This document shows positions 1 to 38,175 of a stretch of 38,175 nt of DNA, piece by piece. Under the pieces are notes generated by a model. It was not told where the DNA came from. It did not search any database and saw nothing but the letters and a program-made list of their open reading frames with translations. Every line of letters begins with the position of its first letter. The first letter of the stretch is position 1. Made by a program: the position numbers and the translations under genes. Source of the DNA: a virus; IMG/VR virus record IMGVR_UViG_3300047996_000241, positions 1 through 38,175 of that record; one strand, 5' to 3'.

Positions 1-6
1 TTTTTT

Positions 7-1215
7 TTAAAATAACGACGATGCGTAAATTAGATTAGTGTCCAGTGTTTGTAGACCAATTGCTGTCAATACTCTATTAAGAGGATCAATCATTGCTTTT
101 TCAAATTGAGTGTCGTAATCAATTTCTGGAGCAATTTCATAAGGGTGTTCATTTGGCATATATGCATATACTTCAGATATCGGTGATTTACAGTTATAAA
201 TCTTTAGCTTTTCACCGTTACCAATAACCTTATATTTGTTTTTATACTTTTTATTGTTATTTAGTAGATAGTTATAATATCCTGCGGCTTTAACATTGGC
301 TGGACATTTTAGTCCTATCTGAAATTCTGTCTGATCATCTACAATATACTTATCGATATTGTTGGTTCTTCTATTAAATGAAATCTCATCAATATCTGCT
401 AGTTTAAATTGTTTCTTGGTTTCCTTCATAAAAACAACCAATGATTGTAGATCTTCTGCAGTTGGAGTTACTCTACTTTTAAAGATAATTTTAAGTGCTT
501 CTACTAGTTTTTCTCTAACAAATTTGGGTGTTGAAGATTGAATCGTATCAAACCCAATTGTCTTAATTTTCTTCAATGATTTATGACGGTCTGTGATCTC
601 TAACTTATCGTCCCACGCTATGTTTTGAATATACTTTTTCTTAGACATCCAAATACCATTGTATGCGAGTGCCTCTAGTTCGAACATTAAATAATTATCT
701 GTGTTTCTTTTCTCTGCGTATTTTTCCATGGTTTTAGATATGTAATCTTTTAATCTAAATCCATAAAGTGCTAAAATAAACACATCAATTTCCATCTTCT
801 CTGTTTCTTCTGGCCAAATTATTGATTCATACAAATCTTGGAACTGTACGTAACATGAATCTGTATCAATATAAATTACTGCAGGTTTTTCAATTTTACC
901 TTTTACTTTAATGCCGAAGTGTGAGTGGACTGCTGTGTCTTTGTGCCAAAACTCATTAACGTATTTATTGAGAATTGTTTCTGAGTAGAGAATTGCATTT
1001 TTGCCTTGTTTTGTAATTGACTCGGCAATGTCAATATTAAAAAAGTGGAACCACTTATTACCGAAGGCTCCGTAGATCGAGTTTAGTGTTAACTTAACTG
1101 CTTGTTCATATGCTGTATATTTGGCTGAAAGCTGCTTGTAGTGATCTACAAGCAGCTTCGCCTCATTATCAGTTAATTCCTCGATAGATTTATTTTCTAG
1201 CGCTTCGATATTCAT
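7..1215 (-). CDS. 43: Family B DNA polymerase, C-terminal part (palm motifs B and C, thumb)
   Basis: This is the C-terminal part of a T4 gp43-like replicative polymerase. With the ATG at 1213-1215 it is 402 aa. It opens with a charged helix that fits one side of the fingers, then motif B (KLTLNSIYG, K41 to Y48) and motif C (YIDTDS, metal-binding D117 and D119), followed by palm and thumb sequence. It has no exonuclease domain and no motif A; these are in the separate gene at 5821-7236, so an active enzyme needs both chains. A longer reading from a TTG at 1233 would overlap the clamp gene; I prefer the ATG, which lies 2 nt after the clamp stop and suggests coupled translation. Both parts keep their metal ligands, so this is a split gene rather than a decayed one. 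Its stop lies 6 nt from the window edge. Confidence 0.93.
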   Translation of the reverse strand: MNIEALENKSIEELTDNEAKLLVDHYKQLSAKYTAYEQAVKLTLNSIYGAFGNKWFHFFNIDIAESITKQGKNAILYSETILNKYVNEFWHKDTAVHSHFGIKVKGKIEKPAVIYIDTDSCYVQFQDLYESIIWPEETEKMEIDVFILALYGFRLKDYISKTMEKYAEKRNTDNYLMFELEALAYNGIWMSKKKYIQNIAWDDKLEITDRHKSLKKIKTIGFDTIQSSTPKFVREKLVEALKIIFKSRVTPTAEDLQSLVVFMKETKKQFKLADIDEISFNRRTNNIDKYIVDDQTEFQIGLKCPANVKAAGYYNYLLNNNKKYKNKYKVIGNGEKLKIYNCKSPISEVYAYMPNEHPYEIAPEIDYDTQFEKAMIDPLNRVLTAIGLQTLDTNLIYASSLF

Positions 1216-1217
1216 AC

Positions 1218-1961
1218 TTATGCTGTTTGACAAGTTGAAACAGTTAGTAATGTATCTGTGTCATTAGAGTTGAAAACAACCTTTGATCCTGAAACATATA
1301 CTGTTTGTTCGTCTTTGTCAAGTAAGCTTAAGTACTTTTTATAAACTGTTACTTCACCGTTTCCGCTTGTATCTGGATTGATTACAACGCTAAATGATTT
1401 ACCACTTACACTTACACCTGATACATCAGATTTAATGCTAAATGTTTCATCTTTATCTAGTGAAAATAGATTTTTAACTTTACCTATCATGTGAGTATCA
1501 AAGCTAAAGTCAAATTTACTATCTTCTCTTGCAAAGATTGCATCAATTTGATCTTGTGTAAGATCTTTAAAGCCAAGTGAAGGCTCTGAACAAGCTAAAG
1601 TAATTTCTAGCTCATCATTGAAAATACGTAGCGAAGATGCTACTAATTCATTGTCGTTTTCGATGAATTCAATTTCACCTTTAATTGCATCTGCATCAAA
1701 GTGCTTAATAGCTTCGATTACTTTGTTACCTTCAAAGAATGCAATTTTCATTTCTTTGTCAGTTTTTGGCCATTCTTCTACTTGAAAAATAGTACTTACT
1801 TCTACTGAGTGATGTTTTACTGCATCTCTTTGTGGAAGATAAACTGTTGAATTAATTGTTCCATCTGCAATTTTCATGTAAATGAAAGAGTCAATCGGTT
1901 TTACTCTGTTGATGAATGCTGTCAAAGCATGCTGGTCAATACGATCTAATTTAAGTTTCAT
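1218..1961 (-). CDS. 45: Sliding clamp (T4 gp45-like processivity factor)
   Basis: A 247-aa protein, close to the 228 aa of T4 gp45, which forms a trimeric ring that tethers the polymerase to DNA and, in T4, also activates late transcription. The call rests on size, the alternating beta-strand/helix pattern with acidic stretches, and position directly before the polymerase C-terminal gene, echoing the T4 order 45-44-62-regA-43. I see no single diagnostic motif, so the assignment is by pattern and context. The clamp-loader genes 44 and 62 that sit between clamp and polymerase in T4 are absent here. A TGAAAC-N16-GTATAAT promoter lies at 1991-2019, just downstream of the terminator of the preceding gene, so the clamp and polymerase C-part probably form their own transcript. 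Confidence 0.72.
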   Translation of the reverse strand: MKLKLDRIDQHALTAFINRVKPIDSFIYMKIADGTINSTVYLPQRDAVKHHSVEVSTIFQVEEWPKTDKEMKIAFFEGNKVIEAIKHFDADAIKGEIEFIENDNELVASSLRIFNDELEITLACSEPSLGFKDLTQDQIDAIFAREDSKFDFSFDTHMIGKVKNLFSLDKDETFSIKSDVSGVSVSGKSFSVVINPDTSGNGEVTVYKKYLSLLDKDEQTVYVSGSKVVFNSNDTDTLLTVSTCQTA

Positions 1962-1990
1962 AAATATTTGTTTTTTGATAATGATTTATT

Positions 1991-2019
1991 ATTATACTTT
2001 GTCTTATTAAAATGTTTCA
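1991..2019 (-). promoter_or_regulatory. Promoter, TGAAAC-N16-GTATAAT class, for clamp and polymerase C-part
   Basis: On the minus strand TGAAAC (2014-2019) is followed after exactly 16 nt by GTATAAT (1991-1997). The predicted transcript starts about 22 nt before the clamp ATG. The same arrangement recurs at 2638-2666, 26205-26233, 26429-26457 and, less exactly, 12523-12551 and 7738-7766. The preceding gene's terminator overlaps the upstream side, so a separate promoter is needed here. Confidence 0.65.
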
Positions 2020-2021
2020 AT

Positions 2022-2053
2022 AAAAAAGCCCGAGATCCTAGAAACTCGGGCTT
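2022..2053 (-). terminator. Rho-independent terminator of the beta-barrel gene
   Basis: On the minus strand a 9-bp perfect stem (AAGCCCGAG with CTCGGGCTT, arms 2045-2053 and 2026-2034) is followed by a T tract covering 2022-2027. It sits 25 nt after the stop of the outer-membrane beta-barrel gene and just before the clamp promoter. Confidence 0.85.
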
Positions 2054-2078
2054 ATAATTTAACCAAATCAGTTTTAGT

Positions 2079-2495
2079 TTAGAACTTTAAACCAAAGCCG
2101 ATTTGAAGGTTAGTTGTCTCAGTTCCTAAATCGTAAACGATTTTTGGATCTACAAACATAGATCCTTTATGGAATGCGAACATTTTACCTACGCCTAATT
2201 GAAGTTGATCGAAATCAAAATCATTAAGTCCTACATATCCAAAAAACCCTTTGTGGAAATATCTTCCTTCTAGGCCTAAAGACATGTCTTCAGTTGAATC
2301 TGCCTGTGAAAGGCTCATTCCCACCATGTAGTTATCTGCAAATGCATAACCGATTGTTGGTTGGATTGATAATTCAGTCCAAGCCGTGTTAGTAATATCG
2401 CCAGTACCTACGTACCAGTCACCTTTTGCATTCTGTGCATTTGCACCGAATGTTGTCAATGCCGCAAGGGCTAATGTTAAAATAAAATTTTTCAT
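2079..2495 (-). CDS. Small outer-membrane beta-barrel protein with Sec signal peptide
   Basis: A 138-aa secreted protein. Residues 1-21 form a Sec signal peptide (charged start, Leu/Ala-rich core, ending GANAQ, a typical Bacteroidota signal peptidase I site). The mature 117 aa alternate polar and hydrophobic residues in about eight short strands rich in Gly and aromatics, and the chain ends in Phe (GFGLKF), the usual outer-membrane insertion signal. This suggests a minimal transmembrane barrel of the OmpW/OmpX size class. It sits between nrdA and the clamp with its own promoter (2638-2666), a roughly 135-nt leader and a terminator (2022-2053), so it is an independently expressed insert in a replication operon. 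Possible roles, all inference: blocking superinfection by masking or competing with the receptor, or altering host permeability. A captured host gene is likely; the exact family is not identified. Confidence 0.8.
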   Translation of the reverse strand: MKNFILTLALAALTTFGANAQNAKGDWYVGTGDITNTAWTELSIQPTIGYAFADNYMVGMSLSQADSTEDMSLGLEGRYFHKGFFGYVGLNDFDFDQLQLGVGKMFAFHKGSMFVDPKIVYDLGTETTNLQIGFGLKF

Positions 2496-2637
2496 ATTAA
2501 AATGTTTTGGTTAAAATAAATCTATCAGTCTGTGATAACAGTTCTAGGAGTAAAGATAGATGTGCTGCTGTTATTTTTAGCAGTCTTTGTTAATAAGTAT
2601 AATGAAGTTGTGTTCATTTTTCTTTGTTAATTGGTCT
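2496..2637 (-). promoter_or_regulatory. Long 5' leader of the beta-barrel gene
   Basis: The promoter at 2638-2666 leaves an untranslated leader of about 135 nt, unusual among the compact neighbours. On the minus strand it holds a 7-bp inverted repeat, ATAACAG with CTGTTAT, separated by 26 nt, and a smaller CTGCT/AGCAG hairpin. I recognise no known riboswitch and see no convincing ORF. Confidence 0.35.
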
Positions 2638-2666
2638 ATTATACCATGTAAACAAAAAAGGTTTCA
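2638..2666 (-). promoter_or_regulatory. Promoter, TGAAAC-N16-GTATAAT class, for the beta-barrel gene
   Basis: Minus-strand TGAAAC at 2661-2666 and GTATAATAG with its first seven bases at 2638-2644, separated by 16 nt. It lies in the gene-free stretch 2496-2811, downstream of the nrdA terminator hairpin. Confidence 0.65.
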
Positions 2667-2715
2667 TTTTTTATCTAAAATAATTAACATTTGATTGTTA
2701 ATATGATAATTCTTT

Positions 2716-2755
2716 ATAAAAAGCGAGGCCAGACAGTAGCGATACGTCTGGCCTC
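2716..2755 (-). terminator. Rho-independent terminator after nrdA
   Basis: A 10-bp perfect stem (GAGGCCAGAC with GTCTGGCCTC, arms 2746-2755 and 2725-2734) is followed on the minus strand by GCTTTTTATAAAG. It is the last of three hairpins after the nrdA stop. Confidence 0.8.
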
Positions 2756-2801
2756 TTTCCGAGAACTATCCCGGTCCTAAGACGTGGTCTTCAAACCACA
2801 C
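2725..2801 (-). ncRNA. Three-hairpin RNA element in the nrdA 3' region
   Basis: In minus-strand order: hairpin 1 (GTGGTT/GACCAC, 2784-2799, tetraloop TGAA), hairpin 2 (CCGGGA/TCTCGG, 2759-2774, tetraloop TAGT, one G-U pair) and hairpin 3, the terminator stem at 2725-2755. Spacers are short (9 and 3 nt). The G+C-rich content contrasts with the AT-rich surroundings. It may be a stable 3'-end structure, a processed small RNA or just an elaborate terminator. It is not a tRNA: there is no cloverleaf and no T-loop. Confidence 0.4.
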
Positions 2802-2811
2802 CTTTTTATTT

Positions 2812-4644
2812 TTATCCGTCACACGCTGCACAGTCAGGATCTGTAGCGGATGCAGCAATATCTCCTCTAAGTACACTTTCAGTTCTCATATAGTAAAGTG
2901 TTTTTACGCCCTTTCTGTATGCCTCTAAATGTACTTGATTAATAAATTTAGGTTCAGCTTCTTTTGGGAAAGCTAGATTTAAACTTGCAGCTTGATCAAC
3001 ATATTGTTGTCTAATACCCGCTTGTCTTACTAGATCTAATTGATTAATTTCCTTAAATGTTCTAAATACATCTTTCATAGGAATATAATCAGCTTGCTCT
3101 AAAGTTGGTAATTTTTCTAATTGTCTTTGAGTCAATGGTTTTTGAATACCTGCAGTTCCATCGTTATCTGAAAACGAGGAAACAAAATAATCTTCAATCC
3201 ATGGTAAACCTAAAACCGAGCCGCCATCTTCTAATATCTTGTCCCATGTTGATTTAGTATTTTTACCGATAGTTTCCAAAACCTTTTCTAATGTTGGGTT
3301 TTTTCTAATGAAAGTGCCTTTAGCTGTTTGTTCTGTTAATAGATTTGCTGCCCATGGTTCAATACCTGGTGAAACATTTCCACTGAGTTTTGAATTAGTT
3401 ACTGTAGGAGCAATAGCTCTTAGGTGTGTGTTTCTCATTCCAGTCCCTACACACCAAAGTGGTTCACCATATTCCGTAGCTAAATCTCTAGATGCTCTTT
3501 CAGATTCTATCTTTAATTGTGAAAATATTTTACGTGTTTCAAATTGAGCCGATAGAGAATCAAACGGAATGTTCTTTTCTTGTAAATATGTATGCCATCC
3601 TAATACACCAAGTCCCAATGCTCTTCCTTTTTCAGCTGATCTAATTGAGTTTTCAAAACCTCTCATAAATTTAGCCTTTTGGATAAATTCTTCCATAACG
3701 CCATCTAAAAACCAAGTCGCAGTGTAAATAAGATCAGTATCTTTCCATTCGTTGTATTTTGCTAGGTTTACAGATGATAAACAACATACGAATGAATGCG
3801 ATTCATCTGTGTGTAATGTAATTTCAGAACAAATATTGGTCATATAAACTTTTAATCCATTTTTGTGATATGCTTCTGGATTAGCTCTATTTACATTTCC
3901 TTTATACATGATATATGGTTCTCCTGTAGATCTACGCTTTCTTAAAAGTGCAGCCCATCTTTTACGAGATTCCTTATCACCTGCTTCTACTTTTTGCATA
4001 AAGCCATCTGGAACAACAGCACATTGATGTAGATTTAAAGATTGTCTATTTACATCACCTTTAGGTTCTCTAATTTCTAGCCATTCCCAGAAATCATCAT
4101 GTTCAATATCAATATTAACTGACGCAGCTCCACGTCTGACAGACCCTTGGTTAGTAGCAAGGATTGTAGAGTCATATATTTTACAGAACGGTACGACTCC
4201 GTCGCTTGTTCCATTACCTGTGATTTTTGCACCCGCTGGTCTAATTTGATTAATACCTAGTCCAACACCTCCACCATGCTTAGCGAGTAACATCATTTCT
4301 AAGTTTTTAGCTCCAATGTCATGAATAGAATCAGCGACATCAATACCAAAACATGAAATAGGAAGTCCTCTTTCTAGCCCAGTGTTTGAAAGAACCGGTG
4401 AGGCTAGATTCAACCAACCTTTCCATATATAATCAAAAAATTTCGATGCAAGTTCAGGTTTACCTAATCTTTTAGCAATTGTAGTTGCAACTCTCCAATA
4501 TGCATCTTTTGGCGTTTCATCTTGGTAACAATATCCTTTGCTTATTGTCTTAACGTATATCTCTGTGTTTCCCCATGTTGGGAAATCAACACCTAGCTCC
4601 CAACCTAATGAAGCTCCATAGTTTACTTTATTTTCTTTACTCAT
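2812..4644 (-). CDS. nrdA: Class I ribonucleoside-diphosphate reductase, alpha subunit
   Basis: Catalytic subunit that reduces ribonucleotides to deoxyribonucleotides for phage DNA synthesis. The 610-aa chain keeps the expected residues: the active-site N-x-C-x-E (N270, C272, E274 in TNICSEITL), C98 (LPISCFG) and a Cys at 287/288 as the reducible pair, the radical-transfer YY pair (Y584, Y585) and a C-terminal CAAC (C605, C608) that would be re-reduced by thioredoxin or glutaredoxin. It lacks the N-terminal ATP-cone, so dATP feedback on overall activity is probably absent; this is common in phage enzymes and is not a truncation scar, since the protein opens directly in the catalytic barrel. 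It follows nrdB by 14 nt in the same transcript and is followed by a strong terminator. Confidence 0.96.
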   Translation of the reverse strand: MSKENKVNYGASLGWELGVDFPTWGNTEIYVKTISKGYCYQDETPKDAYWRVATTIAKRLGKPELASKFFDYIWKGWLNLASPVLSNTGLERGLPISCFGIDVADSIHDIGAKNLEMMLLAKHGGGVGLGINQIRPAGAKITGNGTSDGVVPFCKIYDSTILATNQGSVRRGAASVNIDIEHDDFWEWLEIREPKGDVNRQSLNLHQCAVVPDGFMQKVEAGDKESRKRWAALLRKRRSTGEPYIMYKGNVNRANPEAYHKNGLKVYMTNICSEITLHTDESHSFVCCLSSVNLAKYNEWKDTDLIYTATWFLDGVMEEFIQKAKFMRGFENSIRSAEKGRALGLGVLGWHTYLQEKNIPFDSLSAQFETRKIFSQLKIESERASRDLATEYGEPLWCVGTGMRNTHLRAIAPTVTNSKLSGNVSPGIEPWAANLLTEQTAKGTFIRKNPTLEKVLETIGKNTKSTWDKILEDGGSVLGLPWIEDYFVSSFSDNDGTAGIQKPLTQRQLEKLPTLEQADYIPMKDVFRTFKEINQLDLVRQAGIRQQYVDQAASLNLAFPKEAEPKFINQVHLEAYRKGVKTLYYMRTESVLRGDIAASATDPDCAACDG

Positions 4645-4658
4645 TTTTATTATCTGTA

Positions 4659-5669
4659 TTAGTCGAACAAGTCATCCTCGTCCCAATTCTCGTCTTCTCC
4701 TGCTTTTGCGTAATCAGTAGGTCTGATAGCAAAAAAGTCGGTGTGTGTATGTCCACCTGTTAGGTGATAAAACCAATCTAAGTTACTTGCTTTTTCATCA
4801 TCTAATTCCATAAAAGGACCATCGGTGTATCCAAGCTCTGCAATCTTTTCATTAGCTCTTTTAACAATAAAATGTTTTAGATTTTCTGCTTCCATATTTG
4901 CAAGATCACCTTGCTCAAACATTTTATCAATAAACTTGTGTTCCATTTCAACCATCAATCTAGCAGCTTCTAAAACTTCTGATTCTACTTGATCCTTTAA
5001 TTCTGGATACTCTGTACACATGTGTCTGAATAACTGGCATCCCATTTTTGAGTGCAAAGACTCATCTCTTACTGACCACTTCATTTGTTGGCCAATTCCT
5101 TTGAGTAAGTTTCTCATTTGGAAACTATATAAAACCGCAAAAGAACTGTAGAGTGAAACACCTTCAGCAAATGCTGAGAAAATAGCTAATGACCTAGCGA
5201 CTTCTTTTCTAGCATCTTCATTAACTGCTAGATCTTCATGCGTGTAATCTGCAGAAGTTGAAGTTAATAGGTCAAACTTTTCGGCAATTGTAGGTTCGTG
5301 TAAAAATGCTGCAAAATCCTCTAAGCCCAACGTTTCATTAAGATATGAATATGCAACTGCATGTATTGTTTCTTGTGATCCAAACATCATAGCCATTTGT
5401 CTAATCTCATGTTTAGGAAACCAACTCGTTACCATATTAGTCCAATAGTCTGAAACTGCACATTCGGTTTGAGCAAAACCCAAAAGAATATTACCTACAA
5501 GGTTTTTTTCATGTGGCATAAGATTTTCATTCCAATCTTTTACATCACCTTGCATTGAGATTTCAGTGTGTAACCAAAAGGCTTGGGCCTGTTTAAGCCA
5601 ACCTTCGTTATAGTATTCAGGATATTCGAACGGTTTGTATTCTAAGCGTTCTTTAAAGAGATTTGACAT
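4659..5669 (-). CDS. nrdB: Class I ribonucleotide reductase, beta (radical) subunit
   Basis: A 336-aa ferritin-like diiron protein that makes the tyrosyl radical for NrdA. The full ligand set can be placed: D45 (DWNENL), E100 and H103 with radical Tyr107 (ETIHAVAY), E169 (FAEGVSLY), E203 and H206 (RDESLH). The acidic tail (last residues DDLFD) fits the peptide that docks on the alpha subunit. The order nrdB then nrdA is the reverse of the usual bacterial order. The gene is preceded by a structured 150-nt leader (5670-5820). Start context is AGCAATATG, with no Shine-Dalgarno sequence. Confidence 0.96.
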   Translation of the reverse strand: MSNLFKERLEYKPFEYPEYYNEGWLKQAQAFWLHTEISMQGDVKDWNENLMPHEKNLVGNILLGFAQTECAVSDYWTNMVTSWFPKHEIRQMAMMFGSQETIHAVAYSYLNETLGLEDFAAFLHEPTIAEKFDLLTSTSADYTHEDLAVNEDARKEVARSLAIFSAFAEGVSLYSSFAVLYSFQMRNLLKGIGQQMKWSVRDESLHSKMGCQLFRHMCTEYPELKDQVESEVLEAARLMVEMEHKFIDKMFEQGDLANMEAENLKHFIVKRANEKIAELGYTDGPFMELDDEKASNLDWFYHLTGGHTHTDFFAIRPTDYAKAGEDENWDEDDLFD

Positions 5670-5820
5670 ATTGCTATTATTTTTTTAAGTTTTTTTACAG
5701 AATCCGGTTAAGACTACAATGGGCCTTATGTAAGACCCAGTCTAATCTATTTAGATGTAAGAATAATAGCAGCGCTGCTAGGATTTTATATATCATGCTA
5801 CTATTTCTTTTTTCTAAAAA
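5670..5820 (-). promoter_or_regulatory. Structured leader upstream of nrdB
   Basis: This 151-nt gap between the polymerase N-part and nrdB holds, in minus-strand order, a perfect 14-nt palindrome TAGCAGCGCTGCTA (5767-5780) and then a hairpin with an inner stem GGGTCTTA/TAAGGCCC (5731-5738 with 5721-5728, one G-U) extended by AGACT/AGTCT (5739-5743 with 5711-5715) across a 5-nt bulge. A -10-like ATATATAAAAT lies near 5783-5793. A 33-codon hydrophobic mini-ORF (5695-5796, starting MIYKILAALLLFL) also fits here; I cannot tell whether it is translated. Regulation of RNR by this leader is inference. Confidence 0.35.
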
Positions 5821-7236
5821 TTAGACCTTAATTTTTTTCTTTAATTTTTTTTCTAGTTCATGTGCTTTTTCATAATACTCGTAAGAAGTTCTTTTATAGT
5901 CCTTTCTTTGACCATATAAATCTGCTAGTATCTTTTTGAGAATACTATCTTCTTTCTTATATACAACACCATTTTCACAGACAATGACATCTTTGTCTTT
6001 TCTTCTTTCTGGAATATCCATTTCATTCACTTGTTCAATAAATGCATCCGGAGATATATTAAATTGACGCATGATTGATGGATACAGAGATGCAAAGTCA
6101 AACGCAGAAACTCCAGAGTAATAGCCTACAATAGGCTGTTTAACAAATGCTCCTTCGAATTTGCCATCTTTTTTAGCATCTTCTTTATTCCATTCCATTC
6201 CAATTTTTTTATTCTGACCTATTAGCTTTCTAGCTATAAGTGCTTCAGTTACTGCCACTGGAGATGCTGCTTTATAAAGCGGCATTCTTGTGATAGTTGC
6301 CAATGTCAATAGTACTTCCATGGATCTAAGTTGTTGATCTATGTAATATACCAGACAAGAATCGACTACGTTATAGTAAATGTACTTTTGAAAATTATCT
6401 TCATAAAGTTCTTGTAATCCACCGGTGTATTTGATTTTTGCAACATCTAATACTGAGCTCGATACAAAATCTAAAGAATTAGATTCTTTTACTGCAACTG
6501 ATCTATCATATTTATCATATAATTGCATGTAATCTAGAATACCCATGTGCAATGGTCTACTATCATTTCGATCTAGCGATCCAGTGATAGCCACATCAGT
6601 CAGGTCGATTTGTAATCTCTTACATCTGTTTACTATATACTGCCAGTCATAGTTAATGAAGTTCCAACCAGTCATCATTGGGAACTTAGGTAAAAACTTA
6701 TGTAAGAAACTATAAACCATGTTATACTCGTCGTCAAACTTGTAATAACTAAATTCCCAATCTTGATCATAATCTTTGAAGTGTTTATTGGTATCTTCTT
6801 CAATTTTCTTGATCTGATCAGAACTCATGTCTTCTAAACCTAAAACAATTGCTTTGCGCTCAGGTGTAATAATAGAAAACGATAGAATTCTGGTTTTTGC
6901 TTCTTCTGCTTTTGGGAATCCATCTACAATTTCAGTTTCAATATCCACAAAGTATGTACGTGGCATATTAAATTCAAAGATTTCTTCTTGATCTTTTTCA
7001 GGCAATGAATCCATGAAATAGAGCAGGCTAAATTTATTAAAACTTCTAGAGATAGATCTTTTAATAGGTCTATTATCCCAATTCCTAAACTTAACATCTT
7101 TCCAACGATCCTTTTCTTCAGTAACTACCCAATTTTCAAATTTATTTACAGAATATCTTTTAAAGGAAACTTTACCTTCCTTATCGTAGTAACTAATAAT
7201 AACTTCGTTTTCTTTTTGCTCTATGTCTAGTAACAT
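5821..7236 (-). CDS. 43: Family B DNA polymerase, N-terminal part (3'-5' exonuclease and palm motif A)
   Basis: A 471-aa N-terminal part of a gp43-like polymerase. The proofreading exonuclease is intact: Exo I FVDIETE (D98, E100), Exo II GWNFINYD (D197), Exo III YNVVD (D292). Palm motif A is DFASLYPSIM with metal-binding D380. The chain then runs into the fingers (DLYGQRKDYKR, the dNTP-contacting helix) and stops in a Lys-rich helix (KKLKKKIKV). Motifs B and C are encoded at 7-1215, about 4.6 kb further along the transcript. The break falls at the tip of the fingers, between its two helices, a place where the fold can tolerate two chains. Gene 43 split in the fingers is known from some Aeromonas T4-like phages (from memory). 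The enzyme probably works as a heterodimer. Confidence 0.94.
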   Translation of the reverse strand: MLLDIEQKENEVIISYYDKEGKVSFKRYSVNKFENWVVTEEKDRWKDVKFRNWDNRPIKRSISRSFNKFSLLYFMDSLPEKDQEEIFEFNMPRTYFVDIETEIVDGFPKAEEAKTRILSFSIITPERKAIVLGLEDMSSDQIKKIEEDTNKHFKDYDQDWEFSYYKFDDEYNMVYSFLHKFLPKFPMMTGWNFINYDWQYIVNRCKRLQIDLTDVAITGSLDRNDSRPLHMGILDYMQLYDKYDRSVAVKESNSLDFVSSSVLDVAKIKYTGGLQELYEDNFQKYIYYNVVDSCLVYYIDQQLRSMEVLLTLATITRMPLYKAASPVAVTEALIARKLIGQNKKIGMEWNKEDAKKDGKFEGAFVKQPIVGYYSGVSAFDFASLYPSIMRQFNISPDAFIEQVNEMDIPERRKDKDVIVCENGVVYKKEDSILKKILADLYGQRKDYKRTSYEYYEKAHELEKKLKKKIKV

Positions 7237-7254
7237 ATTATGTGTGTTGTTTGA

Positions 7255-7719
7255 TTAATATCCTCGCTCTTGTCTATCGTGATTCTCAGCATTCTTTGCC
7301 ATGTACAAGTTAACTATATCTTTACTTGTCATACCAATAGAAATTGCAAAGTTCATATAAAAATGAAGACCATCAATCCACTCATAAAATAATTCTAGCT
7401 TATCTTCTTCGCTAAGATCTTCGATTTTCATTTCAGGAGTCTTAACATTGTCCTTCTTCCAGTATTTCCAACCTGCGTTTCCAATACCGTCATTAATTCC
7501 GCCTAGTGCATCAAACATTTCATTAAGCTCATCGCTCATTGCATGTTTGTTTACCATCCAGAAATCTGCAATCTCTTTAATGCTCCAACCTTCAAAGTTA
7601 AAGCCCAATCTAGATTGCAATTCTTTTTGTTTGTCAAAGAGTAAACCAAAAGTATCTTTAGTATCTTTGTGATAATCTTGAATATCAAGATCTGCGCATT
7701 TGTTGTCTATGTTTGCCAT
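7255..7719 (-). CDS. Dimeric all-alpha dUTPase (dUTPase_2, MazG-like fold)
   Basis: A 154-aa all-helical protein. Metal-binding acidic motifs appear as DELNEMFDALGG and ELFYEWIDGLHF (E-x-x-E and E-x-x-D type), and the C-terminus YMAKNAENHDRQERGY matches the nucleotide-binding KN-x-x-N-x-x-RQ-x-x-GY signature of the dimeric dUTPase family. It would hydrolyse dUTP (perhaps also dUDP) to dUMP, limiting uracil in DNA and feeding dTMP or modified-dUMP synthesis. It lies 18 nt before the polymerase N-part and may be read from a weak TGAAAC-class promoter at 7738-7766. A deoxycytidine-nucleotide relative of the same fold cannot be ruled out. Confidence 0.8.
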   Translation of the reverse strand: MANIDNKCADLDIQDYHKDTKDTFGLLFDKQKELQSRLGFNFEGWSIKEIADFWMVNKHAMSDELNEMFDALGGINDGIGNAGWKYWKKDNVKTPEMKIEDLSEEDKLELFYEWIDGLHFYMNFAISIGMTSKDIVNLYMAKNAENHDRQERGY

Positions 7720-7737
7720 ATTTTTTTGTGTATATTA

Positions 7738-7766
7738 ATTCTATGATCTTTAGTGAGATAGTTTCA
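7738..7766 (-). promoter_or_regulatory. Possible promoter, TGAAAC-N16-ATAGAAT, for dUTPase
   Basis: Minus-strand TGAAAC at 7761-7766 with ATAGAAT at 7738-7744, the same 16-nt spacing as the better copies but a weaker -10. Predicted start lies about 12 nt before the dUTPase ATG. Confidence 0.35.
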
Positions 7767-7769
7767 GTA

Positions 7770-8666
7770 TTATTTGTCCATTTCTAAAACTTCTCCCCAT
7801 TCTCTTTTTGAGTTTGTTTTTTCTTTAGTTTCTTCTGATTCTGGGTAAGGTTGTCCACCTACATTCCAAAACCAAGCCCCTTGATTTCCATGTTTAACCA
7901 TAAATTCCCAAGCTTTTGCATCGTAGTTCATTGCTGATGGGAAAGGGGGAGCAAATTCTGGTTTTACATCTGAAGCAAAAGCTTTAGGATGTGACCAAAC
8001 TTTAGCTCTACCTAATTCACCGGTCTGTATATTTCTAGAAACCGCGACTGCATTAAATTCAGCATCTGGCCATGCAATTTGTAAAGATCTAGATAAAACG
8101 CCAGTAGATATTGCTGACCATACTTCTTCTGGATAACCATGTTTTTCTGCTACATCATATGCAACCTTTACTGCGGCTGCAGTTACTAGTTCGTGTTTAA
8201 GTCCTAATGGAATAAATGTTGCATTGTTATCTTCTGCCCATTGTTTTGCAATTCTATTTAAATTAGGCATTGCTGCAATTCTTCTAAATTTAGGTATTGC
8301 TCCTCTCTCAATACATATTGCTTGATGATCTGATATTACTTTGCCCGATGGCATAAATAATACCAGTTTCTTATTATATTTTTTGGCTAAATATGCAAGA
8401 GATATTCCTGCAAAACCAAATCTGGGTTGTACGTATACCAAAGTATCTGTTGGAGCCTTTTGAACTAGAATATCACCAAATCTGCATTTAGATCCAAAGC
8501 CCATCATATCATCTCTTACTACATTAAATCCTTCATGATTCACAATAACTGGATCATCTAGTGGATCTTGCCAATCACCGGCCAAATCTAACCACGCCTG
8601 TCTATTTGGCATCATTAGATTTAAATCTTGATTCATTGTGCTTGTCGTGTGTTTATCGTGTGCCAT
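7770..8666 (-). CDS. PLP-dependent enzyme, fold type II (ACC deaminase/TrpB-like)
   Basis: A 298-aa protein whose layout follows the fold-type-II PLP enzymes such as ACC deaminase and D-cysteine desulfhydrase. The lysine motif is VVRDDMMGFGSKCR with probable Schiff-base K60. It is followed by Rossmann-like segments (DTLVYVQ, KKLVLFMPSG, ATFIPLG) and a candidate phosphate-binding loop STGVLSR (187-193). The metabolic substrate is unknown. The gene is separated by only 3 nt from the first of two paralogous genes (8670-10981), so the three probably act together. PLP enzymes are known to act on amino-acid adducts of thymine in phages with hypermodified DNA; use here for such chemistry is inference. 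An amino-acid salvage role is the plain alternative. Confidence 0.65.
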   Translation of the reverse strand: MAHDKHTTSTMNQDLNLMMPNRQAWLDLAGDWQDPLDDPVIVNHEGFNVVRDDMMGFGSKCRFGDILVQKAPTDTLVYVQPRFGFAGISLAYLAKKYNKKLVLFMPSGKVISDHQAICIERGAIPKFRRIAAMPNLNRIAKQWAEDNNATFIPLGLKHELVTAAAVKVAYDVAEKHGYPEEVWSAISTGVLSRSLQIAWPDAEFNAVAVSRNIQTGELGRAKVWSHPKAFASDVKPEFAPPFPSAMNYDAKAWEFMVKHGNQGAWFWNVGGQPYPESEETKEKTNSKREWGEVLEMDK

Positions 8667-8669
8667 ATT

Positions 8670-9776
8670 TTATTCGTTTGGATAATCTCTACCCCATAAA
8701 TGTCGAGTAGTGTCTGCGTTAACATTAATTTCTTTATCTGGATGTTTAGCTAAATTAAAGTTACCATCGAATATCCAAGTATATGGAATTCTCTTTGTAG
8801 GTGACTTAATGCCATGACTAATCGCAATGTGTTTATAGAAGAAACATGTTTTATCTTCTACATTTAAATACTTTTGACTTTCCATTGGATTATTTGGATG
8901 ATTTACGAGTACATCCATTTGTCTTAGCCATTCTTCAGCGTGTTTGTTTTCTGCAATAAATTGACCATCTTTGTCAATCGTGTATTTTACTTTTCCATTT
9001 AAATTAACTCCTCCAAATATTTGTTGCATGCCATCAAAGTGTCCAGTTCCTCCAAATAAAATAGATTCTGGGTCAACCAGATCTGGTCTACTCATTGCAA
9101 CATATCTTGCTGTGTTTTTACATGGATATAATGGTGACCTAAATCCTTGATGTTCTTTAAAATAAGCTTCTAATAATTTAGCAAATTCCATCATTGTATA
9201 TGGTCTTTCTAAATCTTCTAGAATATGAGCCATGTCTTTAGCTGCTTTTTTAGGTCCTTCAATTAACCAATCTTTAACTATTGTACCTTTAGGATAATAG
9301 ATCTGAAATAAATCATTTCTTGCATGTCTGTTTTCTACAAAATGTGCCCTAGTCTTTTCTTCACCTTCATTAATTAAGCGAGTTATTGTACCCCAATGTT
9401 CATTTGAAAAAGAGAAAACAATGGTATAATAAAGTAGCTTCTCTAAGTCTGTTTCTTTTTGCATCATATAACAATAAGGATGCTCGTGCCAATGTAGTCT
9501 ATGAGAAAATATCTGATAATCTTCTAACAAAAGTTTATCTTCTCTCTTATCAAACTCGTGACAAAATTCAAAGAACTTTGCTAGCCTCATTTCTTCTGAC
9601 CAATCTTTCATCCAACTTTCTGCTGGCTTTTTCTTTTTAAATGCAACATTTGTAGAAGTACCATCATATGTAATATTTCTATACTCTTGTGTAACATCGT
9701 CTTCAAACGTAAACAAAACACCCAGATCAGGTGTTTGTTTAGCTACTTTTTTTATTTCTTTTATAGTGTTACTCAT
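8670..9776 (-). CDS. Unknown enzyme, paralogue of the next gene; candidate DNA-base-modification protein
   Basis: A 368-aa, mostly helical soluble protein. It is a distant paralogue of the 402-aa product encoded just upstream. Both share a LEKLLYY/LEEWLYI helix, a KDMAHIL/RDMANFL helix, then a G-[FL]-R turn and the segment ESILFGGTG / ESMFYYGTN. It is rich in His, Trp, Tyr and Arg, as expected of an enzyme or nucleic-acid binder. I do not firmly recognise the family. The size, paired paralogues and the neighbouring PLP enzyme recall the proteins first called aGPT-Pplase, later tied to 5-hydroxymethyl-dU DNA kinase helical domains and amino-acid:DNA transferases. That is a guess from context. 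Its start overlaps the upstream stop by 4 nt (ATGA-type coupling). Confidence 0.5.
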   Translation of the reverse strand: MSNTIKEIKKVAKQTPDLGVLFTFEDDVTQEYRNITYDGTSTNVAFKKKKPAESWMKDWSEEMRLAKFFEFCHEFDKREDKLLLEDYQIFSHRLHWHEHPYCYMMQKETDLEKLLYYTIVFSFSNEHWGTITRLINEGEEKTRAHFVENRHARNDLFQIYYPKGTIVKDWLIEGPKKAAKDMAHILEDLERPYTMMEFAKLLEAYFKEHQGFRSPLYPCKNTARYVAMSRPDLVDPESILFGGTGHFDGMQQIFGGVNLNGKVKYTIDKDGQFIAENKHAEEWLRQMDVLVNHPNNPMESQKYLNVEDKTCFFYKHIAISHGIKSPTKRIPYTWIFDGNFNLAKHPDKEINVNADTTRHLWGRDYPNE

Positions 9777-10981
9777 ATTTTTGCTACCATTTTTTTGTAC
9801 TCTTCAACTGATACTCCAGCGCTTTGTAATATTTTATCGTCTGATGGAAATGAAGTCATTCCATTAAATGTTTTTACAAGCCCCAAATCTAGCATTGCTT
9901 TTTGTCTGCCATATGGATGGTCTTTAATTTCAGAAGAATTCCAAAGAGTGTCCATATTAATATGCGCATAGTCTGCACCTGGCCTTAAATAATTTTCAAT
10001 CCATCTAATAAAATCACAAGCAACATCTTCTGCGTTATACGGTAAAGACCCAGTATCTTCGTATATTTTTGTCATAACAGCATCTAAGAATTCTTCACTC
10101 TTTTTACCTTTCTTTTCTACAGGATCTGCAAGATAACCGATGCATTCTACTGCATTAGTACCATAATAGAACATTGATTCTCTATTCATAAATTCTGGGT
10201 ACCAGTCACATACATCTGCAATAACTGCAGCATATTGGAATCTATAAGCTCTTAGGCCGTTGTCTGCATTCCACTTAAACATCCACTCGCCCAATTCTCT
10301 TAAATCTTTTTTGCCACCCTGTCTTAAAAAGTTTGCCATGTCTCTGGCCATTCTTGGTGCAAATTCACATAAGAAATAATCTCCACCTCTTTTGTAAACA
10401 TATTCTGGTTTACTAAAATTTGCCATGCCTACAAAAGCATCTTCATTTATTTCTGGTTTTGGTGGTTTTGGAAATGCTGGAAATTGATAACCAACTGAGG
10501 TGTAAAACGGAGTTGGGTGATGTTTAATAACTTCACACATTTCTTCAATAGTAGAACACTCGTGTAAATTAAAAAGAATTGTGTTATGATAACCAGATGG
10601 TTTAGTAGCGTAATTAATAGCAGAGCCACATACTCTGTGAAGAATAAAAATATAAAGCCATTCTTCTAGGCCAAATTCATTTCTTTTATTGTTCCAATTG
10701 GTAGCAACCTCTTTTCTCTGTGGTGTGTATAATCCCTCGGTCATTCTTGACCAATATGGATGATCTGGATTCCAACCATAAAAGCAATCGTTTATTATCT
10801 GAGAAAACCCAGCAAATTTACGCTCTACGACATCATATAATTCGATATGATGCATTAGCTCATCATTTAATTTTGATTCTGCATGTGGGACATGACCAAG
10901 ATTACTTAAATCTTGCTGTTTTTTAGCTAGATCAAAATATCTTAAAAACTCATCGTAATACTTAGTCGTTGTTATCTGCAT
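9773..10981 (-). CDS. Unknown enzyme, paralogue of the preceding entry; candidate DNA-base-modification protein
   Basis: A 402-aa protein, mostly helical, with conserved-looking stretches RVCGSAINY, PSGYHNTIL, FRFQYAAV-like helix (RAYRFQYAAV), ESMFYYGTN and a C-terminal DHPYGRQKAML. It aligns in outline with the 368-aa product encoded next, so the pair arose by duplication and divergence and may form a heteromer. Translation is coupled to that gene by a 4-nt overlap. The three-gene block (this gene, its paralogue, the PLP enzyme) has no T4 counterpart that I know. It could use and modify hydroxymethylated pyrimidines in DNA, but no P-loop kinase, hydroxymethylase or glycosyltransferase with clear motifs is visible in the window. 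Confidence 0.5.
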   Translation of the reverse strand: MQITTTKYYDEFLRYFDLAKKQQDLSNLGHVPHAESKLNDELMHHIELYDVVERKFAGFSQIINDCFYGWNPDHPYWSRMTEGLYTPQRKEVATNWNNKRNEFGLEEWLYIFILHRVCGSAINYATKPSGYHNTILFNLHECSTIEEMCEVIKHHPTPFYTSVGYQFPAFPKPPKPEINEDAFVGMANFSKPEYVYKRGGDYFLCEFAPRMARDMANFLRQGGKKDLRELGEWMFKWNADNGLRAYRFQYAAVIADVCDWYPEFMNRESMFYYGTNAVECIGYLADPVEKKGKKSEEFLDAVMTKIYEDTGSLPYNAEDVACDFIRWIENYLRPGADYAHINMDTLWNSSEIKDHPYGRQKAMLDLGLVKTFNGMTSFPSDDKILQSAGVSVEEYKKMVAKI

Positions 10982-10982
10982 A

Positions 10983-11132
10983 CTAATCTATAATTTTCCA
11001 ACCGAATGCTGGTCTATTTCTTTGATATTGTCCCATAGACCACTCGATGTCTTTGGTTTCTATTTCAATTATTTCAACTTCTTTCGATGCTGCGTAAGTA
11101 ATTTCTATTTTGAATTTTTCGTCTAGTTTCAT
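10983..11132 (-). CDS. Small unknown protein, 49 aa
   Basis: An ATG-started 49-codon ORF (starts MKLDEKFKIEITYAA, ends RPAFGWKIID). It fills the gap between two genes with 1-nt spacing on both sides, which argues that it is real. The start context is TTTTAATATG, like many genes here. It has an N-terminal beta-like stretch, EIIEIET, then a basic, Gly-containing end. No function recognised. Confidence 0.6.
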   Translation of the reverse strand: MKLDEKFKIEITYAASKEVEIIEIETKDIEWSMGQYQRNRPAFGWKIID

Positions 11133-11133
11133 A

Positions 11134-12195
11134 TTAAAATAATGACAGTGTTTGTTTAATTAAGTTCTTATTTGGTTCGTTTGTTTCCATGTTCCATCTG
11201 TAATACTCTCTAGAGATGTGTACTGATTTTGGTTTTTCCATTACATCGAATGTTAGTTCTCCAATCGCATTAAAATAAACCTCCGGGTGTTTGTAAACCT
11301 TCCAGTTATTTCTTTCAGCCATATCGTCAATGCCTTCGTTAATTTGTTTTACTAACTCTGTTCTTTCTGACCATGTGCCCATAAATGGAGTTCCTTTATA
11401 ATAGCCGGTTTTTGGTAGAGGTCTAGATTCATTTTCAATTGGCAAAACATGTACTATCTCAATGTCACTGATACCTAAACCAATAAGCTCTTCTTCGTAT
11501 TTTTTTAGAAGTGTTTTTACAGAATTAGCCGGATTTGGTTGTCTCATTAAGTGATGTCTTACATCAATATTACCCATATAAACTGTTAAGCTTTTAATCC
11601 ATGGATATACATAACTTTGTAAACCTCTTTTTAATGCACCGTGCATAGTCAAACCATCATGTCTTTGACACATATATCCTTCTTGATACATTCCAAAAGA
11701 GTGACTATCTCCAAAGCATAGTTTTTCTGTTTTATCTACATGATCTACTCTTTGTATATTCGTACACAATTCCGTTGCTTCTTCAATTCTAGCTTCAAGT
11801 GTTTTAAATAAATCAGTTCCTGCTTTAAGCCTAGTTTGAATCAAATTACCAATATCTGGCATATCGTGATGTAGGGAATATTTTTTAACGGGGGAAAATA
11901 ACCTCATAAGTTGATGATATAAATCATCGTTAGAGCCTCCAAAAATATTAAACGTGCCTTTAAATTCCATACCATGATCTATAAGAATTGCGTCATAGTC
12001 ATTCCAATCGGTTTGATTAGATGTGATTACTTCGGCATTAGAATAGCCCGCATTTTGCAATTGATTACATAGCATGTGAGCCCAAGCACCCTTGTGTGAA
12101 GAGATCTTTGGACTAATCTTACCTACCAAGGCACATATACCTACTTTAATGGACTTGTCGGTTTCCTGTTCTGTAAAAAATGTTAGTTCTGTCAT
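11134..12195 (-). CDS. Two-domain protein: Rossmann-like N-terminus and SGNH-hydrolase-like C-terminus
   Basis: A 353-aa protein. Residues 16-120 look Rossmann-like (KVGICALVGK, then a helix, EVITSN, YDAILIDHG), reminiscent of a glycosyltransferase-B N-domain. Residues 158-335 carry SGNH hydrolase marks: CFGDSHS (nucleophile S164 candidate), MGNIDVRHH (N209 as oxyanion residue) and a late KSVHIS His. SGNH enzymes are esterases, deacetylases or acyltransferases. It lies directly before the 49-aa ORF and the candidate modification cassette, and 4 nt after a small gene. It may act in the same pathway, for example on an acyl or sugar adduct; that is inference. The substrate is unknown. Confidence 0.5.
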   Translation of the reverse strand: MTELTFFTEQETDKSIKVGICALVGKISPKISSHKGAWAHMLCNQLQNAGYSNAEVITSNQTDWNDYDAILIDHGMEFKGTFNIFGGSNDDLYHQLMRLFSPVKKYSLHHDMPDIGNLIQTRLKAGTDLFKTLEARIEEATELCTNIQRVDHVDKTEKLCFGDSHSFGMYQEGYMCQRHDGLTMHGALKRGLQSYVYPWIKSLTVYMGNIDVRHHLMRQPNPANSVKTLLKKYEEELIGLGISDIEIVHVLPIENESRPLPKTGYYKGTPFMGTWSERTELVKQINEGIDDMAERNNWKVYKHPEVYFNAIGELTFDVMEKPKSVHISREYYRWNMETNEPNKNLIKQTLSLF

Positions 12196-12198
12196 AAT

Positions 12199-12507
12199 TT
12201 ATTTAATTGGATCTTCAGTGTCTTTGTAGCCATGTTTTTCAACATAGTTATCTAGTGCACCTAAATACGCAACTGCATCTAGCAAGTTGTCTTGTTTATA
12301 ATTATAAGAATGGCGACTTAATTTAAGTGCAACAAGCGCAGCATACATATCTGAGCCGTTTAGTTCTTTACCTGTCATTCCATTAAAAATCATAGCAGCT
12401 CTTCGCATACCTTCTTCGAATGGACCGTATTGGCGTGATTTTTCTTCTGAGCGATTGTTTACTATTTCGTTAGCTTCAGATAGGATGTTGGTTTTCTTTT
12501 TAGACAT
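12199..12507 (-). CDS. Conserved phage protein, DUF6378-like, 102 aa
   Basis: A small helical protein with the pattern ILSEANEIVNNRSEEK, RQYGPFEEGM, KLSRHSYNYKQDNLLDA and AYLGALDNY. I know this combination from many tailed phages (DUF6378-like, from memory), always without a proven function. It often sits among nucleotide-metabolism genes, as it does here. The ATG lies about 9 nt from the predicted start of the TTAAAC-N16-GTATAAC promoter. Confidence 0.65.
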   Translation of the reverse strand: MSKKKTNILSEANEIVNNRSEEKSRQYGPFEEGMRRAAMIFNGMTGKELNGSDMYAALVALKLSRHSYNYKQDNLLDAVAYLGALDNYVEKHGYKDTEDPIK

Positions 12508-12522
12508 ATGAAACGTTTAGTA

Positions 12523-12551
12523 GTTATACACACAAACTTGAGTTTGTTTAA
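12523..12551 (-). promoter_or_regulatory. Promoter, variant TTAAAC-N16-GTATAAC, with inverted repeat
   Basis: Minus-strand TTAAAC (12546-12551) and GTATAAC (12523-12529) are spaced by 16 nt. The spacer holds the inverted repeat ACAAACTCAAGTTTGT, which overlaps the -35 side and could be an operator. The 109-nt gap 12508-12616 holds no gene; a G+C-richer patch at 12572-12605 can fold weakly. Confidence 0.5.
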
Positions 12552-12616
12552 TTATTTATTTAACTCTTTTGGTGCTGCACTCGCGCTGATGGATGCGAAG
12601 CTGCATTTTATTAGTA

Positions 12617-12919
12617 TTATACTCGTGTGGGTTTAGATAGGTTATAGATCATAGCACAGTAGAACCTGACAGCGTGCATATTAATATTATCTGCAGATGC
12701 CATTGTTTTACTTAGATTATTATCTATAACTGATTGTACAAATCCTCCTCCCATGTCACTGACATTCCATTTTTTACACATGATCTGTGTACCAGTGGTG
12801 ACAATATGATTTTCTTCCCAAGAAATAATATCATTGTCGTGAATAAATTGTTCTGCATTCTCGTCAAAGAATTTTTGTACTGATTCCTTAACTATTTTTA
12901 TTTTATCAAATGTATTCAT
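12617..12919 (-). CDS. Unknown small protein, 100 aa
   Basis: Starts at the ATG at 12917-12919 (MNTFDKIKIVKES), in the context ATATAATATG; a longer reading would need a TTG. Helical N-terminus followed by a mixed region with TGTQIMCKKW and DMGGGFVQSV. No family recognised. It follows a 54-aa ORF by 11 nt in a run of small genes (12.6-14.0 kb) of the kind that in T4-like phages encode early host-modifying proteins. Confidence 0.6.
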   Translation of the reverse strand: MNTFDKIKIVKESVQKFFDENAEQFIHDNDIISWEENHIVTTGTQIMCKKWNVSDMGGGFVQSVIDNNLSKTMASADNINMHAVRFYCAMIYNLSKPTRV

Positions 12920-12930
12920 ATTATATAATT

Positions 12931-13095
12931 TTAGTTTCGTTTCCAACCATATCCTGCAATTTCGCCCTTATTAAACATTTTAATAAGATTTTTATATGCC
13001 TTTGTTGCTGCGGGTCTTTTGCAGTGTTTTACCGCGTAAATAATTTCTGGAGAATATTCGTCTTCCCTTCTTAGAAAAAATGTAGTTCTATACAT
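12931..13095 (-). CDS. Unknown small basic protein, 54 aa
   Basis: An ATG-started ORF (starts MYRTTFFLRRED, ends AGYGWKRN). It fills an otherwise empty gap and overlaps the end of the upstream gene by 8 nt, a coupled arrangement. Lys/Arg-rich with a helix around AATKAYKNLIKMF. No function recognised. Confidence 0.55.
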   Translation of the reverse strand: MYRTTFFLRREDEYSPEIIYAVKHCKRPAATKAYKNLIKMFNKGEIAGYGWKRN

Positions 13096-13348
13096 GTGTC
13101 ACTGTATTACCGGTTAATTGAATGTACATTTCAATGGCTTTTTTTAGGCCTTTGATTTTATTTTCTATTTCTTTACTTACACCAACTTCAATTGCTTTAG
13201 GCAATAGATTATCGTACAAATATCCATCAAAAAGGCCATATGCCATATTTTTCAGTGAATTGTCTTCGGTTGCTTTAATAATGTCCATTGTCATTGTCAT
13301 CATTTCTGACGTAAAGCAATCATGTCTGTTAAATCTCTTATAGTTCAT
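13088..13348 (-). CDS. Unknown small helical protein, 86 aa
   Basis: I start it at the ATG at 13346-13348 (MNYKRFNRHDCF), which is 1 nt after the upstream stop and in the AAATAATATG context; a longer form from 13372 would overlap the upstream gene. Mostly helical, with a Met-rich stretch EMMTMTMDII and a Lys-rich helix. No family recognised. Confidence 0.6.
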   Translation of the reverse strand: MNYKRFNRHDCFTSEMMTMTMDIIKATEDNSLKNMAYGLFDGYLYDNLLPKAIEVGVSKEIENKIKGLKKAIEMYIQLTGNTVTHV

Positions 13349-13349
13349 A

Positions 13350-13526
13350 TTATTTAATATTAGTTGTACCATGCATTCTAAATCCTAAAACCGGAGTGTG
13401 ACCAGTTATTTTATTCTTACGCTGTTCTATCATGTTTCTTGTCATGATCAACGTTTCGACGTCAGTTTCTGACTTTACCCAATCGGTAAATAAGTAAGTC
13501 AATAATTTTGCTTTGATTTTTTTCAT
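13350..13526 (-). CDS. Unknown small basic protein, 58 aa
   Basis: I start it at the ATG at 13524-13526 (MKKIKAKLLTYLFTDW) because the longer open frame up to 13616 would run through the repeated promoter-like element at 13552-13585. It has a basic N-terminal helix, an acidic DVETL segment and a Lys/Arg-rich middle. No function recognised. Confidence 0.55.
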   Translation of the reverse strand: MKKIKAKLLTYLFTDWVKSETDVETLIMTRNMIEQRKNKITGHTPVLGFRMHGTTNIK

Positions 13527-13551
13527 TTCTATTACTCTTTTAATTACTCTA

Positions 13552-13585
13552 CTAATATACCACAAATATTTGACATAAAAAAATC
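13552..13585 (-). promoter_or_regulatory. Repeated 34-bp promoter-like element, copy 1
   Basis: A 34-bp sequence identical to the one at 13991-14024. On the minus strand it has a T-run, a 10-nt palindrome CAAATATTTG and GGTATATTAG, a -10-like box. The predicted start lies about 20 nt before the 58-aa gene. Similarity continues more loosely for some 15 bp upstream of each copy. Confidence 0.5.
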
Positions 13586-13594
13586 TGGAGTGAC

Positions 13595-13984
13595 TTATTT
13601 TACAAAAAGTTTCCAATCTTTTTCTGCAGCGATGGCTTCTAACTCAAATGGGTGAGTATCATATTCATATCCTTCTTCATCATACATCCTCTTCATTTCT
13701 TTACCGTCTTGAAGATAGTGTGTATACTCGTGGATTAATGTTTCTAAAATCCACTGTTTGTTCTTTGCTTTAGGATAATAAATCACGATCGTATTTTCTT
13801 CCCTGTCGTATTCTGCATCTGGGTCGCAATCACCTTCAGCATCTTCTTCACCTGTTAATCTAACATAAATATTATGGTGAAGTTCAATTGTTGGAAATTC
13901 AGATTGATGTTTAGATCTACCGTAATAATTTTTTATATCTTCGTAGACTTCTTCAATTATATTTTTACACTTTAACTCATTCAT
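13595..13984 (-). CDS. Putative zinc metallopeptidase (HEYTH motif)
   Basis: A 129-aa protein with the zinc-binding helix LIHEYTHYLQD (H85, E86, H89) and a third-ligand candidate Glu in HPFELEAIAAEKD (residues 111-122), spaced as in small gluzincin or ImmA/IrrE-like peptidases. A preceding strand ENTIVIYYP fits the edge strand of that fold. It would cleave or bind a protein partner in the host cytoplasm; in ImmA-like proteins this can inactivate a repressor or a toxin-antitoxin component, but no partner is visible here. It sits right under copy 2 of the repeated promoter, whose -10 box ends 8 nt from the ATG, so its mRNA may be almost leaderless. Confidence 0.72.
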   Translation of the reverse strand: MNELKCKNIIEEVYEDIKNYYGRSKHQSEFPTIELHHNIYVRLTGEEDAEGDCDPDAEYDREENTIVIYYPKAKNKQWILETLIHEYTHYLQDGKEMKRMYDEEGYEYDTHPFELEAIAAEKDWKLFVK

Positions 13985-13990
13985 ATACTG

Positions 13991-14024
13991 CTAATATACC
14001 ACAAATATTTGACATAAAAAAATC
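13991..14024 (-). promoter_or_regulatory. Repeated 34-bp promoter-like element, copy 2
   Basis: Identical over 34 bp to 13552-13585. Its -10-like TATATT ends 8 nt before the metallopeptidase ATG. The copy lies just downstream of the terminator at 14044-14068, where a new promoter is expected. Confidence 0.55.
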
Positions 14025-14043
14025 CTGGCTCACTTTTTTTCAT

Positions 14044-14068
14044 AAAAAAAGCCCACATCGAGTGGGCT
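14044..14068 (-). terminator. Rho-independent terminator of the capsid-cargo-like gene block
   Basis: Minus-strand stem AGCCCAC/GTGGGCT (arms 14062-14068 and 14050-14056) with a 5-nt loop, followed by a run of T (14044-14050). It ends the transcript that contains the 301-aa gene. Confidence 0.85.
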
Positions 14069-14094
14069 CTTCTTTTAATTCAATGATACTTAAA

Positions 14095-15000
14095 TTATCC
14101 TAATTTTTTAACAGTTGCTGTTAATTTATCTAGGGATGCTTTTACATGCTCACCATAATCTGCGTGCAAATCTTCATCTGCATCTAATGGTTGCATATCT
14201 TTCCATTCGCTGTATTTAGAGATAAACTCTTCACTAGCATCTACGATTTTCTTAATATCTGATTTTGTGTATGACTTTCCGTAATATTGAGTTGGATCTA
14301 CATCCATTCTTGCAGTCTCATCTGTAAATGGATTTTTAATGTCTACACCTTCGAAATCAAATGAAAATGCTTCAAAGTTTTTTACAAATGATTCGTTTTT
14401 AGCATTCTTTTTATCTCTAGCTATTTTCTCTTTTTTTGCTTTTTTAAACTCTTCTTCTGCATCTCCTTTGCTAGCTGGAACATCTCCTGAACCATCTGCG
14501 CCATCTACTGGTAAAGCAACCGGTCCCATACCTCCCATATTGGAAGGTGTAATATTCTCTAAAAATCTTTTAAAAGAATGTGATTTAGAACTTTCATTTA
14601 AGTCTATGCCGTCCCAGTCCCATTTGTAACCTTTACCGTCTGCACCATTACCTAAGTAACCATACATTCCTTTTTTGAAACCATCAAAGAAAATAGCTGC
14701 ACCGTATTCGCCAACGTCTTCTTTAGCATATTCTCTTGCAGCATCTTCGTCCATTGCCTGCACATGAACACTGCCTTCTTCAAACGAAAATAAAATACCT
14801 TTCTTAAAGTCTATTGAATCTCCAACCCACCATGTATCATTATCCATGTCATATGAATCGTCTTCATCTTCTTCGTCACCAAACATATCAAAGTCCGGCC
14901 ATTCAGATATACCGTAGTTTAATGCTTCTTTTTCTGTTTTAAAAAAATTAATCTGAGCGTAATCTCCAGATCTTTCTCTTACGTAAAATATCTTTGCCAT
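14095..15000 (-). CDS. Probable packaged virion protein, 301 aa
   Basis: Function unknown. The N-terminal 100 residues form a compact acidic domain (FYVRERSGDYAQINFF at 5-20, then DEEDEDD). After residue 131 comes DLNESSKS, where LNE136|S137 matches the gp21-type prohead protease rule (L/I)-x-E|(G/A/S). This is followed by SFKRFLEN, resembling the capsid-targeting peptides of its neighbours, then a Gly/Pro-rich linker SNMGGMGPVALP and GSGDVPA of a kind I know from other phage virion proteins, a Lys-rich helix and a second SFVKNFEAF motif at 204-212. The C-terminal 80 aa are helical. Last gene of a block running from 21935. I infer a protein packed into the head and cut during maturation. Confidence 0.5.
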   Translation of the reverse strand: MAKIFYVRERSGDYAQINFFKTEKEALNYGISEWPDFDMFGDEEDEDDSYDMDNDTWWVGDSIDFKKGILFSFEEGSVHVQAMDEDAAREYAKEDVGEYGAAIFFDGFKKGMYGYLGNGADGKGYKWDWDGIDLNESSKSHSFKRFLENITPSNMGGMGPVALPVDGADGSGDVPASKGDAEEEFKKAKKEKIARDKKNAKNESFVKNFEAFSFDFEGVDIKNPFTDETARMDVDPTQYYGKSYTKSDIKKIVDASEEFISKYSEWKDMQPLDADEDLHADYGEHVKASLDKLTATVKKLG

Positions 15001-15033
15001 TGTTTAGTGTGCTTTGTTAAGAAACTCTTCAAA

Positions 15034-17001
15034 TTACCAAGCGTAATCGAATGTTTTGATTTTGTTAATTCTATCTTTAATAGATTTAGCATAGTTCTTA
15101 GCTTCTCTTTCATACCATCTTTCACCTGAACCATATTTCTTTTCAGACTCTTCAGATCTTGCTACATAATCACAGTATCTTGAGTAATCGTCTAAAATAG
15201 ATGACATGTGTGAAGAAGCATCTTTTAATTTTACAGTAGAACCTCTTTTGTTTTTACCAATATAGATTTCTCCGTATTCTGTTGTCTGTCCAGCTTTTAA
15301 ACCGTCTTGAATTTGTTTAGCTAATTCATCGATTGCATCTGAAACCATCTTATCTAGTGGCAAAGCAGCCGCCTTGGTAGCTAAGATTTGCATGTATCTG
15401 TTTTTGTTTTCTTGTTTGAAGTCTTTATCAGATTTGAATGCAATCGCACCAGATTTAGCACTTGATCTTTCAGATCTTTTGTTTTCTGTAGAATATTTTT
15501 GTTGTAATAGATCTACGTTGATAACAACTGCTCTATCTGAAACTTCTGCAATTCTCTTTACATTATAAAGACCAGTTCCGCCCCATCCTTTATACTTCTT
15601 AGAAATACCAATAGTATCACTTGAATTATTAGGAGTAGTTTTTAAAGTTCTGTCTCTGTCTCTGCTGGAATATCTACTAGTCCATGTGTTTGTGTAAAAT
15701 TCATTACCTCCACTTGCTACAGCTAATAAGTAACCTCCACCTGGGATAACCTTGTTACTACCATATCCATCATTAGGTGCATATGGATTATCTTTCTCAT
15801 TATCTGAGATATAGAAAACAATAGTGTTTGTTTGTTTTGCCTTGTACGCTGTCATTGGATCAGTATCAATAAGATCTTCATCTTGTACTTTATCTAAAGC
15901 AACTTTAGTTTTACCGTAAAATGCACCAGATAACGCTTTATCAACTTTACCTCTAGTGTTTGTAAATAACTTAGAAAGTTTCATTGAACCAAAAGCTTCG
16001 TTTAGGTTTTCTACGAAAGATGAAAAAGATTCATGAACAAAAGAAACTGATTCAAATTGTAAAGAATCGATTCTGATATTCATTGAAGCCATTTCCATTG
16101 GTTCAGTGCCATCTTCATAGTCCACTGTTGCAAATAAATCTCCAAGTTCTATGATTTTAAATCTTCCAGGAAATCTAACGTTTTCTCCGTAAACAGTTTC
16201 GCCGTTCTTAATTGCTTTTTGAGCTTTCTTTAATTTAGGGTGTACACCTTCATTTACGGTTTCAGCTGATTCAAATTGTAATTTATCAATAGCAATGTTC
16301 ATTGAAGCCATTTCCATTGGTTCAGTACCATCTTCATAGTCTACAGTAGCCATATTACCTGCTTTATTAAAAGATAAAATCTTAAATCTTCCAGGGAATC
16401 TGATGTTTTCACCATAAACTGTTTCGCCTTTTTCGACGGCCTTTATGGCTTTCTTAATTTTAGGGCTAATACCTTCGTTTACGTCTTCTTCGTTTTCTTT
16501 AATTAGAACTGGATATGTTTTACCTTCGAATTCAAATTCTTTCTTGCCTTCTTCCTTTGCCTTTTTAGCAGCAGCGACGAATTTTCTACCTTCTTTTACC
16601 GGGTAAGTTTCACCATCAAATTCGAATTCTTTATCTCCGTTTTCTTTGGCCTTTCTTACAGCATCACCGAAAGCATTACCTTCTTCAACTTCGTCTTCTT
16701 TAACTTCTTCAGAAACGTTGATGTTATTTAAAATTCTTCTTCCAAATTTAGAAAGTGAGATACCGCCTTCAGCTACATTAAAGTATTTTGAATTTCTTCT
16801 TAACCATCTGCCTGAATCGCTAGACATTTCTTTTAAAATGTTGTCAAACTCTTCTTGAGTTAGTGTGCCATCAGCGATGGCTTCTAAAACTTTATTTCTA
16901 ATTTTAGCATGTGTGCCTGCAGTTAACGCAGGGTGGTTTTCAGTATATCTTCTCTTTAAAGTGATTTTACCTTCACCGATGAATTCTTCGAATTTTTTCA
17001 T
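15034..17001 (-). CDS. Internal-head-protein-like polyprotein with tandem repeats, 655 aa
   Basis: The N-terminus MKKFEEFIGE|G closely matches the capsid-targeting peptide of T4 internal proteins (MKTYQEFIAE|A), with the candidate cleavage at the same residue, E10. Two short repeats (about 113-135 and 141-165) end in KEFEF-[DE]-G-x-TYPV. Two 70-aa repeats follow (177-249 and 252-321), sharing GETVYGEN, RFPGRFKI and DGTEPMEMASMNI. The long repeats are framed by VNE176|G, VNE251|G and LNE335|A, so a gp21-like protease could release them as modules. Residues 336-655 are an unrecognised domain with TIVFYISDNE and a Gly-rich IPGGGYLLAVASGG segment; I looked for an ADP-ribosyltransferase R-S-E pattern, as in packaged T4 Alt, and did not find it. 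The repeats are also clear in the DNA (16051-16134 against 16271-16354). Confidence 0.6.
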   Translation of the reverse strand: MKKFEEFIGEGKITLKRRYTENHPALTAGTHAKIRNKVLEAIADGTLTQEEFDNILKEMSSDSGRWLRRNSKYFNVAEGGISLSKFGRRILNNINVSEEVKEDEVEEGNAFGDAVRKAKENGDKEFEFDGETYPVKEGRKFVAAAKKAKEEGKKEFEFEGKTYPVLIKENEEDVNEGISPKIKKAIKAVEKGETVYGENIRFPGRFKILSFNKAGNMATVDYEDGTEPMEMASMNIAIDKLQFESAETVNEGVHPKLKKAQKAIKNGETVYGENVRFPGRFKIIELGDLFATVDYEDGTEPMEMASMNIRIDSLQFESVSFVHESFSSFVENLNEAFGSMKLSKLFTNTRGKVDKALSGAFYGKTKVALDKVQDEDLIDTDPMTAYKAKQTNTIVFYISDNEKDNPYAPNDGYGSNKVIPGGGYLLAVASGGNEFYTNTWTSRYSSRDRDRTLKTTPNNSSDTIGISKKYKGWGGTGLYNVKRIAEVSDRAVVINVDLLQQKYSTENKRSERSSAKSGAIAFKSDKDFKQENKNRYMQILATKAAALPLDKMVSDAIDELAKQIQDGLKAGQTTEYGEIYIGKNKRGSTVKLKDASSHMSSILDDYSRYCDYVARSEESEKKYGSGERWYEREAKNYAKSIKDRINKIKTFDYAW

Positions 17002-17038
17002 TTTTAAATTTCTATATTTTATATTCTTATACTATATA

Positions 17039-18883
17039 TTAGTCTTTCTTCACAAACTGTTCAAATGTCATAAATTTAGACTCTGCAACACCCATAGAAA
17101 CCTCTAATTTTGTCCTTAATTCATCGTACATTCCGTGAATTGGCTTAGGTGTTAATTTCTTAAATAATTTCTCATCTCCATCTAACATAGCATTCCTGAC
17201 TTGTGTTGCAGAAATATTCTTGCCAGATCTTGGAATTTCAAATAAACCAAAATCTTCTCTACAATTTAAAGATTCTCTGTATTCTGGTTTATCAACTTGA
17301 TATGAGTATGTTTTTAATCTGTCTGTTCCTGTTCCCCAAAGTACTGGTTCATAACCATCGGCTCTCATTGCGTTAAACATATAATCTATTGCTGCTCTAT
17401 CTAAAATATAAACTTTCTCAATTGGATATTTAGATTTTAGTTTATTAAGCATTGCTAATTGAGTTTCTTCGTCATATGGTCTTTTAAACGCATCTTCTGC
17501 TTTTTTGGTTTTTGACTTGATTAATAAAACAACAACAGGATGTCCGTTTTGTTTACTAATAGTATCTATAACTTTAGCATGTCCTAATGTAAAGGGTTGG
17601 AAACGACCAACAAACATGTTTACTGGTTTTTTGCCTTGATCAGGATACTTAACAGTTAACCCTTCCATAATAGGGCTCACGTCTCCTGATAATTTTTGAT
17701 TAATTAAATATCTTTTAAAATCCATGACGTCTTTTTCGTTTGTTTTACCCATTACAATAGTCTCTATTTCTTCAACTACTTCGTTGATCTGAGACAATAG
17801 ATCTGAGTTAATAATATCTGTTTCTTTAGATCTTTTCTTTCTAAAAGATCCTAATGTAATTTTAAAAAGCTCTGATAAGACCTTGTTTTGTATAAGAGAT
17901 AACGTCTTTTCGTTAGACATAAATGCAGTATTTAGTTCGAAGTTTTCCCCTTCTGCAAAATCTGCTGAATCAAAATCTGCGCCTACGTACTTCGTAGCAT
18001 GTTTCTCAACATATGCGTTAAATACAGAAGACATTAATTCAACATATCTAAGATCTGCATCTTCTTCTTTTAATTCTATATCTGATAAATCAAATGCTAC
18101 TAAAAATTCTACTAAATCTAATATAGAGATTTGATACATGTCGGATGGTTTTCTAACCGGCAATTGTTCTCTATCAAATCTTTCTAATTTAAAACTTTTT
18201 GGATTTCTACCTTCATAAAAATTTACTACTAAGGCATCTATCTCTTTGTCTAAATTTAGGTTTAGTGCAGACTTGTTTCTACCATTGTCAAATATGCGAT
18301 AAATGTCTCTAGTAAATGATCTGTCTTTGTACTTGATCTTAAATGCTTCTTCACCTAAAGACAATAAGTTTATCAATTCTTCTTTTTGATTAGATGCTAA
18401 TTGTCCTTGGAACAAAAGAGGTAATTCTTGTACTTCTAATTTCTTTGCCCACTTATCTAAAACCTTAGGATCTCTAATAACTCTTTTAACTTTAGAAGGA
18501 TCGCTAGGATTTAATACTTGAATATGTGTTAATATAAGATTGTTTTTTGGCAATAGATCATATTCAATGTCTATTGTCTTTTTGTCTATCATGTAGTCAA
18601 ACCCAAACTTCCAATCAAGTGGCATATCATTTAATATTTCAGCTGAAATTGTTTTAAAATGCTTTATACCATTTTCATAATACTTAACAAGCGTTCTATC
18701 AACTTTATTCATGGCAGTTTTGGAACCACTTTTAAAGAAATCAAATTCTCCAACATCAACTCTCTTTACATGAAAGCTTGAAGCTTGTACCTTTTCATGT
18801 ACAACACAAATATTGTCTAATAACTTTTTAAAGTCATTAACGTTTGTAGATTCAAAATATGTTTTTAGGTTTTGTAGTGCCAT
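17039..18883 (-). CDS. Fusion: ligase-like N-terminal domain plus NadM-like nucleotidyltransferase, 614 aa
   Basis: C-terminal residues 421-590 are a HxGH-type nucleotidyltransferase: GRFQPFTLGHAKVI (425-438) matches the NadM/NMNAT and cytidylyltransferase ATP-binding motif, and ISATQVR (557-563) is the ISSTxxR motif. The expected reaction is transfer of AMP (or CMP) to a phosphorylated substrate such as NMN, giving NAD+. The first 400 residues are less clear. VHEKVQASSF (28-37, K31) resembles motif I of RNA ligases of the Rnl2 type in degenerate form, and MEGLTVK (406-412) could be motif IV. The same IME407|G can instead be read as a prohead-protease site between the domains. The chain ends in FEQFVKKD, a tail shared with the 152-aa protein at 27597-28055. 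It lies between two other packaged-looking genes, so the enzyme may be carried in the virion. Confidence 0.65.
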   Translation of the reverse strand: MALQNLKTYFESTNVNDFKKLLDNICVVHEKVQASSFHVKRVDVGEFDFFKSGSKTAMNKVDRTLVKYYENGIKHFKTISAEILNDMPLDWKFGFDYMIDKKTIDIEYDLLPKNNLILTHIQVLNPSDPSKVKRVIRDPKVLDKWAKKLEVQELPLLFQGQLASNQKEELINLLSLGEEAFKIKYKDRSFTRDIYRIFDNGRNKSALNLNLDKEIDALVVNFYEGRNPKSFKLERFDREQLPVRKPSDMYQISILDLVEFLVAFDLSDIELKEEDADLRYVELMSSVFNAYVEKHATKYVGADFDSADFAEGENFELNTAFMSNEKTLSLIQNKVLSELFKITLGSFRKKRSKETDIINSDLLSQINEVVEEIETIVMGKTNEKDVMDFKRYLINQKLSGDVSPIMEGLTVKYPDQGKKPVNMFVGRFQPFTLGHAKVIDTISKQNGHPVVVLLIKSKTKKAEDAFKRPYDEETQLAMLNKLKSKYPIEKVYILDRAAIDYMFNAMRADGYEPVLWGTGTDRLKTYSYQVDKPEYRESLNCREDFGLFEIPRSGKNISATQVRNAMLDGDEKLFKKLTPKPIHGMYDELRTKLEVSMGVAESKFMTFEQFVKKD

Positions 18884-18895
18884 ATTATTTTTGTT

Positions 18896-20167
18896 TTATC
18901 TGCCGTATTTAATAATACCCATTAATTGGTTAATAGCAGCAAAAGTACCAGTTAGTTTATATGTATGTCCTTTGTATTTGAAAACCAAGCCTTCGGTAGG
19001 TATAATAGATTCTATTCCACCGATTCTTTCTAATCTTGCAAGCTCAGCTTCTACTTTTTTAATTTGATCAATTCCACCTGATTTTTTAATCTTAGCAGCT
19101 TCAGTTCTAATTTGATTATGCAACCTTTGCATCTCTTGATCTGGAGAAGCAGCAACAAAATTTGATGCATTTTTAAGAATTATAGATCCTAATTCTAAGA
19201 ATAGATCTTCGAATGGTCTAATGTTTTCTTTATATTTCTTCTTAACGTCTTCTTTGTCAAACTTCTTAATTAACGATGCCTTATCTTTACCAAGCTCTTT
19301 GTCTAATGATCTTAAATTTAAAGTCTTCTTATCTCCATACGCCCATCTTAATAATAAACCCTCTTTGTGGTTTTGCTCTAAATCAGGGAAATTTGCATCT
19401 ATAGTTTCTCTCCACCACATTTCGTGATACCTAGAAACTTCGTCAGCATCTGTTAAATTATAACGATCTCTTAATGCTTCTACTTGTTTAATGAATTTTG
19501 CTTTGTTTGCCTCGAAGTCAATATCTTTAGCTATCTTTAATACTTGAGGTGGAATTATAGTAAATGTTTTTTGTACATCTTTCTTTAATTCTTTTAATGC
19601 TCCTACTAGTTCTGTTGCTAAATTTTGAGTTCCTGTTTGATTTCCTTCACCGTCAGTTTCAACTATGTTGTGAAATTGGATAACATCTCTGTCGTAATAT
19701 ATTACGTTAGGGTTTTTAGAATAGATTAATTCCATGTTAACGAAATTTAATCCGTTTGCAAACATTGATTGATCCTTAAGTTTTGGTAAAGCATCAGCTA
19801 AATCTTTTGCTGCGAAAATATATGTTTCTTCTACTAATTTAGACGCGTGACCAGTAAACATCTTAATGATACCGTTTAGGTCTATCGGATTTTTCATTTG
19901 ACCCTTATTTCTAGCAAATAGTGTTTCACCATCTTTAACGGTTGCAAATAGGTTTTGACCATCTGTTTTTTCAGTAGGATCTTCTTCAAAGTTAAGTTCT
20001 CCGCTTAATCCAGATTCTATAAGCTTTTTAAAATCACCAAAGGTTAGCGACTTGTTGTCAAATGGGTGTGACATGTGGCCGGCTGCTCCACCTTCTAATA
20101 TTAAATTAGATTCATTAAAGTGAATGCGCTCTGTTAAAAAGGTGTTGAAATTAGTATAAATCTTCAT
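18896..20167 (-). CDS. Polynucleotide-ligase-like nucleotidyltransferase (DUF6267-like), probably packaged, 423 aa
   Basis: The chain carries the marks of covalent nucleotidyltransferases (DNA/RNA ligases and capping enzymes) in order: motif I EKTDG (nucleophile K67), RNKG (86-89), an acidic NMELIY (E146, motif III-like), EGLVFKYKG (E392, motif IV) and YKLTG (K404, motif V). It should adenylate itself and perhaps seal nucleic acid ends. A long helical insertion lies between motifs III and IV, and no OB-fold or C-terminal domain follows motif V, unusual for a DNA ligase. The N-terminus has FNTFLTE and a candidate protease site ILE25|GG followed by AAGHMSHPFD, which I remember from phage DUF6267 proteins. 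It lies 12 nt upstream of the NadM-like fusion gene, so the two enzymes are probably made together. Confidence 0.6.
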   Translation of the reverse strand: MKIYTNFNTFLTERIHFNESNLILEGGAAGHMSHPFDNKSLTFGDFKKLIESGLSGELNFEEDPTEKTDGQNLFATVKDGETLFARNKGQMKNPIDLNGIIKMFTGHASKLVEETYIFAAKDLADALPKLKDQSMFANGLNFVNMELIYSKNPNVIYYDRDVIQFHNIVETDGEGNQTGTQNLATELVGALKELKKDVQKTFTIIPPQVLKIAKDIDFEANKAKFIKQVEALRDRYNLTDADEVSRYHEMWWRETIDANFPDLEQNHKEGLLLRWAYGDKKTLNLRSLDKELGKDKASLIKKFDKEDVKKKYKENIRPFEDLFLELGSIILKNASNFVAASPDQEMQRLHNQIRTEAAKIKKSGGIDQIKKVEAELARLERIGGIESIIPTEGLVFKYKGHTYKLTGTFAAINQLMGIIKYGR

Positions 20168-20179
20168 ATCGTTTAAAGT

Positions 20180-20203
20180 AAAAAATAGAGAGTGTTACCC
20201 TCT
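20180..20203 (-). terminator. Terminator or attenuator between 571-aa and ligase-like genes
   Basis: Minus-strand stem AGAGGGT/ACTCTCT (20197-20203 with 20187-20193, one G-U, 3-nt loop) followed by ATTTTTTA. It sits 17-40 nt after the 571-aa gene and could end or thin that transcript. A -10-like TATATAAAC lies just before it at about 20205-20213. Confidence 0.6.
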
Positions 20204-20219
20204 AGTTTATATATTGTTT

Positions 20220-21935
20220 TTACCCCAGTGACGATTTCAATGCACCAACCATAGCACCGTAATCTCCCGAGTTTTTAGAAATTAAACCATCTACAACTTC
20301 TTGAGCCTTAGCTTCATCAAAATCATCGCCGAATGCCTTTTGTAATACTGAGAATGCATACTCTTTAAATTCTTCGTCTGAAGTTACTTCAGCTTCGTTT
20401 AAAGCTTTAACTTTAATTTTAAAAGTTTCGTTAGATTCTTCAATATATTCTCCTAATTCTGGGTCACCCCAACCATCATCAGATGCTAATACTGATTGTA
20501 GATCTTCTCTTGAACCTGTTAATTCAACTTCTGGCCATCCGCTCGGTCCGTTATTATCAATGATCTCCATTGTAACTTTATGTTTCTTAAGTAATTTTTT
20601 TAATACTTTAGATCCAGGATCTGTTGCATCCATAACAACCGAAGCTTCTAATACACCTTCTGCATACTTAATGGTTTCAAACATTCTAAATTCAAAGTTG
20701 TCTTTTATTTCACCTTCAAAGAAAGAGTTAAATCTATCTAGTAAATCTTGTCCCATTTTAGCAAAGCCACACTGCTCTAAGAATAATGCAGTTCCTTCTG
20801 CAATACCTTGACCTGACCATCCAGCTGCATTTGAAATTCTAGAATATTCTTGTTCTAATGCATCTTTAATTCTTGTTGATCCAATGTTTACTGACATTTT
20901 GCCTAAACCATCAACTATTACTGGAATAGATCCTATATTACCTTTAATAGCACCTGCACATTTTTCTCTTTCTCTATGGAAATTAGCATCTTCCATTGAA
21001 TCTAAGAATAATTTTTTAATTGCACCTAATAAAGTTTTCTTATCGTTAGATGCACCAATTGCATTTAATTTAGAGAATAAAATTTTATTGTATTGAGTTA
21101 CTACTTTTTTAGCATCTCTCTTACCTTCTACTTTAATAGCTTCATTAACTACTGATTCATTACACATTGAAAATAATTCTTGTGCAATCTTTTTTGCTTT
21201 AGAACCTTTATGTCCATAAGATTCAACTGTATCTAAAGCATCTTCCATTTCCATGCCATGTAATTCTCCCATGTCTCCTCCTCTTTCATCTAAAAGATCC
21301 TGTAAGATATTTTCAGCTTCTGATTCATTAACTACTGATTCAAATGCTGGTTTTAAATCTTTATCACCTGCATAAATATCAGCCATTAACCACTTTCCTG
21401 ATTTTTCATCAAAAAGGTAAATAAATTCTGCACCGGCTTTATCGCCTGCAGTTGAGATATATCTGTCAATGTTTTTAACATTACCTTTCATATTATCTGT
21501 ATCGCCATAGTAGTTCATTCCGCTTGGATCAGATTCTAAACCTGAATTATCTCCGTTTTTAAGAACCATGTTTAGTGGTGAACCACCTTTTAAATATGTT
21601 TTCTTGATAAGCGGTAACATGTTTTCTGGATAAGAATCATAGTGAGTATATACTGATTCAATATTACCTCTTTTGTCGATTCTACCAAATTGACCTCTAG
21701 TTCCCTCAGCAATTAAAAATGCCTCGTTTACTTCGATGCCTTTTAGTTTTGAAAAGAATTCTGGTTTTTGTTCTTCAGATAACTCTTTAATAGAAGTAAC
21801 ATTAAATTCTGATAGTAGCGCCTTAAAATTGCTAGCTTCAACTTCTCTTTTTGCGTTTTGCTCTTCTTGTAGTTGAGCTTTTTCGTTTTCGGTTTTGACC
21901 TTAGCAAATTGCTCAAATGATTTTAGTTTTTCCAT
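20220..21935 (-). CDS. Probable packaged, proteolytically matured virion protein, 571 aa
   Basis: Starts MEKLKSFEQF, like the capsid-targeting-type peptides of its neighbours, followed by a Glu/Lys-rich helix. Candidate gp21-type sites occur at VNE71|A, IAE77|G, VNE204|S, VNE265|A and LNE514|A. Directly after IAE77|G starts a domain TRGQFGRIDKRG ... VYTHYDSYPE (79-104), which matches a small free-standing phage protein family that I know by its WDGYP/WDSYP signature and has no known function. So the site coincides with a natural domain start. The remaining parts are helical and acidic; 515-571 resembles a short C-terminal module. No enzymatic motif found. It is the first gene of the block that ends at the 14044-14068 terminator. 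Confidence 0.5.
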   Translation of the reverse strand: MEKLKSFEQFAKVKTENEKAQLQEEQNAKREVEASNFKALLSEFNVTSIKELSEEQKPEFFSKLKGIEVNEAFLIAEGTRGQFGRIDKRGNIESVYTHYDSYPENMLPLIKKTYLKGGSPLNMVLKNGDNSGLESDPSGMNYYGDTDNMKGNVKNIDRYISTAGDKAGAEFIYLFDEKSGKWLMADIYAGDKDLKPAFESVVNESEAENILQDLLDERGGDMGELHGMEMEDALDTVESYGHKGSKAKKIAQELFSMCNESVVNEAIKVEGKRDAKKVVTQYNKILFSKLNAIGASNDKKTLLGAIKKLFLDSMEDANFHREREKCAGAIKGNIGSIPVIVDGLGKMSVNIGSTRIKDALEQEYSRISNAAGWSGQGIAEGTALFLEQCGFAKMGQDLLDRFNSFFEGEIKDNFEFRMFETIKYAEGVLEASVVMDATDPGSKVLKKLLKKHKVTMEIIDNNGPSGWPEVELTGSREDLQSVLASDDGWGDPELGEYIEESNETFKIKVKALNEAEVTSDEEFKEYAFSVLQKAFGDDFDEAKAQEVVDGLISKNSGDYGAMVGALKSSLG

Positions 21936-21968
21936 TATGATTTTATTTGTTTCATTATGATTATTTTA

Positions 21969-23477
21969 TTATATATCTCCTTCAAATGATACATTTTTTA
22001 TATCGTATTTAAACTTCTGTTCTTTATAGATCTTTTGGCGTGCTTTAGCATGACGAATAAGGTAATTATCCCAGTCGGGTGATGATAAATCATCTACAAA
22101 ATCTATTATGTTTACACTGTCCTTTGACTTATGTTGTCTTAATCCTCTACCAATAGATTGTCTAATTATAACTTCCGATTTAAACGATTCTGTAAAGAAG
22201 ATGTTATGTATTTTCTTAATCGAGATTCCTGTTGAAAACGTACCATAAGATGCAACGATAACCACTTCTTCGTTTGCTTCCATTTTCTTTTTATATTCTT
22301 CTCTAATATCTTTATCAGTTCCACCATCGACATAGTATATGGTCTTATCACTTTCTTGCCTAAGTTTAGCATATATCTTTTTACCGTGCTCAATACGGTG
22401 AAAAAGGACAAGACTATTACCGCGTACTCTGGAAATAATGTTAGTAACGAAGTTGAGACGACCCTCTGAATTAATAATATAGTTTTGTTCAAATTTAAAA
22501 ACATCTTTACTTTCATATCTGTTTTGTGACATTTCTCTAAATGCGTCCTTTGCTGATTGAGGTGCATAATCCATCTTAATTACCTTAACTTTACATTTTG
22601 CAATATGTCCTTCGTTTTGTAGGAAATTTGCAGAAACCTCAGTGATCAACGGACCAGTGTATGCCATTAGTGTAAGTCTATCTATTGTGCCTGCCTTCGG
22701 AATAGTTCCTGATAGCCCATACCTGTATTTGGCATTTACGCACTTTTGTAGTATAGTTTTAATGGATGTAGATTTAGCCTTATGTGTTTCATCAATAATC
22801 ACAGCGTCAAATTGTTCAAAGTACTCTTTATTCTTTTTTACTAGTGATTGATATGTGCCTATTACTACATTTCTACCTGGTCTTATTTTCTGGCCACTGT
22901 ATATTTGTTGTACTTTTATATCTACTGAGTTTCTGTAGTTATAGTCTAAGAAATCTTCACTCGCTTGTACCACCAATGAAACATTAGGTACAATAAAAAG
23001 TATCTTTTCTGATTTCTTTTTTTCTAGCTGATATGCTACTGTTAAAAATGAAATTAGAGTTTTACCCGCAGATGTTGCAAGTTCAGAGAGGCACTTTCTG
23101 AATTTAAGAATATTGAATGCTGCTTCTATTTGATAATCCCTAGGTGTAATTTCTGATTTTTCGAAGAACTTTAATGCCCATTCTGTAAACTCTTCCTGGT
23201 TAATAGTGGTGTCAAATAAGACTGTTATTCCATTTAGTTTAAGTTCATATCCGTAATCTTTACAGATAGTCATAACTTCTCTCCAGAGTCCGGAAGGAAT
23301 CCATTTGTCATCTTTAATATAAGATATGTAGCCGTCCCATAATCCCTTCTTAACTAGTGGATTAAATCGCCATGACTCAATTCTCTTGTTAAGAGAGATG
23401 TTTAATTGTTCCAACTCCATTTCAGTTGCATCGTCAATTCTAAGCAACTGTTCATTTTCTGTTAAACTAAGCTCCAC
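21969..23477 (-). CDS. uvsW: UvsW-like superfamily 2 helicase
   Basis: At 502 aa it has the length of T4 UvsW, which unwinds R-loops and branched DNA and moves T4 from origin-dependent to recombination-dependent replication. An N-terminal small domain (1-100) is followed by the Q-motif-like PRDYQ, Walker A ATSAGKT (K139), the DEAD-type box DETH (229-232), motif III-like LSGTIPK and motif VI QSIGRGLRQ. The ORF opens with GTG (GTGGAGCTT); there is no in-frame ATG upstream before a stop. It follows the UvsY-like gene by 24 nt, as the two are near neighbours in T4. Confidence 0.93.
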   Translation of the reverse strand: MELSLTENEQLLRIDDATEMELEQLNISLNKRIESWRFNPLVKKGLWDGYISYIKDDKWIPSGLWREVMTICKDYGYELKLNGITVLFDTTINQEEFTEWALKFFEKSEITPRDYQIEAAFNILKFRKCLSELATSAGKTLISFLTVAYQLEKKKSEKILFIVPNVSLVVQASEDFLDYNYRNSVDIKVQQIYSGQKIRPGRNVVIGTYQSLVKKNKEYFEQFDAVIIDETHKAKSTSIKTILQKCVNAKYRYGLSGTIPKAGTIDRLTLMAYTGPLITEVSANFLQNEGHIAKCKVKVIKMDYAPQSAKDAFREMSQNRYESKDVFKFEQNYIINSEGRLNFVTNIISRVRGNSLVLFHRIEHGKKIYAKLRQESDKTIYYVDGGTDKDIREEYKKKMEANEEVVIVASYGTFSTGISIKKIHNIFFTESFKSEVIIRQSIGRGLRQHKSKDSVNIIDFVDDLSSPDWDNYLIRHAKARQKIYKEQKFKYDIKNVSFEGDI

Positions 23478-23501
23478 ATTTAATGGGCTTTTTTATTTTA
23501 G

Positions 23502-23924
23502 TTACAGGTCTTTAATTGCCAACCTGTTTCTAACGGCAAATCCCATATTATCTAGGGTCTTTACCGATTCTTTCATAAAATCTAATTGATTTTCTAAAAG
23601 AGATAATTTTGTGTGCTCTTGCACTAGATCGTTTTCTATAAAACGCTCTTTTTGTTTTTCACCAAGTTTGTAATCATATTCGTAATATCTTAAATATGCT
23701 TCTTTCCACCTGGAATTTATATTGTTTTTTTGTTCTTTAATTTTAGTATTTAAATATGCAATCTGTTCTACCATGGTTTGTCTAGTTGACAATATACCCG
23801 ATATAGTTTCTTCCATTGCATTAATAGATCTTAGAGATCTAGCAAGATCTTTAATATTTTGTGACCAACTAGCCCTTTGAGAACTTAACTTTTCGTCTAA
23901 TGCTAATATTTTTTCTTTACTCAT
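23502..23924 (-). CDS. uvsY: UvsY-like recombination mediator
   Basis: A 140-aa helical protein (T4 UvsY is 137 aa). UvsY loads the UvsX recombinase onto gp32-coated single strands. The C-terminal half parallels T4 UvsY: an aromatic stretch AYLRYYEYDY, a charged helix, then LENQLDFMKESVKTLDNMGFAVRNR, in line with the T4 LLDFCSGALDAIKSRGFAIKH region. The N-terminal half is a coiled coil. Position beside uvsW and close to gp32 supports it. UvsX itself is outside the window. Its ATG follows the preceding stop directly (TAAATG). Confidence 0.72.
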   Translation of the reverse strand: MSKEKILALDEKLSSQRASWSQNIKDLARSLRSINAMEETISGILSTRQTMVEQIAYLNTKIKEQKNNINSRWKEAYLRYYEYDYKLGEKQKERFIENDLVQEHTKLSLLENQLDFMKESVKTLDNMGFAVRNRLAIKDL

Positions 23925-24152
23925 TTAAAATAGTGATTTTTTGTTGGGATTAGACTTAATGTGTTTAGAAGTGGTTTGTCTCTTCTTAAATTTAGGTTTA
24001 CTAAATTCCATGTCAGGTGTTTCTGGCTCATCAGGAATTTCTGCTTCGTTAAAATCAACTAGCAATTTAAACCCCTTAAAGCGGTCTCTGTCATTATAAA
24101 AATCTTCTAGGTTATTATCAACCATATTTGTAATTTCTTCTAAATGTACCAT
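23925..24152 (-). CDS. Unknown small protein between primase and uvsY, 75 aa
   Basis: Acidic N-terminal half (NNLEDFYNDRD), a proline/acidic linker (PDEPETPD) and a very basic tail (KPKFKKRQTTSKHIKSNP). The bipolar charge suggests an adaptor between DNA and a protein. The start is ambiguous: ATG at 24152 overlaps the primase end by 13 nt, while ATG at 24125 does not. No known family. Confidence 0.55.
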   Translation of the reverse strand: MVHLEEITNMVDNNLEDFYNDRDRFKGFKLLVDFNEAEIPDEPETPDMEFSKPKFKKRQTTSKHIKSNPNKKSLF

Positions 24153-25219
24153 AGATCTAATTGACTTGATGTAAAATAATTATTAATGTTTTTAAATGCG
24201 TCAGACTTTATTTCAAAACATTTAATCATCAAATCATTAAGATCTTTGATATTATATGTATCTAAATTACTGTCCTTTAGAAATTTAGACCACATAAATA
24301 CGGGTCTGCCTTTCTTTAGTTTTTCTATCATTTTTTTCTTACCTGTTTCGTCATTGTCGAACATATATCTTACAGTTTCTATTTCATCAAATTCATCTGT
24401 AGATCTTCCAGCGGTAGCTAATGCCAGTGAGTTTGACATAAACTTAGCATCTAGTGGTCCTTCGAACAATGTAACTGGCCTTTGAAATGTAACTTTCATA
24501 ATGCCAAACAGTGTAGAAATCTTTGCAAGCTGATTAGATTCTGATTCACTTATCTGAAGAGGCTGACCCATTTCTTCATATAGCTTTGGTAAATCATATG
24601 AAAGGTATCTTTGCCCATATCCTTTCATCCTTCTTGTTTGAGCGCCAATGATTTTATTATCTGTACTAAGATTTAAAATCCAAAGGCGATGTTCTTTTGC
24701 TGAATATAAAAATTCATCTAATTTTTTATGCAACAATCTATCTTTAAGCTGAAACCATATCCAATCACCCGGTTCAATTGACTTAGCTTTAAACTTAGCT
24801 TTAAATGTATCAATGTCTATTGCGTGTTTTTGTATATCTTCAAACAGAGTAGGTTTTAATACATTCTCTGTACGCACCTGTAATTTGTTCTGTTGAATAT
24901 AGTCAATTACTGTAAAAGAATCTCCACTTTTACTCAAGCGAATATCATGATCTTTTAAAAAGGTGTGTAAATTAGTATGATGGCCACAGTTATAGCAGTG
25001 ATATTGTAGTGTATCCCAAAATAAATTACCACGTTTTGCAGTATCATCTTTGTGGGAATCACCACAATAAGGGCATGCTAAGGTTATTCGCCCATGCATG
25101 CCCTTTAGTGATTGCTTATTAGGATTTGTATGTGATTGAGTAGTTACTTGTATAAGTGCGTACTCTATCCTTTCCTTAAGCTCTTGTGTAAGCTCTATGT
25201 TATTAGATGTCGAGGTCAT
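24140..25219 (-). CDS. 61: DNA primase, T4 gp61-like
   Basis: A 359-aa primase (T4 gp61 is 342 aa) that lays down RNA primers for lagging-strand synthesis together with the gp41 helicase. The N-terminal zinc-binding domain has CPYC (C49, C52) and CYNC (C75, C78). The Toprim catalytic core has EGPLDAKF (E253) and FDNDETG (D288, D290). It overlaps gp32 by 17 nt, so they are in one transcript. The gp41 helicase gene is not in the window. Confidence 0.9.
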   Translation of the reverse strand: MTSTSNNIELTQELKERIEYALIQVTTQSHTNPNKQSLKGMHGRITLACPYCGDSHKDDTAKRGNLFWDTLQYHCYNCGHHTNLHTFLKDHDIRLSKSGDSFTVIDYIQQNKLQVRTENVLKPTLFEDIQKHAIDIDTFKAKFKAKSIEPGDWIWFQLKDRLLHKKLDEFLYSAKEHRLWILNLSTDNKIIGAQTRRMKGYGQRYLSYDLPKLYEEMGQPLQISESESNQLAKISTLFGIMKVTFQRPVTLFEGPLDAKFMSNSLALATAGRSTDEFDEIETVRYMFDNDETGKKKMIEKLKKGRPVFMWSKFLKDSNLDTYNIKDLNDLMIKCFEIKSDAFKNINNYFTSSQLDLWYI

Positions 25220-26144
25220 TCAAGAAAGAATCAAGATCATCATCTGTAGAAACAGCTGAAGTTGGAGATTCTGTCGTTGAAGTTGTCGCGACTGGAGCTG
25301 CAGCTTCAACTACAGTTGTTGCCGTAGTGTTATTAGAAGTAGTAGCTTTTTTAGGAGTAGACTTAGCACTGCTTGTTACTGCTGAAATAGAATCACCAGG
25401 GTTTAAGTACATGCGAAGTACATCGTTTACAAAAGCTCTAGTGTCTTCGTCCCATGCCTTATAGTCATAGTTTACAAGAGATGGAGCGTTTTCTAGCTCA
25501 GCCTTAATTGCCGTCATAGTTTCTTTAGTTCTTTCTGCTGGAGCATCGCCCATTAGAATAGCAGAAGTACTTGCAGAAAACTTAGACTTATCATAGTTAT
25601 TGTACTCACCTTGACGAGTAATGATCAATTCGAAGTTCTTACCTTCAAACAAGTCAAACACTTGTGTTGGCTCACCAAAATCTGGCTTCAATTCTGCATC
25701 GATCTTTTCTTTGATCTTGTAACCGAATTTGAAGATTTTGTAAGTACCTTCTAGTTCAGGATTTTGTGGATCCTTAATAATTTTAATTAGAGAATAGTAC
25801 TGTTGACGTCTTTTTAGTTTCTCTGATGACTTGCGATCTACTGCTGAATCTGATTTTCTCAGTTTCCAGAATACATCTGCAATTGGGCATTTTTCACCGA
25901 TTGAAGATGGTGAATCTACCAATTTACCGTCACCACTAGAGTTTGTTAGCCAGTGTACGTATTTTTGAATTAGAGAATTTCTTGGATTCTCTGGATTTGG
26001 AACGAAGCGGATTAGTGCTTTATAAGTTCCGTCTTTGCCGTCATCGGCTGTTGGTTTGTAAACTTCGTTTACTGTTGTTCTTTCGGGCTGATGCGTTTCT
26101 ACGTCTTCTACGCCCAAGTTAAAAATGTCAAATGATTCGCTCAT
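25203..26144 (-). CDS. 32: Single-stranded DNA-binding protein, T4 gp32-like
   Basis: A 313-aa protein (T4 gp32 is 301 aa). The OB-fold core is recognisable from YKALIRFVPNP, QQYYSLIKIIKDPQNPE, GTYKIFKFG and FELIITRQGEYNNYDKSKF, closely following T4 order. A Thr/Ala/Val-rich linker (about 255-300) leads to the acidic tail DDDLDSFLNDLDI, which in T4 recruits replication partners. Odd point: the zinc site of T4 gp32 (H-C-C-C) is missing; only a VHW and a single ECPIAD-like Cys (KCPIAD) remain where T4 has CPVC. A TGAAAC-class promoter at 26205-26233 and an A/U-rich repeated leader (26145-26175) suggest it is made early and self-regulated. Confidence 0.93.
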   Translation of the reverse strand: MSESFDIFNLGVEDVETHQPERTTVNEVYKPTADDGKDGTYKALIRFVPNPENPRNSLIQKYVHWLTNSSGDGKLVDSPSSIGEKCPIADVFWKLRKSDSAVDRKSSEKLKRRQQYYSLIKIIKDPQNPELEGTYKIFKFGYKIKEKIDAELKPDFGEPTQVFDLFEGKNFELIITRQGEYNNYDKSKFSASTSAILMGDAPAERTKETMTAIKAELENAPSLVNYDYKAWDEDTRAFVNDVLRMYLNPGDSISAVTSSAKSTPKKATTSNNTTATTVVEAAAPVATTSTTESPTSAVSTDDDLDSFLNDLDI

Positions 26145-26175
26145 AATACCTTTAAATTGTTTAATTGTTTAATAC
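26145..26175 (-). promoter_or_regulatory. Putative gp32 autoregulatory translational operator
   Basis: The leader just before the gp32 ATG reads, on the minus strand, ATTAAACAATTAAACAATTT then AAAGGTATTATG: three TTAAA-type repeats in an unstructured run with one of the few SD-like AAAGG sequences in the window. T4 gene 32 mRNA has similar repeated UUAAA just before its start, where gp32 binds to stop its own translation. I see the repeat; the function is inferred. Confidence 0.5.
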
Positions 26176-26204
26176 TTGAAATTACTTTAATGTTCTTTCG
26201 TTAC

Positions 26205-26233
26205 CTTATAATGTATAAATAAAAAATGTTTCA
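26205..26233 (-). promoter_or_regulatory. Promoter, TGAAAC-N16-TTATAAG, for gp32 operon
   Basis: Minus-strand TGAAAC (26228-26233) and TTATAAG (26205-26211), 16 nt apart. The -35 box overlaps the stop codon of the 56-aa ORF. Predicted leader length is about 55 nt. Confidence 0.6.
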
Positions 26234-26401
26234 ACTAAATTTTAAAACTGCTCCACTTGGTTCCTTCCATCTATTGTTCTCTAACTTAATCAGTCCTGAC
26301 TTGTTGAGTAACTCTGACGCTTCCTTTTCAGTAAGCTGGTTCGCTGCAACCATTTTATTGAGAATCTCCACTAGACGAAGGTAGTCTACAGTAATTAACA
26401 T
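26231..26401 (-). CDS. Unknown small protein upstream of gp32, 56 aa
   Basis: An ATG-started 56-codon ORF (starts MLITVDYLRLVEIL, ends GAVLKFS). It holds a helix-turn-helix-like arrangement (VEILNKMVAANQ, LTEKEASELLNKSGLI), so it could be a small DNA-binding or adaptor protein, but this is weak. It has its own TGAAAC-class promoter (26429-26457) with a leader of about 20 nt. Confidence 0.65.
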   Translation of the reverse strand: MLITVDYLRLVEILNKMVAANQLTEKEASELLNKSGLIKLENNRWKEPSGAVLKFS

Positions 26402-26428
26402 GTAATTTCTACTTTAATTATTATACTT

Positions 26429-26457
26429 ATTATATATCTTAGTTCTCTATTGTTTCA
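26429..26457 (-). promoter_or_regulatory. Promoter, TGAAAC-N16-ATATAAT, for the 56-aa ORF and gp32
   Basis: Minus-strand TGAAAC (26452-26457) and ATATAAT (26429-26435) with 16-nt spacing. It stands in the 146-nt gap 26402-26547. The rest of that gap has the inverted repeats ATAACATTTGTTAT and TTTCA/TGAAA and no gene. Confidence 0.6.
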
Positions 26458-26547
26458 TGGAGACTAAATTAAAAATTTATTTCAAAAAAATGAAACAGTT
26501 TTTCTACACGTGCATATAACAAATGTTATTTAAGTCTGGAGGAAAGA

Positions 26548-27201
26548 TTAGGTGGAGGGGTTTGAAACGTATGTAACCAAGAAATATGCATCGACTAGGT
26601 CGTCTAACGGCTTCGGGATCTTTTTCCCAATTTCAAGATCTTTAATCATAGAATGCAGGGGACTTTGAGCCAAGATTGGGTCATCGTTCACATTTTGTTG
26701 ATATGCCTCAAACAACTGAAGCTTATTCATATTACCTTTGCCAGCAAACTTCTTAATTGTGGTAGGTGCAACAGTTAATATATCTTTAACGTGAAGTTGA
26801 GAAATCATCTGTTCTTTAAGGATCGCGGCACCTGCGGCCATATCAATTATATTGTTTGTTCCCATTTTAGAACCATAAGAAGTTCCTTCAAATGCAATAA
26901 TATAATCATTCTTAGTTTTAGTAATTCCTAAAATAATATTGATAATTTGATCAGCAGTTGCCATATACCTTCTAACCTTTGCTAACTCATTCTTAGAATA
27001 ATCACCAAACGTAGTTTTCCAATCGGGTTGGTATACTAATGTAACGTCACTTAGTAGGCTAATATCTTCCTGAAGTTTTTGTTCCTTCTTAGTACCTAAA
27101 CCTGGTTTAACGTAACTTATATAATGGTGTGTATTGGATTCTGTATTAAAAATACAAATACCTGGGGAATTTAAAGAAAAATCTACTGAAACGTAATTCA
27201 T
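26548..27201 (-). CDS. RuvC-like (RNase H fold) Holliday-junction nuclease
   Basis: A 217-aa RuvC-type nuclease. The acidic catalytic residues are placed as D7 (YVSVDFSLNSPG), E105 (IIAFEGTSYG) and D201/D204 (PLDDLVDAY). The helix motif APTTIKKFAGKGNMNK also fits RuvC-like enzymes. It would cut branched recombination intermediates before packaging, a job done in T4 by the unrelated endonuclease VII (gp49). The ATG lies directly at the stop of the 122-aa gene. Confidence 0.78.
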   Translation of the reverse strand: MNYVSVDFSLNSPGICIFNTESNTHHYISYVKPGLGTKKEQKLQEDISLLSDVTLVYQPDWKTTFGDYSKNELAKVRRYMATADQIINIILGITKTKNDYIIAFEGTSYGSKMGTNNIIDMAAGAAILKEQMISQLHVKDILTVAPTTIKKFAGKGNMNKLQLFEAYQQNVNDDPILAQSPLHSMIKDLEIGKKIPKPLDDLVDAYFLVTYVSNPST

Positions 27202-27570
27202 TTAGAATCTTTTACCAAGACTAGCGCCTAATGCAGCACCTACAAGTCTTGAGGTTAACAAATCAAATAATATACCTTTTTGTATACCTAATACCTTAGC
27301 TAATAGTTTACCAACTGATTTTCCTAAAGCAAATCCAGTTAAACCACCAATAATAGAACCTAAAAGACCTTCATTAGTCATCTCTTCATTTAGTTTGTCT
27401 AAATTATAAGTACCGTCTTCGTTTTGATATGTTTTACAAAACTCTTCAATAGCGGCATCTATTTTAGATTCTAATTCAGGAGTCCACTCAGACTGTAGAT
27501 TTTCTTTAAGAACATCCATGTCATTTTCTGTGATCTTTTCCTCTACTAAGTATTTATTAAATGTTTTCAT
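27202..27570 (-). CDS. Capsid-targeting-like peptide plus glycine-zipper membrane segment, 122 aa
   Basis: Starts MKTFNKYLVE|E, like the first 10 residues of T4 internal proteins, though Glu follows the candidate site instead of Gly/Ala. A charged helix follows, then LNE62 and TNE67|G. From residue 68 to 120 the chain is hydrophobic and Gly-rich (GSIIGGLTGFALGKSVGKL, VGAALGASLG), a glycine-zipper pattern seen in proteins that insert into membranes. A small ejection protein that enters the host membrane with the DNA is a reasonable guess. No family recognised. Confidence 0.55.
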   Translation of the reverse strand: MKTFNKYLVEEKITENDMDVLKENLQSEWTPELESKIDAAIEEFCKTYQNEDGTYNLDKLNEEMTNEGLLGSIIGGLTGFALGKSVGKLLAKVLGIQKGILFDLLTSRLVGAALGASLGKRF

Positions 27571-27596
27571 ATTGTATATATCTTTGATTGTTGAGC

Positions 27597-28055
27597 TTAG
27601 TCTTTATTAATAAATTGTTCAAATAACAACACGTGACTCAGTATTTTCTTAGATTCGTGGATTTCATTATCTTCATTAGAGTAAAATTTATATCCTTTAC
27701 CTTCAACAAACCCATCTTTATTGAATTTAACATAGCTTCCGCCACTTATAGGCTTCTTAAAGTAAGATGAACATCTAGTGTTTAAATTTAATAATTCTTT
27801 TTTAGCTTTATTCTCAGACATGCTCTCGCAGAAAATTCTAGCACTATGAAAACCACTAGCTACGCGAAGACCTGAAGAAACATCTGCATGAATACTTTGT
27901 TCTATAAATTTGTAATTTTTACTTTCAATATCCTTAAAGTCGTTAGCCTCTTCTTCAGATTCAAATACTGCAGCCATCCATTCCTCTGCTTTATCAAAAC
28001 GGTCACCTTTTTCTGGGTTAGATCCCCACACTGTGTAAATTTTTTGCTTTGCCAT
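27597..28055 (-). CDS. Unknown protein with shared FEQF tail, 152 aa
   Basis: Mixed alpha/beta domain (KIYTVWGSNPE at 5-15, a helix AEEWMAAVFESEEEANDF, then GSYVKFNKDGF). The last residues, LLFEQFINKD after an ESKK stretch, match the end of the 614-aa NadM fusion (ESKFMTFEQFVKKD), although the two proteins are otherwise unrelated. This suggests a portable C-terminal tag, possibly for packaging. Confidence 0.5.
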   Translation of the reverse strand: MAKQKIYTVWGSNPEKGDRFDKAEEWMAAVFESEEEANDFKDIESKNYKFIEQSIHADVSSGLRVASGFHSARIFCESMSENKAKKELLNLNTRCSSYFKKPISGGSYVKFNKDGFVEGKGYKFYSNEDNEIHESKKILSHVLLFEQFINKD

Positions 28056-28073
28056 CTTGTTATCTATTATTTT

Positions 28074-28625
28074 TTATGATCCTGAAAAGTCTTTAAACGG
28101 TAAATCTGTTTTGTGAATCTTAACAAATTCTTTATAAGCCTTTTTCTTATCAGCTGTTTTTAGTATTTTATACATTTCTCTAAGTCTTTCAGCATGTGCT
28201 GATCCGCTTTTCCATGCGCTATGATCATCTGCATACATGTAAGTTGTATCAAACGATTTCATTGAGGTTAAATACTGGTCTAACGGAGAAACAAATTTCT
28301 GTAAAAAGTATTGTTGAATATCATACGCTGAAGAAGTTTTCTTATTGAGATATAACTCATATTGACCTCTCCAATTAGTTCTTTTATATGCATGTAAGAC
28401 ATCAGTGCCTTCTTTGTGTTTTACAGTAATTTGCCACTTAATACCCTTATCAGTAGATTGATCTTCATATTGAACATCATCTAAATTATCAGATATACCA
28501 GCATACGTAAGTAGATTAATGATAGTCATTCTAAGATCTTCTTCTATTTCAGAAGGAGTTCCCCATCTACCTCTTTCAAAATCTTTGTAAGAGTAATAAC
28601 TTTCTAATGTTAGTAAGTGTTTCAT
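28074..28625 (-). CDS. Unknown protein with N-terminal LESYYSYKDF peptide, 183 aa
   Basis: Starts MKHLLTLESYYSYKDFE, loosely like the MKxFxxF peptides of the packaged-type proteins. The rest is alpha/beta: a helix (SEIEEDLRMTIINLL), strands (KWQITVKHKEG, QYELYLNKKT) and a Lys-rich helical end. No enzyme motif found. It lies between head-type genes and tail genes. Confidence 0.45.
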   Translation of the reverse strand: MKHLLTLESYYSYKDFERGRWGTPSEIEEDLRMTIINLLTYAGISDNLDDVQYEDQSTDKGIKWQITVKHKEGTDVLHAYKRTNWRGQYELYLNKKTSSAYDIQQYFLQKFVSPLDQYLTSMKSFDTTYMYADDHSAWKSGSAHAERLREMYKILKTADKKKAYKEFVKIHKTDLPFKDFSGS

Positions 28626-28635
28626 ATTGTATATA

Positions 28636-29187
28636 TTAATCTAATTCTATTCTTAGTTTTAATTGGTTGTAATAGAAATTAATTTCAAAAGTGCTAAATT
28701 CAGAAATATTATCTGAGAAATTTAAATTAAGTTCATTTATAGAATTCATTATTGGTTTTGCAAATTGCATATAAGCAACTGATGCACCTTCAGAATCTAA
28801 TATTCTTAATGTTAAAGGTTCAGTATAAGGCTCAGTGGTTGATCTAGCATAATAATACAACAATGTATCCATCATTATCCAGTAGTTTATAAAACCATCT
28901 AACAGTTGCATTGTTACTGTAAATTGCCTCTCTATTGTGTTTTGAATAGGTACAGCACCTCTTTGGTATCTTATTGATCCATCATTATCAGCTTGAGATA
29001 TTGGGTCAAAAGAAACTCCGGGAATATTTACACCCTGAATAGAATAGTTAACAAAATCTATTGGCTCTGCTAAAACAGAACCAGGTACCTTAGTTAAGTA
29101 TTGCTTGTATTTTTCAGCAACTTCTTCGGGTATAAAGTTTCTAGGAAACTTAAAGTCAAATGTATTATTCCTACTATTTAAAATCAT
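28636..29187 (-). CDS. Virion structural protein, tail-tube-like
   Basis: A 183-aa beta-rich protein. The pattern VNIPGVSFDPISQ, RQFTVTMQLLDGFINYWIMM and FSTFEINFYYNQL recalls the tail-tube/gp19-like fold of myophages, where FxVTF-type strands and a helix form the hexameric ring. T4 gp19 is 163 aa. It could equally be a tube-initiator or baseplate hub subunit of the same fold. It follows a 688-aa structural protein with 1 nt between them. Confidence 0.45.
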   Translation of the reverse strand: MILNSRNNTFDFKFPRNFIPEEVAEKYKQYLTKVPGSVLAEPIDFVNYSIQGVNIPGVSFDPISQADNDGSIRYQRGAVPIQNTIERQFTVTMQLLDGFINYWIMMDTLLYYYARSTTEPYTEPLTLRILDSEGASVAYMQFAKPIMNSINELNLNFSDNISEFSTFEINFYYNQLKLRIELD

Positions 29188-29188
29188 A

Positions 29189-31255
29189 TTATGCTTTTAC
29201 GAATTTACCACTTGTAATGTATGTTTGCTCTTTACCGTTGTCTATGCTAATATAGAATTTATTATTTGACATATTTCTAATGGCATTTGCGTTTGCTTCA
29301 TTTATTCTAAACAAAACTTCACCTTCACCCATATCTATGTCCTTGTTAGAAACATGATTAAATGTGAGCTTGTTAGTTCCGTCTCCAAATGAAAGCACTA
29401 ATCTCTCTGCATTTTCAAAAGAAATAAATTGAATGTCATCACCCCTTTTCTTTGAAATAACAAACTTAAAGAAGCATGCAAATGGCGGAATACTTATACT
29501 TAAATCTCCTTCACCTACAAAATCAGAGGTTTCTACCTCTTCTATATTTTGAGTTATTTCATTTTCGGTCGATCCATCAAGAGTCACTCTAGAAGATGAA
29601 GCGATTATGTTATGTCTTTCTATAAATGCTGGTACAACTTTTACTGATCTTGGTAAACTATCTGTAATTAAACTTTTAATTACCTTATTACCTGAAAGAT
29701 TTGGTAAAATATTGTAAACCTCGGTCATGACATTTGGGCTATTAATCTTCAATGCCGAAAGTTTTTTTCCATACTTTCCTGCTTGATTTAAAATTAAACT
29801 GGCTCTTTTTACAATCTGAGTATTATCTGTTTGGTTGTAAATTCGCATAGTAACTTCTATAGAGAAATTAACAGCAACATTAGAGTTCTTAATAATTGGT
29901 CTAAATAAGATAGGATCGTTAAAATCTTCATACTGCGTAAATGTTAATTCATTTGTTTTTACATAAGAAGTTCCAATTTGTTCAAATACATCTACATCAA
30001 ATATAGCTATAATATCATCTGATGATGTTCTAATTCTATCTAAAATATATGCTTCAAATCCACCAATTGAATTGTCTTTTTCTCCGTAAATCTTAAAGTA
30101 ATCACCATCATTTGCATCTTCAATAACTACAGTAAAATCTTGGAATTCATCTTCTCTTGAAACTGTAAACGAATTCTCTTCACCTACATAAAAATAATCA
30201 TAACCATTTCCTACCTCTAATCTATCTATAAGTTTGAAACTAACACCATAATTAGAAGTAGTGATCAAATCACTAGAACCTGTTGTTCCATCACCGTAAA
30301 ATCTATCCGTAAATTCAGAATTCTGACCTATTATAGATGGAATTTTAATTTCTATAAATTTACTCCAAAGAGTTTCTCCTAAAAGAAACGGTCTAGGGTT
30401 TGCATACTCATAATTACTAGTATTTAAATAAACTAATTGTGTTAAATAGTTTTTTCTTCCAGTTGATCTATCAGTTGTTATTTCAAACAAAAATCCTTCA
30501 TAATCTCTAGCGGCAAAACTGTAACCGCTCTTTAAGTGAAGTCTAACAGCATCATATTGAATATAATTTATATTTTGAGTTGCCTCGACTTGATAATTAA
30601 TTAAATCGGCCTCATTACTACCAGTCCATCCTGCATTGTTATTAATGTAATTAAACATTTCATAATATCCAGTAGAATCATAACCTAACAATGCATATCT
30701 AGATTCATCATTAGGAACTTTAATACCGTGGTATCTTCCAAGTGGTTGATTTATATCATTTCCAGTAACCTCGTCTGGTGTAGAGAATAATGGATTAGCC
30801 CTTGTGTCGATTATTATTTTTCCACCAATTAATCCTGTGTATTTGTATTCTATTACTCCGTTTTGATTTGGAATATATTGACCTATTTTAGTAACATCAG
30901 AATATGAATATATGCCTAAGCCTCCTGTTATTTGAAAAGAACCTGGATCTGGCAAAGCAGATAAGTCAAATTTGTATGTTTTTCCGTTTTGAAGAAGTAA
31001 TGTTCTTGCTGCAAAATTTTCAACAGACAAATATCCACTGTTAATTGTTACATCAAAATTTACTACATCGCTACCTAGTTCATTTATTAAATGTCTAGTG
31101 TAAAGCGGAGAGTTTTTAACGGTATCTAGGAATTTTACCTCACTACCGTTATCGTCAACCTCTATTTTAGTTGCGTCTGGATTACTTTGATCGTGATATA
31201 TGAATTCTAATAAAACGTCTTCGTCTATCCTGAAATATCTTGATGATTTTGCCAT
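29189..31255 (-). CDS. Large virion structural protein, 688 aa
   Basis: Beta-rich, low-Cys protein with many Asn, Tyr, Ser and Thr residues, typical of baseplate or tail proteins. The N-terminus (SRYFRIDEDVLLEFIYHD) and the C-terminus (VSNKDIDMGEGEVLFRIN) resemble T4-like baseplate or tail-associated proteins in style only. No specific family identified. The start context is AACAATATG. Confidence 0.55.
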   Translation of the reverse strand: MAKSSRYFRIDEDVLLEFIYHDQSNPDATKIEVDDNGSEVKFLDTVKNSPLYTRHLINELGSDVVNFDVTINSGYLSVENFAARTLLLQNGKTYKFDLSALPDPGSFQITGGLGIYSYSDVTKIGQYIPNQNGVIEYKYTGLIGGKIIIDTRANPLFSTPDEVTGNDINQPLGRYHGIKVPNDESRYALLGYDSTGYYEMFNYINNNAGWTGSNEADLINYQVEATQNINYIQYDAVRLHLKSGYSFAARDYEGFLFEITTDRSTGRKNYLTQLVYLNTSNYEYANPRPFLLGETLWSKFIEIKIPSIIGQNSEFTDRFYGDGTTGSSDLITTSNYGVSFKLIDRLEVGNGYDYFYVGEENSFTVSREDEFQDFTVVIEDANDGDYFKIYGEKDNSIGGFEAYILDRIRTSSDDIIAIFDVDVFEQIGTSYVKTNELTFTQYEDFNDPILFRPIIKNSNVAVNFSIEVTMRIYNQTDNTQIVKRASLILNQAGKYGKKLSALKINSPNVMTEVYNILPNLSGNKVIKSLITDSLPRSVKVVPAFIERHNIIASSSRVTLDGSTENEITQNIEEVETSDFVGEGDLSISIPPFACFFKFVISKKRGDDIQFISFENAERLVLSFGDGTNKLTFNHVSNKDIDMGEGEVLFRINEANANAIRNMSNNKFYISIDNGKEQTYITSGKFVKA

Positions 31256-31260
31256 ATTGT

Positions 31261-32064
31261 TTAGAATCTCAAAAATTTAGGTGACCAATACACTCCTAAA
31301 CCAATAGAAGGACCAGTACTAATTACTTGATTATTATTTAAGTTTATTCCATAACCAACTCCAATACCAATAGACCATCCAGCTTTTTTCTGAACTTTTC
31401 TATTTAATCTTGTGTTAATTAAGTTGATATTTTCAATATCTTTTATTTCTATACCCGGGTAACTGGTACTCAATTTTAATCTATCAGCACCATCTATATT
31501 TTCGATAGCTGCCATTAGACTTAAAGTTTGTGTTAATTCAAATTTACTATCTAGCACTTTAAATTGACCAAAATCATATTTGATAATAGATGTTCCAAAC
31601 AATGATCTAGAATTACCATTACCAAAATCTGCATTAGAAGTAAAAGTAACCTCTGCTGAAGTTGAATCTATTTGTGTAACATTGGCATCAGCTAATAAGC
31701 TATCCTTTATTTCTAATTCTGCAGAAATCAATGAGTTAACTGTACTTAAATCCTCAGCTAAATCTAGGGCTTTCTGGTATTTTTTAGTCAATTTAACAAG
31801 ATTGTTATTTTTTACAGACAAGTCTACTTTATACGATCTTATTTGTGCTAATTGATCTCCGTTTTCATTTCTCAAAACTGTAACAGAGTCTTGAGATGCT
31901 TTTAAATTATTAAGAGCTATATTAGCATCTTCTTGTGCATACTTAACGTCTTGTTTCAAAGAAGCCACTTGGTTGCACTGTTTTAAAAATAACAGCACAA
32001 AAAGAGCACCCAATACAAATGTGAGGGTGTTCTTATTGCCAAATATTTTCTTAATTATTTCCAT
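31261..32064 (-). CDS. Membrane-anchored coiled-coil protein with beta C-terminus, spanin-like candidate
   Basis: A 267-aa protein with an uncleaved-looking N-terminal transmembrane helix (about 12-28, FVLGALFVLLFLKQC), a long coiled coil (about 32-125), and a C-terminal beta segment rich in Gly (GWSIGIGVGYGI, GPSIGLGVYW) ending in Phe. The order inner-membrane anchor, periplasmic coiled coil, outer-membrane-like end would fit a one-piece spanin that fuses the two membranes at lysis. Similar proteins are common in Bacteroidota phages. No lipobox is seen and no holin or endolysin is adjacent; a tail or assembly protein is the alternative. Confidence 0.4.
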   Translation of the reverse strand: MEIIKKIFGNKNTLTFVLGALFVLLFLKQCNQVASLKQDVKYAQEDANIALNNLKASQDSVTVLRNENGDQLAQIRSYKVDLSVKNNNLVKLTKKYQKALDLAEDLSTVNSLISAELEIKDSLLADANVTQIDSTSAEVTFTSNADFGNGNSRSLFGTSIIKYDFGQFKVLDSKFELTQTLSLMAAIENIDGADRLKLSTSYPGIEIKDIENINLINTRLNRKVQKKAGWSIGIGVGYGINLNNNQVISTGPSIGLGVYWSPKFLRF

Positions 32065-32081
32065 GTAAATTTATTATTAGT

Positions 32082-33302
32082 TTATTTTCCACCCGGTGGT
32101 AGACCAGTACTGCCTGGTGTTGGCGCTGGAGTACAATCAGAAATTCCCATAATCTCATCTTCCATGAAACCAAATACTTTTCCTACTTGTGCAGCTGCAC
32201 TACCTGTGGCAGCAGTAACCTGTCTACTACCCTGATTATTTGGTAATGCCCCAGAAATAGAATCACCTACTACGAATACACCATTATCAACATAAGAATA
32301 GGTATCTGTTGTTGATGCACCACCACATTCTGTATCACCGACTGCTCCGAAAGAAATTGTTCCAGAGTTTGAAGTTGCTTGTGTATTTGCTTCAAGTTGA
32401 ATAGTTGTATTTGCAGAGTTTCCGCTAAATGAAGGGAATGTAAAACTAAACTTATATGTTGCCATTCCAGTACTTCCATTAAAGAACGCTGAATGGCTTT
32501 CATCATCACTTAGAATTGAAGTTACTTCTCCAGTTGCAGATGGTACAACATATCCACCACCAGCTGATTGCCATTCTCTACCACTATTAGGTGACATATT
32601 AACATCTATTACCACCGTGTCTCCAGCTTCTCCAGTTATTGGTCCACCCGTAACACCTAGTCCAAAGCCAGAAGATGCTACTTGACCAGATGAATCTGGA
32701 CTTATACTCATGCTACTAATTCCCCAGTTATTTTCAGTATAACCTTTTGTAACTGTCATCTGTAAAACAGGTGTACAATCACTAATAGACATAATCTCAT
32801 CTTCTTGTATTGCAAATACTTTTCCTACTTGTGCAGCTGCACTACCTGTTGCTGCTGTAACAACTCTGACAGCTTGACCATCAGATTCTGCTCCAGGAAT
32901 AGAATCACCTACTTGGAAAATACCGTTATCCGTATAATTAAACGTATTTACAGTTGTCGCGGTACAAATGCTAGAATTCTTAGGACCTAATGAAATTGTT
33001 TCAATACTTGGTCCAGGTGTTGGTGTTGGTGTCGGAGGACTTGTTGGAGTTGGAGTTACAGTTACGCTTCCATTTCCAGCAGCCTGATTAACATTAATAG
33101 AATTAGTAGTTGTTCCGTCAGCGTGGTTTACTGTTAATGTAGCAGACCTCGCTTGATTTGTTTGGTTATCATTTACCGTAATTTCCCAGGTATCTGAAGA
33201 ACCTACTTGATTAATCGTGATCCAGCCCGTTGCCGGGTTAGTCCACGAATACTCGGCGCTACTAGGAACTACTGTTACTGTTCTTGTATATGTGTGTGCC
33301 AT
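32082..33302 (-). CDS. Fibre/adhesin-like protein with BACON-like domain and PT linkers, 406 aa
   Basis: Residues 1-75 resemble a BACON domain (AEYSWTNPATGWITI, QARSATLTVNHADG, INVNQAA), a fold common in Bacteroidota and their phages that binds glycans or mucin-like polymers. A Pro/Thr linker (about 80-98, TPTPTPG) follows, then two copies of a module with the core AATGSAAAQVGKV and ending ISDCTP, separated by a beta-sandwich-like domain. The modules share 12 of 13 core residues and are also repeated in DNA (32143-32215 and 32786-32858). A host-binding fibre or head decoration is likely. Modular repeats are sites where domain exchange may change host range. Confidence 0.65.
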   Translation of the reverse strand: MAHTYTRTVTVVPSSAEYSWTNPATGWITINQVGSSDTWEITVNDNQTNQARSATLTVNHADGTTTNSINVNQAAGNGSVTVTPTPTSPPTPTPTPGPSIETISLGPKNSSICTATTVNTFNYTDNGIFQVGDSIPGAESDGQAVRVVTAATGSAAAQVGKVFAIQEDEIMSISDCTPVLQMTVTKGYTENNWGISSMSISPDSSGQVASSGFGLGVTGGPITGEAGDTVVIDVNMSPNSGREWQSAGGGYVVPSATGEVTSILSDDESHSAFFNGSTGMATYKFSFTFPSFSGNSANTTIQLEANTQATSNSGTISFGAVGDTECGGASTTDTYSYVDNGVFVVGDSISGALPNNQGSRQVTAATGSAAAQVGKVFGFMEDEIMGISDCTPAPTPGSTGLPPGGK

Positions 33303-33347
33303 TTTAGTTTGTTTTTATTTCTTATTTATTTATTTCAATTTTATTAT

Positions 33348-34829
33348 TTAACCTGCTGGTATATAATCACTAGAGTCGCCATCGAATTCGTCCGCATCGT
33401 AATCCACGTCCCATAGTGTTACAGTTGGTGTTATATTTGGTGTTGGTGTAATAAAATTGAGCTCGCCGCCTTTTCCACCGACCACTAATTCATAAAAGAA
33501 AGATCCACTTCCACTGGTGTTTCCACCTATTGATAGCGACAATCCATTATATTGTGATGATATTGGAGATGCTGTTTGCGTAAACGTCATAGTTCCACTC
33601 CATGTGCCACCACCTTCTTCACTAAATGAAGAATTTAATTGAGGACCAGTTGTATTTGTTCCCGAAACAAAATTGTCAGATACTGAATCCGGTGCAACTG
33701 GAGACGTTCCAGCCGGCACGTTTGTTAATGTATATCCTACCGTAACCGTCAATGGAAAATTAGTATATGCAGTGGGCTGCGTATCGAATTGATCTAAGTG
33801 AACACCCAATGTTGCAGCTGGTGTTGGTGTTGGTGGAATAGGAGTCGGAGTAGGAGTTGCTGATCCAACTGGTGTACCGTCTGCGTTTGCATCGATATTT
33901 CCACCTCCAATAGTAATACTATTATTATTTACTGGTGTACCGTCTGCGTTTGCATCGATATTTCCACCACCTATAGTAATACTATTAGGTACTGCCGATC
34001 CACATTCTGTACATAATTCTTTCCACTCATTAGATGCAAAGTAACCTTCAAATTTATTATTTACTGAATTGTACCTGATCATACCAGCTATTGGCGATAT
34101 AGGATCAGATGAGTTGTTTAAGCGTACATATCCTTTAAATTCTGCGTTTGCATCAACATCAACGATCCCTGTACTTAAAGTTTCTAATTTAATATTGCTT
34201 CCGCCACCCGATTGAAGAGTAACTCCACCGCCACCGGTGATAGATGTTAACCCGCTTGAATCAAAATCTATTTGATCAACATTAATTGCAAACTGAATGT
34301 TTTGTGCTTGGAATGCATTTTGAATGGCAAATCTAGTTATAGAGTTATTTGAGTCGTATGTACTTGTAACCGATAGTTTTTCACCACTAACGTCATCCAA
34401 TAGAGTAATGTAATTATCAAACGCTATTGAATCTTTTTTAATAGTTATCTTAGAATTAAGACCTGTGTTTACTCCATCTACTAAAGTTGTTTCATCGAAA
34501 GAATCATCACCTAAAAATATAACAGGTGTATATGTTAACCCTAACCTTTTAGGTTTTAGAATTTTATAAGTAGAATCTACAGCAGGGTCTACAGAAAACC
34601 ATGGAGTATTAGTAGTACCAGTATCACCTTTTATACCTTGGTCACCTTGGTCACCTTTAACACCTTTTTCTCCCGTTAATCCTAGGTTTCCCTGTTGTCC
34701 TTTCTGGCCCTTTTGGCCTCTTGGTCCACCCCCATTTGCAAGAATCTGATCAAAGTTATAATTAATCTTTTCAAACTTAATTGAGTCAGAATCGCTAGGG
34801 TGTAATATTTCTCTAATGTTGATTGCCAT
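33348..34829 (-). CDS. Tail fibre-like protein with collagen-like repeats, 493 aa
   Basis: N-terminal domain (residues 1-33) resembles a fibre attachment region. A collagen-like run of about ten Gly-x-y triplets follows (about 34-68, beginning GPRGQKGQKG). A central beta region leads to GMIRYNSVNNKFEGY, a motif that I know from phage fibres with attached chaperone-type ends. Then come two copies of NSITIGGGNIDANADGTPV, a PT-rich linker and a C-terminal Ig-like domain. The linker type (TPTPTPIPPTPTP) is shared with the neighbouring BACON-like protein, so the two probably build one fibre or form a family of adhesins. Confidence 0.7.
   Translation of the reverse strand: MAINIREILHPSDSDSIKFEKINYNFDQILANGGGPRGQKGQKGQQGNLGLTGEKGVKGDQGDQGIKGDTGTTNTPWFSVDPAVDSTYKILKPKRLGLTYTPVIFLGDDSFDETTLVDGVNTGLNSKITIKKDSIAFDNYITLLDDVSGEKLSVTSTYDSNNSITRFAIQNAFQAQNIQFAINVDQIDFDSSGLTSITGGGGVTLQSGGGSNIKLETLSTGIVDVDANAEFKGYVRLNNSSDPISPIAGMIRYNSVNNKFEGYFASNEWKELCTECGSAVPNSITIGGGNIDANADGTPVNNNSITIGGGNIDANADGTPVGSATPTPTPIPPTPTPAATLGVHLDQFDTQPTAYTNFPLTVTVGYTLTNVPAGTSPVAPDSVSDNFVSGTNTTGPQLNSSFSEEGGGTWSGTMTFTQTASPISSQYNGLSLSIGGNTSGSGSFFYELVVGGKGGELNFITPTPNITPTVTLWDVDYDADEFDGDSSDYIPAG
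33868..33968. repeat. Tandem 63-bp repeat in the fibre gene
   Basis: A 38-nt stretch at 33868-33905 is identical to 33931-33968, with similarity continuing past each copy. The period is 63 bp, or 21 codons, so gain or loss of a unit keeps the reading frame. Confidence 0.8.
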
Positions 34830-34830
34830 T

Positions 34831-37800
34831 TTATGACTTTATTTTTATCATAGGTTTTATATCATAAGAGTAGCCTAATCTTTTATTATATATCAACCTA
34901 AAATTCATTGGCTTTTGGACGTGATTTCTATATGCGAAATTATTTCTATCAATTGTAAATCCATCAGAATCTAATTGATCAATAGTCACCGCACTAACTA
35001 TCTTTGAACCTTTGCCTTTTTTCTGTTTAACGTATAACATAATAGAATCTAAAATATAAGTTTCTACTAAATTATTTTCTGCATACATCAATGCATCATC
35101 ATTAAGTGTTTCTTTATTACCAGCAGAATTTGACGGTTCAACATATTGAGATATGCTGGCCAATACACCTTCTTTGGCTAACTTAGTAATTAAAGTATCT
35201 GTTATGTAAAAATCTGCCATTACATAGTTTTTATTTTCAAATAAAACTATATCAGTTGAATTTTCACTGTTTCTTAATATTTCATCTAGCTCTTCTTCTG
35301 AAGAAACATATGAAGCACTAAAGTCTAGTAGATTATAAGAATCCTTTGGCTTCATTACAGTCGATGCTAAATATGATCTTTCTTCATGAGTATCAAGTGT
35401 TCCCGGAATATTTATAGAATTACCGCCGTCTAGCGATCTAGTATAATAATTAGAATCCCAAGAAGATCTAAATACATTAATATCTTTTTTATCGATTGCT
35501 ATTTCCCCAATTAATGGATAAAGCGGTAACTTATCACTAGTGCCCGATAATTTAGTTACACCACCTGGGTTTATTTCATTTACTTTATGATAAAAATGAT
35601 TTTTTATTAATCCCCACTGAGAATCATGTGTACCGTCATCGCTAATAAACCCTAAATTAAATGATATACCACACTTATTATATCTTCTATAATATGCAGC
35701 AGCCCTATTAAATTCATCTAAGTCTAAGAGCGAGTGCTTATATAATTGTTGCTCGAAATTTAATTCATTTAAGTTTGAGGTTAAATGTAATCTATTAACC
35801 TTAAAATGAGAATACAAATCTGTAAATGTAACTACAGGCTTCATGTCTACTGTGTATTTACCATTGTGTCTAATTAAGAACGGGTAATATTCAGGTGACA
35901 TTGATAATTTATAACCAATATTACCTTTAAACAACTTGAAACTTTTAGGCTTATCAGTATCTTCTTCAATAGTCAAATTAGATCTTTGTATTATTTCAGT
36001 ACCATCACTGAAGTTTATAACAAATCTATTGTTAAGAATTGTACCGTCAGATTCTACTGTTGTGTATGTAACATCATCATTGTTTAAATTAACTAAATCA
36101 GCAACTGATTTTGCTGTTAACCTTTCTAAAATTATTTTATGAGCGTTTGCTCCTCCACCAACATACGTGTACTGTGCACCGCCTTGAATAGAGTTAGGCA
36201 AGAATTCAATATCTAATATATCGGTTTCGTCAGTAATGTTAACAGGCTTACCAGATATTTTTAATGAATTATCAGAATCTACTGAAACAACCGAAACCTT
36301 GTAAATAGAATTAGTATCATCTGTAGGGAACAAATCTATATGAATGTCTCCATATAAACCATTTTCGCCCAGTGTAATCTGAGAATCGAATTCAGGTAAT
36401 GTGCCGTTAATGTGTTGAATTCCAGGAATTGTATACGGACCTTCATCTGACCAATTAACGCTTGGATCATTGAATTTTAATGCACCATTAAATTTAGTAT
36501 CTGCATACGTAAAGTCGTTGGCATCTGTATCAAAAACAATTTTATGATTCAATTCATATAATAACTTTCTATTAACATTACCATCAATCCAATAATCACC
36601 TAAGTCAAGTGTAATATACAATATTACAAACTTAAATTGTTTATTTTGAATAACCTCATACGATATGCCATTTGTTTCAGCGTCTTCATTAACTTTAAGC
36701 ATTACACTAAATTTGTAACCATTAAACTCGCTGCTTTTAACAAATTCATTTGCCGTAGAATTAATAAATTCCTTTCTATTCTTAAAATCTACCTTAATAC
36801 CTTTAAAAACAGTACTAGCAAATGTAAGATTATTACCACCGCTCACTAAAGAATATTTTTTCTTTAAGTTTGTTTTAATGAAAGAAGTAATGCTATTTTC
36901 TAGTGAATTTATTTCAGAATCACCAGGTAATATATCTTCATATATTTCAACTAAATCTTCTTCGGTTAAAGTCTTTTCAAAACCGTCACTGATCATGAAT
37001 GTGTCGAAATAATTATATGTTGTGCTTTTAAATAAATTAGGACTTAAATCAAAACCATCTATAAAATTAATGTAACTAAACGTTTCATTTAGCTGATTGT
37101 ACTTTAAATACTTAGGTGGTTTCTCAATATAGAACCACTCATGTGTCATGGCTTCTCTATCTCTTTCAGATATTGTTAAATCCGGAGAGAAATTAGTTCT
37201 ACCAAATGCTTCGTTTGCATTTAAATAATATGGCTGTTCTCTTACGGTGACAGAATCTTTAAGCACCCACTTATTAATGTTAGGCACTATTCTAGAATTA
37301 GTAGCATATTCTTTTAAACTGTTTTCTTTAAGTCTATCAAATTCAGAAGTAATTTGTTCATCTTCCTCTTCGTCTATTGATTCTTCTAAAAGAATCTGAG
37401 ATAAGTTTGAAAAATAATTGATTGGATCTAATTCAAAATCTTCACTAAAAATATCTCTAGCTCCTAAAATTGTAGTTTCAATTCCTGTCGTTTCATCAAT
37501 GTTATTAACAGCATTGATGTATGGCTCATAGTCTATTTCTTCTTGAGTTTCATAGACTAGTTCTTTAATATCAGAATTAGATGTATCGTAAAAATCAACA
37601 TTCATATCATATATGTCATATGCTGAAAACAAACCTAATCTTACTTCATTTTCATAATAAACCTTACTGTTACCGGTTTCTAAATCATTTTTATCCTCTA
37701 AAATAACTTTACTAAAGTCAGAATTCTCAGTATTAATATCTTCGACAATATCGATTATTTTATTATAAACACCTTTGTATCTTGTTTCTATAAAGTCATT

Positions 37801-38175
37801 TATGTTTATCTCGCTAACAGTTTCGTTGTTTACTAATATTGCCTTTCCTGGTGCATTTCCACCTGACAGGTAATATGAGTCATATCTTTCTAAAATAGCT
37901 TGACCAGGCAATAAATCTATGTTTTGCCTTAGATCTAATCTATTGAAATTATCTTTATTTGAAAGCGTTAAGAAATCATTAACGTTTCCTTTTCCTAAAA
38001 GAACACACGATTGTAATAATTCATATCCAGAAATAGAACTAACTATATAAACAGATGAACCTACGTTATAAGAACTAAATCGAGTTTCGTTACTGTCTAT
38101 ACATGCAGACAATGCAACAGCAATATCAGTAGTAGTACCTTGATTAGAATATCTTTGGCCGTTAAATGTTCCAGC
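34831..38175 (-). CDS. Large virion structural protein, 5' end beyond the window
   Basis: The frame is open to the window edge, giving at least 1,114 codons; a start at 38112 would be a TTG inside an open frame, so I treat the gene as partial. Near the edge are TDIAVALSACIDSNETRF and VGSSVYIVSSISGYELLQSC, followed by long beta-rich, Asn/Asp-rich sequence with few basic residues. The size and composition fit a baseplate, tail or fibre-attachment protein. No named domain recognised. It abuts the fibre gene with 1 nt between, so they are co-transcribed. Confidence 0.6.
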   Translation of the reverse strand, partial: AGTFNGQRYSNQGTTTDIAVALSACIDSNETRFSSYNVGSSVYIVSSISGYELLQSCVLLGKGNVNDFLTLSNKDNFNRLDLRQNIDLLPGQAILERYDSYYLSGGNAPGKAILVNNETVSEININDFIETRYKGVYNKIIDIVEDINTENSDFSKVILEDKNDLETGNSKVYYENEVRLGLFSAYDIYDMNVDFYDTSNSDIKELVYETQEEIDYEPYINAVNNIDETTGIETTILGARDIFSEDFELDPINYFSNLSQILLEESIDEEEDEQITSEFDRLKENSLKEYATNSRIVPNINKWVLKDSVTVREQPYYLNANEAFGRTNFSPDLTISERDREAMTHEWFYIEKPPKYLKYNQLNETFSYINFIDGFDLSPNLFKSTTYNYFDTFMISDGFEKTLTEEDLVEIYEDILPGDSEINSLENSITSFIKTNLKKKYSLVSGGNNLTFASTVFKGIKVDFKNRKEFINSTANEFVKSSEFNGYKFSVMLKVNEDAETNGISYEVIQNKQFKFVILYITLDLGDYWIDGNVNRKLLYELNHKIVFDTDANDFTYADTKFNGALKFNDPSVNWSDEGPYTIPGIQHINGTLPEFDSQITLGENGLYGDIHIDLFPTDDTNSIYKVSVVSVDSDNSLKISGKPVNITDETDILDIEFLPNSIQGGAQYTYVGGGANAHKIILERLTAKSVADLVNLNNDDVTYTTVESDGTILNNRFVINFSDGTEIIQRSNLTIEEDTDKPKSFKLFKGNIGYKLSMSPEYYPFLIRHNGKYTVDMKPVVTFTDLYSHFKVNRLHLTSNLNELNFEQQLYKHSLLDLDEFNRAAAYYRRYNKCGISFNLGFISDDGTHDSQWGLIKNHFYHKVNEINPGGVTKLSGTSDKLPLYPLIGEIAIDKKDINVFRSSWDSNYYTRSLDGGNSINIPGTLDTHEERSYLASTVMKPKDSYNLLDFSASYVSSEEELDEILRNSENSTDIVLFENKNYVMADFYITDTLITKLAKEGVLASISQYVEPSNSAGNKETLNDDALMYAENNLVETYILDSIMLYVKQKKGKGSKIVSAVTIDQLDSDGFTIDRNNFAYRNHVQKPMNFRLIYNKRLGYSYDIKPMIKIKS

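What the first reader, a model, noticed from the sequence alone, without database searches (positions are those of the whole stretch)
32082..34829. Paired fibre proteins with BACON-like, collagen-like and PT-linker modules and in-frame repeats
Both proteins have PT-rich linkers and internal repeats that keep the frame (63-bp units in one, a 70-codon module in the other). They look like rapidly changing adhesins assembled from host-type glycan-binding domains.
Basis: partly seen in the sequence, partly recalled or inferred. Interest (0 to 1): 0.5.

Follow-up and report, generated by a model that had tools for sequence, protein, structure and literature searches.

The report
Phage fibre genes with swappable tips
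Two neighbouring genes of an uncultured T4-like phage each keep a fixed base piece and, past a springy proline-threonine linker, carry an exchangeable end piece, and related phages carry end pieces of the same kinds on either gene, which is probably how they change the surface they stick to.

Summary
Gene A (33348-34829, minus strand) has a collagen-like stretch, two 21-residue repeats (63 bp) and a PT linker; gene B (32082-33302) has a BACON-like N-terminus, a PT linker and a duplicated ~70-residue module. The interpretation shifts. In 64 related loci with both fixed flanking genes (44 also have B), A residues ~1-325 and B residues 1-76 (BACON) are the conserved bases; what follows the PT linker is replaceable. 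Against L004 (flanks 96-97% identical DNA) homology stops inside A's linker and at the start of B's; both tips are unrelated. Tip families occur in both genes: 25 of 42 tip segments fall in two groups with A and B members, and in L006/L007 two tip types sit the opposite way round. Near-identical genomes differ by whole linker or repeat units. So the N-terminal 75 residues look like the base, and the C-terminal tip is the first piece to test on glycans, though a BACON-only phage protein elsewhere promotes uptake by epithelial cells. No reverse transcriptase was found in 12 related records. Side finding: 20 of 37 distinct B proteins, not the window's, end in an intein-like domain. Tail-protein domain shuffling is known; two interchangeable slots are a new variant.

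The parts
33348..34829 (-). Gene A, 493 aa, collagen-like tail fibre
   Evidence: 72 related loci
34728..34829 (-). A residues 1-34: N-terminal base, presumed virion attachment
   Evidence: 26 of the first 29 residues invariant in 25 aligned sequences (window and 24 relatives)
34617..34727 (-). A residues 35-71: Gly-X-Y collagen-like stretch
   Evidence: Pfam Collagen E 1.2e-4, under cut-off; PHROG tail-fibre families; 11 Gly columns invariant
33975..34616 (-). A residues 72-285: conserved shaft
33868..33987 (-). A: two 63-bp (21-aa) repeats; the matching repeat of L007 (26-aa unit) is one unit shorter in L010
33807..33863 (-). A residues 323-341: PT linker; the alignment to L004 ends here (aa 340)
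33486..33806 (-). A tip (residues 342-448), family also found as B tip of L004, L007 and L010 and as A tip of L006, L008 and L013
33303..33347 (-). A-B intergenic stretch, conserved in L004 although the gene before it differs; right edge of slot A
32082..33302 (-). Gene B, 406 aa, BACON-based presumed adhesin
33075..33302 (-). B residues 1-76: BACON-like conserved base
33000..33062 (-). B residues 81-101: PT linker; the alignment to L004 ends just before it (aa 76)
32775..32999 (-). B ~70-aa module, copy 1 (residues 102-176)
32352..32774 (-). B middle tip domain (residues 177-317), related to part of the A tip of L051
   Evidence: B 182-393 against L051 A 320-522, 45%
32130..32351 (-). B ~70-aa module, copy 2 (residues 318-391)
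32094..32123 (-). B second short PT stretch (residues 394-403)
34831..38112 (-). Conserved upstream gene D (1093 aa), fixed left flank of the cassette
31261..32064 (-). Conserved downstream gene S (267 aa), weak Rz-like spanin similarity, fixed right flank

Best explanation
A and B are two adhesin slots of a T4-like phage tail. SHOWN: each protein has a conserved N-terminal base (A: invariant N-terminus, collagen-like stretch, shaft; B: BACON-like domain), then in most cases a PT-rich linker, then a C-terminal tip that is replaced between some close relatives; in the window/L004 pair the replaced stretches begin at the linkers and end at or near the stop codons; tips of the same families are found in either slot; linker and repeat units change in number between near-identical genomes. 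INFERRED: A is a trimeric tail fibre, B attaches to the virion through BACON, the tips bind host-surface receptors (probably glycans), and the tips are moved by ordinary phage recombination, for which the repetitive linker DNA gives short homology and the linker peptide tolerates length changes, so a new tip can join without disturbing the base. Repeat-number changes would then tune reach, and tip exchange would change specificity.
For: Window vs L004: 95.7% DNA identity from D to A aa 340, then an unrelated A tip, 93% over the A-B gap plus B 1-76, then an unrelated B tip, 97.4% from 10 bp before S; protein identities 99% (A base), 12% (A tip), 93% (B base), 11% (B tip), 99% (S). L006 vs L007, D 95.2% identical: L006 A tip resembles L007 B tip (47%, E 5e-29) and L006 B tip resembles L007 A tip (70%, E 6e-79). 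Of 6 compared pairs with D 94.9% identical or more, 4 have A tips at most 29% identical and 2 have B tips at most 17%; of the 4, two are replacements and two are gain or loss of tip sequence (L015/L051, 110 against 330 aa; L020/L024, 20 against 88 aa). 25 of 42 tip segments fall in two groups present in both slots. Whole-unit indels: L007/L010 26 aa, L022/L024 18 aa, L017/L020 12 and 10 aa in A and 13 aa in B, L018/L020 12 aa, L045/L046 7 aa, L067/L068 2 aa, next to D genes 99.5-100% identical. A and B of one genome share longer identical DNA past the bases than A and B of different genomes: sum 406 nt against 262 expected, 0 of 10,000 permutations, 21 genomes. In the 462-kb phage LR756500 the same order D-A-S-T has a 1789-aa protein in A's place, with by eye a similar N-terminus and collagen-like run, ending in Peptidase_S74 (E 3.9e-14; recalled as a chaperone of trimeric fibres), and no ORF of 100 aa in B's place. 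T4-type portal in 7 of 10 related records; UvsW-like helicase in the window.
Against: No binding, virion or structure data. AlphaFold models are poor (A mean pLDDT 45.5, B 52.4, only the BACON part near 80), so the tip folds are unknown. A single-BACON protein displayed on a phage raised uptake by epithelial cells (PMC13370021), so the base may bind too. Not every close pair shows replacement: L019/L026 B tips are 91%, L015/L051 B tips 85%, L038/L043 A tips 83% identical. In the linker-homology test the window alone is weak (16 nt; 4 of 100 codon-preserving shuffles reach it), L004, L007, L008, L011 and L034 show nothing, the longest shared stretch of L033 lies in the tip, and relatedness among the 21 genomes inflates the pooled result. 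In L006/L007 the traded tips are only 47-70% identical, so that pair was not made by one recent swap inside one genome. 18 of 50 A and 7 of 37 B proteins have no PT linker by my rule, which misses some PT arrays. tblastn with the window's A finds no match in the phage collection that holds LR756500, so that A is placed by order and by eye. Metagenome assemblies can miscount tandem repeats. 17 of 50 distinct cassettes (20 of 64 loci) have no B gene, and some of these have almost no A tip.
Confidence: 0.7

Rival explanations
1. One reading: the BACON N-terminus of B is the glycan-binding part, and the variable C-termini are stalks or spacers.
For: BACON is named for presumed carbohydrate binding; [quoted passage not shown]
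Against: The BACON piece is the conserved part while the C-terminus is replaced; the closest solved BACON (3ZMR, Z 7.4) was reported unable to bind the substrates tested (passage) and is described as a spacer (passages).
Confidence: 0.17
2. Diversity is made by a diversity-generating retroelement or a site-specific inversion system.
For: Variable C-termini of tail proteins are a usual target of retroelements (recalled).
Against: No RVT_1 match in any of 12 related records, while 3 of 14 control genomes ring; the differences seen are whole-domain replacements and unit indels; the only inverted repeats listed inside the two genes are 15 nt. The records may be fragments.
Confidence: 0.03
3. The tips are under weak selection: the downstream ends of late genes simply collect foreign DNA and the tips have no receptor role.
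For: Some cassettes have almost no tip (L065, L066: A of 274 aa; L020 A: about 20 aa after the linker) and some have no B.
Against: Reading frames stay open, tip families recur in both slots, and within a family residues are conserved.
Confidence: 0.1
4. B is not an adhesin but a secreted or injected effector with BACON and, in relatives, HINT, like polymorphic toxins.
For: PT-HINT is best known from polymorphic toxins (recalled); 20 of 37 B proteins carry a HINT-like domain.
Against: Only a short tail follows the HINT in the 11 aligned proteins; no signal peptide seen, by eye only; B shares tip families with the fibre A.
Confidence: 0.05

Closest known systems
Domain mosaicism of phage receptor-binding proteins (Smug et al. 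2023, PMC10684548; abstract, outline and section 14 read)
   Same: Near-identical N-terminus with unrelated C-terminal receptor-binding domains in closely related phages.
   Different: Here two adjacent genes of one phage draw on shared tip families, and the joints are PT-rich linkers; the part read does not describe such cross-slot trade.
Modular BACON/Ig-like adhesins of gut phages (PMC13370021; abstract, outline, sections 7 and 9 and passages read)
   Same: BACON with other domains in different combinations, in phages predicted to infect Bacteroidota.
   Different: Gut phages and human epithelium there; here BACON is a conserved base, and the partner domains have no Pfam match over cut-off in the proteins scanned, apart from the under-cut-off PT-HINT in L024.
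BACON domains in crAss-like and other gut phages (PMC6949934; abstract, outline and the first part of Results read)
   Same: BACON in phage genomes, some near tail genes.
   Different: Its abstract says tandem BACON arrays lie near tail proteins and single BACON domains do not; here a single N-terminal BACON with a variable tip lies among tail genes.
Host recognition cluster of pelagimyophages (PMC7029224; passages read)
   Same: Variable region with tail fibres in T4-like phages; collagen repeats among putative receptor-binding proteins.
   Different: A large island (mean 44.6 kb) with glycosyltransferases there; here a cassette of 0.8-3.6 kb with fixed edges.
BACON domain of B. ovatus GH5 (PDB 3ZMR)
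   Same: Best structural match to B residues 2-78, Z 7.4, rmsd 2.2.
   Different: Part of an enzyme, not a phage protein. Z under 8 may be only a common Ig-like arrangement; a nuclear pore chain (7.1) and a phage SU10 tail protein (6.9) are tied with it.
A-type bacterial intein-like (BIL) domains (PMC7765530, passages)
   Same: B proteins of relatives: N-terminal Cys, C-terminal His-Asn, PDB profile hits 2lwy and 6tmm/6y75.
   Different: At the C-terminus of a phage protein with a short tail; absent from the window's own B.

Membership tests
BACON domain (PF13004) | Profile match over curated cut-off | tested here: inconclusive
   21.4 bits (cut-off 25); 27.8 bits, over cut-off; relative L006 B 27.5 bits, over; L011 B 21.3 and L024 B 23.7, under
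BACON domain (PF13004) | Characteristic W, N, R, Q (PMC6949934) | tested here: met
   W27, N46, R52, Q73 (my matching by spacing) invariant in 20 of 20 sequences
BACON domain (PF13004) | Ig-like sandwich fold | tested here: inconclusive
   3ZMR best, Z 7.4, but other rows are within 1 and cadherins follow at about 6; Foldseek no match at E 0.001 or better
BACON domain (PF13004) | Carbohydrate binding | not testable with these tools
   needs an experiment
Collagen-like phage tail fibre | Gly-X-Y run and tail-fibre profile matches | tested here: met
   23 PHROG families, best 3.1e-8, all but one matching within residues 24-118, mostly the collagen stretch, so not independent; Pfam Collagen under cut-off
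Collagen-like phage tail fibre | Trimeric fibre in the virion | not testable with these tools
   indirect only: the protein in A's place in LR756500 ends in Peptidase_S74
Receptor-binding protein with conserved base and variable tip | Base conserved, tip replaced between close relatives | tested here: met
   not in every close pair
Receptor-binding protein with conserved base and variable tip | Tip decides host range | not testable with these tools
   needs an experiment
Diversity-generating retroelement target | Reverse transcriptase in the genome | tested here: inconclusive
   RVT_1 in 0 of 12 records, any of which may be a fragment
A-type BIL (relatives' B only) | Cys1 and C-terminal His-Asn | tested here: met
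   C1, H154, N155 invariant in 11 of 11; the 11 were cut out by a poly-Gly-Cys pattern, so C1 is partly by choice
A-type BIL (relatives' B only) | HINT/BIL profile match | tested here: met
   PDB 2lwy 4.5e-10, 6tmm/6y75 about 5e-11; Pfam PT-HINT in 5 of 11 and Intein_splicing in 5 of 11 at E 0.001, the one shown being under cut-off
A-type BIL (relatives' B only) | Self-cleavage | not testable with these tools
   needs an experiment

The most novel reading that the evidence does not exclude
The cassette is a dedicated tip-exchange device. PT-linker DNA is kept alike between A and B of one genome because it is the recombination joint, so a phage lineage can take a tip into one adhesin, copy or move it to the other, and keep two different specificities at once. 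In one related clade the B adhesin also carries a self-cleaving intein-like domain that processes or covalently fixes the adhesin after assembly.
Probability: 0.25. Interest if true: 0.68.

Novelty: new variant of a known kind. Interest (0 to 1): 0.5.

Why it matters
It gives a natural series, 64 loci with both edges and some pairs 95-100% identical next door, in which the joints of adhesin exchange can be read off directly. It tells experimenters which end of the protein to test first. If the cross-slot trade is real, a phage can hold two specificities and reshuffle them. The intein-like domain in relatives raises a testable question about how phage adhesins are processed.

Tried and rejected
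Cultured phages: no tblastn match to A or B at E 1e-5 among 50,697 phage records. B as a whole protein finds one locus, nearly identical to the window, although its first 76-80 residues find 52 (I did not check each of these for an A gene). Retroelement: no RVT_1. Structure prediction of full A and B was too poor to name the tip folds; I did not search with the A model. Two tip profiles (A4, A9) have no match in solved structures by sequence at E up to 1; the 70-aa module gave only matches at E 0.12 or worse, which I take as chance. Tip family A9 and the 70-aa module: no relative found in bacterial and archaeal genomes, with two patterns each, so distant relatives can be missed. The L007 A tip as a single protein finds only 3 loci, its own lineage; the 70-aa module 3 loci; A9 19 loci. 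Rfam (gathering threshold) and tRNA: nothing in the window. Papers: searches listed no paper that I recognised as describing PT-linker tip exchange between two adhesins, or HINT domains in phage adhesins; only the open-licence library was searched, from lists, and one deposited record (Phage NCTB) already names a tail protein that contains an intein domain. Passages of two phage papers mention inteins in terminase or reductase only.

Rows dropped: 8 of 72 A loci lacked the S gene and were left out of the cassette comparison; exact duplicate cassettes were counted once; L003 was replaced by the window itself. L070 kept only a 91-aa fragment under my ATG rule and still counts among the 50 A proteins. 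B genes were called by blastp to the window's B 1-78 at E 0.01. One search compared 22 chosen representatives, of which 15 pairs passed the 88% limit; one search used 21 genomes; one search took 44 proteins, of which 42 had a tip of at least 50 aa.

Full report
The window is a 38,175-base virus record. Genes recognised on the minus strand include ribonucleotide reductase, DNA polymerase, a UvsW-like helicase, primase, single-strand binding protein, a RuvC-like resolvase and a weakly matched tail tube. T4-type portal genes occur in 7 of 10 related records searched. Distant matches of neighbouring genes are to a Flavobacterium phage, to Tenacibaculum phages (7-8% of the query only) and to uncultured huge phages, so the host is probably a member of the Bacteroidota (inference).

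A carries a collagen-like stretch at 35-71, two 21-residue repeats at about 281-321 and a PT linker at 323-341. B carries a BACON-like domain at 24-74, a PT linker at 81-101, and two copies of a ~70-residue module around a middle domain.

Relatives were sought with A (72 loci), B (1 locus), the upstream gene D (80 loci kept, 158 matching stretches) and the BACON base of B (52 loci). In 64 of the 72 A loci, L003 of the window's own lineage included, both fixed flanks, D and S, are present. 44 of these 64 have a B gene; of 50 distinct cassettes 17 have none and four have two. A's base and B's base are conserved; what follows is much less so.

Close pairs show how. Window against L004: identity 95.7% runs through D into A and stops at residue 340, inside the linker; a different tip and an extra 204-aa gene follow in L004; identity returns 2 nt after the window A's stop codon for 272 bp, covering the gap and B 1-76, and stops at the start of B's linker; it returns 10 bp before S. 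One short 69-bp match links the window's A tip to L004's B tip. L006 against L007: similar edges at the linkers, and the two tip types are in opposite slots. L015 against L051: about 200 residues are inserted after the A linker while the final tip is kept. L020 against L024: A has or lacks a tip between the PT array and a shared GGGSPSS end. Of the six changed slots in these four pairs, the left-hand end of the BLAST alignment lies inside or within 5 residues of a PT stretch in all six; in one (L020/L024) my linker rule catches only part of the longer PT array, so that one is judged by eye. I chose these pairs because they differ; other pairs at similar distance (L019/L026, L038/L043) keep one or both tips at 83-91%, and in L038/L043 and L036/L037 the change includes a second B gene.

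Tip families cross between slots: 52 A-to-B matches at E 1e-4 or better over at least 40 aa, many from related genomes; clustering of 42 tip segments gives two groups, 13 and 12 members, both with A and B members. In L033 the A and B tips of one genome are 66% identical, which looks like a copy from one slot to the other.

Copy-number variation: one search lists whole-unit, in-frame indels of 2 to 26 residues in linkers and in the A repeat between genomes whose D genes are 99.5-100% identical. Assembly error cannot be excluded, above all for repeats.

Does the linker DNA serve as a joint? Within one genome A and B share longer exact DNA past their bases than across genomes (406 against 262 nt summed over 21 genomes, 0 of 10,000 permutations), with single cases of 50 nt (L041), 40 nt (L030), 32 nt (L006) and 29 nt (L033, in the tip, not the linker) that none of 100 codon-preserving shuffles reached. 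The window itself is not exceptional. This supports exchange between A and B in some lineages and does not prove it.

Function. The protein in A's place in the 462-kb phage LR756500 ends in Peptidase_S74, and L067 has by eye a similar end after a PT linker; L062, also scanned, has no such match. This fits a trimeric fibre. B's base fits BACON by conserved residues and, weakly, by fold. Since the base is conserved and the tip replaced, the tip is the likely receptor-binding part; this is inference, and a report that a single-BACON protein raises phage uptake by epithelial cells (PMC13370021) leaves room for the base to bind as well.

An unexpected feature of the relatives: 20 of 37 distinct B proteins, and 0 of 50 A proteins, match a HINT profile made from 11 of them, with an invariant first Cys and final His-Asn in those 11 and matches to solved BIL domains. 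Similar domains occur in 52 phage records, 46 of them Erwinia phages, annotated as hypothetical, virion structural or tail proteins, with single other labels; the one Erwinia protein I translated also has a collagen-like run. The window's B lacks the domain.

Verdict: a real and interesting but not categorically new system. Base-plus-variable-tip is known for phages; the two interchangeable slots with PT joints, and the intein-like ends in relatives, are the new part as far as the papers I could search show.

Noticed in passing
relatives' B genes, e.g. L024:10986-11513, L036:10534-11055: C-terminal intein-like (BIL/HINT) domain in 20 of 37 distinct B proteins, absent from the window's B.
   Followed up: partly
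L253:3014-4456 (Erwinia phage pEa_SNUABM_22): A virion protein with a collagen-like run and a C-terminal HINT-like domain; similar HINT matches in 52 phage records.
   Followed up: partly
L004:6553-7167; L059:4030-4626: Extra ~200-aa gene between A and B (L004) or between A and S (L059); by eye a nucleotidyltransferase-like GG...DAD motif; no Pfam match for the L004 copy.
   Followed up: no
L003 (contig IMGVR_UViG_3300046167_000767): Nearly identical to the window but its B copy is frameshifted after about 229 residues; the window copy is intact.
   Followed up: partly
L207 (LR756500.1): Same gene order D-A-S-T in a 462-kb phage, with a 1789-aa protein in A's place ending in Peptidase_S74 and no B-sized ORF.
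   Followed up: yes
L037, L043, L035, L060: Two BACON genes in one cassette; in L035 and L060 short, in part almost BACON-only ORFs.
   Followed up: no
window 31261-32064: Gene S has only weak Rz-like spanin similarity although it is a fixed flank in 64 loci.
   Followed up: no
window 17039-18883: 614-aa protein with a C-terminal cytidylyltransferase / nicotinamide-nucleotide adenylyltransferase-like domain.
   Followed up: no
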